50,581 nt of DNA from Microcaldota archaeon (GCA_028867145.1 JAGWGX010000005.1:1-50581), one strand, 5' to 3'. Positions 1-50,581 are shown, counted from the stretch's first letter. Translations and numbers: made by a program. The notes: generated by a model not told the origin, from the sequence alone.

Positions 1-154
1 GGATCAAGTTAGGGTCTCTCACAATTGAACTAAGCTGATCTACACCAAAGAAAACAGAAGCCGTTGCGGTAATCGCACCAAATGCCATGTTGGCACCGAA
101 TCCACGCTTCAGCTCGTAAAACGCATTCTTAATCTCAACACTTTTGAATTCCAT
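1..154 (-). CDS. Hypothetical protein, N-terminal fragment cut by window edge
   Basis: An open frame of 51 codons starts at the ATG on the minus strand ending at 154 and runs off the left edge without a stop. The peptide begins MEFKSVEIKNAFYELKRGFG and then becomes small and hydrophobic (AFGAITATASVFFGV), so it may be a membrane or amphipathic protein. A TATA-like box (TATAAATAAAG on the minus strand, about 170-180) sits about 22-25 bases upstream, which supports this start and a short or absent leader. The family is not recognisable from this fragment. Confidence 0.6.
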   Translation of the reverse strand, partial: MEFKSVEIKNAFYELKRGFGANMAFGAITATASVFFGVDQLSSIVRDPNLI

Positions 155-270
155 AGGGTTAAGTTCTTTTCTTTATTTATACGCCTTGCTCATTAATCGT
201 TTCCGAGGGGAAAGATTAGAAATACCAACTATTTCCTAGAAAAACTTGAAGCATTTGGTTCAAAGAGGCT

Positions 271-573
271 TTAGCCTCGGGGCTTGATTGGAATCAGTAT
301 CTTGAATTTTGCATCCGCGATTCCCTTTATTGCCTTTAGCTCTCTCATACTTGAGACTATCTCATTTTTGGGCCAGTTTGCAAGAACGGTCATAGGAAAG
401 GAGTAGAAGCCGCCATAGGAAAGGGACTCGACGCCCTTTATCTTGAGGACCTCTTTTTTGAGCCTTAGGTACTCGGCCTTGAGCTGCGGGATCTGGGATG
501 CCAGAGGGACTAACTCCGAGTTTTTTCCGGCAAGCTCTACAAGCACATGTTCTTTCTTTTTTATGCCAAGCAT
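271..573 (-). CDS. Hypothetical 100-residue protein
   Basis: A compact soluble protein of 100 residues with no membrane segment or cysteine. The first half is Lys/Glu/Leu rich and probably helical; the second half (GGFYSFPMTVLANWPKNEI, then SMRELKAIKGIADAKF) alternates like a small alpha/beta sandwich. The pattern 'mean distance between paired residues, then ending in a beta strand' recalls Lrp/AsnC-type RAM domains, but I see no decisive motif and do not assign it. A TATA-like GTAATAATAATC on the minus strand near 595-604 lies about 27 bases before the ATG and supports a leaderless start. Confidence 0.7.
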   Translation of the reverse strand: MLGIKKKEHVLVELAGKNSELVPLASQIPQLKAEYLRLKKEVLKIKGVESLSYGGFYSFPMTVLANWPKNEIVSSMRELKAIKGIADAKFKILIPIKPRG

Positions 574-633
574 GGTTGAGTGTTGGCAGTCAAGATTATT
601 ATTACTTTCCAGACTAAGAAATTTTTAGAAAAA

Positions 634-945
634 CTAGTTGGTTTTGGCTAACTTTAGGCTTAGTTTTCTTCTCTTTTTGATATGCGATGCATAATCAATT
701 TTAGAAGTCAACTTATAATTTTTAATCACAACTCGCGCCTGTATCGGCTTATTACAATTTTTGCATACTGTATGAATCCAGACTTTTCCATCCTTGATTA
801 AGGCGTCATCTGTTTCAGCCACTTGGCCAGGCTTGTAAGTGGACAGCACTCTGTCAAATGCCTTGGTTTGCCACTCATGGTGCTTCTCTATCTCACCGCA
901 GTTTGGGCACTTAAAAGAGAGCAGTACATAGTCAAACAGACCCAT
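634..945 (-). CDS. Small zinc-ribbon protein downstream of VapBC-like pair
   Basis: The 103-residue product carries two CxxC knuckles, C13/C16 (CPNC) and C61/C64 (CKNC), the usual spacing of a zinc ribbon, and a strongly basic tail (HIKKRRKLSLKLAK). The N-terminus MGLFDYV plus the later QTKAFDRVLSTYKPG resembles small phage and archaeal proteins that begin 'MGLFD' and contain an 'FQTKdL...LstY' block; this likeness is from memory and gives no function. It begins 4 bases after the stop of the PIN-domain toxin gene and is very likely in the same transcript. It could be a third component of the toxin-antitoxin operon or simply a hitchhiker. Confidence 0.75.
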   Translation of the reverse strand: MGLFDYVLLSFKCPNCGEIEKHHEWQTKAFDRVLSTYKPGQVAETDDALIKDGKVWIHTVCKNCNKPIQARVVIKNYKLTSKIDYASHIKKRRKLSLKLAKTN

Positions 946-949
946 CCTA

Positions 950-1375
950 TCACTTAAAAGGATTAATTACTTTAATGCCTTGAATCCCCCTGAAATCCCT
1001 CTCGTTCTCTGTAATTATCTTTGTTACATTGTTCTCCTTTAAGGTCTCAATAATAACCAAATCCCAAAAAGGAACGTTTGATTGCTCAAATCGCTCTGTG
1101 GCGCGACTAATTGTATCATGCGTATAATTTATCTTCTGCCATTTATCGGATTCAATTATTGCCTGGACTATGATTTTTGCGTTATGAGGGGTTACTTTCA
1201 GTTTCTTGGTTGCTGCGTTAAAGATCTCACCAAGTACCTGATTGGAGACAACACCAATTATCTCGTTATTTAAAACCTGTTTTATCAGATCTTGACAGAT
1301 CGCTCTCTTGGCAGGCTCGTTCGCATCAAATGCGTAGCATATCAAGTTTGCATCAAAAAATAATCTATCTTTCAT
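950..1375 (-). CDS. vapC: PIN-domain toxin, VapC-like
   Basis: PIN-domain proteins are metal-dependent ribonucleases; VapC toxins usually cut tRNA or other RNAs when not held by their antitoxin. The acidic residues expected for the active site are visible (numbering from the upstream Met at 1384): D11 in FFDANLICYAFD, E53 in NQVLGEIF, D108 in PFWDLVI, and a final acidic cluster TENERDF around 126-130. Length (about 141-144 residues) is typical. The gene overlaps the end of the upstream antitoxin gene. I place the start at the second ATG because AGGGATGA lies just before it; the ATG at 1384 is the alternative. Base composition is AT-rich relative to its neighbours, as often in mobile toxin-antitoxin loci. 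Confidence 0.85.
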   Translation of the reverse strand: MKDRLFFDANLICYAFDANEPAKRAICQDLIKQVLNNEIIGVVSNQVLGEIFNAATKKLKVTPHNAKIIVQAIIESDKWQKINYTHDTISRATERFEQSNVPFWDLVIIETLKENNVTKIITENERDFRGIQGIKVINPFK

Positions 1376-1601
1376 GGAGTTCATCCCTATCGAATTTCCA
1401 TTTCTTCATCTTGATACCAGTTTCTAAAAGTTTAAGGAACTGATTTTCGAGACCTTCTTTTTTCTTTCCAGACCATTCCTTCATCGCCTCCGCAAATGCC
1501 TTTCCCAGATATCCCTTTTTCTTTCCGTACTTGCGACTGGCCTGTTTCCTGAATTCGCTCTCTATTTGCTCCTCCACATTCACGGTAATTGTCTTGGACA
1601 T
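1365..1601 (-). CDS. vapB: Antitoxin partner of the PIN toxin
   Basis: A 78-residue protein starting MSKTITVNVEEQIESEF. The beta strand-like start (SKTITVNV) followed by two helices (EEQIESEFRKQASRKYG, then LGKAFAEAMKEWS) fits a ribbon-helix-helix DNA-binding domain, and the charged C-terminal part (KKWKFDRDELHER) would wrap the toxin. It precedes and overlaps the PIN gene, the standard antitoxin-first order. A longer frame runs up to 1673, but the ATG at 1601 is preferred: it has GAGG immediately upstream and a strong TATA box 30 bases upstream, while the extra residues look like translated promoter. The antitoxin would repress its own promoter. Confidence 0.75.
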   Translation of the reverse strand: MSKTITVNVEEQIESEFRKQASRKYGKKKGYLGKAFAEAMKEWSGKKKEGLENQFLKLLETGIKMKKWKFDRDELHER

Positions 1602-1623
1602 ATCCTCAGATGAATTTAGATGA

Positions 1624-1638
1624 TTTAAATATTTAAAT
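1624..1638 (-). promoter_or_regulatory. TATA promoter of the vapBC-like operon
   Basis: The minus strand reads ATTTAAATATTTAAA, a near-palindromic AT block centred about 30 bases before the antitoxin ATG at 1601. It fits an archaeal TATA box and, being symmetric, could also be the antitoxin's own operator. Confidence 0.55.
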
Positions 1639-1738
1639 GTTTCCTTTTTATAAATATTAGAAGAACTATACATAAACTCATTAAAGCGTATTTTGTGTTT
1701 TCTATTCTTAAACCCTCCGAAAAAAAATAGAATTTTTG

Positions 1739-2212
1739 CTAATCGTACCTTAGCGTCTTGAGAAAATGCCTTGCGTCCCGAACCCTGACGCCAGGGGAGC
1801 CCACCCAGGTCATATCAAGAAGCTCGTCGTGGACGACGGATATTCTCGACTTTTCAAATCCCTGCTCCTTTAGGAAACGCGCGACCTTCAGGCTGCCTGC
1901 CTCTTTTATAATTGAGGCATTGGCATTCATTGAGTCGACATATGCGATTATCTGCGCGTCGGAAATTATCTCGTTGATTCCTGCAACCGGCCTGGTGACC
2001 CCGTCGTGTATCCAAAGGTCGTAGTATGTCGCCCTCGTGCTTGGCCACTCGGATTTGACTGCTATCGCAGCGGCCCCGAACGGAACCCTTAGCGACTGCT
2101 CGCAAACAACCTTTAGTATCCGCACTGCGGCACAGTCCGCCTTTGTTGGGCCTAAGCTCTCGCCAAGCGACGCGCTTTTGGAAGCTTTAGATTTAGTTGC
2201 TGCCCCTTCCAT
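1739..2212 (-). CDS. Hypothetical 157-residue protein
   Basis: No recognised family. The first 30 residues are Ser/Lys/Ala rich and look disordered (SKASKSASLGESLG); the remainder is a mixed alpha/beta domain with strands VPFGAAAIAVKSEW, ISDAQIIAYVDS and a C-terminal helix ARHFLKTLRYD. A short core 'YYDLWIHDG' and 'VVHDELLDM' carry several acidic residues and His, but I cannot match them to a known active site. Start evidence is good: GAGGTG stands 7 bases before the ATG and a TATA-like ATTATAAAG lies near 2240-2250 on the minus strand, giving a short leader with a ribosome binding site. Confidence 0.7.
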   Translation of the reverse strand: MEGAATKSKASKSASLGESLGPTKADCAAVRILKVVCEQSLRVPFGAAAIAVKSEWPSTRATYYDLWIHDGVTRPVAGINEIISDAQIIAYVDSMNANASIIKEAGSLKVARFLKEQGFEKSRISVVHDELLDMTWVGSPGVRVRDARHFLKTLRYD

Positions 2213-2279
2213 ACTACCACACCTCTACTATGTCTCTCCGCTTTATAATGCTTTTTCATTCTACGTTTTCAAAATGAGC

Positions 2280-2696
2280 CTAAACTCTCCTGAGTTCATG
2301 CCCCTTTAGCAGCTCTAGCAACCTTTGACGCTCGCTGCTTTGCGGATTTGACCTCAGCATCGCATGGGCGATGTTGATTAGCTCCTTGTCGTATGCCCTT
2401 AACTCCTCAAAACAGAGTTGGTAATTTTGGACGTTTATTAAATTTCCCGAGCTGACGTGCTCCTTGAATTTCTTTGGGATCAAATGCTTGAGCTCGGGGC
2501 GATGCTTTAGGAGGGTCTGCGCATTTCCCTTCTGGCCCTCTGAGGCTACCTTGTCAAAGAGCGCCTCAAACATGAGCCTCTCGTCACGAAGGACTCCTGG
2601 CGGCACACTCTTCTCGCTTAGGAACTTTGTTATCTCCACATTTATTGCGCGAACCTCTACCGCGGACAAGACCTTGCTATTGTAGCCAAGCTCCAT
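2280..2696 (-). CDS. Hypothetical helical protein co-transcribed with nadM
   Basis: A 138-residue, mostly helical soluble protein (EVRAINVEITKFLSEK, ELRAYDKELINIAHAML, SSERQRLLELLKG). I do not recognise the family. Its ATG lies 3 bases beyond the TAG of the NMN adenylyltransferase gene, so both are almost certainly one transcript; whether it takes part in NAD metabolism is unknown. It has no cysteines suggestive of metal binding and no membrane segment. Confidence 0.7.
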   Translation of the reverse strand: MELGYNSKVLSAVEVRAINVEITKFLSEKSVPPGVLRDERLMFEALFDKVASEGQKGNAQTLLKHRPELKHLIPKKFKEHVSSGNLINVQNYQLCFEELRAYDKELINIAHAMLRSNPQSSERQRLLELLKGHELRRV

Positions 2697-2699
2697 TCC

Positions 2700-3227
2700 C
2701 TAACCTCTTTTTTGAAGCAGCGCCATTAGCGCCGAGTCGGAGCTCATTGCTATCACTCCCCTTGTGCCGCTTGGTAGATGCTTAGAGATATCCTTGCCTT
2801 CAAAGAGCATCTGGCGCATCTTGGTCCCTGACAAAATCTTGCGATCAATCTGCTTTATCTCCTCGACCTTCTTTCCCATGCGCCTCAAAAGCAGGCTCAT
2901 CTCATCATCGCTTGAATAGATAACATCGTACTTTGGGACTAGATAGTCAATGCACTCCATCCATTTCGGGTCGTTGTTGAAATCTGGGACAAAAAGTATC
3001 TTCAGCTTGCTTGCGACCTCATTGGAAACGGAGTTTAGGATCATCATCTTTCTCTCGAGCGCAGAGAACGGGTTTTTCTCATCCTTTTTATTGATGCTGC
3101 CGACCACGATGTATAGCACATCAACGTTTTGCGTTGACTGGTTCACCATCTCAAGGTGCCCGTTGTGAAAGGGCTGGAACCTGCCGATCAGGAGGCCTGC
3201 CCTTTTTTCCCTGTGACCAATCGCCAT
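2700..3227 (-). CDS. nadM: Nicotinamide-nucleotide adenylyltransferase (archaeal type)
   Basis: Joins NMN (or nicotinate mononucleotide) and ATP to give NAD(+) or its deamido form plus pyrophosphate, the last common step of NAD synthesis and salvage. The nucleotidyltransferase signature GRFQPFHNGH is at residues 15-24 (H21 and H24 are the HxGH histidines) and the second motif SGTKMR, equivalent to ISGTxIR, is at 133-138. Length (175) matches archaeal NadM. A TATA box (CTTAAATAGCC on the minus strand, about 3248-3258) lies about 27 bases before the ATG, so the message is probably leaderless. It heads a two-gene operon with the unknown helical protein at 2280-2696. Confidence 0.95.
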   Translation of the reverse strand: MAIGHREKRAGLLIGRFQPFHNGHLEMVNQSTQNVDVLYIVVGSINKKDEKNPFSALERKMMILNSVSNEVASKLKILFVPDFNNDPKWMECIDYLVPKYDVIYSSDDEMSLLLRRMGKKVEEIKQIDRKILSGTKMRQMLFEGKDISKHLPSGTRGVIAMSSDSALMALLQKRG

Positions 3228-3276
3228 ATCAAGGCATCTTCTTGCGGGCTATTTAAGGATAATTCATTCTTTGTAT

Positions 3277-3918
3277 TCAGAAAGTTGGGAACTTATCAGA
3301 GAGGAACTGTCCCCTCTTCTCAAGGTCCTCGATCCTAAGCATCAAGGAGATTGACGCGATCCTTGCGTAGTCCTGGTCCGCGAACTCCTTTTGCTCCGCC
3401 TCCGCCATCGCAAATATCGGCTTGCCAAGCTTGAGCGCAATCGACCCTGACTCAAAGGAAACCCAGAGCTCGTCTGGGCCGATGTTGCCGTGGTACAAAT
3501 TGAACTTGTTGTGTAGCCTCTCAATTGAGCTGCGAAGGTGATCTAGAGAGTAGCTTATTGAATAGTGCGATTCCGATTTCCCCCTCTGCGCTATTGGCTC
3601 GCGCGCTGCTACGTACTGAGAAAGCGATTTTTCGCCGCTACTTTCGGTTACAACCCCAATTACCCTCTCTTTCCTTCCATCGAAATCTGAAACCAGGTAA
3701 ATGGGAGGGACGACATGTCCCGGAGCGTACTTGTATATCTTGCTCCAATGCTCAACGTAAGCCTTTATCGCGGAGCTCTCGTCAAACCGAAGAAGCGAGC
3801 TGAATGATTTGCGGATTATCGGGCTGCCCTCAAGATGCTCAAAGGAGATGCTGGGATTTCTCTCCATCTTTGACCTAAGCTCATCGCGACTTATTGTCTG
3901 AAGTGAAACTTGCGCCAT
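3277..3918 (-). CDS. Protein-kinase-like (probable pseudokinase) protein
   Basis: A 213-residue protein whose C-terminal half follows the layout of a protein kinase C-lobe. A helix SSIERLHNKF is followed by LYHGNIGPDELWV, the place of the catalytic loop (HRDxxxxNxxx), but with HGN instead of HRD; then IALKLGKPIF stands where the DFG strand would be, with GKP in place of DFG; and FADQDYARIASISLMLR looks like the activation-segment end plus helix F with its Asp. Before this, VIGVVTES..EKSLSQYV resembles the hinge. The catalytic Asp, the metal-binding Asp and an N-lobe glycine loop with Lys are not seen, so an active kinase is unlikely. The frame extends to a TTG at 3933; the ATG at 3918 is preferred. 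It follows the gene at 3938-4360 closely and is probably co-transcribed. Confidence 0.6.
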   Translation of the reverse strand: MAQVSLQTISRDELRSKMERNPSISFEHLEGSPIIRKSFSSLLRFDESSAIKAYVEHWSKIYKYAPGHVVPPIYLVSDFDGRKERVIGVVTESSGEKSLSQYVAAREPIAQRGKSESHYSISYSLDHLRSSIERLHNKFNLYHGNIGPDELWVSFESGSIALKLGKPIFAMAEAEQKEFADQDYARIASISLMLRIEDLEKRGQFLSDKFPTF

Positions 3919-3937
3919 TGAACTCAGTCCCAAATAA

Positions 3938-4360
3938 TTACTGGTCGCGTTTGATTCCGCTCAGCGCCTCAAGTTTGACCGGGCCGTGTCTTGTGAAATC
4001 ATACCTCACGGTTGTGCCGAAGATCTTCCCAAGATCCTTAGTCAGGTTGTGCAGGTCGTCAGACTTGTGAAAAAGATCCTGATCATAAATTGTCACTTTC
4101 CAGTACTTTAGAATCCTGTCCTTGTTTTCCACAAGGTGCCCGATTGGGATTTTCGCCACGGCAAAGGTGTTCTCGACTCCATCCTTGACAAAAGTCTGGG
4201 TTACAAGCATCACTCTTTCCTTCTTGCTTGACTGGTCTAAGATTTTGTGAGGGGTGACAAATGAGAAGCCGTGCCTGGCTACTATGTCGCCGATCCTGTC
4301 AACCACATTGTCCTGCTTTGTCTGCAAAGCGGATTCCGCAACTATTTTCAAGCCCCCCAT
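3938..4360 (-). CDS. Hypothetical 140-residue protein upstream of pseudokinase
   Basis: A soluble alpha/beta protein with no recognised motif. It alternates strands (KERVMLVTQTFV, NTFAVAKIPIG, YWKVTIYD) and helices (VVDRIGDIVARHG, LHNLTKDLGKIF), and ends in a basic tail (SGIKRDQ). The gene has a good promoter: TATATTTAAAT on the minus strand near 4387-4397, about 30 bases before the ATG. The pseudokinase-like gene follows after about 20 bases, so the two are probably an operon and may work together. Confidence 0.7.
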   Translation of the reverse strand: MGGLKIVAESALQTKQDNVVDRIGDIVARHGFSFVTPHKILDQSSKKERVMLVTQTFVKDGVENTFAVAKIPIGHLVENKDRILKYWKVTIYDQDLFHKSDDLHNLTKDLGKIFGTTVRYDFTRHGPVKLEALSGIKRDQ

Positions 4361-4440
4361 GATACCAAGTATGAATCTTGGCTCAAGATTTAAATATACT
4401 TTTGATTGATTCGTTTATTCCCTTCTCTTTTCGGAAGTTT

Positions 4441-4989
4441 TTAGTCGGGAGGCGCCGGAAAGGAATCCCCGTACCTTTTCAGGGCGCCAAGTATCCTCTC
4501 CCTTGCGCTCTTCTTGGGCTCCATCGCCTCTATCCTTGCAAACTCGAGGCCCCGCTCGAAGTCCGCTGTTCGGTCGAGGAAGTTTTGGATGTGCCCCCAG
4601 TTCCTGTAGGGCTCTGCAACCCGATTTAGCATCCGATCGTGAACTCCGTCGTTGTAGCTTCTCCACAAATCGATTGCAACCTGCCTAATTTGGGAGGCCT
4701 GCAGCTCCGTTCCGTAAAGTACTTTTCCCATAGCCTCCTTCTCAACGAAAATCGCAGGGTAGCTTGAGTCACGGCCCAGCTCAAATTTGATCGTGCCGTT
4801 TATGTTCGCCTCCATCTTGAAGTGCGTTCCGAGGTAGTTGCCCTTGAAGAGCACCCCCAGCTTTCCAAAGCGCAAAGTCGCATCGTCAAAGCTATTAGAG
4901 CTCAGCCTAAATTCCCTTGAAAAGATCGCAGGCTCGCTTGCAGCCTCGCGATCTGATTTGTCTTTTCGGTTTTTTTCAAACACTTCCAT
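4441..4989 (-). CDS. Hypothetical 182-residue protein
   Basis: Unrecognised soluble protein. The middle (LRFGKLGVLFKGNYLGTHF, then ANINGTIKFELGR) is beta-rich, followed by a long helical part containing VAIDLWRSYNDGVHDRML and FLDRTADFERGLEFARIEAM, and a Pro-rich end (SFPAPPD). The open frame extends to 5037, but the upstream residues overlap a TATA-like TATATATACAAA centred near 5017, which is 28 bases before the ATG at 4989. That spacing fits a leaderless message starting at 4989 and is the reason for choosing this start. Confidence 0.7.
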   Translation of the reverse strand: MEVFEKNRKDKSDREAASEPAIFSREFRLSSNSFDDATLRFGKLGVLFKGNYLGTHFKMEANINGTIKFELGRDSSYPAIFVEKEAMGKVLYGTELQASQIRQVAIDLWRSYNDGVHDRMLNRVAEPYRNWGHIQNFLDRTADFERGLEFARIEAMEPKKSARERILGALKRYGDSFPAPPD

Positions 4990-5010
4990 CAAAAGGGAAA
5001 ATTGCCGGAC

Positions 5011-5023
5011 TTTGTATATATAG
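5011..5023 (-). promoter_or_regulatory. TATA box fixing the start at 4989
   Basis: TATATATACAAAG on the minus strand, centred about 28 bases upstream of the ATG at 4989. It lies inside the longer open frame to 5037 and argues against that longer start. Confidence 0.55.
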
Positions 5024-5055
5024 CTGCTCTGCAACATTGCAAATAGACGTATTTT

Positions 5056-5532
5056 TTAGCAGGTCGGAATTGCTGTCCCCATAGAGTTGCCCAATATGAG
5101 GTTTATTATTATCGGAGCGAGCACTGCAAGCAGCGCGACAGTAATTGCGCCAAGTACAAGCCCGATCCCATAGCCCTGATATGAGCCCTTTTGCGGAGGT
5201 GGAATTGCGTGCGCAATCGCGTAAATCACTCCCCCCAAGACAAAGAGAAGCAGGCTTAGCGCGTAGAGTACTTCGCGGATGAGAGAGTAAATCTTGCAAA
5301 GCTGCTCTGAAAGCGAGGGGGTAAGGTTGGGATTTGAGGTCTGGACGCAGACCACGTAGTTTGTGGGGCACTTTGAGAGGTCCTGCTGCGGCGTGCAGTA
5401 CTGCGGGCAGGAGGCGATGCTTGCGACCTGGCAGTTGGTCGCAAAGCTGCCGCAGTAGTTGTACTGAGCCTGCACCGTAATGGAAAGCAAAAGGGAAAAA
5501 AGAATCAGGAGATAAATTGGCAAACTTCGCAT
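5056..5532 (-). CDS. Small secreted/membrane protein, VirB2/TrbC-like layout
   Basis: The product (158 residues) starts MRSLPIYLLILFSLLLSITV, a clear signal peptide, followed by a Cys-rich segment with seven cysteines (for example SCPQYCTP, KCPTNYVVC) and then two membrane segments (VLYALSLLLFVLGGVIYAI and GLVLGAITVALLAVLAPIII) joined by a short Pro/Gly/Lys loop. Two membrane helices behind a signal peptide with a charged turn is the layout of VirB2/TrbC-type pilin subunits and of related archaeal small membrane proteins; this is a structural likeness, not a family match. The last residue of the protein is Cys. The frame extends to 5589, but the Met at 5532 gives the natural signal peptide. 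It follows the stalk-like gene by about 34 bases. Confidence 0.7.
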   Translation of the reverse strand: MRSLPIYLLILFSLLLSITVQAQYNYCGSFATNCQVASIASCPQYCTPQQDLSKCPTNYVVCVQTSNPNLTPSLSEQLCKIYSLIREVLYALSLLLFVLGGVIYAIAHAIPPPQKGSYQGYGIGLVLGAITVALLAVLAPIIINLILGNSMGTAIPTC

Positions 5533-5566
5533 TGTAACGAATAAGAGATGCAAAAACAGCTCTAAA

Positions 5567-6058
5567 TTACTTCTGCTGCGCGATTCCAAGCTGCTCGTTT
5601 AGGAAGGCAATCGCCTCAGCGGCGCTTACCTTGTCCTCCGGAACCCCGATTGTCTTGAGCACCTGCACAAGGTCCTCGACGGTTATCTCCCTTCCGACCG
5701 AGAGCAGGAAGTAGTAAGCATAGACATAGACCAGGTGCGATTTTATGTTCGCCTTGAAGATCGCGTCCAGCAGCTCGTCCTTTGGCTTGATCTTTAGGAG
5801 CTGCAGGCAGTTTATCATGTTCTCGCGGCTGATCTCCCTGCCCGTCAGGCTGAGGAAACCTGCGACATAAAGGTACGACGAAATCCCGTCATGTATGTGC
5901 GCCTTTATGTTCTCATCCCCAAGCGACCTTTTCAGCTCGCTGAGCAGCAGCGCGGTTGTTATCCTGCTCACCATCTCAACAGTCGCCGAGAGCCCGATGA
6001 AGATTGAGTTCGCGCTGGGCTCAAGCGTGCTTGGATGAGGAGTTAGGCCGGTTGGCAT
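5567..6058 (-). CDS. Tandem P1/L12-stalk-like domain protein
   Basis: A 163-residue protein containing two copies of a block that closely resembles the N-terminal dimerisation domain of archaeal ribosomal stalk protein P1 (typically YxYAALLLHxxGKEIxEENLxxVLxxxGV). Copy 1 spans about residues 61-104 (YLYVAGFLSLTGREISREN), copy 2 about 109-155 (VYVYAYYFLLSVGREITVED, then LVQVLKTIGVPEDKV). The acidic hinge and the phenylalanine-rich C-terminal tail that recruit elongation factors are missing, so it is not the canonical stalk protein. It might mimic stalk dimerisation or bind the stalk base protein P0; this is inference. The gene is followed closely by the VirB2-like membrane protein. Confidence 0.65.
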   Translation of the reverse strand: MPTGLTPHPSTLEPSANSIFIGLSATVEMVSRITTALLLSELKRSLGDENIKAHIHDGISSYLYVAGFLSLTGREISRENMINCLQLLKIKPKDELLDAIFKANIKSHLVYVYAYYFLLSVGREITVEDLVQVLKTIGVPEDKVSAAEAIAFLNEQLGIAQQK

Positions 6059-6097
6059 ATATGCACCAATTTATCGCAACTCTAAAGTTTATTAACC

Positions 6098-6406
6098 TTA
6101 TTGAGGCGCAAAAGCCTCGACCATCGAGAGCGCGAGTATCTCCGAGACGCTCCTCCTTGCCATCCTTATCACCTTTGCGCACTCGCACCCAGACGCCATC
6201 TCTAGAGCCTCGACTATCATCTGCCTGCTCTCCGGGAACTGCTTTGCGTACTCGCCCAGCTGCGAGACGAGGGCAACCGACTTGTTGTTGCAGATCGCCG
6301 CCGCGAGCTCCTCCCCGCCAATAGACTTCTCGAGGCCGCCCCCTGCGAGCATTGCCTCGATTCCCCATTCAGAGCTTGCGCTCTTCCATATTTGAATTCT
6401 CCCCAT
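6098..6406 (-). CDS. Hypothetical 102-residue helical protein
   Basis: A small helical protein with three cysteines (AAAICNNKS, GCECAK), no membrane segment and no recognised motif. An overlapping open frame (6021-6368) exists in another phase; this frame is preferred because GGTGGGGG stands directly before the ATG as a ribosome binding site, and a TATA-like CTTTATATATCAG lies near 6458-6470, giving a leader of about 30 bases. Composition of the translated product (Glu/Ala/Ser/Met, few Arg runs) also looks protein-like, unlike the Arg/Gly-rich alternative. Confidence 0.6.
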   Translation of the reverse strand: MGRIQIWKSASSEWGIEAMLAGGGLEKSIGGEELAAAICNNKSVALVSQLGEYAKQFPESRQMIVEALEMASGCECAKVIRMARRSVSEILALSMVEAFAPQ

Positions 6407-6533
6407 TTACCCCCACCGTAAACTTAACTGTTCCCCTTGTATCTCAATTTCTTTTTTCTGATATATAAAGCTTTCAAGGCTTCCAAGAATATCAAAGAAT
6501 TTGGATGGAATGGGCCCTATTTTCGCATAGGAA

Positions 6534-8096
6534 TCATGATCCAAGCCTTGACTGGCGCCTGTCTGGCCCGTGCTTTAGGGCAAGCTCCTGTTTTATTTTG
6601 GTTACAGTCTCAAGCATCTTCTTTTCCTTCTGCTTTGAGACCATCAAATATACCTGGTCCTTTGTGTCTCTGGTCATCAGAACGTAGACGTCGCCGCTAT
6701 AGAGCCTGCCTGTCCTGCCCCTTCGCTGTATGTTTCGAATCTCGCTTGCAATAGGCTCGTAGAAGACCACAATGTCAACACTTGGGATGTCTAGCCCCTC
6801 CTCCCCGATTGAGCTTGAGACAAGAACGTTGAACTTCCCCTCCCGAAACTCCTTGATTGTAAGTTGCTGCTGCGCCTGCGTGACCCCATCCTTCTTTCCT
6901 ACAAATGCGCGGGCAGAGAGGTTGTTTTTGTTCAGCAGATCTGTGAGCATCTTGATTGTAGAGCGGTACTGCACAAAGACAATCGCCTTCTTTGCGTGGT
7001 TCATCTTGAGAAGGTCGACTAGCGCAAACGCCTTGGGGTGCTCCTCGCCCCTTTGCATCCCCTCCTGCGCGAGCTGGTCTGCGAGTATTACATTCTTGTG
7101 GTCAATTATCGCCTGCACAGCCTTGCTCTTTGTCTCCCTCTCCCTTAGCGACCTGAGGTACTGTGAGAAGGAGTAGAGCCCCTGCGTCTCAAGGAGGTCG
7201 TATGCATGGATGAGGTTGAGTAGCTTTGAGTACTGGTAGAGAGCCCCGAACTTGAAGTTTCGCGCCTCGATCTTGTTTATCATGTTGCCAAGCTCTATGA
7301 GGCGCCCCTTTGGCATAGTCTCAAACATCCTAAACGGGGTGAGACCCATTGTGTTTAGCTTCTTTAGCGCGTCCTCAGCAAGCGGGCGCAGCTGAAGCGC
7401 GATCCGATTGATCCTCTCCGATCTATCAACCTCGAGTACGTGCATATACTTTGGCATCACGTAAGTGGCAACATCAGGGTCGGTGCTGATTCGAATCTCG
7501 ATGTCCTGTATCTTGAGTTCATTGAGCAGTGACTTGATCTTCTCCCTTGCGCTCCCTGGGGAGGCAGTGAGCCCGACCATCTGCACTCCCTTGAGGTCAG
7601 CCTCCTCTGCAATGTAGGTGTAGGCGTACTTCCCTACCGCCTTGTGGCACTCGTCAAAAACCACAACCCCGAACTGCGACATGTCAAAGTTCGCATTCTT
7701 CAGCTCGTTTGCAACCGTCTGCGGAGTGGCTATTATTATTCTTGCATGCTCCTCCATCTCTTTTCTCCTGTTTTTCGCAAGCGAGCCTGTGAGCAAAAGG
7801 ATCTGGTCTTTTTCAACGTTCAAGGATTCAACAAGAGTGGAGTAATGTTGCTCTGTGAGCGGCTTTGTTGGTGAGAGGAACATCGCCTTTTTCCCCTTTG
7901 CAAGCGCGCTTGCAAGAACGAGGGTTCCAATCAGCGTCTTTCCAAGCCCTGTAGGGAGGACAACGAGCGTATTCTTGCCCTGCATTATCTTTTGGACTAT
8001 GCTGTGCTGGTACTCCCTGAAGCTAACGTTGTCTAGCTTCACAAGGTTTGCGACCTCGCCAAGCGAGTACCACCTGGTGTCCATGCTCTCTTGCAT
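6534..8096 (-). CDS. Hef/FANCM-type superfamily 2 DNA helicase, helicase part only
   Basis: An ATP-dependent helicase of the Hef/Mph1/FANCM type, which processes stalled forks and branched DNA. With residues counted from the Met at 8105: Walker A PTGLGKT 51-57, DECH box 151-154, TASPG 180-184, an inserted helical domain about 220-350 as in Hef, the second RecA domain with SSSIGEEGLDIP about 430-441, and motif VI QRRGRTGR 460-467. The protein ends about 55 residues later, so the XPF-type nuclease and HhH domains of euryarchaeal Hef are absent. A TATA-like TTTATTAATA (8121-8130) predicts transcription starting near 8099, so I start at the ATG at 8096; 8105 and 8084 are alternatives. Confidence 0.9.
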   Translation of the reverse strand: MQESMDTRWYSLGEVANLVKLDNVSFREYQHSIVQKIMQGKNTLVVLPTGLGKTLIGTLVLASALAKGKKAMFLSPTKPLTEQHYSTLVESLNVEKDQILLLTGSLAKNRRKEMEEHARIIIATPQTVANELKNANFDMSQFGVVVFDECHKAVGKYAYTYIAEEADLKGVQMVGLTASPGSAREKIKSLLNELKIQDIEIRISTDPDVATYVMPKYMHVLEVDRSERINRIALQLRPLAEDALKKLNTMGLTPFRMFETMPKGRLIELGNMINKIEARNFKFGALYQYSKLLNLIHAYDLLETQGLYSFSQYLRSLRERETKSKAVQAIIDHKNVILADQLAQEGMQRGEEHPKAFALVDLLKMNHAKKAIVFVQYRSTIKMLTDLLNKNNLSARAFVGKKDGVTQAQQQLTIKEFREGKFNVLVSSSIGEEGLDIPSVDIVVFYEPIASEIRNIQRRGRTGRLYSGDVYVLMTRDTKDQVYLMVSKQKEKKMLETVTKIKQELALKHGPDRRQSRLGS

Positions 8097-8170
8097 GAAT
8101 AGCATTTCGAGTGAAAGGCATATTAATAAATTAGTTCATTCCAATGATTTGATTACCGGATATTATTTGT

Positions 8171-8244
8171 GCCGCAATAGCTCAGCCCGGGAGAGCGTCC
8201 CGCTGAAGACGGGAAGGTCGCATGTTCAAATCCTGCTTGCGGCA
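8171..8244 (+). tRNA. tRNA-Phe (anticodon GAA)
   Basis: Folds as acceptor GCCGCAA/TTGCGGC with discriminator A, D arm GCTC/GAGC, anticodon stem TCCCG/CGGGA with loop CTGAAGA (anticodon GAA), variable loop AGGTC and T arm GCATG/CCTGC around TTCAAAT. One T-stem pair is mismatched (T-C). No intron and no encoded CCA. Confidence 0.93.
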
Positions 8245-8259
8245 TATTTTCTGCTTAAG

Positions 8260-8925
8260 ATGGAGAGGCGTTTTGACCTGGTGCTCTTCGACCTTGATGG
8301 CACACTAATTGACAACAGAGTCTCGATTCGCGACAGTGTGAACTTTGCGCTAAACGAGTTTGGCTTTGAGTCAGTCTCAGATGCAAAGATAGATGCGCAG
8401 ATTGGAAAGCACCTTCCGGATATTTTCAAGGCTTTCATTCCGGAAAATAAAAAGGATCTAGCGGATGAGCTAAGCAGCGCATATCGCGAAAGGTACATGA
8501 CCACAAGCGATCAAGGGCTTGTGGTGCTTGAAGGGGCGCACGAGGCACTGTCTTCCCTAAAGAAAAGGGGAATAACACAGGGGATTGTTACAAACAAGAT
8601 GGAAGGTGCTGCGCAGCTTTTGAAAAAGATCGGATTATATGATAATTTTGAATTTGTTATTTCCCCAAACGCGCAGCTTCGCCCAAAGCCCTATCCTGAC
8701 ATGATACTTAGCGCAATAAAGATGGCAAAGGCAACTGCGAGTAGGACGGCTTATGTCGGAGACACTTCGATTGACATGAACTCCGCAAGAAACGCAAAGG
8801 TCAGCTCGGTTGCGGTGATGACAGGGGTTAAGATGGGAATCGCAGACCAAAAAGAACTTATGGAGGCAATGCCAGACTACGCCATTGCAAACTTGTCTGG
8901 GCTTGCAAAGATTCTGGCCGAATAG
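8260..8925 (+). CDS. HAD-superfamily phosphatase, phosphoglycolate-phosphatase-like
   Basis: A 221-residue hydrolase of the haloacid dehalogenase superfamily. Motif I FDLDGTLID gives the nucleophile D11 and acid/base D13; motif II is the Thr in GIVTNKMEG; motif III Lys lies in RPKPYPDM; motif IV is YVGDTSIDM with two Asp for Mg2+. The cap between motif I and II is helical (C1 type), as in phosphoglycolate phosphatase and related enzymes, but the substrate cannot be read from sequence. The open frame extends far upstream through the tRNA-Phe gene; the ATG at 8260 (MERRFDLVLF) is the natural start, 15 bases after the tRNA, so the mRNA may be released from a tRNA read-through transcript. Confidence 0.9.
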   Translation: MERRFDLVLFDLDGTLIDNRVSIRDSVNFALNEFGFESVSDAKIDAQIGKHLPDIFKAFIPENKKDLADELSSAYRERYMTTSDQGLVVLEGAHEALSSLKKRGITQGIVTNKMEGAAQLLKKIGLYDNFEFVISPNAQLRPKPYPDMILSAIKMAKATASRTAYVGDTSIDMNSARNAKVSSVAVMTGVKMGIADQKELMEAMPDYAIANLSGLAKILAE

Positions 8926-8968
8926 TGCGACTTAAATTCTTATTGTTCCCATAATATTTTCGTTCTAT

Positions 8969-9041
8969 GCGAGCGTAGTCTAGCCTGGTAGGACGTTGCC
9001 TTGCCAAGGCAGCAACCCGGGTTCAAATCCCGGCGCTCGCA
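8969..9041 (+). tRNA. tRNA-Gly (anticodon GCC)
   Basis: Acceptor GCGAGCG/CGCTCGC plus A, D arm GTCT/GGAC, anticodon stem TTGCC/GGCAG with loop TTGCCAA (anticodon GCC), variable CAAC, T arm CCGGG/CCCGG around TTCAAAT. All stems pair (with G-T wobbles); no intron. Confidence 0.95.
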
Positions 9042-9076
9042 CTCCTTTTTCCCATCCAAACAAAACCCAAAATCAA

Positions 9077-9087
9077 GTATTTAAATG
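9077..9087 (+). promoter_or_regulatory. TATA box of the HTH-like gene pair
   Basis: GTATTTAAATG centred about 25 bases before the ATG at 9107, predicting a leaderless message. Confidence 0.55.
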
Positions 9088-9106
9088 GCCAGAATAGAGT
9101 GATATT

Positions 9107-9655
9107 ATGCAGGCTGAGAAATATGTTGTGGGCCGCGTAACCCTAAACGAGATAAAGACCGCGGTTGAAAAGGTGGAGCACTCCACGGTAGGCAATGTTT
9201 ATGCCTGGATTGCGGAAAAAAAGGGCGTAAGCCGGATGAGCCCAAAGGACGCCTACGAATATGAGTACATGTCTAGAAAGAGCATCATCTTGGCAGGGGT
9301 AGCAGGTGAAATAAGAGTCGCCCTAAAATCTCCGGTACCGCCAAACGAGATGGACCAAAAACTCATAGTTGATTTGCATTTAAACCACAGGTTGAGCGCC
9401 GCGCAGATATCGCAGTACATAACAGTGAGCGAGGAAACCGCAAGGCAGATCATAAAAAGGGAGATTAAGGTAGTGAAGGCACTTAGCGAGGTTTTGGGTA
9501 TTGTTCGCAAGGAGGAGTCAGAGGCGCTTGCTGCGCAGTATCTAAACAAAGACGGATCCGTTGATGCACTAAAATTTGCAATCGACCTGCCCCTGATAGT
9601 GGAGAGTGAAATAGGGGCAGAGCAGGAAAGGATGAAAAATGGGAAGGGTAGATGA
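9107..9655 (+). CDS. HTH-like protein, first of a paralogous pair
   Basis: A 182-residue soluble protein with no named family. Two blocks recur in the next gene: STVGNVYAWIAEKKG (about 26-40) and KLIVDLHLNHRLSAAQISQY followed by VSEETARQIIKRE (about 85-117). The second block has the cadence of a helix-turn-helix (LSAAQISQYITVSEETARQI), as in sigma-70 region 4 or other small DNA-binding proteins. I infer a DNA- or RNA-binding role. The next gene overlaps its stop by four bases (ATGA), so the two are translationally coupled. Confidence 0.75.
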   Translation: MQAEKYVVGRVTLNEIKTAVEKVEHSTVGNVYAWIAEKKGVSRMSPKDAYEYEYMSRKSIILAGVAGEIRVALKSPVPPNEMDQKLIVDLHLNHRLSAAQISQYITVSEETARQIIKREIKVVKALSEVLGIVRKEESEALAAQYLNKDGSVDALKFAIDLPLIVESEIGAEQERMKNGKGR

Positions 9656-10119
9656 AGGGCGAAAATATGGCAGTTACCACAAAAAATCTTGTCTCGCTTG
9701 ATCAAAGAACGATCCTAGGGCTCTACAGGATGCTAGATGAGGCGCTAAAGTACTCAAAGCCCACCGTAAGAAATGTCTACGACACCTGGAAAAGGAGAAA
9801 GGAGGCAAGGGGGATGCAGACCCTGGAGTGCGAAAGGGAGGAGATAATACGGATTGCGAGGGTGCTAAAGGACAACAGACTCCATATTGAAGCAACATTC
9901 ATGAATGGCATGACCGGGCAGGATAAGGAGGAGGTTGCAAGGAGGGCCATTATCTTGCACCTAAGATATGACTATTCGCCAGGGGATATCTCAAGGGCAC
10001 TTGACATACCCCCTGACGCTGCCGCAAATATAATAGAGAAGCGCGTCACGCGCCCGAGGAACGGGAAAAAGTTTTTGGAGCTGACGGAAAAAAGAAAGCT
10101 TGAGGCTGAAGAAAGATGA
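9652..10119 (+). CDS. HTH-like protein, second of a paralogous pair
   Basis: A 155-residue protein paralogous to the preceding one: KPTVRNVYDTWKRRKEA matches STVGNVYAWIAEKKG and AIILHLRYDYSPGDISRAL followed by IPPDAAANIIEKR matches the HTH-like block. The C-terminus is highly charged (LTEKRKLEAEER). The first ATG overlaps the previous stop (ATGA); a second ATG at 9667 has AAGGGCG before it and may be the real start. Because the proteins differ in length and are fused in one operon, they could form a heterodimer. Function is unknown. Confidence 0.72.
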   Translation: MKGENMAVTTKNLVSLDQRTILGLYRMLDEALKYSKPTVRNVYDTWKRRKEARGMQTLECEREEIIRIARVLKDNRLHIEATFMNGMTGQDKEEVARRAIILHLRYDYSPGDISRALDIPPDAAANIIEKRVTRPRNGKKFLELTEKRKLEAEER

Positions 10120-10138
10120 AATCCGAAATAGGGGTCGG

Positions 10139-10297
10139 CTAACTTTCTATTTTTCCTTTGCCATTGCACATGGGGCACTTAATCTCGCCCTCATCGCAAA
10201 AGAGGCACTCAGAATCCACCGAGTAGTTGTAGCCATCGGTGCACCTTTGGCACTTTGCCTTTCCTGTTCCCTTGCACTTGGTGCACTCGACTTCCAT
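10139..10297 (-). CDS. Orphan DnaJ-type zinc-finger mini-protein
   Basis: A 52-residue protein made almost only of CxxC motifs: CTKCKGTGKAKCQRC, then CLFCDEGEIKCPMCNGKGK. The CxxCxGxG repeats are the signature of the DnaJ central zinc-binding domain, here without J-domain or substrate-binding domains. It could be a small redox or chaperone-like zinc protein. The frame extends to 10369, but the ATG at 10297 is preferred: a TATA-like GATTTAACT lies about 28 bases upstream and the extra N-terminal residues look untranslated. Confidence 0.7.
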   Translation of the reverse strand: MEVECTKCKGTGKAKCQRCTDGYNYSVDSECLFCDEGEIKCPMCNGKGKIES

Positions 10298-10369
10298 TGA
10301 CTGCTTTTGCCGCCCAAAGTAGTTAAATCTACCGAGTAAAATGAGCTTTTGAAGGCAGAGTAAGGACAT

Positions 10370-10389
10370 TGACGTAGTATACTACGTCA
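10370..10389. promoter_or_regulatory. Perfect 20-bp palindrome, putative operator
   Basis: TGACGTAGTATACTACGTCA is a perfect 10+10 inverted repeat without spacer. It ends at the base before the TATA-like TTTAAAAG (10390-10397), that is, where the BRE and upstream promoter contacts would lie, in front of the HMG-CoA synthase gene. This position suits a repressor or activator operator. Confidence 0.7.
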
Positions 10390-10397
10390 TTTAAAAG
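10390..10397 (+). promoter_or_regulatory. TATA box of HMG-CoA synthase gene
   Basis: TTTAAAAG centred 26 bases before the ATG at 10420, so transcription should start at or next to the start codon. Confidence 0.6.
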
Positions 10398-10419
10398 GGT
10401 TACGCCCTAAGTAGTTCGC

Positions 10420-12018
10420 ATGGCGATGCAAACGGCACTTAAGAATAAGGAGAAGACCGGAATTAGCTATATCGGGCTTGAGTCCACTCCGTATCTTGTC
10501 ACCGCAGAAACGATGGCCGAGCACCTCAAGATGCCGGTCGGAAGGATAAAGGAGGGGCTCGGAGTGGATAGGTTCAGGTTCCCGGGATTCTCAGACACCC
10601 ATATCACTATTGGTGCAAACAACATCCTTAGGTTTGCGGAGAATATCATAAGGCTTGAGCCGCTAAAAAAACATTTCATAGACCATGGGGTCGGGGCGGT
10701 TTATGTCGCGACCGAGAGCAGCAGCGAGCAGAGCAGGAGCGCATCGCAAGCGATGCTAGAGCTCGTGGAGCCGGTTCTAATCAACAAGGCAAAGAGCATG
10801 TCGCCGGAAAACAGCCTGATAATAAAGGAGTTCATAAAGGCGGTCAGGAGCTCGGACACGATGGAGATGAAGTTTGCGTGCACCGCGCTTGCAAAGTCGG
10901 TCAACCTTGCAAACAACTTCATAATGAACGGGGGGATAGACAGCGCGATTGTGATCGGCTCAGACATTGCGATATATGATCACAAGAAAGCCCCAAATGC
11001 GGAGGCTACGCAGGGCGCAGGCTCTGCGCTTGTCTATATGACAAAGGATCCGCTTCTAATCTCCCTCAATAACAAGTCTGCTCATTACAATCTTCCAACA
11101 TACGATTTTTACAAGCCCGATGAGCACACTCCAATAGTCAGCAGCGGCTTTGGCTCGAAGGTGAATTACGTGGTGACCCTCGGGACAGCATTTGAGCTGT
11201 ACGCAAAAAAGCATGGGATTAGCAACAACTCTTACCTAATTAGCCACGTCCCCTTCCCAAAAGAGGCGGAGTACAACGGCTCGCTAATTTACGTCCACCA
11301 ATTAAGGAAGCACAACCCAGAAAAACTTAGGAGAATTGAGGAGAGAATCGGAAAGGAGCCGATTGAGGGGCATACCGGGAGCCTTGATTTCCTAAGGGCG
11401 GTTGTAAAGGGCCACCATGCGGCAAGCAAGCAGAGCAACATGCCGCTCATGGAGTACCTAAACCAGCACGAGGGAGTGAAAAAATTCTGGGAGTTTCACA
11501 AGGCGATGAGGGGAACAGCCGAGTTTGCAAGATTCAAGACGAGCATCGGACTTGACCACTCGCTTAGGATACCCTCAAGCGTTGGAAATTCTTACAACAA
11601 CTCGATGTGGTTTGCGACCGGCAGCCTGATGAGATACATAATAAGGGGCGTGATTGAGCCAAAGCCGATACTCTTTGGCTCCTATGGAAGCGGCTCTGGG
11701 GCAACCGTCTTTGAGGGGGAGTACGTGAGCTCTCTTGATAGAAAAGAGCAGCTTAAGCTAATTGAGATAGCGTCGCTTAGGATGGGAAGAGGGCTGGGAC
11801 TAATCGAGTACAGGACGATACATGACGCAAAAATCGAGAAGGGGGAGTACTGCGAGGGCGGGAATAACCTTATGCTAAAGGACAGGGAGCTCCTAAGGGA
11901 CAAGGCATCCGATGCGGGATTCAAGTTGATCTGCTACAATTCAAGAAGGGAAGGGGAGTACGCCTACAATGGCAACAGGATAAAGCATGGGCCAATAATC
12001 ATAGAGACGCATGTCTGA
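10420..12018 (+). CDS. Hydroxymethylglutaryl-CoA synthase family protein
   Basis: Condenses acetyl-CoA with acetoacetyl-CoA to HMG-CoA, an entry step of the mevalonate pathway for archaeal lipids. The thiolase-fold motifs are visible: catalytic Glu E99 in YVATESSSEQS, nucleophile C154 in MKFACTALAKS, H276 in YLISHVPFPKE, glycine-rich QGAGSALVYM (about 198-207), NSYNNSMWFATGSLM and FGSYGSGSGATVFEGEY near the end. At 532 residues it is much longer than the usual archaeal enzyme (about 350) and nearer the eukaryotic size. The thiolase and DUF35 OB-fold genes that normally accompany archaeal HMG-CoA synthase are not here. The promoter carries a perfect palindrome, so specific regulation is likely. 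Confidence 0.85.
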   Translation: MAMQTALKNKEKTGISYIGLESTPYLVTAETMAEHLKMPVGRIKEGLGVDRFRFPGFSDTHITIGANNILRFAENIIRLEPLKKHFIDHGVGAVYVATESSSEQSRSASQAMLELVEPVLINKAKSMSPENSLIIKEFIKAVRSSDTMEMKFACTALAKSVNLANNFIMNGGIDSAIVIGSDIAIYDHKKAPNAEATQGAGSALVYMTKDPLLISLNNKSAHYNLPTYDFYKPDEHTPIVSSGFGSKVNYVVTLGTAFELYAKKHGISNNSYLISHVPFPKEAEYNGSLIYVHQLRKHNPEKLRRIEERIGKEPIEGHTGSLDFLRAVVKGHHAASKQSNMPLMEYLNQHEGVKKFWEFHKAMRGTAEFARFKTSIGLDHSLRIPSSVGNSYNNSMWFATGSLMRYIIRGVIEPKPILFGSYGSGSGATVFEGEYVSSLDRKEQLKLIEIASLRMGRGLGLIEYRTIHDAKIEKGEYCEGGNNLMLKDRELLRDKASDAGFKLICYNSRREGEYAYNGNRIKHGPIIIETHV

Positions 12019-12090
12019 TTTTATCTTTTGGTTGAGAAGTATCAGCAAATAGTTTGGTTTAAATATTATTCCCGGCAATACTTATTTTGT

Positions 12091-12163
12091 GCGAGTATAG
12101 TCTAGCCTGGTAGGACTTTGGGTTTCCAACCCAATAGCCGGGGTTCAAATCCCCGTGCTCGCA
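12091..12163 (+). tRNA. tRNA-Gly (anticodon TCC)
   Basis: Acceptor GCGAGTA/TGCTCGC plus A, D arm GTCT/GGAC, anticodon stem TTGGG/CCCAA with loop TTTCCAA (anticodon TCC), T arm CGGGG/CCCCG around TTCAAAT. All stems pair; no intron. Closely related in sequence to the GCC isoacceptor at 8969-9041. Confidence 0.95.
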
Positions 12164-12195
12164 CTTCCTGCTTTTACAAACGTTTGTGGACGAAC

Positions 12196-12207
12196 GCATT
12201 TAAATGC
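12196..12207 (+). promoter_or_regulatory. TATA box in a 12-bp palindrome
   Basis: GCATTTAAATGC, centred about 30 bases before the ATG at 12232. The TATA core is part of a perfect 12-bp inverted repeat. Confidence 0.5.
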
Positions 12208-12231
12208 GGAAATTGATTCAGATGTGCTGAA

Positions 12232-12945
12232 ATGAGGGGAGTTAAAAGCATTGTGATTGGAAACGGGCAGTCGCTGGGAGTTGATGGTCCATCTCAGGGC
12301 ACTATAGGGGTCGCAAACACGGTAAGCGAGATAATGATAGAGCAGGGGGCGCAGAAGGCGATATTCACCGGAAAAAGGTCTTTTAGGATAAACGGGCTCT
12401 CCCAAAAGGAGCTTGGCAACATACCCACCTACACCGAGGCCTCCGCAATGCGCGACCAGGCAGTTAGAAGGGGAGTAAAGGACGAGGACATCTACATGGA
12501 GCTTCGCGCCCTTGAGACCGTAGGCAATGCGTGCTTTAGCAAGGAGATAGTAAGGGAGCTTGGGGCAGAGAGGATATTTGTCGTTGGGCCAGACCACCAC
12601 ATCTGGAGGCTTGCGCTTATCTATAGATGGGTAATGGGAGAGGGATACAAGATTGTCCCGGTCACCTCGCCTGACGACTACAGGGGCGAGGAGCTAAGGC
12701 TCATGCAAAAAGCCGAGTTTGCCTCCGCGGTGGGGATGTTCCACTTCTGGAGAAAATACGGCAACAGCATCAAGATGGGCGATGATGAGGAGATAAGCAG
12801 GGTGCTCTACGCAACAAACAAAAGCTATAATGAAAACGCCCAGATCGACGAGGAGGACCAGAGAATGATGGACTGGGTCACCAGCCTAAGAAAGCCAATC
12901 AGGAAGTACACCACGCATCCGGACCTGCCGCTTATTCGGGCCTGA
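12232..12945 (+). CDS. DUF218/YdcF-like protein
   Basis: A 237-residue protein of the DUF218 (SanA/ElyC/YdcF-like) family. The family layout is visible: an N-terminal strand ending in a Gly/Asn turn (KSIVIGNGQSLG), a middle block TEASAMRDQAVRRGVKDEDI, then ALETVGNACFSKEIVRELG and the strand RIFVVGPDHHIWRLALIY. Bacterial relatives act in envelope biology and bind nucleotide-like ligands; no membrane segment is present here, so it should be cytoplasmic. Substrate unknown. Its 3' end overlaps the end of the convergent NUDIX gene by 14 bases. Confidence 0.82.
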   Translation: MRGVKSIVIGNGQSLGVDGPSQGTIGVANTVSEIMIEQGAQKAIFTGKRSFRINGLSQKELGNIPTYTEASAMRDQAVRRGVKDEDIYMELRALETVGNACFSKEIVRELGAERIFVVGPDHHIWRLALIYRWVMGEGYKIVPVTSPDDYRGEELRLMQKAEFASAVGMFHFWRKYGNSIKMGDDEEISRVLYATNKSYNENAQIDEEDQRMMDWVTSLRKPIRKYTTHPDLPLIRA

Positions 12946-13441
12946 GCGTTTTGAGGGAGGATGCAAGGCTCTTGTCTAGGTTTGGGACAATCTCAAACTT
13001 TGCTATCTCCTCAGGAATTATCCATTTGTAGCTGGTGTTCTCCCAATCAAGCTTGATCTTTGGCTGGCGCTTTGTCTCGACAATATAGGGGCAGACAATC
13101 CACCTCTTGCCCTCGTTCTTGTCGCTGAAGCTGTACACCTTTCCTGCACTAATCCTGAGCACATTTGCGCCCTTTATCCCCACCTCCTCCTGTATCTCCT
13201 TCAGGGCAATCTCCCCTATGGGGCGAATCTGGTCCACGTATCCAGATACCGCGTTCCACTTTCCCCTGTACCCGCTCACCTTGTTGCTTCTCTTTACAAG
13301 CAGTATCTTCTCTTTGTGCTTCACAAAGACGGTGACCACGACCGCGACCCTTGAGCTGGCGTAGTTTATCTCACCAGTCGAGAACTTGGGGAGCAGCTTG
13401 AAGAGCCTGCGAACCATGCCCTCAGGGTCTAGCCTTGCCAT
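12932..13441 (-). CDS. NUDIX hydrolase-fold protein
   Basis: A 169-residue NUDIX-fold protein. The NUDIX box (GX5EX7REUXEEXGU) is at residues 67-89: G67, then KEIQEEVGI at 81-89 with E82, E85 and E86 for metal binding. Two positions differ from consensus: the first Glu is R73 and the conserved Arg is K81. NUDIX proteins hydrolyse nucleoside diphosphates linked to another group; K-for-R and loss of the first Glu may alter activity or substrate. A TATA-like ATTATATATC lies near 13471-13480. Convergent and overlapping with the DUF218 gene. Confidence 0.85.
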   Translation of the reverse strand: MARLDPEGMVRRLFKLLPKFSTGEINYASSRVAVVVTVFVKHKEKILLVKRSNKVSGYRGKWNAVSGYVDQIRPIGEIALKEIQEEVGIKGANVLRISAGKVYSFSDKNEGKRWIVCPYIVETKRQPKIKLDWENTSYKWIIPEEIAKFEIVPNLDKSLASSLKTLRPE

Positions 13442-13505
13442 AAAATTACAAGAGTAAATACAGCGTAAAAGATATATAATCCTTGAGTGTGAATATACTA
13501 TCGCT

Positions 13506-13628
13506 GGCGGCGTAGCTCAGCCTGGTTAGAGCGCTAGACTCATATGTAAAACACGATGAGTGATGAGCATTGTATGCTATGACTGCTAAGAAATTTAGAG
13601 GTCGAGGGTTCGAATCCCCCCGCCGCCA
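13506..13628 (+). tRNA. tRNA with CAT anticodon (Met or Ile2), 48-nt intron
   Basis: Exons fold as acceptor GGCGGCG/CGCCGCC plus A, D arm GCTC/GAGC, anticodon stem CTAGA/TTTAG, variable AGGTC, T arm GAGGG/CCCCC around TTCGAAT (one A-C mismatch). The anticodon is CAT at 13541-13543. The anticodon loop CTCATA is interrupted after position 37; removing about 13545-13592 restores a seven-base loop and a 75-base tRNA. Position 37/38 is the canonical archaeal intron site, cut by the splicing endonuclease. Exact intron ends could shift by a base or two. Whether it is elongator Met or Ile2 (CAU modified to agmatidine) cannot be settled here. Confidence 0.88.
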
Positions 13629-13697
13629 AGCCTTATTCTCAGTTCAGGAGTTAGGAGAACTATAACATTTAATAGCATAGCATCAGCAAATCACAAT

Positions 13698-14291
13698 ATG
13701 CAAAGACGCATTAGGGTAGTTATAGTCCATGGCTGGATGGGAACATCGCAAAATGATTGGATGCCTTGGCTGGGAAAGGAACTAAGAAAAAAGGGAATTA
13801 ATGCAGATGTGCTGGATATGCCAGATACACGATATCCAAACATGGAAAGATGGAATGAGCATTTATCAAAGCAGATCGGGAAATCAGATAAAAATACATT
13901 TTTGGTAGGGCATAGCCTTGGCGGACAGGCGATTTTGCGCTACTTGGCAAATCAAAAGGGCAAAGCAAAGCTTGGAGGGGCGCTTATCGTCGCAAGCTGG
14001 ATTAACAGAAGAAAAAAGAGGTTTGCAAGCAAGGCAAACAAAAAACTTATCGCACCTTGGCTTAGAACCCCCTTTGCCTGGAATAAAATCCGCTCGCATG
14101 CGCGTAGTTTCACCGCAATATACTCTGATAACGATCCTTACGTTCCTATGAGTGCTGGAAGAGAGCTAAAGCAAAAACTTGGGGCCAAATTTGTTCTTGC
14201 GCACAACAAGTGGCACTTCAACTCGGCAAAATACCCAATAATATTGGAGGAACTGCTTTCATTAATTGAAAGGTCTAATCAAAAGAGTTAA
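13698..14291 (+). CDS. RBBP9/YdeN-like alpha/beta serine hydrolase
   Basis: A 197-residue alpha/beta hydrolase. Catalytic triad candidates are S73 in LVGHSLGGQA, D146 in YSDNDPYVP and H173 in NKWHFN; HGWMGTSQNDWMPWL near the N-terminus is the oxyanion-hole HG region followed by the W-rich stretch typical of RBBP9/YdeN proteins. These enzymes hydrolyse small esters or act on peptides, natural substrate unclear. No signal peptide. A TATA-like AACATTTAATAG lies about 30 bases before the ATG. lipA follows after 20 bases and may be co-transcribed. Confidence 0.88.
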   Translation: MQRRIRVVIVHGWMGTSQNDWMPWLGKELRKKGINADVLDMPDTRYPNMERWNEHLSKQIGKSDKNTFLVGHSLGGQAILRYLANQKGKAKLGGALIVASWINRRKKRFASKANKKLIAPWLRTPFAWNKIRSHARSFTAIYSDNDPYVPMSAGRELKQKLGAKFVLAHNKWHFNSAKYPIILEELLSLIERSNQKS

Positions 14292-14311
14292 AGAATTAGG
14301 CAGCAACAAAA

Positions 14312-15193
14312 ATGTGTGACCAGATGAAACCTGAGTGGCTTACTATAAAACCCGCCTCGACAGAGAAGTATAGGGAGATAAAGGAGACGATTTCTGCTCT
14401 TGGGCTGCACACAGTGTGCACTGAGGCAAACTGCCCGAACATAACAGAGTGCTGGAGCGGCGGCACCGCCACATTCATGGTGCTAGGAGAGCTTTGCACT
14501 AGGGGGTGCAAGTTTTGCAGCGTGCTAAAGAGTGCAAAGGGGGCAAATGTTGACCCCCTAGAACCTTACAAGCTTGCGCAGGTGGTGAAGAAATGGGGCC
14601 TTCCTTACATTGTGATAACCTCGGTGTGCAGGGACGATCTTCCTGATCAGGGAGCTGGTCACTTTGCAAAGTGCATTGAGGAGATAAAGAAGATGAATCC
14701 ACAGACGATGGTCGAGGTCCTAATTCCTGACTTCCAGGAGAACTCAGAGTTCCTAAAAAAAGTGGTAGAGGCAAAGCCCGATGTTGTTGGCCATAACATT
14801 GAGACCGTTGAGAGGCTAACACCCCAAGTGAGGGACAGGAGGGCGATGTACAGACAATCACTTCAGGTGCTTAAAAATGTCAAGCAAATTGACAAGACAA
14901 GATACACGAAGTCCGCAATGATGCTAGGGATTGGAGAAACTGACGAGGAAGTTTACCAGGCGTTTGCAGATCTTAGGGCCGCAAACGTTGATTTCCTTGC
15001 GATAGGGCAGTACCTAAAGCCGAAGGGATACCACCTTGAGGTAAAAGAGTATGTGACTCCAGAAAAGTTTGGGTCTCTAAAGCAAAAGGCGCTTGAAGCA
15101 GGCTTCTTGTATGTTGCGTCTGGCCCATTTGTTAGAAGCTCGTACAAGGCGGGGGAGCACTTCATAGAGGCAATTGTGAAGAGCAAGAGCTGA
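14312..15193 (+). CDS. lipA: Lipoyl synthase
   Basis: Radical SAM enzyme that inserts two sulfurs into octanoyl groups bound to carrier domains, giving lipoyl. The auxiliary cluster cysteines C36, C41 and C47 (CTEANCPNITEC) and the radical SAM cluster C62, C66, C69 (CTRGCKFC) are both present, followed by the expected SVCRDDLPDQGAGHF and ETVERLTPQVRD blocks and the C-terminal RSSYKAGE with the conserved Ser ligand. Length 293 is normal. The stop codon abuts the stop of the convergent lipoate ligase gene, so the pathway genes meet tail to tail. No lipoylated carrier (E2 or GcvH) is seen in the window. Confidence 0.96.
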   Translation: MCDQMKPEWLTIKPASTEKYREIKETISALGLHTVCTEANCPNITECWSGGTATFMVLGELCTRGCKFCSVLKSAKGANVDPLEPYKLAQVVKKWGLPYIVITSVCRDDLPDQGAGHFAKCIEEIKKMNPQTMVEVLIPDFQENSEFLKKVVEAKPDVVGHNIETVERLTPQVRDRRAMYRQSLQVLKNVKQIDKTRYTKSAMMLGIGETDEEVYQAFADLRAANVDFLAIGQYLKPKGYHLEVKEYVTPEKFGSLKQKALEAGFLYVASGPFVRSSYKAGEHFIEAIVKSKS

Positions 15194-15940
15194 TCAGCGC
15201 ATGAAGTTCCATTCCTGAGTCTTGTAAACTGTTTTGACAAGTTGGCTAGTTTTTTCTATTTCGTTTGCTGAGAGTTTGCCAAATTCATACTCTTTGCCCT
15301 TTGTGAATCCCTTCAAAAGCGCCTTGTAGAGCGCCTCCTCAGAAACTTTTTTGTGCCTAAGCACGCATGTCACCCTCTCTTCAACGCTCTTTATCATCTT
15401 GTCAGAGATCTTCTCGTTTGAGATCTTAAGAATTGAGAACATCTTCTCCACATTTAGGTCGTATAGAATTGTTCCATGCTGAAGCAGGGTTCCTCTTCTT
15501 CTTGTCTGCGCGTTTCCGGAGATCTTTTTTCCCGAGACCAGTATGTCATTTATTGGAGCGAACTGCGAGCTTATTCCAACTTCAGAGAGACCGTCCACAA
15601 CCCAGCCGCAAATCACCTTGTAGCTCTCTATAATCCCTTTTGGAAAAAGTGACTCGGGAGCAATAACACTGTAGGTTATCTCGCCATTCTCCGCATGATA
15701 AACCGCACCCCCTCCGGTCTTTCTTCGAACGTAGTCTATACCAAAAGATTTGCATCTACCCACATTCACCTCATCATTCATTGACTGGAAATGCCCTATC
15801 GAGACAGCTCCAGGCTTCCATTGGTAGAAGCGGATTGTCGGAGGCGCCTTTCCTTGCGCAATCGCATCGCTTATCGCCTCGTCGGTAGCCATGTTGTAGA
15901 AGGCATCGTGCGTTGCAAGGGGCAAAACTCTCCACTTCAT
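15194..15940 (-). CDS. lplA: Lipoate-protein ligase, catalytic subunit
   Basis: Activates lipoate (or octanoate) with ATP and transfers it to a lysine of a carrier domain. The family motif RRKTGGGAVYH is at residues 72-82, and NDILVSGKKISGNAQ (131-145) contains the lysine that contacts the acyl-adenylate. Residues TDEAISDAI and GHFQSMNDEV also match. At 248 residues it lacks the C-terminal domain of bacterial LplA, which is encoded separately by the upstream gene; the start codon overlaps that gene's stop by four bases (ATGA). Confidence 0.93.
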   Translation of the reverse strand: MKWRVLPLATHDAFYNMATDEAISDAIAQGKAPPTIRFYQWKPGAVSIGHFQSMNDEVNVGRCKSFGIDYVRRKTGGGAVYHAENGEITYSVIAPESLFPKGIIESYKVICGWVVDGLSEVGISSQFAPINDILVSGKKISGNAQTRRRGTLLQHGTILYDLNVEKMFSILKISNEKISDKMIKSVEERVTCVLRHKKVSEEALYKALLKGFTKGKEYEFGKLSANEIEKTSQLVKTVYKTQEWNFMR

Positions 15941-16221
15941 CTCTTCACCGCCATCAAGATTGTCTGGGCTATTGAATCGGGGGTTATCCCTATCATCTCA
16001 ATCTCGTTTTTAGCTACAACCTGGGCAACCTTGGAAGAAAGCTCCTCCATTGTGGAGCTGCTCTCCATTCCGACAAGTGCGCTCTCAATTAATTGAAGTG
16101 AGCTCTCGGGGTAGAGGAAAAAATCGCCCAGAAGCTGGATTGAGTCGATCTTTGAGGAGTAGGTGATCTTTACAGTAAGCAGCTTCCCGCCAGGAATTTT
16201 TTGCCTTGCCATCCCTTCCAT
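15937..16221 (-). CDS. lplB: Lipoate-protein ligase, accessory (C-terminal domain) subunit
   Basis: A 94-residue protein matching the stand-alone C-terminal domain of lipoate ligase known from Thermoplasma: KIPGGKLLTVKITY, then IQLLGDFFLYPESS and LQLIESALVGM. In that system the small subunit is needed for the adenylation step. The ATGA overlap with lplA supports a bipartite enzyme made in equal amounts. Starts at 16221 (MEGMARQK) or the inner Met at 16212 are both possible. Confidence 0.85.
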   Translation of the reverse strand: MEGMARQKIPGGKLLTVKITYSSKIDSIQLLGDFFLYPESSLQLIESALVGMESSSTMEELSSKVAQVVAKNEIEMIGITPDSIAQTILMAVKR

Positions 16222-16262
16222 TAAATCAGTAATTAGCAGCTAATAGGGATAATCTGCAGACA

Positions 16263-16273
16263 AGATATATAAA
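16263..16273 (+). promoter_or_regulatory. TATA box of the gene at 16295
   Basis: AGATATATAAA-type sequence about 27 bases before the ATG at 16295, giving a leaderless message. Confidence 0.55.
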
Positions 16274-16294
16274 TCTCCAAACCGCTAACAGATT

Positions 16295-16735
16295 ATGCGA
16301 AGGCAGCTAATCCAGATAAACCAGGACCTCAAGAACACGATACTCAAGAAGGATGTTGATGTCATAGTGGAAAGAAAGGCGGACTCATTGCAGTTTCACA
16401 TAGATGACTATAACTACAATTCGGGAAAGCTTCTGAGCATCACCTTCTTTAGCGACCTCACCGTGAAAATAAGCGGGATAAAGTCCACAATGAACAACCT
16501 GAATCTCTACATTAGCACAACTGACTGCGCCTCTGTGCTTGGTGCAGATTCAACCGAAACTGCATACAAAAAGGCGGTTGGGATAGTTGAAAGGCTTCTG
16601 GCGCATAGCTACGATGAGAGGCTAGGCCTCCTCAGGCCCCATGAAAATGTGAGCGCAAAGATGCAGGATATTGAATCAGATTTATCGAGAATGAACTTCT
16701 ACATTGCGTGCCTCGACTCGACCTTTAGGGAATAG
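16295..16735 (+). CDS. Hypothetical 146-residue protein
   Basis: A soluble alpha/beta protein, not recognised. It begins with a helix (RRQLIQINQDLKNTI), then several strands (DSLQFHIDDYNYNSGKLLSI, DLTVKISGIKS, NLNLYISTTD), and ends with helices (KKAVGIVERLLAHSYDERLG). The overall order loosely recalls proteins that fold like archaeal TBP or antibody-like sandwiches, but I assign nothing. The promoter with TATA near 16263-16273 fixes the start. It ends 5 bases before the 3' end of the convergent RNase P RNA. Confidence 0.7.
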   Translation: MRRQLIQINQDLKNTILKKDVDVIVERKADSLQFHIDDYNYNSGKLLSITFFSDLTVKISGIKSTMNNLNLYISTTDCASVLGADSTETAYKKAVGIVERLLAHSYDERLGLLRPHENVSAKMQDIESDLSRMNFYIACLDSTFRE

Positions 16736-16740
16736 TAATA

Positions 16741-16976
16741 GTGGTGTGCCGTAGCCCTCCTTCTGTTTTAGGTGACATTTGACTAAGCGGCGTTTTGCCT
16801 TGCATGCTCACTGCGCATCTCCACGGCCGTTTCACCTGCACTGCCCAGCTCGTATTCTCATCGCTTGTAGGGCATAGCAGTCTCGTTTCTGCTCCGTGGC
16901 AAGGCCCTAGGCCATATGCGCTCTGCATGGGAAGAGCTTCCTCCATCATATTGACGGTAAGCCACCCGCACACCAC
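16741..16976 (-). ncRNA. rnpB: RNase P RNA, compact archaeal form (about 236 nt)
   Basis: Catalytic RNA that cuts the 5' leader from pre-tRNAs. The ends form a perfect 9-bp P1 helix (GTGGTGTGC at the 5' end, GCACACCAC at the 3' end). Between them, on the minus strand, lie recognisable conserved blocks: GGAGGAAGCTC (16934-16944, the CR-I GAGGAA-type region), GTGAAACGG (16827-16835) and ACAGAAGGAGGGCTA (16752-16766, the CR-IV ACAGAA block near P4). A TATA-like AATATAAAAC lies about 29 bases upstream of the predicted 5' end. The RNA is shorter than most archaeal forms (around 300 nt), so peripheral helices are reduced. Ends are predicted from P1 and may extend by a few bases. Confidence 0.85.
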
Positions 16977-16999
16977 TGATAGCTTATTAGAATGTGGAG

Positions 17000-17012
17000 T
17001 TTTATATTACTT
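17000..17012 (-). promoter_or_regulatory. TATA box of the RNase P RNA gene
   Basis: AATATAAAAC on the minus strand, about 29 bases upstream of the predicted RNA 5' end; it overlaps the 5' region of the divergent BofA-like gene. Confidence 0.5.
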
Positions 17013-17021
17013 GTTGATTCG

Positions 17022-17318
17022 ATGGTTTTTGCCCTTTTTCAGGCTACTAATGTGGGGAACTTCGCCAGCTCAATCTCCTCCGAGGTTGTGCTGATAATTG
17101 GAATCGCACTGGTGCTAATCATTATTTTTAAGACAGGAAAGTTTGTCCTGGGCGCCCTAACAAACAGCATTCTGGGACTTATTTCTATTTTTGCGCTGAA
17201 CTCTATTTTTAGCCTGGGAATCCCGGTGAATCTTCTCACAATAGTTGCAACCGCAATCTTTGGACTTCCTGCGGTGGTAATCATGGTGCTGCTTAGGCTA
17301 ATTGGAATAAATTTCTAG
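17022..17318 (+). CDS. BofA-like small membrane protein
   Basis: A roughly 98-residue integral membrane protein with an N-terminal hydrophobic stretch and repeated helices (VVLIIGIALVLIIIF, LGLISIFALNSIF, LTIVATAIFGLPAVVIMVLL). The order KTGKFVLGALTNSILG, then ALNSIF..GIPVNLLTIVATAIFGLPAV, matches the pro-sigmaK processing inhibitor BofA family, which also has archaeal members without a known sporulation link; the role here is unknown. The frame opens at 16992; I prefer the ATG at 17022 (MVFALFQATNVG) because the upstream one lies within the region of the RNase P promoter, but this is not certain. Confidence 0.7.
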   Translation: MVFALFQATNVGNFASSISSEVVLIIGIALVLIIIFKTGKFVLGALTNSILGLISIFALNSIFSLGIPVNLLTIVATAIFGLPAVVIMVLLRLIGINF

Positions 17319-17334
17319 GAATAATGAGGTCTTG

Positions 17335-17529
17335 CTACTTTGCAAGTTCTATGTCAGCCCTTTCCACAGTCTTTCTTTTTGCATGCGCCGCAAGCTTCAC
17401 AGCTTTCTTTGCTATTGTGTAGGCGTGCTTGTTTAGAATTCGCGCAAGTTCGTTTGCGGCAGGCTCCGAGACTCGCTCCGCTCCGACCTCCTTTAGGATC
17501 TTCTTGATTGTCATCTTCGTTATTCTCAT
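17335..17529 (-). CDS. Archaeal histone
   Basis: A 64-residue histone-fold protein that wraps DNA as dimers or longer stacks. The core is canonical: [20 protein letters not shown], then [20 protein letters not shown] and [16 protein letters not shown], with the RKT..ADIELA end of the third helix. Compared with usual euryarchaeal histones (66-69 residues) the last few residues after DIELA are missing, and the start is short. The frame extends to 17574, but [12 protein letters not shown] at 17529 is the natural start. It shares a short AT-rich promoter region with the divergent acetyltransferase. Confidence 0.92.
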
Positions 17530-17541
17530 GAAACGACAATA

Positions 17542-17568
17542 GCTATTAATAAACAAAGATTTAAATGT
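17542..17568. promoter_or_regulatory. Divergent promoter region between histone and acetyltransferase
   Basis: Two AT-rich boxes, TATTAATAAA and ATTTAAAT, lie within 27 bases. The first suits the acetyltransferase (about 27 bases before 17575), the second the histone (about 31 before 17529). The two TATA boxes interleave, so transcription in one direction should interfere with the other. Confidence 0.5.
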
Positions 17569-17574
17569 CATCAC

Positions 17575-18060
17575 ATGGAATTGCGAGCTCTGCGCCCCGA
17601 TGACCTGGAAGAGCTTAGGGCGCTTGTGAAGGAGGTCTACTCGGACTCGGAGCTTGCGATGTGGTTTGACAGGGCGCCCACAACGGAGGATTTGAACGAG
17701 ATATTTAGGCTCAAGATGATTGCGATCAGCGGCGGGAGCGCTGTCGACATAATTGCAGTTGAAAAAAACAGGATTATCGGGGAGTGCGAGATAGTTGCAA
17801 CCGGAAGGGCCTACCTTGTGGGGATAATTGTCTCAAAGAACAAGAGGAGAAAAGGGATAGGGAAGGGGCTTCTCCTAAAGGGAATCGAGAGCGCAAGGAA
17901 GGCTGGCTTTCCAAATGTGTGCGCGGAGGTTGTTGAGGAAAATTTGCCCGCAAAGAACTTTTTCTTGAAAAACGGGTTTGTCCAGAGCGGGGTTGCGGAC
18001 AGGGAGTTCACAAAGGACGGAGAGAGCCACAGGATACTCTACCTTGAAAAGGAGCTCTAG
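17575..18060 (+). CDS. GNAT-family N-acetyltransferase
   Basis: A 161-residue acetyltransferase using acetyl-CoA. The coenzyme A-binding motif A is seen as [20 protein letters not shown] (R-x-x-G-x-G), followed by a helix [11 protein letters not shown] and motif [20 protein letters not shown]. Substrate unknown; divergent pairing with a histone gene invites a link to protein N-terminal or lysine acetylation, but that is only suggestive. It overlaps the end of the convergent membrane-anchored protein by four bases. Confidence 0.88.
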
Positions 18061-18680
18061 TGCGGAAGGGTGTAGTTTGCGACCAATTTGCCGCCAACTT
18101 GCGTTATTGCAGCGAATATTGAGTAGTTTGCCTTGCTTGCGGTGTAGTTGACTATCCAGACTCCATTGTAGGTGCTGGATGAAATCAGTATCGAGTTAAA
18201 GTAGTTTGCGTGCACACTCACGTTCTTGTAGCCGTATTTGCTTACGAACTTTTGAATAATTGGGATAGAGAGGTTGTAGGACCTTGCAATTGCGAGTGGG
18301 GCGGCTGCTAGTATGTAGCTCTTGTTTTGCTGCAATCCGTAGATTATGCAGTTGCTCGTGTAGTTGTTTTGCACCCTGTACACAAAGCCGTACTGAGGGT
18401 AGTCAAATGAGTATGCGACATATGATGGGCACGGGCTTGTAGCGTTGAATGCGACCGCGGTGAGAATGTGCCAGCTTCCCGGATAAACTGAGGGAGTGAC
18501 ATTTGTCACATTGACAAGAGTGTTTGGATTTGTGTTCTTTAGGTAATTCACAACAAGGGTGACAGCCTGGGGCTGGCTAACCTGAGGCCCGAACTTTACG
18601 TTCTGAATTGCAAAATACCCGACCGCAATTAGCGCGATAACGATTATCGCGGCAACTATTACCCTTGAAAGTAGATTCAT
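18057..18680 (-). CDS. Membrane-anchored extracytoplasmic protein
   Basis: A 207-residue protein with one N-terminal membrane segment (VIVAAIIVIALIAVGYFAI, about residues 8-26) and the rest predicted outside the cell. The outer part is rich in Asn, Ser, Thr, Tyr and holds many N-glycosylation-type sites (for example NVTNVT, NYTS, NLS, NYTAS). Two cysteines (C at SPCPS and SNCII) could form a disulfide. No family recognised. Promoter candidates TTTTAAATG and TTTATATC lie about 20-30 bases upstream. Confidence 0.75.
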   Translation of the reverse strand: MNLLSRVIVAAIIVIALIAVGYFAIQNVKFGPQVSQPQAVTLVVNYLKNTNPNTLVNVTNVTPSVYPGSWHILTAVAFNATSPCPSYVAYSFDYPQYGFVYRVQNNYTSNCIIYGLQQNKSYILAAAPLAIARSYNLSIPIIQKFVSKYGYKNVSVHANYFNSILISSSTYNGVWIVNYTASKANYSIFAAITQVGGKLVANYTLPH

Positions 18681-18750
18681 ACAATTACCAGTTTACGATA
18701 TAAACATTTAAAAGATTGATAGCCCACAGGAGGACTAAAGAAATAGTGCC

Positions 18751-18933
18751 TCAGCCAGAGAACACGGATGGAAATGAAAGTACAAGTTTTGCTGTGAATA
18801 TGGTCATGTCGCCTGTCCTTAAAGTCTTTAAATTGGTTATCTTCATCCTTTGATTCCCGGGATACTTCAAGAAGGTCACTTTCGGGCCTTTATTATAATC
18901 CCTTAGATCCGAATTTATTTTAAATTTTGGCAT
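18751..18933 (-). CDS. Hypothetical 60-residue protein
   Basis: A short basic protein starting MPKFKINSDLRDYNKGPKVT. GGTG lies about 10 bases before the ATG, and the gene follows the one at 18952-19233 after 18 bases in the same direction, so co-transcription is plausible. No motif recognised. The short length leaves doubt about whether it is translated. Confidence 0.45.
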   Translation of the reverse strand: MPKFKINSDLRDYNKGPKVTFLKYPGNQRMKITNLKTLRTGDMTIFTAKLVLSFPSVFSG

Positions 18934-18951
18934 TTCCTAACACCTTGGTTC

Positions 18952-19233
18952 TCAAGATTCGCTCTGATATGCCTGCCTGAGTACACTCAATCTATTTGTC
19001 AGCAGGCTTAAAATACCTTTCCAAGAAATAAGCGGAGAGTACATTTCAAGGTTGGTTATGGTATGCGCCAAAACATGCTCGTTTAGACGACCTGTTTTTT
19101 CGTCTATCCCTTTTCCGGTTTCGTACGCCAAGATTAAAGCGTATTTGTTGCCTCCTAGTTCCTGCGCAAGCAATTTTTTAATCTCACCGAATAGTTTATC
19201 TCCTTTTTCAATATCAATAGTACTGGCAGACAC
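18952..19233 (-). CDS. Hypothetical 93-residue protein (GTG start)
   Basis: A small helical protein (KGDKLFGEIKKLLAQELG, LNEHVLAHTITNLEMY) of unknown function. It begins with GTG, and a TATA-like TTTTTATAATC centred about 24 bases upstream supports a leaderless GTG start. Base composition is AT-rich compared with the neighbouring thiI operon. It may form an operon with the 60-residue gene downstream. Confidence 0.6.
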   Translation of the reverse strand: MSASTIDIEKGDKLFGEIKKLLAQELGGNKYALILAYETGKGIDEKTGRLNEHVLAHTITNLEMYSPLISWKGILSLLTNRLSVLRQAYQSES

Positions 19234-19286
19234 AGAAATGATAACAATTTTCGATTATAAAAACCCTGCGAAATCTTTCACATTTT

Positions 19287-20480
19287 TTATCTATCATTTC
19301 TATTAGTCTTTGGGCTTTCTACAACTTTGGAGGCCTTCAAAGAGCGCTCTAGCACCTTGTCTATTTTCATCTCCTTAAGCAGCCTCTCCACCTTTTCGCG
19401 GCTCGCATTTATCACGGTGTTTGTTGTGCTAATCGAGCAGACATCCTTGTAGGGCTCAACAGAGAGATCGTAAGTGCCGATCTCCCTTGCAACCTTTATT
19501 ATTTCAAGCTTGTCAAGGCCTATTAGCGGCCTAAGTATTGGAAGCTCGACTCCTTGCTGCGATGCGGCAAGGTTCGCCATGGTCTGCGAGGCGACCTGCC
19601 CCAGGCTCTCGCCCGTCACTATTGCTCCTGCTCCCTCCTTCTTTGCGATTACCTCTGATGCGCGAAACAGCAGCGCCTTTAGCAGAACCGGCTCGAACTT
19701 GTTGTCGATCTTTGAGAGCGCAAGCTGGAAGATGTGTGCTGGCATGTAGTACACCTTGTATCTTGGATAGTACCTTGAAAGCTGATCGAGTATCTTTGGG
19801 ATCTTTGATTTCTCGGCCATCTCGTTCTTTGGATAGCCGTGAAGGTGAAGGTAGATCGGAGTTGCACCCCGCCTCATCGCATACCACGCCGCAACTGGGG
19901 AGTCAATGCCCCCGGAGAGCATAACGACCGCCTTTCCGGAGCTTCCCACAGGAAGGCCGTGGATTGCCTCCGACTTTCCAAATGACAAAAATGCCTTCTC
20001 CTTGTAGACCTTCACAAAGATCTTGTTGTTTTTCTCGTTGATGTCAGGCTCAAGCTTCAGCTTTGCGGCTGCCTTTACAATTTTCTCGATTATTTGCTTT
20101 GAGGTGAACTTGTGGCCCTTATAGGCCCGGCTTGAATCAATCCTGATGTTTAGGGTCCCTTCTTTTTTCATCTCCTTGAGTATAGACTCAGCGAGCTTTA
20201 TTATTGCGGGAAGCGTCGCATAGGTAGAGTAGGAGATTGAGTAGTTGCTAATCCCTATCACATGAGCAAGCTGCTCCATCATCTTCTTTGCCCTCGCCTC
20301 GCTTTTTATCGGGATTAGCAGCTTGTCGTACTCCTCCACCATCTCTCCCTTCTTTAGGCCTAGCTGCATGGCTATGTTTCGCTTGATTAGGTCGATGTAC
20401 GACCTTCGGTTGTCACCCCTGAGCCAGAGCTCGCCGAAGTGGATAAGTATCGCCTTTTTGTAGGAGGGTTCTTTTCGCAT
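19287..20480 (-). CDS. thiI: tRNA 4-thiouridine synthetase ThiI
   Basis: Activates U8 of tRNA with ATP for sulfur insertion, giving 4-thiouridine; in some organisms also provides sulfur for thiazole synthesis. Order of domains: N-terminal ferredoxin-like/THUMP region (about 1-170, IHFGELWLRGDNRRSYIDL), then a PP-loop ATPase with SGGIDSPVA at 189-197, and the conserved Cys in YKDVCSIST. The rhodanese domain of bacterial ThiI is absent, as in most archaea, so sulfur must come from elsewhere. It is the last gene of the secF-secD-nmd3-thiI run, starting 4 bases after nmd3. Confidence 0.95.
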   Translation of the reverse strand: MRKEPSYKKAILIHFGELWLRGDNRRSYIDLIKRNIAMQLGLKKGEMVEEYDKLLIPIKSEARAKKMMEQLAHVIGISNYSISYSTYATLPAIIKLAESILKEMKKEGTLNIRIDSSRAYKGHKFTSKQIIEKIVKAAAKLKLEPDINEKNNKIFVKVYKEKAFLSFGKSEAIHGLPVGSSGKAVVMLSGGIDSPVAAWYAMRRGATPIYLHLHGYPKNEMAEKSKIPKILDQLSRYYPRYKVYYMPAHIFQLALSKIDNKFEPVLLKALLFRASEVIAKKEGAGAIVTGESLGQVASQTMANLAASQQGVELPILRPLIGLDKLEIIKVAREIGTYDLSVEPYKDVCSISTTNTVINASREKVERLLKEMKIDKVLERSLKASKVVESPKTNRNDR

Positions 20481-20484
20481 TTGC

Positions 20485-21129
20485 TCAGTCCAAATGAAGC
20501 GCGTAGGTGTTTCGGTAGAGCTTCTTCCCGTTCTTTAGCCCGTAGAGCTCGTAGGACATCGTAGGCTTTAGGCCGCGCTCGGACATGAAAGCCGCAGCGA
20601 GCTTCTTTGAGGAGATGAAGACGTTTATCCCGTTATTAACCGGGTCCACGCGGCTGAAGAACTCGTCGTTTGCCTCGAAGACCTTCTCAAGTTTCATTAG
20701 CATTTTTTGCACCCTCTCTGGGCTGCCGCGCAGCTGTATTATTCCCTCATAGTAGCTAGCCGCCCTCCTGTTGCACTTCGGGCAGAGTTGCTTTTGGTAG
20801 ATAAGCTTTATCTCCTGCCTTATTCCGTCGATGTGCTGCTCGGGCTTTGAAAGCTCGACAATCGCGGCGTCTCCCGTGCTGCTAATTAGCTTGACGTCCC
20901 ACTCCTTGAACCCCTTTTGCAAGAGGTCGCCAAGCAGCGCGTCGTCCCTTTCTATGAACTCGTTTCCAAATCTAAGCCTGTCGCACCTTTTGCAAATCGT
21001 GATCTTGAGCTCGGTTGGGATCTTTCTGCCGAGCTTTTCAATAGTGCAGATCTCGCAGAACTCGCCGAAGAATCTGATGTCGTCGCTTGACCTATTGCAC
21101 GTTGGACAGTGTCTTGCCACCTTGTTCAC
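20485..21129 (-). CDS. NMD3-like ribosome-biogenesis protein
   Basis: Archaeal relative of eukaryotic NMD3, the adaptor that binds the late 60S subunit. Four CxxC pairs are present: C8/C11, C25/C28, C46/C49, C116/C119, giving two zinc sites, followed by the alpha/beta region LIYQKQ..YEGIIQLRGSPERV and SRVDPVNNGINVFISSKKLA typical of NMD3. At 214 residues it is shorter than many NMD3 proteins and probably lacks the C-terminal OB/SH3-like part. Its start lies 38 bases inside the 3' end of secD in another frame, so the two are tightly coupled. Confidence 0.88.
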   Translation of the reverse strand: MNKVARHCPTCNRSSDDIRFFGEFCEICTIEKLGRKIPTELKITICKRCDRLRFGNEFIERDDALLGDLLQKGFKEWDVKLISSTGDAAIVELSKPEQHIDGIRQEIKLIYQKQLCPKCNRRAASYYEGIIQLRGSPERVQKMLMKLEKVFEANDEFFSRVDPVNNGINVFISSKKLAAAFMSERGLKPTMSYELYGLKNGKKLYRNTYALHLD

Positions 21130-22738
21130 CCTTTTCGTAGTGCCTGCTAACTATTGCGCCGTATGCAGGCCTTGTTATAAGTATTCCAAGTATTGCCCCC
21201 ATGATTGTCGACTCCGAGAATCCGATTACGGAAACCAGCGAAGTGGAGAAGAGCAGCGGAAGCATCGCAATTATGATGAGCGCCGCATCCACCCAGACTA
21301 TGTAAAACGCATTCTTTAGCCTTGACTTCACTCCGGACTCGTGGCCCTGTGTTAGGACCTCATCGGTTATGATTATCTGGGCATCGACTCCAGTTCCCAC
21401 CACCGCGATCATTCCCGCCACCGCCGCAAGGTCGATTGTCCCAAGAAGCCCGATCACTGATACGATTATGAAAAGCTCTGCGAGAACGGTGAGGATTATC
21501 GGAATCACGAGGAAAGGCTTTCTGTACCTTATCGCGATGACCGAAACCACCGCAACTATCGCAAGGAGCGCAGCAACGCCGCTAATTAGCAGGAACTTTG
21601 TACCAAGCGTTGCAGGTATCGTTGTAGGCGCACCCACTATCACCTTGACCGGAAGCGCACCGCCAGAGAGGATGCTTGCTATTGTCTTCGACTCCTGGGT
21701 CGCAAAGTTGATCTTGTTTGTAAGCGAGAGATTTGAGGGCGAGGCGCCCGAAATCACATATGAGGAACCGGAGGTCCCGTTTGTCACGCTAGGGTCGAGC
21801 CTTGGGGCGGAGAGGAGCCCGATTGCGGGCCATGTCTGAACAGCTGAGATTGTTGCAGTTGTCCCCGTGGAGATCTGCTCAAACTGAGGCGTCATGTTCT
21901 GGGGGGTCTTAAATGAGAGCGAGTAGTTTAGCTGCTGGAGCGCCGAGATGATGTTTGCCGGAGTGTTCTTTGCGAGCACCACCTTGCTATAGGTCTTGTT
22001 GTGGCTTGCAAAGTAAGGATACAGAAGGTTCCAGTTGCTAGAGTCGGCGCTTAGGAGTTGGAGCGGAATTGTTGTGTTGCCGTATGTGACCGCGCTTTGC
22101 ATAGTGGTTATCGCCTGAGATGAGGTGATCCCGCTAGAAGTGGCGCTTGACTGGTAAAGGGAGGAGTTCAGCAAAACTATTGTCCTAAGCGGCCTGTCAA
22201 GGAAGAGGTATAGCGGCTGGTAGCCCTGCCCGAAGACCACCTTCGAGAACCTGCTTGTGCCCTTTGGCGTGAGGTAAAATGTGACCGACCATGAGACGTT
22301 GCTTCCGGAGATTGAGGGAGGGACGGTGCCGATGCTCCCGCTAAGTATCGAGGTCCCGTTTAGCGCCTCCTTGTAATTGACGAGCCCCTGGAAGACTCCC
22401 TGGCTCTGGATTATGTTTATGGTTGAGTTGATCTCAGTTGGCGAGACGCTTGGGATCGTAACGTAAAGCGCCGAGCTTCCTATCCCCTCAACCGAAACCT
22501 GCTTTAGCCCGAATGTGGAGACTCGCTGCTGCATGATGCCAATTAGGTTGCTCATTTGATCGGGAGTAACGCTTTGCTCAAGCGTTATGGGTATCTGCGT
22601 GCCCCCGATGAACTCGATTCCGAAGTGGAGGAAATGCGGACCACCGTATGTGACGTCAAGCGCGCCAAGCGCCAGCACTATTAGTAGCAAAAAGAGGATT
22701 CTCCTGTCCGATACATAATCAAAAATTCCCATTTTCAT
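21092..22738 (-). CDS. secD: Protein translocase subunit SecD
   Basis: With SecF, uses the proton gradient to pull proteins across the membrane through SecYEG. The product (548 residues from the ATG at 22738) has a first membrane segment (ILFLLLIVLALGALDV), then GGTQIPITLEQ and the large extracytoplasmic P1 domain, then GGALPVKVIVGAP and the five C-terminal helices with AGMIAVVGTGVDAQIIITDE, the SecD membrane motif. The extracytoplasmic domain is rich in N-glycosylation-type sites. The frame extends to 22765, but the ATG at 22738 overlaps the secF stop as ATGA, the expected coupling. Confidence 0.95.
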   Translation of the reverse strand: MKMGIFDYVSDRRILFLLLIVLALGALDVTYGGPHFLHFGIEFIGGTQIPITLEQSVTPDQMSNLIGIMQQRVSTFGLKQVSVEGIGSSALYVTIPSVSPTEINSTINIIQSQGVFQGLVNYKEALNGTSILSGSIGTVPPSISGSNVSWSVTFYLTPKGTSRFSKVVFGQGYQPLYLFLDRPLRTIVLLNSSLYQSSATSSGITSSQAITTMQSAVTYGNTTIPLQLLSADSSNWNLLYPYFASHNKTYSKVVLAKNTPANIISALQQLNYSLSFKTPQNMTPQFEQISTGTTATISAVQTWPAIGLLSAPRLDPSVTNGTSGSSYVISGASPSNLSLTNKINFATQESKTIASILSGGALPVKVIVGAPTTIPATLGTKFLLISGVAALLAIVAVVSVIAIRYRKPFLVIPIILTVLAELFIIVSVIGLLGTIDLAAVAGMIAVVGTGVDAQIIITDEVLTQGHESGVKSRLKNAFYIVWVDAALIIIAMLPLLFSTSLVSVIGFSESTIMGAILGILITRPAYGAIVSRHYEKGEQGGKTLSNVQ

Positions 22739-23892
22739 CCACGATCGTGCTTTTTCTTGTACCACAAGATTAGGGGAGCGTTTCCAAACCAGGTTGTTAT
22801 TATGTCACCGATTAGCCCAAAGAGGACCACTCCGGAGATCTGGTAGTATGTCGGAACGTATGCGACAAGCGAAACAACAAAGAGAACCGCGAACGATGCA
22901 ATCGCCGCAACTGTCATTGTAAGCCCCGTCTTCATCGCACTATAGGCCCTCTCCTCAGGCGTTCCCTCCCTTCTCTTTAGTATTCGCACCGCTGTTATCA
23001 TCTCGGTGTCAATTGCATATCCAATAAGCATCAAAAGCCCTCCAAGGCTTGCAAGCCCGAGAGGAATATTGAGCAGAACCATTGCGCCAAGCGCGATTAT
23101 TATGTCGTTTCCAGCCCCAAAGATTATCGCAAGCGATGGAACCCATGACCTAAAGATCACAAGGACTGCAATCGAGATCAAGACGAATGCTGCGATTAGT
23201 ATTCCCTGCACTTGGCTCAAGAAGAACCTGCTGAGCGTCGGGGTTATTTCCTGATAGGTGAAGCTTGAGAATGGAACTAGAGAGTGAAGGGTTGAGATCA
23301 CCTTTTGCTTGTAGACAAATGTAGAGTTTGTGTAGGCATTTTGCGCAACCACGGACATGTTGTTTTGGTCCGCTGGATTGTAGCTCATCGTGCCGATAAA
23401 CGGAGAAAGTGAGGCAAGCTCAAGCTTTAGCTGATTATTCATTCCAACAAGGGAGGCATTTACCCTCCTGTTTGCCGCTGAAAGCGAGGCTTGAAGCGAG
23501 GCGTTTGAGGGATTTTGAGTGTATGAATTTTGAAGCGTTGTCGCATTGAAGTTTGAGGAGGTGTAGTTTGACCTGAAGGCATAGAAGTTGAGCAGATAGG
23601 ACTGGGCATTAACGATGCTCTGGTTGTTAGAGATTGTCACTTGGACTGTTCCAGGGCTTTGAAAGACCGCTGGTGAGGTGACTTTGAGTGCGCTTGATAT
23701 TTGCGAAGCAAGGGTCGCCGTATTTACCTGCGAGCTTGTCTGCATGATGACGCTAATTCCCCCGCTAAGGGAGGTGTCAAGCGTGAGATGGGTGGACAAG
23801 ATGAGGCCTATCACCATCAGCGCCAAAGGCAGCGCTATGTAGTACCTCAGGTTCTTGCGTAGGAAGATGTTTGGTATCGTAAGCACTGGCAT
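22735..23892 (-). CDS. secF: Protein translocase subunit SecF
   Basis: Partner of SecD. A 385-residue membrane protein: first helix YYIALPLALMVIGLILS, SecF motif LDTSLSGGISVIMQ, then an extracytoplasmic domain, and five C-terminal helices including FGAGNDIIIALGAMVLL and LMLIGYAIDTEMITAVRI, equivalent to the conserved SecF helix 4-5 region. The insert between the first helix and the rest is unusually Asn/Ser rich. It heads the secF-secD-nmd3-thiI operon; a TATA-like TTTAAATAC lies near 23932-23940. Confidence 0.95.
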   Translation of the reverse strand: MPVLTIPNIFLRKNLRYYIALPLALMVIGLILSTHLTLDTSLSGGISVIMQTSSQVNTATLASQISSALKVTSPAVFQSPGTVQVTISNNQSIVNAQSYLLNFYAFRSNYTSSNFNATTLQNSYTQNPSNASLQASLSAANRRVNASLVGMNNQLKLELASLSPFIGTMSYNPADQNNMSVVAQNAYTNSTFVYKQKVISTLHSLVPFSSFTYQEITPTLSRFFLSQVQGILIAAFVLISIAVLVIFRSWVPSLAIIFGAGNDIIIALGAMVLLNIPLGLASLGGLLMLIGYAIDTEMITAVRILKRREGTPEERAYSAMKTGLTMTVAAIASFAVLFVVSLVAYVPTYYQISGVVLFGLIGDIITTWFGNAPLILWYKKKHDRG

Positions 23893-23956
23893 CAGCTGTG
23901 AGTAAATAGTAGACTAACATGGCTCAAAAAAGTATTTAAAGGGGAGATAAACGTTG

Positions 23957-23987
23957 GGTGACCACATAATTGTAAATTGTGGTCACC
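23957..23987. repeat. Inverted repeat after the fic gene
   Basis: GGTGACCACA (23957-23966) and TGTGGTCACC (23978-23987) form a perfect 10-bp stem with an 11-base AT-rich loop, three bases beyond the fic stop codon. It can act as a hairpin in RNA or as a protein-binding inverted repeat. The same 10-mer recurs upstream of fic at 24935-24944. Confidence 0.8.
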
Positions 23988-23989
23988 TT

Positions 23990-24925
23990 CTATTTCAGCA
24001 TCTGTTTCAAGTTCTTGTATTCCTTCATTATGAGTTCAATCATCGGCCTTATGTCACCAGTAGCCTCGTAGATTTTTAAAGAGTCGTAGTAGGGAATGCG
24101 ATTTTTAAGCTCTATGTTAACCGGGGGCAGCTTGTGCTTGAGCAGTATGTTGTTTAGAATTAGCCTGCCTATTCTTCCATTTCCATCCTCAAAGGGATGT
24201 ATCATTTCAAATTGGTTGTGTAATATGGCAGCAAGAACCACGGGAGGATATTCTGATTTGTTTTTATCGTACCATTTAACCAACTTGTTCAAAAGAGAAA
24301 CTACCTCACTTGACTTCGCGCCCTGGTGAATTTTTAGGCCCGTGGCGCTAAACACCGCAACTTCAACCCCTTTTGATCTAAATTTACCTGCAAAGTCCTT
24401 TGAATTTTTGAATATGAGCCAATGCATCTTTTTCAACAGTTCCAAGGAGAAGTGTTCTCGGGTTTTTCGAATGTATGAAACAGCATCTGCAACGCCTCTA
24501 GTCTCAGATATCTCTTCCTTTGACTTGTTGGGCCATTTATCGTTCTGAAGTATATTCGCCACTTCCCTTTGAGTAACACTGGAACCTTCGATAGCATTTG
24601 TATTGTAGGTAAAGACCTCAACAAATTTTTCCCAGTCCTTTTCACTTAAATGAACTAGCTCAATTTTTCCCCTAGTTTGAAGAGTTTTTAGTTCCTCCAG
24701 CTCAAGGGCGGAAAGAGTGGTTTTATATGGGTCCTTTAGGGTTTTTGCCTGCGTTAGCTTTGCTTCGAGAACCGCCTCAGCATCCTTTATTTTCTGGGAT
24801 AAAACCTCTTTTGGGAGGTTTGTGCCAAGATACACTCTGGCCTTCTTCACTTGGTCGAGAAGCCTGTAAGTATGAGTAAGATAATATTTTTTCTTGTTAC
24901 CGACTATTCTCGTTTCAATGTACAC
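23990..24925 (-). CDS. Fic-family protein (probable AMPylator)
   Basis: Fic enzymes transfer AMP or a related group from a nucleotide to a target hydroxyl. The active-site motif HPFEDGNGRIGR is complete at residues 243-254, with catalytic H243. The inhibitory helix motif [S/T]xxxE[G/N] is present upstream as TNAIEG (109-114), so it is an autoinhibited class II Fic protein. The first 90 residues are a helical domain with a basic start. The start codon is GTG: a TATA-like ATATTTAAATAT centred 25 bases upstream predicts transcription from about that base. The gene is AT-rich compared with secF and is bounded on both sides by GGTGACCACA motifs, which suggests recent arrival or self-regulation. 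Confidence 0.9.
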   Translation of the reverse strand: MYIETRIVGNKKKYYLTHTYRLLDQVKKARVYLGTNLPKEVLSQKIKDAEAVLEAKLTQAKTLKDPYKTTLSALELEELKTLQTRGKIELVHLSEKDWEKFVEVFTYNTNAIEGSSVTQREVANILQNDKWPNKSKEEISETRGVADAVSYIRKTREHFSLELLKKMHWLIFKNSKDFAGKFRSKGVEVAVFSATGLKIHQGAKSSEVVSLLNKLVKWYDKNKSEYPPVVLAAILHNQFEMIHPFEDGNGRIGRLILNNILLKHKLPPVNIELKNRIPYYDSLKIYEATGDIRPMIELIMKEYKNLKQMLK

Positions 24926-24934
24926 AATTGATTA

Positions 24935-24944
24935 GGTGACCACA
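24935..24944. promoter_or_regulatory. Upstream copy of the GGTGACCACA motif at the fic promoter
   Basis: GGTGACCACA identical to the left arm of the inverted repeat after fic. On the fic strand it reads TGTGGTCACC and sits between the TATA box and the start codon, a position where a bound protein would block transcription. Confidence 0.6.
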
Positions 24945-24982
24945 TATTTAAATATTTATGCCTTGGGTGTCTACAATTAGCA

Positions 24983-25069
24983 TGCAGGGGTAGGGATTTG
25001 AACCCTAGCATCCACTAAAGGAAGCGGGCCCTGAACCCGTCGCATTTGACCAGACTCTGCCACCCCTGC
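24983..25069 (-). tRNA. tRNA-Leu (anticodon CAG)
   Basis: An 87-base class II tRNA: acceptor GCAGGGG/CCCCTGC plus A, a long D loop, anticodon loop TTCAGGG (anticodon CAG) on stem ACGGG/CCCGC (outermost A-C mismatch), long variable arm and T arm TAGGG/CCCTA around TTCAAAT. No intron. Confidence 0.92.
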
Positions 25070-25103
25070 GCAGAGTATAATTGAAGGAAAAGGGTTATTT
25101 AGC

Positions 25104-25850
25104 TTACTCGTAGATGAGCGTCATCAGATCTTCAACTTTCTGCCTATCGAGCCCCATCCATGTCCCATCATTGGCGGGATCATAAAGCTCGCGCTTTACG
25201 TTAAAAAGGTTGTATAGCAGGGAGAACTCCTCCGGCTGAGTAAGCGGCTTCCACTTTTTCCTCTCGAGCTTTGAGATCATCTTGTTGAGCGCCGAAATCG
25301 AGACCGCCTCCCGCTCTTTTATCACCTTTTTGGAGCCTCCAGATTTGATCTTCTCCTTCGCATCCTGCTTTATAAAATCCCTAACAGCCTTGAGGACTGG
25401 CAGAAAAAGCTCCTTTCTCTCCTTGCCTGTGCTTGGAAGCGTGACCTTGCCAAGAAGGATTGCCCTCATCCTTGCAATGCCCAGCGCTGTTACTCCGGCA
25501 ACCTTATCCTCGGAGTTTGAAGTTGCAGAGTTTGCCTTCTGGATAAGGCGGGCCTCCGTGAACTCGAGCACCCTAAAGAACATGCTCATGGACTTGCTAT
25601 CCAGCTCCCTTTTGGCAGATGAGACAACATCTATAGAAAAGTCAAATATCTGAAGTATCCGGTGGAGAGGGTACGCTATTTGCGGGGAGTTGAACTGTGT
25701 TTCATCTATCAGCGCATTTTTTGTGTCCCTTAGGGCCGCAATTATTCTCTGCTTCTCCTCTGGGCCAATCATGAAGTCTACATGGACCGCCTTTTCATCA
25801 TTGGTGGGCTGTTGCTTTGCCTCACTTGGCCTCTTGAACTTGTCAAGCAT
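25104..25850 (-). CDS. Hypothetical 248-residue helical protein
   Basis: A largely helical soluble protein, not recognised. After a Pro/Gln/Lys-rich start it has long helices (PEEKQRIIAALRDTKNAL, MFFRVLEFTEARLIQKANS, ALNKMISKLERKK). The C-terminal part (FSLLYNLFNVKRELYDPAND, then LDRQKVEDLMTLIYE) resembles small helical scaffold domains, no catalytic motif. The frame extends to a GTG at 25859; the ATG at 25850 is preferred since a TATA-like CTTTAAAAACTA (25875-25888) predicts transcription from about 25855. Confidence 0.7.
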   Translation of the reverse strand: MLDKFKRPSEAKQQPTNDEKAVHVDFMIGPEEKQRIIAALRDTKNALIDETQFNSPQIAYPLHRILQIFDFSIDVVSSAKRELDSKSMSMFFRVLEFTEARLIQKANSATSNSEDKVAGVTALGIARMRAILLGKVTLPSTGKERKELFLPVLKAVRDFIKQDAKEKIKSGGSKKVIKEREAVSISALNKMISKLERKKWKPLTQPEEFSLLYNLFNVKRELYDPANDGTWMGLDRQKVEDLMTLIYE

Positions 25851-25919
25851 TGTATCCACAGGATGTTTCGTTTTAGTTTTTAAAGAGTTTGCGTTGTTTT
25901 GTATAATTCCAAAAACGAA

Positions 25920-25929
25920 GATTTATAGG
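25920..25929 (+). promoter_or_regulatory. TATA box of the permease gene
   Basis: GATTTATAGG about 28 bases before the ATG at 25952, with no room for a leader. Confidence 0.5.
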
Positions 25930-25951
25930 ATTTTGAGTCCAAGCTATCCGC

Positions 25952-27298
25952 ATGGCGAAAATTGGACTTGCGGGAGCTACAGCAATTGGGCTTGGCGCAA
26001 TAATCGGAGCCGGAATATTCGTGCTCAGCGGGACTACCATAAACCTTGCGGGATCAGGGGCGCTTATTGCTTTCATCATAACGGGGATCGTGGCAATAAT
26101 ACTTGCACTTGAGATGGGAGAGCTCTCAAGCGAGATGCCAAAGGAGAGGGGCGCAACATACTCTTTCACCTACAATGCGTTTGGAAGCGAGCTGGGCTTC
26201 ATTGGGGGAATACTCCTCTACCTTGGATACACGGCAGCAGTCGCGACAATTGCGCTTGGATTCGGATCATACCTCTCATCCGCTATTGGAAATTCAAATC
26301 AGCTCTACACGTACGCATTTTCGATACTGCTCATACTTATCCTCACTTTCATAAATTACAGGGGCATAAAGAACACCGCAAAGACTGACCTGGTGCTTGT
26401 GGTGTTTAAGGTTGCGGTCCTTGCGCTCTTCATCGCATTTGCGGCACTCTATGGAACCTGGACGGTTCACCAGATAACAGGATTCATGACAAACGGAATA
26501 GGCGGAATCTTCTCCGCAAGCGTGATTGCGCTCTTTGCGTACGCGGGTTTCCAGGCAATTGCATCGCTAACTCCAGACCTTATTGGAGGCGGGAGGACTG
26601 CTGCAAAGGCGATAATTCTTTCAGTGATAATAAGCATGATACTCTACATCGGGGTCACCCTTTCACTGCTTGCACTTGTGCCAGGAAACGAGTTTGGTCT
26701 GGTCGCAAATCCGCTCAGCTACGCTCTGAACGCCGCATCAGCTCCGGAGTGGCTCTTCATACTAATTAGCATAGGTGCACTTGTCGCAACAACCTCTGCA
26801 ACCCTTTCCATGCTGGTCGGGGGCTCAAGGACCCTCTTCCAGATGTCGGTAGACGGGCTCCTTCCAAAGAGGTTCCTAAAAAAGAATGGCAGGGAGGCTC
26901 CGGTTAACTCAATACTTCTCACAGCGGTGCTTGGGATACTCTTCCTCTTCTCGGGAAACATTTACATAATCGCAGCGATAAGCAACTTCGGGATTCTCTT
27001 CAGCTATCTCCTGACGGGACTTGCGCTCATAAAGATAAGGAGGATTCGAAACCATTACAAGGAGAAGAAGGACATACTTGGAGAGAAGAGCATGGTGAAC
27101 TTCAAAGACGTATTTCAGATGCCGCTCTATCCGCACCTTCCAATCCTCTCGATAGTTGCAATACTCATCTTCTTCTACGCCTTCCCCAACGGCGTAATTA
27201 GCACGGGAATAATAGTGATGCTCGCAACAATGCTGATCTACTACGTAATGCGCGAGATTAAAAACAAGCAGGTCATAAAAGTGCGCTTCTTTGATTAG
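25952..27298 (+). CDS. APC-superfamily amino acid permease
   Basis: A 448-residue transporter with about 12 membrane helices. The first helix carries the family signature GLGAIIGAGIFVLSG (about residues 13-27), the substrate- and ion-binding unwound stretch of LeuT-fold amino acid transporters; helix 6 region FAYAGFQAIASLTPD also fits. Substrate is probably an amino acid, which agrees with an organism that imports nutrients. The stop overlaps the possible GTG start of the following GTPase gene, so they form an operon. Confidence 0.92.
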   Translation: MAKIGLAGATAIGLGAIIGAGIFVLSGTTINLAGSGALIAFIITGIVAIILALEMGELSSEMPKERGATYSFTYNAFGSELGFIGGILLYLGYTAAVATIALGFGSYLSSAIGNSNQLYTYAFSILLILILTFINYRGIKNTAKTDLVLVVFKVAVLALFIAFAALYGTWTVHQITGFMTNGIGGIFSASVIALFAYAGFQAIASLTPDLIGGGRTAAKAIILSVIISMILYIGVTLSLLALVPGNEFGLVANPLSYALNAASAPEWLFILISIGALVATTSATLSMLVGGSRTLFQMSVDGLLPKRFLKKNGREAPVNSILLTAVLGILFLFSGNIYIIAAISNFGILFSYLLTGLALIKIRRIRNHYKEKKDILGEKSMVNFKDVFQMPLYPHLPILSIVAILIFFYAFPNGVISTGIIVMLATMLIYYVMREIKNKQVIKVRFFD

Positions 27299-27306
27299 TG
27301 ATCTTA

Positions 27307-28473
27307 ATGCTCATTGGAATAATTGGTGCCCCTAACAAGGGCAAAAGCACGCTCTTCTCCGCGCTCACCATGGCAAACGCGGAAATAGGGGATTACCCCT
27401 TCACCACAATAAAGCCAAACCGCGGAGTTGCTTATGTCGCAAGGGAGTGCCCCGAAAAACAGCTAGGCTTAAAATGCAACCCAAGGAACTCAACATGCAC
27501 AAATGGGATCAGGTACATACCAATTGAAATTGTGGATGTTGCAGGGCTTGTGCCTGGCGCGCACCTTGGGAAGGGGATGGGAAACCAGTTCCTGACCGAT
27601 GCAATTGCGGCTGATGTGCTAATTCAGGTGATTGACGGGACAGGAAAGACAGACCTAAATGGAAATCACACCCAGACGTCGAATCCCGCTGAAGAGGTCA
27701 GGATGATTTTCGACGAGCTCTCGCACTGGGTTGCGGGGATAGTCAAAAAGCACATGCCTGCAATGATAAAAAGAAAAGATGGGACAAAGGCGCTTCATGA
27801 GGTCCTTGCGGGGCTTAGGATAAGCGAGAAAATAATTGAGGATACAGTAAACAAACTCGGCCTTGCTTCATCAGGCATCAACTGGAAGGACGAGGAAATA
27901 CTCTCATTTTCGCAAGCTCTGGTCAGGGCGGGCAAGCCGATTGTGGTTGCGATAAACAAGTCGGATAGCGCATCGCCGCAGCAAATAGAGAAGATAAATG
28001 AGTCGTTAAAAGAAATGGAGGTCGTTGCCTGCTCTGCGGCTGTGGAGCTTTCGCTCAAGAAAGCGGCAAAGGCGGGAATAATAGACTACGCATCGGGAGC
28101 GAGAGGATTCAACATAACGGGAAATGCAACTGACGAGCAAAATAAGGGGCTGGAATTTATGAAATCCTTTGTGCAAAAGAGCGGGACAGGGATTCAGGAG
28201 CTCCTTCACAGTGCAATTTTCAAAACACTTAATCTGATAGTCGTCTATCCTGTGGAGGACGAAAACAAGTGCACGGACCATTTTGGAAACGTGCTTCCTG
28301 ACGCAAGGCTGATGAGAAGAGGTGGGACAGCAGTTGATCTTGCGCGGATGATTCACACTGACCTTGAAAAGAATTTCCTTTACGCGATTGATGCAAAGAA
28401 AAAGATGAGGATAGGAAAGGAGCACCAGCTAAATGACGGGGACGTGATAAAGATAGCCAGCGCCGCTAAATAG
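27307..28473 (+). CDS. YchF/Obg-type GTPase with TGS domain
   Basis: A translation-factor-like GTPase (388 residues from ATG 27307). G1 is GAPNKGKST, G3 is DVAGLVPGAHLGKGMG (the long Obg-type version), G4 is NKSD, and a C-terminal TGS domain (VYPVEDENKCTDHFGNVLPD, then ARMIHTDLEKNFLYAIDAK) follows the G domain. A small Cys-bearing insert (ECPEKQLGLKCNPRNSTC) after G2 is typical of the archaeal/eukaryotic branch. These proteins act at the ribosome. A GTG at 27298 would overlap the permease stop, but the ATG at 27307 gives the natural MLIGIIGAP start. Confidence 0.92.
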   Translation: MLIGIIGAPNKGKSTLFSALTMANAEIGDYPFTTIKPNRGVAYVARECPEKQLGLKCNPRNSTCTNGIRYIPIEIVDVAGLVPGAHLGKGMGNQFLTDAIAADVLIQVIDGTGKTDLNGNHTQTSNPAEEVRMIFDELSHWVAGIVKKHMPAMIKRKDGTKALHEVLAGLRISEKIIEDTVNKLGLASSGINWKDEEILSFSQALVRAGKPIVVAINKSDSASPQQIEKINESLKEMEVVACSAAVELSLKKAAKAGIIDYASGARGFNITGNATDEQNKGLEFMKSFVQKSGTGIQELLHSAIFKTLNLIVVYPVEDENKCTDHFGNVLPDARLMRRGGTAVDLARMIHTDLEKNFLYAIDAKKKMRIGKEHQLNDGDVIKIASAAK

Positions 28474-28481
28474 TCCCTTTC

Positions 28482-28979
28482 CTACTTGCGCAGAGAAGTG
28501 AGTGCGCCGAATATCACTGCAAGCAGTATTGCCAGGAAAACGGGGAGCGCAAGCCAGTAGGCGCCCAGATTGTAGATCGTCGGGGCGGATGCGGGAAGCG
28601 TGTAGACCATTATCAGGTAGATGACGACTATCGCGACAACATATATCACGCTTGCATAGACTCCGTCGATTGCGCCAAGCTGCGCGCCGTCTTGCATCGT
28701 CCTTCCCTTAAGCCCAGCTATCGCGCCTATTGCGGCCCCGAATACTATCGGCATTATCACAATTCCCGGAAGGTTAAGTATGAAATTTGAGATTGCAAGA
28801 AGGACAGAGTTTATTCCGGCCTGCCCAGGCGCTGATGCGTTCCATACGGCAAATGCGTTTAACAAAAGAGCGATCAGAAGCAGTATTATCCAGATTGTCA
28901 TTGGAACGGCAATGCTGGGCGCCCTTCTCTTCTTTGAGGAGAGCTTTAGCGCATTTCCTAGGTCATCTTCTTCAGACAT
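28482..28979 (-). CDS. Small multi-pass membrane protein
   Basis: A 165-residue protein with an acidic start (MSEEDDLGNALKLSSKKRR) and about four membrane helices (IWIILLLIALLLNAFAVW, IVIMPIVFGAAIGAIAGL, VIYVVAIVVIYLIMVYTL, LPVFLAILLAVIFGAL). No family recognised. A Met two codons upstream (28985) is the alternative start. It converges on the GTPase gene. Confidence 0.75.
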   Translation of the reverse strand: MSEEDDLGNALKLSSKKRRAPSIAVPMTIWIILLLIALLLNAFAVWNASAPGQAGINSVLLAISNFILNLPGIVIMPIVFGAAIGAIAGLKGRTMQDGAQLGAIDGVYASVIYVVAIVVIYLIMVYTLPASAPTIYNLGAYWLALPVFLAILLAVIFGALTSLRK

Positions 28980-29032
28980 GCTCACAACTTTTAGAATTAC
29001 AATAGAATAAATGAGTTAATAAAGTTTTCACT

Positions 29033-29707
29033 TCAGGCTATGTTTCGAAATATTGTCCTTAGGATAACGTACCCGTCCCTGAATGTGTTGAGCTTGCCGA
29101 TTCCATACCCCCTCTTCTTCTCCATGCTTGGAACCTCTAGCACCCTAAGGCCCCTCTTTATCGCCTTTATGTTTATCTCGGTCTCGATCCCGAAGCCCTT
29201 TTCCCTAAGGCCCAGCCTCTGGAGCGCGCCGCGCTTGAAGCTGCGGTATCCATAGCAAAGGTCGGTGTAGTTTGAGCCAAAAATCAGATTTACAAGCAGG
29301 ATGAAGACCTTGTTTCCGAATCTCCTGATTTCCGGCATGTCATCGGATCCGCCGCCTATTATGAAGCGGGATCCCATGCAGATGTCATATCCGGTCTCAA
29401 TCCCGGCGATGAGCAGCTTGAGCTCCCTTGGCTCGTTTGATAGGTCCGCATCCATAGAGATGAGCAGCTCTCCCCTTGCGGCCATCAGCCCCCTCATTAG
29501 TGCAGAGCCCTTTCCGATATCGTCGTAGAGAACCCTTGCCCCCATTTTCTTTGCTATTGAGACGGTCCGATCTTTTGAGTGCCTGTCCACCACAATAACC
29601 TCGTAGGAATATCCCTTGAGGACGCGGTCTATTGCGGGAAGCACCCTGCCTATGTTACCCTCCTCATTCCAAGTGGGGATAACAACCGATACATAAGGGC
29701 CCTTCAT
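29033..29707 (-). CDS. Family 2 glycosyltransferase, dolichol-phosphate mannosyltransferase-like
   Basis: Transfers a sugar from a nucleotide donor, probably to a dolichol-phosphate carrier on the inner membrane face. GT-A fold features are clear: VSVVIPTWNEEGNIG (6-20), VIVVDRHSKDRTV (38-49), the metal-binding MDADLS (85-90), and the DPM1-type GYRSFKRGALQRLGL plus FGIETEINIKAIKRG near the C-terminus. At 224 residues there is no membrane tail, as in soluble DPM1. A TATA-like CTATATAAAATAAAA lies about 31 bases upstream. Product likely feeds glycosylation of the nearby surface proteins (inference). Confidence 0.9.
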   Translation of the reverse strand: MKGPYVSVVIPTWNEEGNIGRVLPAIDRVLKGYSYEVIVVDRHSKDRTVSIAKKMGARVLYDDIGKGSALMRGLMAARGELLISMDADLSNEPRELKLLIAGIETGYDICMGSRFIIGGGSDDMPEIRRFGNKVFILLVNLIFGSNYTDLCYGYRSFKRGALQRLGLREKGFGIETEINIKAIKRGLRVLEVPSMEKKRGYGIGKLNTFRDGYVILRTIFRNIA

Positions 29708-29761
29708 TTACTCAACTTGTACTTTCTATTTTTATTTTATATAGTCATCTGTCGATGCGCC

Positions 29762-30160
29762 TTAGCATACGGTCTGGAAGAAAATATTTTGCGTGTAGGA
29801 GTTTGGGGTTTGTGCAACGGGTATGTTGACGCCCAGGTAAATGGTGTTGGTCGAAAGAGAGGGCAGCAGCATCGCGGTGTTTCCAAATGCGAGGCTGACG
29901 GAATTTGAGAGGTATCCCGCCCCATTATTGTTTGCGGAATTTGAGTATATCGTATTGCTCACGAAGAAGTTTATCGCTGAATTGTCCCCAATCCAGTTGC
30001 TACCGGATATCCAAAGATATCCCTGAATGTTGCCGTTGTTTGTTGAGGAGATTGCATTTGCAAGCGGGGAGTTGCCCCCTGGGTTTGTGGCAGGGAGGCT
30101 CACGGCGCTGTTTGAGAGCACAAGCGTGCAGGTGGTTGGAACGTTCACTGTGGCAATCAC
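29762..30160 (-). CDS. Small secreted protein with C-terminal-Cys surface module
   Basis: The visible module (about 132 residues) starts ATVNVPTTCTLVLSNSAV and ends SYTQNIFFQTVC, with Cys as the last residue. It is closely related to the C-termini of the products of 31062-31592 and 31655-37249 (shared GSNW, NFFVSNT, NGAGYL and GVNIP blocks). The first usual start codon in frame is a GTG at 30160, but the frame continues upstream to about 30260 and there encodes a convincing signal peptide (ISINLLLLIGIFSLVFLSVG) without any ATG, GTG or TTG. An ATG at 30286 overlaps the previous stop but is in another phase. A frameshift or a non-standard start is therefore likely. Confidence 0.7.
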   Translation of the reverse strand: MIATVNVPTTCTLVLSNSAVSLPATNPGGNSPLANAISSTNNGNIQGYLWISGSNWIGDNSAINFFVSNTIYSNSANNNGAGYLSNSVSLAFGNTAMLLPSLSTNTIYLGVNIPVAQTPNSYTQNIFFQTVC

Positions 30161-30281
30161 GTTCGTGGCTGAATTCGCAAAGAGTGATGGACCCAGTCCC
30201 CCAACTGAGAGAAAAACAAGAGAGAAAATCCCAATAAGCAGGAGCAGATTGATAGAGATGGTGCCAACGCCTGTCGTAGCA

Positions 30282-31052
30282 TCACTTCTTTTTGGCGCCT
30301 TTCTTCTGCTTCCTTGGGGAGCGCTTTGCGGATTTCTTTGAGGCTGTGGACTTTGCTGCCTTCTCCGCCATGCTCGCCTGCTTGCCTATCATTCGCGCCT
30401 CTGCTAGCAGCTTTGCGCGCTCAGACCTTAGCTTCTCCTCCATCCTCCTTAGCTTCTCCTTTGCGATCTCCTTTTGCCTCTTCGCCCTCTTCGCCCGCTC
30501 CTCCTTGCTGTTGTACTTAGGGAGGAACTTGTATTTGTAGTAGTAAATTCCAAGCGCTATTGCAATGACGATGCCCGCGATTATCGCTGCAAGGGCGAGC
30601 GGGTCAATTGTCGCGGGCTGCGACTTTATCACAATCTCCTTGCCGACTCCGCCCTGTATCTGGGCGCCGCCGGTTCCCTGCGTAAAGTTGAGGGGCTGCG
30701 CAACAGATCCTATGACGCTGTCCCACCTGATCCCAGCCTTGTTGTTTAGGTAGGGCAGTGTTATCACCACCTTAACGGCCACTGTCGTGTGCGGGGCTAT
30801 CGTGCCATTCATCGGCACCGCGACAACGGTAGGGGCGGTTGCATTTGGAATAGGGGTGAATGTGGGCAAAATGACCCTGTAGGCAAGGGGGATGTCGCCG
30901 GTATTCACAAGCGACCAGTTCCTTGTGGCGGTGCTGCCGATGCTCATGTTTATCACAAACGCACCAGCCGCCTGCCCGAGCTGGGCATGGTAGACGTTGG
31001 CGGTCAAAATAAGGGATAGTAGGAAAAAGAAAAGAGGAACCCTAATCGCCAT
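30282..31052 (-). CDS. Type I membrane protein with basic coiled-coil tail
   Basis: A 256-residue protein: signal peptide (VPLFFFLLSLILTANVYHA), a beta-sandwich-like outer domain (about 30-150; NWSLVNTGDIPLAYRVILP, with NAT and NFT glycosylation-type sites), one membrane segment (LAAIIAGIVIAIALGIYYY, about 153-172) and a cytoplasmic part of about 80 residues. The cytoplasmic part is a charged coiled coil (REEKL-type heptads, KEIAKEKLRRMEEKLRSERA) that ends in an extreme Lys/Ala/Ser tail (KSAKRSPRKQKKGAKKK). It lies between two genes with the shared C-terminal module and could link the surface layer to an inner partner such as the MinD proteins or nucleic acid; that link is inference. Confidence 0.8.
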   Translation of the reverse strand: MAIRVPLFFFLLSLILTANVYHAQLGQAAGAFVINMSIGSTATRNWSLVNTGDIPLAYRVILPTFTPIPNATAPTVVAVPMNGTIAPHTTVAVKVVITLPYLNNKAGIRWDSVIGSVAQPLNFTQGTGGAQIQGGVGKEIVIKSQPATIDPLALAAIIAGIVIAIALGIYYYKYKFLPKYNSKEERAKRAKRQKEIAKEKLRRMEEKLRSERAKLLAEARMIGKQASMAEKAAKSTASKKSAKRSPRKQKKGAKKK

Positions 31053-31061
31053 CCAAACACT

Positions 31062-31592
31062 TTAGCAAACGTTATTTATCACAACGTTCTGTGTGTATGA
31101 ATTTGCTGTCTGCCCATTTGGTATGTTAACCCCAAAGTACAAAGTGTTCGTGGCACCTGTGGACACAAGCTCTCCGGTGTTTCCAGTTGCCAGCCCGACC
31201 GAGTTGAAAAGGTAACCCGCTCCCTCATTGTTGAAGGAGTTAGAGTAGATAGTGTTTGCAACGAAGAAGTTGACGGCGATGTTCACGCCTATCCAGTTGC
31301 TTCCGGAGATCCAGATGTACGAACCCACGTTGCCGTTGTTCGTGTCCGAGACGACGTTGCCGCTTGCCCCGACCCCGGTGCTTGTGCCAGGATTTACGGT
31401 GAAGAAGTTAATTGCGCTGTTTGAGACTGCAAGAACGCACGTGGACTGCACGTTGACCGTCGCAACCACGTTTGTTGACCCGGAGTTAGCAGAAAGTGAG
31501 ATTCCACTGAATGTGAAAGACACAACGCTCAAGACCATCGCAGCCATAAGCGCGATGATGCCCAAATTTACAATAACAGCCCTATTGTTCAT
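31062..31592 (-). CDS. Small secreted protein with C-terminal-Cys surface module
   Basis: A 176-residue protein: N-terminal signal or anchor (NNRAVIVNLGIIALMAAMVL), then the 130-residue module (VVATVNVQSTCVLAVSNSAI to SYTQNVVINNVC). One Cys lies at the start of the module and one is the final residue; they may pair. The product is little more than signal plus module, so this could be the minimal, pilin-like building block of the structure. The frame extends to 31661, but the ATG at 31592 gives the better signal peptide and avoids overlap with the giant gene upstream. TATA-like TTTAAATAG lies about 34 bases upstream. Confidence 0.8.
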   Translation of the reverse strand: MNNRAVIVNLGIIALMAAMVLSVVSFTFSGISLSANSGSTNVVATVNVQSTCVLAVSNSAINFFTVNPGTSTGVGASGNVVSDTNNGNVGSYIWISGSNWIGVNIAVNFFVANTIYSNSFNNEGAGYLFNSVGLATGNTGELVSTGATNTLYFGVNIPNGQTANSYTQNVVINNVC

Positions 31593-31654
31593 AAAGTTCG
31601 CCAAGTATATTATTAAACTTCTATTTAAAAAGCTTTTGCTAAGTGCGGTGGGGT

Positions 31655-34600
31655 TCAGCACACATTGAGGAAGACCACGTTTTGGCTAAAGTAGGCGGAG
31701 GTCTCGGCCGTAGGGATGTTAACCCCGAGGAAAAGGGTGTTTGGAGTCGTTGTGGTCACAAGCATTCCGCTGTTTGATGTAGAGAGGCCGAGGGAGTTGG
31801 CAAGATATCCGGCGCCCGTGTTGCCAAACGAGTTTGAGAAGAGCGTGTTTGAGACGAAGAAGTTGGTCGTCGCGGGGCTCGCAAACCAGTTGCTCCCGTA
31901 AACCCAGAGGTACGAGGACTGCGTTCCCGCATTGGTGTCGGTCACCGCATTTGTTGGTGAGCCGGAAGATCCCGGAATCACGTCATTGGCCGAGCCGCTA
32001 AAGAGGACCACGGTGTTGCTAAGCGAGAGGGTGCAGGTTGAGGAAATTGTATAGCCTATGGTGGCGGTGTTGCCGGTGCCGGAGAGGGCGTTGCTCTTGG
32101 GATCTCCTGCGACCAATGTGCCTGAGGAGGGAGTTGGATTGAACAGGTTGCCAAGGAAGGTGACCGCGTTTGCGATGAAGGAGTAGCTTCCGGCAGGCAC
32201 ATTGAAGGTTATCCTGTTGTTTAGTATTAGGGGCGCATAGTAGATCGTGTTGGTGGAGGCAAAAAGTGTGCTTCCGCCGATGCAGTACCAGTTGTCCCTC
32301 CACGGATCTGGGCAGCTCATTGAGGTGTCGTTGGTGAAGATATTGCCCACCCCGTTTGAGGACCAGGCCCCTATTCCGGGATTTAGGATGGGGGCAAAAT
32401 AAAGCGAGTTCTGCGGCCTCGATCCCTGATAGCCGCTCTTGCAGAAGATATTTCCCGAATCAATAGTGCACTGCCCATACTCCCCATTGTAGGGGATCGA
32501 GTTGGTGTTCACCCATGCTCCCACGATGTTTGTGGAGAAGATCGGCGCATAATATGCCTGCTTGTCGTAACCCACTCCGTTGTAGCCATCAACGCAGTAG
32601 ATGTAGCCGTTGTATACCGGACACTGCAACCCCTCAATTGTCTGGGGATATGAGTTTGTGTTGATCCAGGCGCCAAGCGCGTTGGTGGTCGTGACTATGG
32701 GCGCATAGTAAACAAGCGCCTGATCCACAAAGGTATTTGCCTGTCCGCCTACGCAGTAGATGTTCCCGTTGTAAAATCTGCAATCCTGCGTTAGTATGTT
32801 CACAGGGTATGCGGTGGTCGAGGTCCAGCTTCCAAGCGCGTTGGTGGCGCTGCTAATCGGGGCCCAGTAGACATCGGAGACGTAAAGGCTTCCCGTGCTC
32901 TCCCCCCCAATGCAGTAGATGTTGCCGATGTTGCTTGGAATGCATACGGGATTGATTATGTTCTCAGGATAAAGCTGCTGCTGCGTCCAGCTCTTGATTA
33001 TGTTGCTGCCAAGTATCTGCGTCTGCTCCACGTCGTTGTTGTTGCCAAGGGTGGGGTTTGCCCCCCCGATGCAGTAGATATTGCCATTATACTGCGCGCA
33101 CCCCTCGTTCTCCACATTTTCAGGATACGCATTGCCCACGGACGGGCTGCTGCCCAGATTGGTCCAGGCGCCAGCGATTGAGTTGGCGATTGTCTGGGCG
33201 GTGAGTATTCCGTCATAGACCACGTTCCAAGATGCGCCTATGGGCAGACCGATTGCGGCAAAATAGGAGTTATACTTTATGGAGGTTACGGTTATGGTGT
33301 TTGTCGTCGAGATTTTAAAGGGGGTTGTTGCGCTGTCCGTTATTGTGAGTGCAAGGTCAAGCGGCCCGAGCGCATTGTTCGTGCCGGTTGGCAGGGAGAA
33401 TGAGAAGGTGTTTGAGCTTACGGTGTTTGAAACGAGCATGTTGGCGATCACATTTCCGTTTATGCTGTTGGTCAAATAGTAGTTGTAGGTGTATGATGAG
33501 CTTCCTCCAGCAAACGAGGCAGTGAGCAGCTCTGCCTGGCCCTGGGCGGCAAACCAGTTTGAAGAGATAATGGAGTTGCCGGAGCTTGAGAAGGTGAGCA
33601 GCCTGTTGTTTTGCTCGTCACCGACGACTAGGAAGTTGCCGTTTGAGTTGAACGCCATCCCCTTGGGGCCCACAAAGTTCTGCTGCGTGGTTGCGCCCAC
33701 GGAAGTCGGCCCTCCTGAAGGGCTAAGGCTGTTTTGGCCCAGCACAAGCGAGGCAACCTCTCCGGTCGAGAAGGGGGACAAAAACTCAAGAACGCGGTTG
33801 TTGTTGCTATCCACCACCCAGAGGTTGTTTGCATTGTCAAACGAGATCGAGCTTGGCCCGCTTAGCCCGTTGTTTGTTGCAAGCGCCGTGTTCACAGTGT
33901 AGCTGGTCTGGCCGATTATTATGTTTGCGCCCTCGTTGCTTGTGAAGGGCGTGTCGTACTCGAGGACTCTGTTGTTCCCAAAGTCCGTGACCCAGAGGTT
34001 TCCGCTGGGGTCAAAATTCACCCCCTTTGGAAAGATCAGCCCGTTCTGGGTTAGAAGGCCGGCGTTGGTCGTAAAGCTGCCCTGGCCGATAGAGACCGTT
34101 GCGCCCTCGTTGCTCACAAAAGGGGTTGGGTATTTTAGGACCCTGTTGTTTGCAGCATCCGTTACCCAAAGGTTGCCGCTGGGATCAAACTCCATCGCAA
34201 TAGGGGAGATCAGCCCGTTCTGGGTTAGAAGGCCGGTATTTGAGGTGAGCCCTGACTGGCCTATTGCAACCGTCGCAGACTCGCCCGTGGAAAGGGGGGT
34301 CGGATATTTTAGGACACGATTGTTCCCAAAGTCAGCCACCCATAAATTCCCGTTGGAATCTATTCTCACAGTATAAGGATTTATCAGCCCTGCAGCGGTG
34401 TCTGCGCCCGTGTTCGCAGTAAAACCGGATTGGCCGATTACTATCCCGGCCCCTTCATTGTTTGTGAAGGGAGAGTTGAACTCAAGAATCCTGTTGTTGC
34501 CGCTGTCTGGGACGAAGATGTTGCCGCTGATGTCAAAGTCTGGGCGCCTTGGCAGGAAGAGGCTGTTTTGCGTCGTGGATGCAACCACCGCGTTTGTTGT

Positions 34601-37249
34601 AAAGCTGCCCTGACCCAGCACATTTACCGCTGAGTATCCCACAATCAGCGCCGAATTGATGGTAAGGCTGAGGGATGCCGGAGTTACCTGGTTTGCCGCA
34701 TGGTCAAAGTAATTTTCATTGAAGCTCCAGCTCCCATACACTGTGTTAACTCCCAGGATGTTCGCGTTGTAGCCCACTGAATTGTATGTGAAGAGTACGT
34801 TTGTCGCCTGGTATGCATTCACCGTAAGCGCGGAGTTAACGATGCCCCCGAGCAGTATGTTGGCAGTTAGGGTGTTGGTCCTGGAATTTGCAGTGAGCAC
34901 ATTTGTTCCGGGAACTGTCCAGACCCAGTTACCGACATAGGGCGCAATCCCGTTGCCAATTATGGTGTTCAGGGTTGAATACTGACCAACGTCAATCACG
35001 CTGTTGGAAACTGATGTGGCGCCAGGGGAGCCTCCATTTGCAAGGAGCAGGGGCTCGAACCATCCTGCCTGGACTATCGTATTTCCAAGCAGAGTGAAGA
35101 AGGTGTTTTTTGAGAGAGGGCTGGCAATTATGCCATTTACGGAGTTGCTCACAGTCCAGCCGTTGAACGTCCAGGACGTTCCGCCGCTTTGGGGCGCAAT
35201 CGCGTTTATCGTCCCATCGCCGATCATGTTCAGCACGCTGTTGTGCGCAAACGTCACGCCCGCGGCTCCCCCGGTCGGTATCGTTAATATGTTGCCCGTG
35301 GTCGGCAGGTCGTTGAGCGTGAGCGCATATGGAGGGAAGACGTACGCTGTTGCAAGGATCCCCGTGTTTGGACGAGACGCCAGAGTGTTTTGTACCGTGA
35401 AGGTTATGGTTCCTGCGGCAACTGAGTTGCATGCGATAGCAACCGCAGAGGCCCCGGTGTTGTATGCGACGTTTTGGGTGAATGCTGTGGTGCATCCCGT
35501 GGGCTTTGTGATGGTGTTAAGCAGTATGTTAGAGGAGGCGGAGAGAAGGACGACGAAGCTGTTTGCCTGTGCAACAGTGAAGCTAAGCGCAAGCGTGTTG
35601 GACTTCGCAACATTGGTCGAGAAGGTGACTGTTCCGCCGTTTGGGGTATTTGAACCTGTTGGAATCAGGACATTTGCGCCAATCCCTGCTATCACAATGT
35701 TTGAGGTTGCGGTAGTGGTGGTGGTAACGCTATTTGAGGTGGAGTATCCTGCGGTTGCAAGGAGCACCGAGTTTATTGCATTGACGGTGTTGGTGTAACC
35801 GGCGCTTGATATTGGAACCACCGCACTTTTTCCTCCGAGGCCACTTGCGGAGCTGTAGAAGTATGTTGTGTAGCTGCTGCCGATTATGTCCAAGGTGAGG
35901 GAGGTAACGGACGCGCCCACCGCATTCCCTGTTGCGTAGGAGACCGCATATGCGGAGAGGGAGTTTGAGGCGGCGCTAAAGAAGTAGTTTGTGATATTTG
36001 AGCCGGTGTAGGTCGTGGGGAGTGCATCCCAACTGTTTTGAGAGGGAACAAACTTCATGAGCCTGACATTCCCATTCGAGATTCCCTGCGAGGCCATCCA
36101 GGTTATCGGGACGGTGAAGTTGTAGGTCACATTGGCAACCGAGGGGTCTATTGAGCCAGTGTTGTTTGAGTTGCTCTCGTTTATCTGGATGTACTGGAAG
36201 ACGTTGTTCTTGGGCCTTGCTGCTATCCCCGTAATTGGAGCAGGCTGGTCCACGACCGAGATATTGAACCTTGACACCGCCTTTGAGAATCCGATCCTCA
36301 CATCGCTAAACGTTGAACCTTTCACGCTCAGGTGCGTGTCGGAGAAGTTGGCAACGGTCACTAGCGTCTTTGTCCTTGCGGCAAGCGATCCCTCAACTGT
36401 GCCGTTTATCTTTGCTCCCGCAAGTTTGGGCGCGGTGGTCGTACTTGAGGAGGAAGTTGTGGAAGTGGTTGAAGAGGTTGTGGAGGAGGTGGTTGTGGAA
36501 TTGAGTGTTGAGTTGGAGGGCAAAATGGTGGAGGTAGAGGTGGAAAGAGTGGAGGTAGAGGAGGTTGTTGAAAGAGAGGAGGTTGAAGTTGAAGAGGTGG
36601 TTGAGGAGGTCGAGGAGGTGCTAATCGTGGTAGTTACAGGAGTTGAATTTAAGGCAAGATAAACCGCATTTGTGCTGCTGCCCGTCTGCAAAAATCCGCT
36701 AGAGGGCAGTGGCACGTACTTTATCCCATTTATGACCACGTTGGAATAAAGATAGCTGTACAGTCCGTAGTGAAGGAAAATTTTGGTCGAGTTGGAGCTT
36801 GAGGTGTTTTGCACATTGTAGTAAAGCACTCCCCAATTCACCCCTGCGGGAAGTCCAGATTCCTTAAAGTTCGTGGGAAGCGTGAAATCAATATGCTCCA
36901 TGGAGCCCGAGTTCAAATTGCCGGACAATGGTGAGGGAGTCAAAGTAACATTGTTATACGGGACGGGCTGAATGCTAAAGTAGTACATTCCACTTGTTGT
37001 GTTGAAATAGATCTGATTTTGTGAGAGGGCTGAGAGGGAGTTGGAATTGTAGCTTACACTCCAGAGGGTGTTTTGGGGCAGGCCATTTTGGATAAAGGCG
37101 GTGTTCTGAAAGACAATAGAATTGGAAATTGAATTTGCGGAGGTTGAGTTGCTTGGTGCAAAGGTTTGGATAGGGGGATACTGCAAAATGAGCGAGAAAA
37201 GAATCATGAACGCTACTGAAAAACTGTAAAAGCGTGTTTCGGAATCCAT
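31655..37249 (-). CDS. Giant secreted surface protein with NHL-like and kelch-like repeats
   Basis: An 1864-residue secreted protein. From the N-terminus: signal peptide (FSVAFMILFSLILQYPPIQ); two GLPxGxxW-type domains (FIQNGLPQNTLWSV, FKESGLPAGVNWGV); a Ser/Thr-only linker (about 202-275); a PGF-pre-PGF-type domain (about 285-440; VPITWMASQGISNGNVRLMK); beta-rich regions; about six NHL-like propeller repeats (about 895-1220; unit of about 58 residues with DSNGNLWVADFGNNRVLKY); a third GLPxGxxW domain (AIGLPIGASWNVVYDG); six kelch-like repeats with paired Cys (about 1360-1660; CRFYNGNIYCVGG); and the C-terminal-Cys module (about 1735-1864, ending LNVC). No membrane anchor at the end. A TATA-like TATTATATATAAG lies about 24 bases upstream, so it has its own promoter. 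Role: adhesion or surface lattice (inference). Confidence 0.88.
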   Translation of the reverse strand: MDSETRFYSFSVAFMILFSLILQYPPIQTFAPSNSTSANSISNSIVFQNTAFIQNGLPQNTLWSVSYNSNSLSALSQNQIYFNTTSGMYYFSIQPVPYNNVTLTPSPLSGNLNSGSMEHIDFTLPTNFKESGLPAGVNWGVLYYNVQNTSSSNSTKIFLHYGLYSYLYSNVVINGIKYVPLPSSGFLQTGSSTNAVYLALNSTPVTTTISTSSTSSTTSSTSTSSLSTTSSTSTLSTSTSTILPSNSTLNSTTTSSTTSSTTSTTSSSSTTTAPKLAGAKINGTVEGSLAARTKTLVTVANFSDTHLSVKGSTFSDVRIGFSKAVSRFNISVVDQPAPITGIAARPKNNVFQYIQINESNSNNTGSIDPSVANVTYNFTVPITWMASQGISNGNVRLMKFVPSQNSWDALPTTYTGSNITNYFFSAASNSLSAYAVSYATGNAVGASVTSLTLDIIGSSYTTYFYSSASGLGGKSAVVPISSAGYTNTVNAINSVLLATAGYSTSNSVTTTTTATSNIVIAGIGANVLIPTGSNTPNGGTVTFSTNVAKSNTLALSFTVAQANSFVVLLSASSNILLNTITKPTGCTTAFTQNVAYNTGASAVAIACNSVAAGTITFTVQNTLASRPNTGILATAYVFPPYALTLNDLPTTGNILTIPTGGAAGVTFAHNSVLNMIGDGTINAIAPQSGGTSWTFNGWTVSNSVNGIIASPLSKNTFFTLLGNTIVQAGWFEPLLLANGGSPGATSVSNSVIDVGQYSTLNTIIGNGIAPYVGNWVWTVPGTNVLTANSRTNTLTANILLGGIVNSALTVNAYQATNVLFTYNSVGYNANILGVNTVYGSWSFNENYFDHAANQVTPASLSLTINSALIVGYSAVNVLGQGSFTTNAVVASTTQNSLFLPRRPDFDISGNIFVPDSGNNRILEFNSPFTNNEGAGIVIGQSGFTANTGADTAAGLINPYTVRIDSNGNLWVADFGNNRVLKYPTPLSTGESATVAIGQSGLTSNTGLLTQNGLISPIAMEFDPSGNLWVTDAANNRVLKYPTPFVSNEGATVSIGQGSFTTNAGLLTQNGLIFPKGVNFDPSGNLWVTDFGNNRVLEYDTPFTSNEGANIIIGQTSYTVNTALATNNGLSGPSSISFDNANNLWVVDSNNNRVLEFLSPFSTGEVASLVLGQNSLSPSGGPTSVGATTQQNFVGPKGMAFNSNGNFLVVGDEQNNRLLTFSSSGNSIISSNWFAAQGQAELLTASFAGGSSSYTYNYYLTNSINGNVIANMLVSNTVSSNTFSFSLPTGTNNALGPLDLALTITDSATTPFKISTTNTITVTSIKYNSYFAAIGLPIGASWNVVYDGILTAQTIANSIAGAWTNLGSSPSVGNAYPENVENEGCAQYNGNIYCIGGANPTLGNNNDVEQTQILGSNIIKSWTQQQLYPENIINPVCIPSNIGNIYCIGGESTGSLYVSDVYWAPISSATNALGSWTSTTAYPVNILTQDCRFYNGNIYCVGGQANTFVDQALVYYAPIVTTTNALGAWINTNSYPQTIEGLQCPVYNGYIYCVDGYNGVGYDKQAYYAPIFSTNIVGAWVNTNSIPYNGEYGQCTIDSGNIFCKSGYQGSRPQNSLYFAPILNPGIGAWSSNGVGNIFTNDTSMSCPDPWRDNWYCIGGSTLFASTNTIYYAPLILNNRITFNVPAGSYSFIANAVTFLGNLFNPTPSSGTLVAGDPKSNALSGTGNTATIGYTISSTCTLSLSNTVVLFSGSANDVIPGSSGSPTNAVTDTNAGTQSSYLWVYGSNWFASPATTNFFVSNTLFSNSFGNTGAGYLANSLGLSTSNSGMLVTTTTPNTLFLGVNIPTAETSAYFSQNVVFLNVC
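34033..34236 (-). repeat. Recently duplicated NHL repeat unit
   Basis: A stretch of about 30 bases (34033-34062) recurs almost unchanged at 34207-34236, 174 bases away, exactly 58 codons or one NHL unit. The high DNA identity compared with the other units points to recent unit duplication or gene conversion. Confidence 0.7.
36420..36650 (-). repeat. Low-complexity Ser/Thr-coding tract
   Basis: Encodes about 70 residues of almost only Ser and Thr (codons mostly ACC/ACA/TCC/TCT types), a stalk-like linker likely to be O-glycosylated. The DNA is an irregular run of triplets on the minus strand prone to slippage. Confidence 0.75.
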
Positions 37250-37266
37250 GAAACCAGTTCAGTGTC

Positions 37267-37279
37267 TTATATATAATAC
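37267..37279 (-). promoter_or_regulatory. TATA box of the giant surface protein gene
   Basis: TATTATATATAAG about 24 bases before the ATG at 37249, within the 51-base gap after the MinD gene. Confidence 0.55.
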
Positions 37280-37300
37280 CAATAAAGGTTAAATATTTGA

Positions 37301-38074
37301 TTAGAAGCCGATCACTCGCCTTAGCCACCCGATTATTCCCCCGCCGCTTGGAGCCGCGGGCGGGACGCTTATTTGCAGGGAGTAGCCCCTTGAAAACTTT
37401 TCCATCACCTTTGTAAAAGGGGCGGTGCTGTACATGAACACAGGGATCTTGGAGGCAATGCTCATTGGCACGCTGTCATCCTCCGGAAAGAGCGCGGAAA
37501 CCTTGTTCCCATAGGTGTCCTCTATCTGCTCCACGTTCAGCTCCCACCTCCTGTTTCTCACCCTGTTGATCACTATGCTGTGCTTTAGGTGAAGCTTGCC
37601 AAATATTTGGGAGAGGCGCATTGCGCTTGCTGTGGCCTGGATGTCAGGCGTTATAACTATTGCGGCTTCGTCAGAGTTTCCGAAAAAATTGTTTTGGGAA
37701 AAGCCCGGGGGCGTGTCGATTATCACAAAATCGTAGGAGGTGCTTTTTATCAGCCTGTCAAATCTTTTTATCTGGGCCTGGTTGGGCTCATACATGCCAG
37801 AACTCTGCTCCCCTCCAAGCACGTGGATGCCTGTGGGCGAATGAATAGATATCGAATTTGCGAGATTTGCTTTTCCAAGCATAACGGACTTGAACCCCTT
37901 GTTTATGTTCTCAAGCCCCAGATGGAATCCGACCACCGGATTCACATAGTCAGCATCCACTATGAGCACCTTGTGGCCCATGTTCCTCAAAGCGACTGCA
38001 AGATTTACGGAGATGGTCGTCTTTCCAACCCCTCCCTTTTGCGATGAGATTCTAATAGTGTACGGATTTGCCAT
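37301..38074 (-). CDS. MinD/ParA-type ATPase (copy 2)
   Basis: A 257-residue deviant-Walker ATPase that would dimerise on ATP and bind a surface. Deviant Walker A KGGVGKT at 13-19, switch I VDADYVNP (38-45), Walker B IIDTPPGF (about 117-124). The protein ends GGGIIGWLRRVIGF, a short amphipathic helix like the membrane-targeting sequence of MinD. A motif APFTKVMEKF near the end is shared with the two paralogues. It starts 4 bases after copy 1 and precedes the giant surface protein gene. A role in placing surface structures on the membrane is inferred; no FtsZ or MinC/E gene is nearby. Confidence 0.9.
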   Translation of the reverse strand: MANPYTIRISSQKGGVGKTTISVNLAVALRNMGHKVLIVDADYVNPVVGFHLGLENINKGFKSVMLGKANLANSISIHSPTGIHVLGGEQSSGMYEPNQAQIKRFDRLIKSTSYDFVIIDTPPGFSQNNFFGNSDEAAIVITPDIQATASAMRLSQIFGKLHLKHSIVINRVRNRRWELNVEQIEDTYGNKVSALFPEDDSVPMSIASKIPVFMYSTAPFTKVMEKFSRGYSLQISVPPAAPSGGGIIGWLRRVIGF

Positions 38075-38078
38075 GCGC

Positions 38079-38879
38079 CTACCTTCCCTGCAAAATCTTG
38101 CGTATTGCGAAGATTATTTTTGAGAGCACGCCTTCCTGTTTTGGCGAATTTTTGCCCGCAAAGCCAAGCTTCACTGCATACCTATCAGCAAGGCTTTTTA
38201 TAGCCCTGCTGAAGGGGGCGTGCGGATTTGTGGTGTACGCAGGAACATGCTCTGCAACGCTAATCGGGATCGTCTCGTCATCCGGAAGCGTAGCGCTGAT
38301 CTTTCCGCGGTAGACCTCCTCCATCTCCCTTGCATGCAGCTCGTACCTCTTGTTCTTGAACTTGTTCACCACAAGGATGTGCTCAAGTCCAATCTTGTCG
38401 TAGTGGTTTGCAAGCCTTGCCGCGCTAATTGTTGCGGAGGTCTCAGGGGTGGTGATGATTAGCGCCTCGCCAAATGCCTTCAGGTTCTCCTCTGGCAAAA
38501 ATCCCGGGGGGGTGTCAACTATCACGATGTCATATCCGCTCTTTTCGATCTGCCCAAAAAGGGTAGCAAGCTGCTCCTTTGTCGGAGTGTGCGTTTGCGC
38601 ATGCATCTCGCCTGGCAGGACGTGCATCCCTGTTGCAGCGTGGATAACTACAGCATTGCTTTTTAGCGCGGATTTCCCCATCAAGACGGACCTCACTCCG
38701 CTGTTGCTGTTTTGAAGTCCTAGGTGAAAGCCGAGGCTTGGGTTTATGAAGTCAAAATCAATCAGCAAGACCCTCATCCCAATTGCGCTAAGGGCCGCGG
38801 CCAGATTCACGGAGACCGTTGTCTTCCCCACTCCCCCTTTTTGGGATGAGATCCTAATCGTAAAGGGCCTGCTACTCAT
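38079..38879 (-). CDS. MinD/ParA-type ATPase (copy 1)
   Basis: A 266-residue paralogue of the next gene: Walker A KGGVGKT at 14-20, [15 protein letters not shown], Walker [11 protein letters not shown], and [14 protein letters not shown]. The C-terminus [18 protein letters not shown] is a basic amphipathic helix, again MinD-like. Start chosen at the ATG 38879 ([11 protein letters not shown]); an upstream Met at 38885 exists. The start region overlaps the stop of the upstream surface protein gene by 8 bases, coupling the ATPase to that membrane-anchored protein. Confidence 0.9.
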
Positions 38880-40902
38880 TCTCACTCCTCTTTATTTGCT
38901 CGCGAAGCCGCACCAGTTGCTCTGAGGTCTCCTTACGGTACCTTGGCTTTGAGAGGTAGCGCCTAATGAGCAGCAAAATAATGGCTGCAGCAATTATTGC
39001 AATCACCCCGATTCCCTTGAAGGGAAGCGCGGAAATTATGCTGCCGATTTGGTAGGGCGTGCTTGGCGGCTTTGTTGCACTCCCGTTCGGCGACTGCTGA
39101 TTGTTTAGCGCGATGAGCGGAAGGGAGTAGGTGTAGTTGAAGCCGTCCGCGGTATTTATGTATAGATTGAGAAGGTATGTGCCCTGCGCTGTGCCCGTCG
39201 AGACGTCGAACCTTGGATTTATCAGCTGGTTAGGATTTGCGGTTATGGTCTGGCTCGCATTTGCGATGCTAATGCCCGTGGGCGCAGTAAGGGTGAATGT
39301 TATTTGGTTTGGGTCATCGCCAGTATAGAGCGCAAATATGCTGATCCTGTTTGTTGCGTTTGTGTAGAATGTGGGGAAGGCGATGTTCACCACCTTTAGT
39401 ATGCTAGAGGGCGCAGGAGGCGATGGCTGCGCAAGCATGTTCTGTATTACGTCAAGCAGCCTCATGCTCTGCGGCCTGTTGATTGTGTAGTACCCAAAGA
39501 CTGATGTGGATGGGCTGATCTGCGGAATCTGCCAGGTTATTGTGTAAAATCCCGGAGGATCGGTGACATTTGCCTGAAGGCCGGTCGTTGTTATGTCAGA
39601 GAGGTTTTGCGCAAGCGCAAGCGGGATTAGGGTCTGCAGTGTGACATTGTTTAGCGATTTTGTGGTGGGGTTGCTCACCTGGATCACTCCCCTTGCGGCG
39701 TTGCTCCCGTTTAGCAGCACCACCTGGTTGACGACCTTTATGCTGTTGTTTAGGGGCGAGTAGATGTTGAGCGTGAAGTACTCGGTCTGGTTGACGCTCG
39801 TGCCTCCCGCATTTAGGTTAACGCTAAGCGGTAGGATGTATGTGCCAGAGGGCATGGTCGCATTTGGGGCCACGAAAAGCTGTATGCTCACCTGCTGATT
39901 CGGCAGGAGGTAAAGCGAGGAAGTCGAGAGTTTCACGAAGTTTTGGAAGGATTTTGGAAATGTGAACTGGATTGACTCAGGCTGGTTGCCCGCATTATGT
40001 AGCGTGAATGTTGAGAGCCCCTGCGAGCCAAGCTGTATAGAGCTGTATATGGGAGTTGAGACAAACGAGAGGGCGGGAATCGGAGTTATCGGTGTAGTGG
40101 CAGCGGTTGCCGAACCTCCGCCTCCGGCGCCCCCAACAGTGGTGCCTGATGATGAGACAGTATAGCGCGCGGTCAGGATGTTCGTGGTGACAAGCGTGTT
40201 GACTGTGTAGGTCTCATAGGCGGTGATTGCGTAAGATCCCGAGGTCGCGGTCGCATTGTTTAGCGAGATTGAATATGTTGCGCTCTGCCCAGGGGAGAGG
40301 GATGACTCAGGGTACTGGAGCTTAAGCGTGGTCGGGCCAATGATGTTTACATAAAGTGTTGCGGCACCAGAGCTAAACTGCCCAATGTTCTGCGAATTAA
40401 GGCTGATTGTAATTGAGCTGCTCTGCACCAGGCTTGAAGGCACCGAGAGCGATGAAAGGGAGAGATTCTGGGGGTTTAGCAGCGAGAAGGTGTTTGTGGA
40501 GGAGGCGATGAAGCTGTTGTAGGCGAATGTTATCGTGCCCGAATAGGCGGTGTTTGTTAGTATCTGCGAGTCCACAATCGCATTGAACGTCTGCTGCGCA
40601 AAGCCGATGCCGTTTGCAACCAGGTTGTTTGAGAAGACGACCGTGTTCGTGTTAATTTGCGTGAGCACGAAGTTCCCGTTCATCGAGCCAATCGAGCATG
40701 CGCTAAGCGTGTTTAGCGTGTATGGGGTGCTTATTGTGCCGACCCTGCTGTAGACCGAGGAGGGAATGTAGGAGACCGCAAAGGTGCAGGCGGGCGTAAC
40801 TGTTATGCTCGCCACGATGTTTGCGGTTTGGGAATTTGCAAAAAATAAATTGGGCAAAAAGAGTAAAATAAATAACGTCAGTAGCCCCAGGCGCATTCGC
40901 AT
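38872..40902 (-). CDS. Large membrane-anchored surface protein
   Basis: A 676-residue protein: signal peptide ([18 protein letters not shown]), an N-terminal beta domain starting [16 protein letters not shown] (similar in opening to the C-terminal-Cys modules), several Ig/NPCBM-like beta-sandwich domains with many N-glycosylation-type sites ([38 protein letters not shown]), one C-terminal membrane helix ([17 protein letters not shown]) and a cytoplasmic tail of about 25 charged residues ([16 protein letters not shown]). It is the first gene of the cluster and overlaps the first MinD gene, so its tail is a candidate receptor for the MinD ATPase. Confidence 0.85.
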
Positions 40903-40939
40903 ACCTATTTTGTTGGGTAAGCAACTATTTTATAATTGC

Positions 40940-42406
40940 TCACTCAAGCTTTCCCTGCTCCTTTGTGTAGATTATGAGCTCAGGGTGCTTCTTTGGCATA
41001 GGGTTTGCCTTGAGCCCGTAGATCGCGCGCACGTTCTTTAGTAGCGCAAGCTCGACCAGCCTCTGGGTTATTACGCCGTCAAGGACGACCCCGTACATGT
41101 TCGGCTCGTTAGAGTCCTGCAAATAAGCGATCAGCTCCCTGATCGGAAGCTCCTTTGCTACGTTCCCGTCGGGGCCGTAGATCCTGCTTCTAAGCGTTCC
41201 GTTTAATTCCTCAAGTCCGGTTCCAAGCTGCGCGAGAACCTGGCTCTCAAGAGCCGGCTTTGCAAGCGGAGGCCTCATCTCCAGCTGAGTGTTGAACATA
41301 GTCTTTGTCGAGCTTCTTGCAATAGGCTGGCTCTCAATCTTTGGAAGCGATGAGGATGATGAGGAGTCATCATCTATGTCGGAAAGGTCAGGTCCCGACC
41401 TAAAATTGGAAGAGCTCCTTGAGTCCATCCTTGGTTGCTCCATTCTAGGTTCGCTTCTCTGAATCGTCTGAGGCGGTCTTTGCGAAAGTGAAGGCGCCGG
41501 CTGCTGCACATGCGACGGCATTTGCTGCGTTGGTGGAACCCTTGAGTGCTGCATGTTCTGAGGCCTTGCGGTCTTGTTCATGCTAAGGTACTGGTCGATA
41601 GGTATCTTTGTCCTAATCGCCTTGATAACCTCCTTTCTCTGAAGCTCCTCAACCTCTTTTCCTTCTGGCGCCTTTGCGACAAAGTCGACGTTTGCGACGC
41701 TAAGCAGCGTCCTTAGAATCATGTCTCCTCCCTTGTCTCCGTCAAGGAAGACTGTAACCTCCTTTTCGCCGCACAGCCTGATTAGCGTGCGTGCAATCTG
41801 GGTTGCCCCGCCGATTGCGACAACGTTCGTGATGTCGTTTCTAAGCAAATTCAAGACGTCTGCCCTTCCCTCCACGAGGATTATCTCGCGGTTCTTGTCA
41901 ATGTCAGGGCCTGCAGGGAGCTTCTCTGGTCCGTACTCGACGATCTCGCTTGTCTTCACGTCCGCCTGAACGAGCTCTGAGAGCTCCTTGCTGTCTGGCA
42001 TCTCGGTGGTGAGGAGCATCTTGACAAGCTCCTTTGCCCTTGCGAGCAGCTTTCTCCTCTTGTCGGTTCTTGTGTCCTCGACCTTCTCAACCCTGAATTT
42101 AGCGTCATATGGACCCACCCTGTCTACCGACTCTACCGCAGCCGCAAGGATGCAGGTCTCGATTCGATCTAGGGATGCAGGCAGGTGCAGCTTTCCAAAC
42201 GTCTTGCCGCCCTGCTGATTCATGTCGATTTCTATTCTTCCGATCTTCCCGTTCTTTTGCAGTTCCCTCAAATCAAGCTCGTCTCCAAGCAAACCTTCTG
42301 TTTGACCGAATACTGCGCCGATTATGTCTGGCTTGTCAACAAGTCCGTCGATTGAAAAGTCAGCTGCAATCATGTATTTTACTATGTCTAGGTACGTCTT
42401 TGCCAT
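40940..42406 (-). CDS. dnaG: Archaeal DnaG-like TOPRIM protein
   Basis: Archaeal DnaG homologue, associated with the exosome and possibly RNA priming. From the ATG at 42406: N-terminal zinc-free domain (KTYLDIVKYMIAADFSIDGL), helical region, TOPRIM domain with ILVEGRADVLNLLRN (E179) and VFLDGDKGGDMI (D222, D224). Residues about 290-370 are a long Gln/Pro/Ser/Arg-rich insert (QQMPSHVQQPAPSLSQRPP and a Ser run), unlike the compact form in most archaea; the C-terminal domain ELNGTLRSRIYGPDGN then resumes. The frame extends to 42436 (MNSPQKID), but MAKTYLDIVKYMIAAD is the usual start. Confidence 0.93.
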   Translation of the reverse strand: MAKTYLDIVKYMIAADFSIDGLVDKPDIIGAVFGQTEGLLGDELDLRELQKNGKIGRIEIDMNQQGGKTFGKLHLPASLDRIETCILAAAVESVDRVGPYDAKFRVEKVEDTRTDKRRKLLARAKELVKMLLTTEMPDSKELSELVQADVKTSEIVEYGPEKLPAGPDIDKNREIILVEGRADVLNLLRNDITNVVAIGGATQIARTLIRLCGEKEVTVFLDGDKGGDMILRTLLSVANVDFVAKAPEGKEVEELQRKEVIKAIRTKIPIDQYLSMNKTARPQNMQHSRVPPTQQMPSHVQQPAPSLSQRPPQTIQRSEPRMEQPRMDSRSSSNFRSGPDLSDIDDDSSSSSSLPKIESQPIARSSTKTMFNTQLEMRPPLAKPALESQVLAQLGTGLEELNGTLRSRIYGPDGNVAKELPIRELIAYLQDSNEPNMYGVVLDGVITQRLVELALLKNVRAIYGLKANPMPKKHPELIIYTKEQGKLE

Positions 42407-42602
42407 GAAATCATCTATTTTTTGAGGACTATTCACGGAACCTTGAAGGATTAGTCAGATTATGCGCCGTAGACACTAACTTGCTTATCTGTTCTTTCAA
42501 AACAGAGAGATGATTTAGTATAAATTTGCATAATTGCACCTTGTGCTTGCCTGACAATCGCTGTCGATTCCATGCCTTATCCTATACTTAGGTTGGGAAT
42601 AG

Positions 42603-42616
42603 CAATATTAATATAC
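42603..42616 (+). promoter_or_regulatory. TATA box of hjc
   Basis: CAATATTAATATAC about 30 bases before the hjc ATG at 42643. Confidence 0.5.
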
Positions 42617-42642
42617 ACATCCTATCAGGTACGGCGATTGGG

Positions 42643-43071
42643 ATGCTCAGGTACCAAAAAGGTGCAAGAGGGGAGAGGGAGCTCTTGAACAGGTTCTTTG
42701 ATCTGGGGTACTCGGTCATACGCAGCGCGGGCTCGGGGGTCAACTCGATTAGCCCAGACATTTTCGTGATGAAGGGGGGCAGGGGATTTGCCTTTGAGTG
42801 CAAAGCTTGGGACAAGGACTCGATAAGTATAGAGTGGGATAAGTGGGATGCACTCAAGAAGTGGGAGGAGAACTCGAAGCTGCCAATGTTCATGGCATGG
42901 AGGATGAGTAATGTCGGATGGTTTTTCATAAGGCTAGATGAGATGCGTAAAAACACGAAGAGTTATAGCGTCACCAAGAAAACCGCAATAAAGATAGGGC
43001 GGGTTTTTGATAATCTGATTTTGGAAAAGGGAATTGAGCCGATAATCATAACGGTCAAGGAGGACGCCTAA
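42643..43071 (+). CDS. hjc: Holliday junction resolvase Hjc
   Basis: Cuts four-way DNA junctions in recombination. Catalytic residues of the restriction-endonuclease-like fold are visible: E11 (KGARGERELLNRF), D39 in SPDIFVMK, E52 and K54 in FAFECKAWD; the Hjc signature RSAGSGVNS is at 27-35. Length (142) fits the family, with a somewhat long C-terminus. It ends 3 bases before the end of the convergent third MinD gene. Confidence 0.95.
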   Translation: MLRYQKGARGERELLNRFFDLGYSVIRSAGSGVNSISPDIFVMKGGRGFAFECKAWDKDSISIEWDKWDALKKWEENSKLPMFMAWRMSNVGWFFIRLDEMRKNTKSYSVTKKTAIKIGRVFDNLILEKGIEPIIITVKEDA

Positions 43072-43073
43072 GA

Positions 43074-43880
43074 TTACTTGCGCTTTTTGCCGATAAGTCC
43101 GTGGAATATCTTCACCAGCGGATGACGATCATCAGCCTCCTCACCTTGCGCCGTTCCAATTCGCGATGCGTACATCTGCGCGAGGTCCTTTATTGTTCTT
43201 GAAAATGGCGCCTTGCCATCAAGCGAGAAGGTCGGAACGCCCTCAGCGACCCCGACCTGCACCTTTTCATCCTCCGGGAACATCTCGCTCACCTTTGTCT
43301 CAGCCATTTCCTCTATCTCTCGCATGTCAAGCTCGAACTTCCTGTTTCGCACCCTGTTTATTATCAAGTTGCATTTGAGCTTTGCCTTGCCGTACCTGCC
43401 AAGCATCTTTATCGCGCTGATGCAGCTTGCCTTGTTTGGCTGCGCGACAAGTATTGCCTCATCAAGCACCGTGAGCGCGCTTGGGAACTCTATCCCGGGC
43501 TGCGTGTCGATAATCACAAAATCGTAGTCGAGGCCAGCTAGCTTTTTCATGAACGCGTCAATTTGGGGCGTTGTGATCTTGACGTCTTTTGTAGTTGTGA
43601 TCGTCCTTGAAAGATTTCCAGGAAGAATGCGGACCCCGCTTGAGGGATGCGGAACTATTGCGCGCTTTATGTCAATCTTGTTTGAGATCACGTCAAGCAC
43701 CCCATTTGAGGTGTCGTTTAGCCCCATGTAAAGCCCGACGCATGGGTTGATTATGTCCGTGTCGACAATCAGGACATTGTAGCGCATCTGCTTTAGCGCG
43801 ACAGCGAGGTTTATGGAGACTACGCTCTTGCCCACCCCGCCCTTTGGGGAGCTAACTATTATGATGTAGGGCTTTTGCAT
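43074..43880 (-). CDS. MinD/ParA-type ATPase (copy 3)
   Basis: A 268-residue MinD-like ATPase, third paralogue in the window. Walker A KGGVGKS at 13-19, DTDIINPCVGLYMGLND, Walker B IIDTQPGIEFP (a Q instead of P after DT), KAPFSRTIKDLAQMY, and an amphipathic basic C-terminus HPLVKIFHGLIGKKRK. More divergent than copies 1 and 2 and apart from them. TATA-like TTTTAATC lies about 33 bases upstream. Confidence 0.9.
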   Translation of the reverse strand: MQKPYIIIVSSPKGGVGKSVVSINLAVALKQMRYNVLIVDTDIINPCVGLYMGLNDTSNGVLDVISNKIDIKRAIVPHPSSGVRILPGNLSRTITTTKDVKITTPQIDAFMKKLAGLDYDFVIIDTQPGIEFPSALTVLDEAILVAQPNKASCISAIKMLGRYGKAKLKCNLIINRVRNRKFELDMREIEEMAETKVSEMFPEDEKVQVGVAEGVPTFSLDGKAPFSRTIKDLAQMYASRIGTAQGEEADDRHPLVKIFHGLIGKKRK

Positions 43881-44083
43881 GCTGCCACGATTATTAGTAA
43901 ACAGATTCAGATTAAAAGCTTAAGCCCGATGCGAAGTGAGCTTATTTTTCTGCGCAAAAATAGTCCTACTCTAGTGAGTTTTTTGCTCTCTCTGTAAAGT
44001 GATACTACCACTACTCCTTTGCATGCCATCCCTTTTTTAAGGCTTGCATTGGTATCTAGTTCACCAATTCAGTTGGGGGTGAA

Positions 44084-44305
44084 ATGATGGCTAAACGGGG
44101 GTTCAGCCTATACGACATGGAGCAGTTCATGCGTGAGGCGGGAGCAGAACAGGTGACTGAGGATGCGGTCCTAGAGCTTGAAAAGGAGCTAGAGCGCCTC
44201 ACGGAGACGCTTGCGCAAAGGACGCTTAAGTACGCAAAGCACGCGGGCAGGCACAAGCTGATTAAGAAGTCGGACATAATGCTAACAAGGCACGGCCTTG
44301 TCTAA
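44084..44305 (+). CDS. Histone-fold protein (divergent)
   Basis: A 73-residue histone-fold protein: FSLYDMEQFMREAGAEQV, then DAVLELEKELERLTETLAQR and KYAKHAGRHKLIKKSDIML. AGAEQV, KHAGRHKLIKKSDI and the position of the Asp match the archaeal histone core, but the middle helix is much more acidic and the protein is diverged from the histone at 17335-17529. GGGGGTGA lies directly before the double ATG as a strong ribosome binding site, and TTTTTTTAAGG near 44031 is a candidate TATA. Could be a histone variant or a TAF-like partner. Confidence 0.82.
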   Translation: MMAKRGFSLYDMEQFMREAGAEQVTEDAVLELEKELERLTETLAQRTLKYAKHAGRHKLIKKSDIMLTRHGLV

Positions 44306-44321
44306 TTCTGTTTTTTGTTTT

Positions 44322-45371
44322 TCACAGCCAGCCAGCAAAGCTCATCATGAATGCAAGCAGCACAAATGCCGCCTCAAGACCGATAAGCCAGTTTGAGACC
44401 TCGTACTCCTTCATCGGCCTTATGTTCATAACAAAGTGCGTTAGGCTGTAGATCTTCTTTCCATAGGGTGCCTTGAAGGTTCCGTCCTTTTGCCTAATTC
44501 CAAGGTCGGTCACCTTGAAGCCTTTCCTTAAGTGCAAGAAGAACTCGATTATCCAAGGCAGGAAAATTATGAGACCAAATGCCTGCGCGTGACCAACTGC
44601 CATTATAGCAACTAGCGCGCCGCCGATGCAGTACGTGAAGCTATCTCCAGGGATTATCTTTGCAAAGAATTTGTTGAAAGGCCAAAACGCAAGCAGCACC
44701 ATGAACAAAAGCGCGGATAGCAGCGCGCCTATGTATGAGCCAAAGAAGGTTGTGTACAGCAAAAGGCCAAAGCTTGCGATTATCGCCATGCCAGGCTGAA
44801 GCCCGTCAAATCCACCGAGAAGATTGAATGCGTTTGAGATAAAGATTACTGCAAGCGGTAGGATGAAGATCGGGTACAAAAGCCCAAGGTTAACTGTCCC
44901 GAAAAATGGGATCGCTACCGTGCTAACTCCTGCGTTTATCGCCATGAGTGGAATTGCGCCCACAACTGTGAGCAGAGGCTTTTGCCACTGCTTTAGCCCC
45001 TTCTTTATATCCTTTAGGTCCGTTGTCATCACCCTTCTTGCGCTAACGTTTATGTCATCCAAAAATCCGACGAAGGTTATGAGCATTATTGAAAGCGCGA
45101 CGGCGATTAGCTGCTGAATGTTAATTAGAGGAGAGAAGACAAACGTGCCGCCAAATGTGTAGGCCATCATTCCAATTATCAGCCCGAACGCGACCGCGAC
45201 GCCGCCTGAGCTTGGAAGCTTTATCGCCTTTGCCTTGTTGTGGTCCTCGCCAATAACTCCTGCGCTATAGAAGTAAGACATCAGGAATTTTGTTGAGTAG
45301 AAAGTGACGATGAATGCGATGACTGCAGGGACTATTACGGTCAGATAAGTGTGATACTGGAAGACTACCAT
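44322..45371 (-). CDS. UDP-GlcNAc:dolichyl-phosphate GlcNAc-phosphotransferase-like (GPT/MraY family)
   Basis: An integral membrane transferase moving a sugar-1-phosphate from a UDP-sugar to a polyprenyl phosphate, first step of N-glycan or other lipid-linked sugar synthesis. A 349-residue protein with about ten membrane helices. Key motifs: VGFLDDINVS (DD at 105-106), SNAFNLLGGFDGLQPG (179-194) and PGDSFTYCIGG, the Mg2+ and uridine-binding parts of GPT/Alg7/AglH and MraY. Eukaryotic/archaeal GPT motifs fit better than bacterial MraY. With the DPM1-like enzyme it supports protein glycosylation. Confidence 0.9.
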   Translation of the reverse strand: MVVFQYHTYLTVIVPAVIAFIVTFYSTKFLMSYFYSAGVIGEDHNKAKAIKLPSSGGVAVAFGLIIGMMAYTFGGTFVFSPLINIQQLIAVALSIMLITFVGFLDDINVSARRVMTTDLKDIKKGLKQWQKPLLTVVGAIPLMAINAGVSTVAIPFFGTVNLGLLYPIFILPLAVIFISNAFNLLGGFDGLQPGMAIIASFGLLLYTTFFGSYIGALLSALLFMVLLAFWPFNKFFAKIIPGDSFTYCIGGALVAIMAVGHAQAFGLIIFLPWIIEFFLHLRKGFKVTDLGIRQKDGTFKAPYGKKIYSLTHFVMNIRPMKEYEVSNWLIGLEAAFVLLAFMMSFAGWL

Positions 45372-45434
45372 GGTTTAGAATGCCTACTTCACTAATAAAA
45401 AACTATCATTGGGAAGTTTTGCTCCCGCACACAA

Positions 45435-45444
45435 TCTTTATAAT
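45435..45444 (+). promoter_or_regulatory. TATA box of leuS
   Basis: CTTTATAATG at about 45435-45444; transcription would start near 45465, leaving a leader of about 35 bases before the GTG at 45501. Confidence 0.5.
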
Positions 45445-45500
45445 GATTTAAGCATCATAGCAATCAAGAGTAATCACTGATTTGGTTCCTTGGTGCATTT

Positions 45501-48341
45501 GTGAAAGACTACGCGAGCATTGATAAAAAGTGGCAGGAGGAGTGGGCCAAGGCCAAAATATTCGAGTCGGACCCGGACAACAGGAAGGCCTACCTTGTCA
45601 CTGCGGCGTTTCCTTATGTAAACACTCCCCAGCATATCGGCCACATGAGAACCTACGGAACAGCAGACGTTCTTGCAAGATACAAAAGAATGAGGGGATT
45701 CAATGTCCTCTTTCCGATGGGATTCCATGGAACCGGAACGCCGATTCTTGCAATCGCAAAGAGGATAAAAAACAACGACAAGGAACTGTTTCAGGAGCTG
45801 AAGACTTTTCACATCAGCGATGAGGACATCAAAAGGATGCAGGACCCAGAGTTCATTGTTCAGTATATATCCCAGGAGATTGAGACGGGAATGCACGGGT
45901 CTGGGCTGAGCATTGACTGGAGAAGGAAGTTCATCTCTATCGAGCCAATATTTAGCAAGTTCATAGAGTGGCAGTTTGGGATCCTAAACTCAAAGGGATA
46001 CCTCGTGAAGGGAAAGCATCCGGTGGGATGGTGCCCAAACGAGAACAATGCGGTGGGAATGCACGACACCAAGCACGACGTTGAGCCGGAGATCGAGCAG
46101 GAGACCGCAATAAAATTCAAGGTCGAGGGGGAGGAGGCAAGCCTGCTTTGCAGCACATATAGGCCAGAGACAGTTGACGGCGCGACGAATGTTTTTGTGA
46201 ACAAGGATGTCTCTTATGTGCTTTGCATAATTGACACAGAAAAATACTACATCTCAAAGGCGGCGGCAAAGATTTTATCCTACCAAATGCCAGTTGAGGC
46301 AACTGCAGAGCTTATGGGCTCTGAGCTTCTTGCAAAGAGGTGCATAAACCCATTCAACGGGGAGGTGCTTCCAATTTTCCCAGGAGATTTTGTGAAGGAG
46401 TCGCTTGGAACCGGGGTTGTGATGTCGGTTCCCGCCCACGCGCCGTTTGACTATGCAGCAGTTGAAAAGCTAAAGGCGAGCGGATATAACACCGGAGGGA
46501 TTAAGTACAAGAAGATAATTGATGTCCAAATCGGAAAGTCGCAGGCAGAGTCGAAGGAGGGAGGGAAGCCGATCCACCTTGACCTTCCGGCGCTTGCCTA
46601 CCTTGAGCTGCTAAAGACTGATGTGAATGCGGTAAACGACATGCTTGAGTTTGCGACAAAAATGCAGTACAAGGAGGAGTCGCACTGGGGCAAGATGCTC
46701 GTGAAGGGATATGAGGGGATGAGCGAGCCTGATGCAAGGGATAAAATCAAGAGGAAGCTGCTTGATGAGAAGAAGGCAATAATGATCCACATAATACAAA
46801 ATGCGCCAGTAAAGTGCAGGTGCGGCTTTGATGTAGTGGTCAAGATCGTGGACAACCAGTGGTTCATAAATTACGGCGACAAGGTGTGGAAGGAGCTTGT
46901 GAAGGAGCACTTTAGGTCAATGAATGTGCTTCCAGAAAAGGTCACAAATGCGTTCAATGCAGCAATAGACTGGATTGACCTAAGGGCAGTGGTGAGGGCG
47001 CAGGGCCTTGGGACAAAATTCCCGCTTGACAAAAACTTCATTATCGAGTCCCTTTCGGACTCGACGATCTACATGTCGTTTTACACAATACTCAACTTCA
47101 TAAGATCTGTTGATGTGGAGAAGCTTAGGCCCGAGTTTTTCGATTACGTCTACCTAGGAAAGGGTGATGCGGACAAGGTTGCGGCAGGCAGCGGAATAGA
47201 TTTTGAGATTGTGAAGAAATCCAGGGAGAGCTTCACTTACTGGTATGATTTCACCTCAAGGCACTCCGCCGCTGACCTTATTCCAAACCACTTCACAATG
47301 CAGATATACAACCACGTTGCGATCTTTGACAAGGCTTACTGGCCAAAGCAGGTTGTCGCGAACGGTATGGTCATGTGCGAGGGGGAGAAGATGAGCAAGA
47401 GCCTTGGGAACATAATTCCCCTCTCAGATGCGCTAAAAAAGGTTGGGGCAGACCCGCTTAGGATCTCGGTGATCACAAGCGCCGACCTCTTTAGCGACAC
47501 CGAGTACAGCGAGAGCGCGATAAATGGAATCCAAGAGAGGCTTGAGTACCTTGCAAACATAGTAGACAACATTGATTCGTACGAGTCAGGCGAGCTTCGC
47601 CACATCGACTACTGGCTCTACTCTAGGCTGAACAAGAAGATCGAGAGGATCGGGATCGCCCTCGACTCCCTTGAGCTGCGCGACTACTCAACCGAGATAC
47701 TCTACGGCTCTATAATAGAGCTAAGGAAGTACTTTGAGAGGGGAGGGAACAACGGAATGGTCCTAAGGGACTACATGCAGGGAGTGATACTCATGCTCCA
47801 GCCGGTTGCGCCGCACATCGCAGAGGAGCTCTGGCACCAGCTTGGCAACAACACATTTGTCTCGCTTGAGAAGTGGCCTGGCATTGACAAGGAGATGATT
47901 AATGAGAAAATTGATGCTGAGGAGGAGGCGCTCTCGCTTTTGGTCGAGGACGCAAAGAGCGCATCGGAGCTGATGAAAAAGAAGAATGAGGGGAAGAGCC
48001 CCAGCAGAATTCACTTAATAGTCGCATCGCAGTGGAAGAGGGACGGCACGAACGAGCTTGCAAAGTCAAAGAACATCGGCAAGGCGATTGAAACATTAAA
48101 GGCAAACGGAGTAGACCCTGAAATTGCAGCAAAGTACCTAGGCAAAATGGCAAAGGAGATGAACAGGCTAAGGCCAATTGAGGTAAACGAGGAGTCGGAG
48201 TTTGCGATGCTAAACGACGCAAAGGATTATCTTTCAAGAATTCTTGGTTCGCAAGTGGAGATTGCACTTGAGAAGGAGTCGAAGTCTGCAAGGGCGGAGA
48301 GGTCAATGCCGCTCAAGCCAAGCATAGAAATTACGTTCTAG
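45501..48341 (+). CDS. leuS: Leucyl-tRNA synthetase
   Basis: Charges tRNA-Leu with leucine. A 946-residue class I synthetase: HIGH at 45-48 (NTPQHIGHMRTYG), editing (CP1) domain with TYRPETVDGATNVFV, KMSKS near 630 (GEKMSKSLGN), anticodon-binding helical domain (VAPHIAEELWHQLG) and a C-terminal extension. The layout is the archaeal/eukaryotic type. The start is GTG with GGTG five bases upstream; no in-frame ATG precedes it. One cognate tRNA-Leu (CAG) is in the window. Confidence 0.95.
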   Translation: MKDYASIDKKWQEEWAKAKIFESDPDNRKAYLVTAAFPYVNTPQHIGHMRTYGTADVLARYKRMRGFNVLFPMGFHGTGTPILAIAKRIKNNDKELFQELKTFHISDEDIKRMQDPEFIVQYISQEIETGMHGSGLSIDWRRKFISIEPIFSKFIEWQFGILNSKGYLVKGKHPVGWCPNENNAVGMHDTKHDVEPEIEQETAIKFKVEGEEASLLCSTYRPETVDGATNVFVNKDVSYVLCIIDTEKYYISKAAAKILSYQMPVEATAELMGSELLAKRCINPFNGEVLPIFPGDFVKESLGTGVVMSVPAHAPFDYAAVEKLKASGYNTGGIKYKKIIDVQIGKSQAESKEGGKPIHLDLPALAYLELLKTDVNAVNDMLEFATKMQYKEESHWGKMLVKGYEGMSEPDARDKIKRKLLDEKKAIMIHIIQNAPVKCRCGFDVVVKIVDNQWFINYGDKVWKELVKEHFRSMNVLPEKVTNAFNAAIDWIDLRAVVRAQGLGTKFPLDKNFIIESLSDSTIYMSFYTILNFIRSVDVEKLRPEFFDYVYLGKGDADKVAAGSGIDFEIVKKSRESFTYWYDFTSRHSAADLIPNHFTMQIYNHVAIFDKAYWPKQVVANGMVMCEGEKMSKSLGNIIPLSDALKKVGADPLRISVITSADLFSDTEYSESAINGIQERLEYLANIVDNIDSYESGELRHIDYWLYSRLNKKIERIGIALDSLELRDYSTEILYGSIIELRKYFERGGNNGMVLRDYMQGVILMLQPVAPHIAEELWHQLGNNTFVSLEKWPGIDKEMINEKIDAEEEALSLLVEDAKSASELMKKKNEGKSPSRIHLIVASQWKRDGTNELAKSKNIGKAIETLKANGVDPEIAAKYLGKMAKEMNRLRPIEVNEESEFAMLNDAKDYLSRILGSQVEIALEKESKSARAERSMPLKPSIEITF

Positions 48342-48651
48342 TCATTTGTGCGAGAGGATTTTTGGAAACACCTGAATCCTTTCCCTTGAAGTCAAAGTCC
48401 CATTTAATTTTGGGGAAATCCCACTTGAGATGATCAATAACCGCATTTGCCTGCTTTGGCTTGCCCTCGTCAAAATAAGATTTAACTATTGATTTTGCGG
48501 ACCTTATTGCAATCTCCTCTTTTTCAGAAGTGCTAAAATCTCTGTCCTGGCTGTGGAGAACTTTTTGTAGCTTAACGCAAATTATTCGTGCGTTGTCTTC
48601 CCTTACGTCCCCTCCCTGAAATGCTTCGTAGAACTTAGATTTTAGATGCAT
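48331..48651 (-). CDS. Hypothetical 106-residue protein
   Basis: A charged helical protein (NARIICVKLQKVLHS, SEKEEIAIRSAKSIVKSYF) of unknown function, overlapping the end of leuS by 11 bases tail to tail. The longer frame starts with TTG at 48657; the ATG at 48651 is chosen. The C-terminal stretch KIKWDFDFKGKDSG is Lys/Asp rich. No motif recognised. Confidence 0.65.
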   Translation of the reverse strand: MHLKSKFYEAFQGGDVREDNARIICVKLQKVLHSQDRDFSTSEKEEIAIRSAKSIVKSYFDEGKPKQANAVIDHLKWDFPKIKWDFDFKGKDSGVSKNPLAQMTRT

Positions 48652-48665
48652 TGGCAAGCTCTCAC

Positions 48666-49601
48666 TTACTTTGTCTTTGGCGTCTCAAATGCTCCAATCT
48701 TATTGTCTCCAAAGAGCCAGATTATTGTCCCGATTAGTATCAGTGCAACTCCTGCCCAGATGTAGGTAGGGTTCACTCCGCGATAGTAATCTCCATAGAG
48801 CCAGATTGCAGTTCCGACAAGCGTTAGGAATGCGCCGAGTTTTATCCAAAGGCCGACCATCTTGTTTCCAAGCAGCTCCTTGTCTGCGTACAGCCAGATA
48901 ATCCATCCCACAATCACTCCAATAGCACCGTAGAGGATGTAGCCAGAGCCCGCGCCATAATCGCCGTATAGCCATGCGACCGTGCCAATTAGTATGAGCG
49001 CAACCCCGATTATCGTGAGCCTTGTGAGCGGAGCCTTCATCATTGCAAGCAGTATTATTGCAATTACCGCGATGAGTCCTATTGCGCCGTATGCGTATGA
49101 GCTAAGCCCTGCCATTGCACTTGAGTATGAGCCCGAGGAGCCAGTGTAGGTGCAAAGGGATCCGCTGCCGTAGCAGTTCCAATATGTCGGCGCATTGTTT
49201 GAGATGTATGTACCTGATGGGCAGGTGTTGCAGTTTGGATAAGTAGGCGTGACCGATGGGACTGTGGTTGCAACCGTTGTTGCGACAGTTGTGGTCGCGG
49301 GAGTGTTTGAAGGCTTGGCACCTCCACTCGTGTTGTTCACAGATGTGGTTGGAGCAGTTGAGACTACGCTAGTTGAAGTTGTAGGGGCCGTGGATGTCGT
49401 GGACACTCCGGTGTAGGTGCAAAGCGAACCAGAGCCGTAACAGTTCCAGTAGGTAGGGGCGTTATTTGAAACAAAAGTTCCCGAAGGGCATGTTGCGCAG
49501 TTGGGGTAGGTCGTTCCTCCACCACCGCCATACTGAGCAAATGCAAGAGGCATTGAGAGCAGCATCAAGAATACGACCATGAGATTAGAGAAGTTTCCCA
49601 T
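48666..49601 (-). CDS. Secreted/multi-pass membrane protein with duplicated Cys motif
   Basis: A 311-residue protein: signal peptide (NLMVVFLMLLSMPLAFAQ), then two near-identical Cys-rich units (PNCATCPSGTFVSNNAPTYW, then NCYGSGSLCTYTG; second copy with NTCPSGTYISNNAP) joined by a Thr/Ser/Ala-rich linker, then about seven membrane helices built from a repeated unit (ILIGTVAWLYGDYGAGSGYI, LVGTAIWLYGDYY, LIGTIIWLFGDNK). Each Cys unit has five Cys, probably disulfides. Start at 49601 is chosen because GGTGGG is just upstream and a TATA-like CTATTAAAAAC (49631-49643) predicts transcription from about 49610; an ATG at 49613 is the alternative. Confidence 0.75.
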   Translation of the reverse strand: MGNFSNLMVVFLMLLSMPLAFAQYGGGGGTTYPNCATCPSGTFVSNNAPTYWNCYGSGSLCTYTGVSTTSTAPTTSTSVVSTAPTTSVNNTSGGAKPSNTPATTTVATTVATTVPSVTPTYPNCNTCPSGTYISNNAPTYWNCYGSGSLCTYTGSSGSYSSAMAGLSSYAYGAIGLIAVIAIILLAMMKAPLTRLTIIGVALILIGTVAWLYGDYGAGSGYILYGAIGVIVGWIIWLYADKELLGNKMVGLWIKLGAFLTLVGTAIWLYGDYYRGVNPTYIWAGVALILIGTIIWLFGDNKIGAFETPKTK

Positions 49602-49660
49602 CAAACCCACCATTTTTATTTTGAAGTTGAAGTTTTTAATAGGTATGCATTGCAAGTTTC

Positions 49661-50212
49661 TCACTTTGTAATAAGGGGCGCCCCGCAGTTCCTGCAGAAC
49701 TTGGAGGAGGAGAGCTCCTTCATCCCGCAGGAACTGCAAAAGATGTCCGTGGCAGCAGGCTCAATGTCGAGATCACGCTGCATCTCAGGAGAAGCGTCAG
49801 AAATCTTCTTGTTTATGAAGTTGCCAAAGGCGCTTGCCTCCTCGGGCCTTAGCCCATCGATCACCCCCTCGAACTTCCCGGTGCTCATCAGCTTATCGCT
49901 CTCCACCCCAAGCACATGAAGATGAAGCGAGGAGGAGAAGATCCCGTGCTCTATCCTAACGCTTGTTATCCTGCGGTACGGTATCGCCTCGTAGTACTTT
50001 CTTATCCCAAATGAGGTGCGATAGACCACGATCAAGCGCCTCTCCGTGGCGGCAAGAGTCGTCGGGGTTATGAAATCCCCGCCGGGGCCGAATTTCCTCT
50101 GCTTTATGGTCATGAGCACCTTTTCGCCGGACATAAGAAGGTGCTCGACCACCGAGGCCTCGTGCTTGTCGACTAAAGTAGAACCACCAACCGAGTGCAG
50201 CCCAATCTCCAC
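49661..50212 (-). CDS. PH-domain protein with C-terminal zinc ribbon
   Basis: A 183-residue protein. Residues about 25-130 fit a bacterial-type PH domain (GEKVLMTIKQRKF, TLAATERRLIVVYRTSF, YEAIPYRRITSVRIEHG), and the C-terminus is a zinc ribbon with CSSCGMKEL and FCRNCGAP (two CxxC). Such proteins are membrane-associated or regulatory; role unknown. Start is GTG with GGAG five bases before; no better ATG exists until the middle of the PH domain. Confidence 0.7.
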   Translation of the reverse strand: MEIGLHSVGGSTLVDKHEASVVEHLLMSGEKVLMTIKQRKFGPGGDFITPTTLAATERRLIVVYRTSFGIRKYYEAIPYRRITSVRIEHGIFSSSLHLHVLGVESDKLMSTGKFEGVIDGLRPEEASAFGNFINKKISDASPEMQRDLDIEPAATDIFCSSCGMKELSSSKFCRNCGAPLITK

Positions 50213-50371
50213 ACAAACTCCCCCTGCGCAGCACCCGCTGCGCTAATTGCTTACCAGATGAATAGCTATTTGAGCGAGGAGTACAACATCGCTTCGTGGC
50301 GAACTCAAAATGGTTTAAATATGTTCTGATACAATAAATATTGTTCTTATTATCAGTAATTAGTGTTTTAT

Positions 50372-50524
50372 ATGGGCAAATTTCCAATAGCTGACGAGCA
50401 GTTGGCAAGGATGGTGGTCTGCAGGAAGTGCAAGACTAGGAACAAGGCGGGCATAAAGGCATGCAGGAAGTGCGGCTCAATCTACCTTAGGCCAAAGAGC
50501 AGAGAGCTGCGTGTCAAGAAGTAA
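50372..50524 (+). CDS. rpl40e: Large ribosomal subunit protein L40e
   Basis: A 50-residue zinc-binding ribosomal protein of archaea and eukaryotes (fused to ubiquitin in eukaryotes, alone here). Sequence PIADEQLARMVVCRKCKTRN and then CRKCGSIYLRPKSRELRVKK gives the C4 zinc site (two CxxC). A TATA-like GTTTAAATATG lies at about 50313-50324. Too short for many gene callers. The next gene starts 25 bases downstream. Confidence 0.95.
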   Translation: MGKFPIADEQLARMVVCRKCKTRNKAGIKACRKCGSIYLRPKSRELRVKK

Positions 50525-50548
50525 TCTTAAAACAATAAAGTGAATTTA

Positions 50549-50581
50549 ATGGCAGAACTCAACGACATAGAAAAGATGATG
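50549..50581 (+). CDS. Start of a further gene, cut by window edge
   Basis: An ATG at 50549 opens MAELNDIEKMM and runs to the window end. Only 11 residues are visible; no identity can be given. Confidence 0.5.
   Translation, partial: MAELNDIEKMM

Follow-up and report, generated by a model that had tools for sequence, protein, structure and literature searches.

The closest described relatives, in organization or in likely mechanism, of the locus reported here are chaperone-usher pili (classical Fim/Pap, class 5 CFA/I and archaic Csu), bacterial WxL clusters, and a set of fibers comprising the Sulfolobus thread, Pyrobaculum bundling pili and TasA. In chaperone-usher pili, the subunit is an incomplete Ig-like domain with an alternating N-terminal strand, the tip protein carries a subunit domain at its C-terminus, and an Ig-like extracytoplasmic partner, the two-domain periplasmic chaperone of the PapD type, acts together with an outer-membrane usher. 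Lys112 of PapD reads the C-terminal carboxylate of its client. WxL clusters combine a small WxL protein, a large WxL protein and a WxLIP, which consists of DUF916 and DUF3324 followed by a transmembrane (TM) helix (PMC10599100). The thread (Saci_0406; PMC9715654), homologues of which have been reported in some Crenarchaeota (PMC9715654), the bundling pili and TasA are made of Sec-exported subunits with an N-terminal donor strand; thread and bundling pili are long homopolymers, and the cap protein of the thread lacks one half of the donor/acceptor pair. Our searches of open-licence papers returned none that describes a donor-strand system for Micrarchaeota. Cryo-tomography of Micrarchaeum harzensis has recorded symbiont-host filaments in contact with the S-layer; the same work lists the way its S-layer protein is anchored as unknown (PMC8975820).

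The sequence analysed here (the window) is a stretch of 50,581 nucleotides from a member of Candidatus Micrarchaeota. The named relatives in the genome collection belong to Candidatus Micrarchaeota as well and include Micrarchaeum sp. A_DKE and a Mancarchaeum. We read the operon listed in Table 1, with a probability of about 0.6, as encoding a short donor-strand chain that would display a giant adhesin on the cell surface. Three secreted proteins encoded on the minus strand, the giant and two small proteins (Table 1), each end in a related module of about 135 residues. Over that length the other two modules are 62% and 47% identical to the first, so the three are paralogues and not chance matches, and the shared module noticed in the first-pass annotation of the window is confirmed. 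The motifs it listed (STC/TTC-xLxxSN, GSNW, NFFVxNT, GAGYLxNS and GVNIP) are present in all three products, and the translations end in VC, with Cys as the very last residue. The organism's own genome assembly (681 kb in 40 contigs, with an archaeal RNase P) holds exactly these three copies.

The start codons of the small proteins deserve comment. For small protein 1, comparison with relatives favors a start at the 31592 ATG over one at the listed GTG (31661). For small protein 2, the region 29762-30300 has no in-frame ATG, GTG or TTG ahead of the hydrophobic N-terminus, and the listed GTG at 30160 falls inside the mature module. A same-genus homologue (L051:11401-11988) likewise lacks an in-frame ATG, GTG or TTG and overlaps the stop of its Ig gene; a non-canonical start or a frameshift are candidate readings for both. 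Residues 342-437 of the giant match the PGF-pre-PGF domain (NCBIfam TIGR04213, 42.4 bits, cut-off 28), with no PGF-CTERM after it.

Table 1. Coordinates of the operon's products, modules and leading strands in the window
Feature	Position	Strand	Remarks
C protein	38872..40902	-	signal, CARDB/Ig-like ectodomain, C-terminal TM helix, short basic tail; predicted base or anchor
C protein leading strand NIVASITV	40798..40821	-	pattern as in small proteins
MinD/ParA-like ATPase 2	38079..38885	-	
MinD/ParA-like ATPase 1	37301..38074	-	
Giant secreted protein, 1864 aa	31655..37249	-	NHL repeats, S/T-rich stretch, C-terminal module without conserved leading strand; predicted tip adhesin
Giant's C-terminal module	31658..32068	-	last codon Cys at 31658-31660
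Small protein 1	31062..31592	-	signal/hydrophobic N-terminus and one module
Small protein 1 module	31065..31472	-	AlphaFold model, pLDDT 88.4
Small protein 1 leading (candidate donor) strand NVVATVNV	31449..31472	-	
Ig/ASH-like membrane-tethered partner	30282..31052	-	signal, one Ig-like domain, TM helix, Lys/Arg-rich tail
Small protein 2	29762..30280	-	hydrophobic N-terminus and one module; overlaps the end of the Ig partner
Small protein 2 module	29765..30163	-	leading strand NVIATVNV at 30140-30163

A profile search of relatives contradicts the strict picture of a domain that always sits at the C-terminus, by the very observations that the first-pass annotation had named as refuting: 23 copies lie mid-protein, and ten of these have neither Cys. 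The two residues behave as a unit. Among the protein-terminal copies at all loci of the fetched relatives, 135 of 136 end exactly at Cys and 135 of 136 have both cysteines; the mid-protein copies have both (13) or neither (10) and never one, and the two Cys columns of a 97-row alignment show both in 89 rows, neither in eight and a single Cys in none. Such joint retention or loss is what an internal disulfide would predict, a bond that probably links the beginning of the domain with its final residue. Thus, of the earlier alternatives of a disulfide clamp or an attachment site, the clamp gains support. Of the proposed "sorting or assembly tag", an assembly module is favored by inference, and a sorting tag in place of PGF-CTERM is not supported. 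The PGF motif and TM helix of PGF-CTERM/archaeosortase substrates were not found in the module, which stops at Cys with nothing after it. A divergent module in A_DKE closes an open frame of 5127 aa one residue before its end (SDCA; L127:1225-16605, G152:C1 about 256225-271605), and this frame has a hydrophobic segment near its N-terminus.

The product at 5056 had been cited as an unrelated protein that also ends in Cys. It does belong to a separate family, and many, though not all, members end at or near Cys. The protein (5056-5589) is small; its N-terminus is rich in Cys and its C-terminal half is hydrophobic. It has no Pfam match, and relatives were found in 40/40 related genomes searched. 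Of 17 homologous frames read, about nine have Cys as their exact last residue, so a terminal Cys appears again in another membrane family, one unrelated to the module.

The module was detected in 31 of 60 related genomes with a three-row profile and in 32 with a 97-row profile. In a sample of the phylum, 94/301 genomes have it; most of these fall into two families of the order, and other families of the class contribute weaker members. Nothing in Pfam or NCBIfam matched it above cut-off (97 modules scanned in Pfam). A sub-threshold Pfam match to DUF4402 (E 0.0023, from few members) covers almost the whole module, and there is one sub-threshold match to the spore coat U family (SCPU); in both cases the module scores under the curated cut-offs. 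A search of PDB chains with the module's sequence profile returned no pilin at E<=1, a result that bears indirectly on kinship by sequence with the major subunits Saci_0406 and AbpA of thread and bundling pili.

The genes around the module are ordered in a consistent way. Relatives show the order C protein (C), MinD/ParA-like ATPase (M), giant (G), small or double-module protein, Ig partner, and the window follows it, with two ATPase genes and a second small gene after the Ig gene (Table 1). In relatives, the C protein is mostly 640-770 aa, M is represented by one or two ATPases, the giant spans 700-2200 aa, the small protein has about 180 aa and the double-module protein about 330 aa; C protein and Ig partner have the architectures given in Table 1. 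The giant is the variable member: it carries NHL repeats here, and other beta-propeller matches or no known domain elsewhere. An Ig gene adjoins nearly every small or double gene, the exceptions being one contig end and one distant relative, and some giants lie away from any small/Ig pair. Module and Ig partner occur together in 29/60 relatives, the module alone in three (short contigs) and the partner alone in two (Fisher p=2.5e-11, relatedness uncorrected). The cultivated Micrarchaeum harzensis strain (L128, L129) carries the operon, as do roughly half of the 60 related genomes searched. Giant and small modules resemble each other more within a genome than between genomes (0.444 versus 0.362; 0/2000 permutations), and the same-genome value also exceeds that for giants compared across genomes (0.401). 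Such likeness would be expected from gene conversion or from matched interfaces. One genome (G212, L133-L135) has about ten modules, and five of its small genes surround a single Ig gene, which we take as an expanded version of the system. A 461-aa open frame at L068:5743-7125 runs from a MinD-like ATPase into a small module protein without an intervening stop, through either a fusion or a missing stop.

What separates the secreted proteins is the strand that leads the module. In small proteins, a strand of the pattern xVxAxVxV comes right after the signal peptide, just ahead of the first Cys, and hydrophobic residues occupy its four alternating positions in 94/74/87/94% of copies. In doubles, the figures are 100% for first modules and 93-100% for second modules. 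Giants, in which other domains precede the module, reach only 34/51/37/37%. The C protein, to which the module profile has no match, begins its mature sequence with a strand and Cys of this kind in 23/27 copies, against about one expected from shuffles, by a motif written after the sequences had been seen. In the other four, the motif lies outside the tested stretch (one), the N-terminus is absent (one) or the strand has no Cys (two). From this pattern, the operon codes for donor-only (C), donor-acceptor (small) and acceptor-only (giant) proteins, a set that suggests the grammar of a donor-strand chain.

Predicted structures point the same way. AlphaFold models a single window module with good confidence and a natural double-module protein of a relative at pLDDT 93.6. 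In the double, residues 156-163 (SVLATANV), the leading strand of module 2, form a beta strand, and module 1 has both an early strand at 25-31 (AIYFPGL) and an unbroken last strand at 129-141 (NYVQTIYFENENL). In module 2, which no further module follows, coil takes the place of the early strand and the last strand is interrupted, just as in the single window module. The simplest reading, with pairing taken from secondary structure, is that the leading strand of module 2 fills the groove of module 1. The best PDB matches of the double in Foldseek, tandem pilins completed by donor strands among them, were a CfaB-CfaB fusion (1.8e-6), CsuC-CsuE (3.1e-6) and a CfaE-CfaB fusion (1.6e-5, TM 0.56); RbmA, ASH domains of cilia and antibody fragments matched as well. 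For the single module, donor-strand subunits figured prominently: Csu, TasA, CfaB, FimG, the TasA-like TLP-1, Caf1 and Pyrobaculum bundling pili were among the best, in matches that are weak (E 3e-3 and above, TM about 0.45) and that also include GH123 N-domains. The GH123, RbmA and antibody-fold matches indicate that part of the Foldseek signal is a generic Ig-like fold.

In the domain of the Ig partner, a Gly, a Pro and a Lys are invariant. The first two thirds of the domain profile match ASH-type domains of HYDIN and CFAP65, and the profile aligns with EfmWxLIP1 over positions 8-119 of 122 (E=0.001); three of 30 partners match WxLIP_PGBD (best 2.3e-5). The invariant Lys (numbered K138 or K116) could, as a hypothesis from analogy and not from homology, play a part like that of PapD Lys112, which would explain the exact C-terminus of the module.

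We propose that the module is an incomplete pilin-type beta-sandwich, whose groove is flanked on one side by an early strand (pattern I-x-F-G) and on the other by the C-terminal strand ending in Cys, and that the mature N-terminal strand (xVxAxVxV) of a neighbor fills this groove. The C protein, anchored in the membrane by its C-terminal helix, would insert its free N-terminal donor strand into a small protein, and the strand of that small protein would in turn enter the C-terminal module of the giant; lacking a conserved donor strand, the giant would form the outer end of the chain. Double-module proteins would be two links fused. The membrane-tethered Ig/ASH-like partner most likely holds the module until a donor comes, in a chaperone or docking role like that of PapD or WxLIP, and the MinD-like ATPase may position the complex within the cell. 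The sequences show the homology of the modules, the strict pairing of their cysteines, the conserved operon and a leading strand common to C and small proteins but not conserved in giants. The fold and the strand exchange are predictions from AlphaFold and Foldseek; the disulfide, the chain and its direction, the chaperone role and attachment to a host cell are inferred one step beyond these.

Such a system would share with chaperone-usher pili a predicted incomplete Ig-like subunit, an alternating N-terminal strand, a tip protein that ends in the subunit domain and an Ig-like extracytoplasmic partner, and its fold matches include theirs. It differs in that neither module nor partner has detectable sequence homology to the pilins and chaperones of E. 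coli. Comparison by hhalign with 13 pilins of E. coli K-12 gave E 0.35 (probability 0.2%) for the module, and comparison with its eight PapD-family chaperones gave E 0.035 (probability 1.5%) for the partner, in neither case a similarity; membership in the classical chaperone-usher class was rejected on these values. The partner is membrane-tethered and has one Ig domain in place of two, a donor-only membrane anchor is present, and the cysteines sit at the start of the domain and at the very last residue. An outer-membrane usher is not expected in a one-membrane archaeon. With the thread, the bundling pili and TasA, the locus would have in common Sec-exported subunits with an N-terminal donor strand and an end piece without one half of the donor/acceptor pair, as in the thread's cap; the single module has fold matches to 7ueg and TasA. 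Instead of a long homopolymer, the locus has one to five small subunits, a giant as the end piece and an Ig partner of its own that is anchored in the membrane.

The same gene set can be read differently. The layout of a WxL cluster, a small domain-only protein, a large protein with the domain at its C-terminus and an Ig-like protein with a C-terminal TM helix, is found in the micrarchaeal locus, and the lengthwise alignment of the partner with EfmWxLIP1 and the WxLIP_PGBD matches add to this likeness. The modules might therefore bind the S-layer or its glycans while the Ig-TM partner clamps them to the membrane, with no strand-exchange chain. We consider this unlikely: the WxL Pfam family is unmatched at E<=0.1 among the 97 modules, the consensus lacks the two W-x-L motifs, the partner has one domain of weak DUF916-like similarity and not the DUF916-DUF3324 pair, and the leading strand common to small and C proteins, but not giants, is left without a role. 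The C protein and the MinD-like ATPase are also extra to a WxL cluster. Since homology to chaperone-usher pilins and chaperones and the WxL motifs were both looked for and not found, we file the system under neither class; by analogy, it would work like a short chaperone-usher tip fiber, or a thread with its cap, and be organized like a WxL locus.

Two further readings dispense with a chain altogether. The module may be an ordinary disulfide-stapled beta-sandwich stalk domain, spread by duplication and gene conversion, in which the terminal Cys is merely the end of the last strand; the Cys pairing, the likeness of giant and small modules within genomes and the Ig-like and GH123 fold matches all agree with this. 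It is nonetheless a doubtful account, as it leaves unexplained a leading strand that small, double and C proteins conserve and giants do not, the lasting adjacency of small and Ig genes, and the completed first module of the double model. Far less probable is that the terminal Cys is a site of covalent attachment or lipidation in place of PGF-CTERM, an idea that draws on the near-invariance of that residue in terminal copies. A single-Cys site needs no partner and would not survive mid-protein, yet, with a single exception, every terminal Cys is accompanied by a second one, and the mid-protein copies either retain this pair or lose it whole; a lipid or attachment tag was rejected on these mid-protein pairs.

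Within the donor-strand reading, host adhesion is suggested as the function by the giant, variable end protein, by the symbiotic lifestyle of Micrarchaeota and by the symbiont-host filaments reported for M. harzensis; on these data, the proteins could equally well attach the cell to some other surface or anchor the S-layer. The fuller proposal, a new DPANN donor-strand apparatus of anchor, adaptor pilins, giant adhesin, Ig chaperone and MinD-like positioning ATPase that attaches Micrarchaeota to Thermoplasmatales hosts, is a tentative one. The operon offers concrete candidate proteins for the way in which ultra-small DPANN archaea may cling to their hosts, and for these the model predicts which strand binds which groove. 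If correct, it would add another archaeal donor-strand system and would link the logics of WxL clusters and pili.
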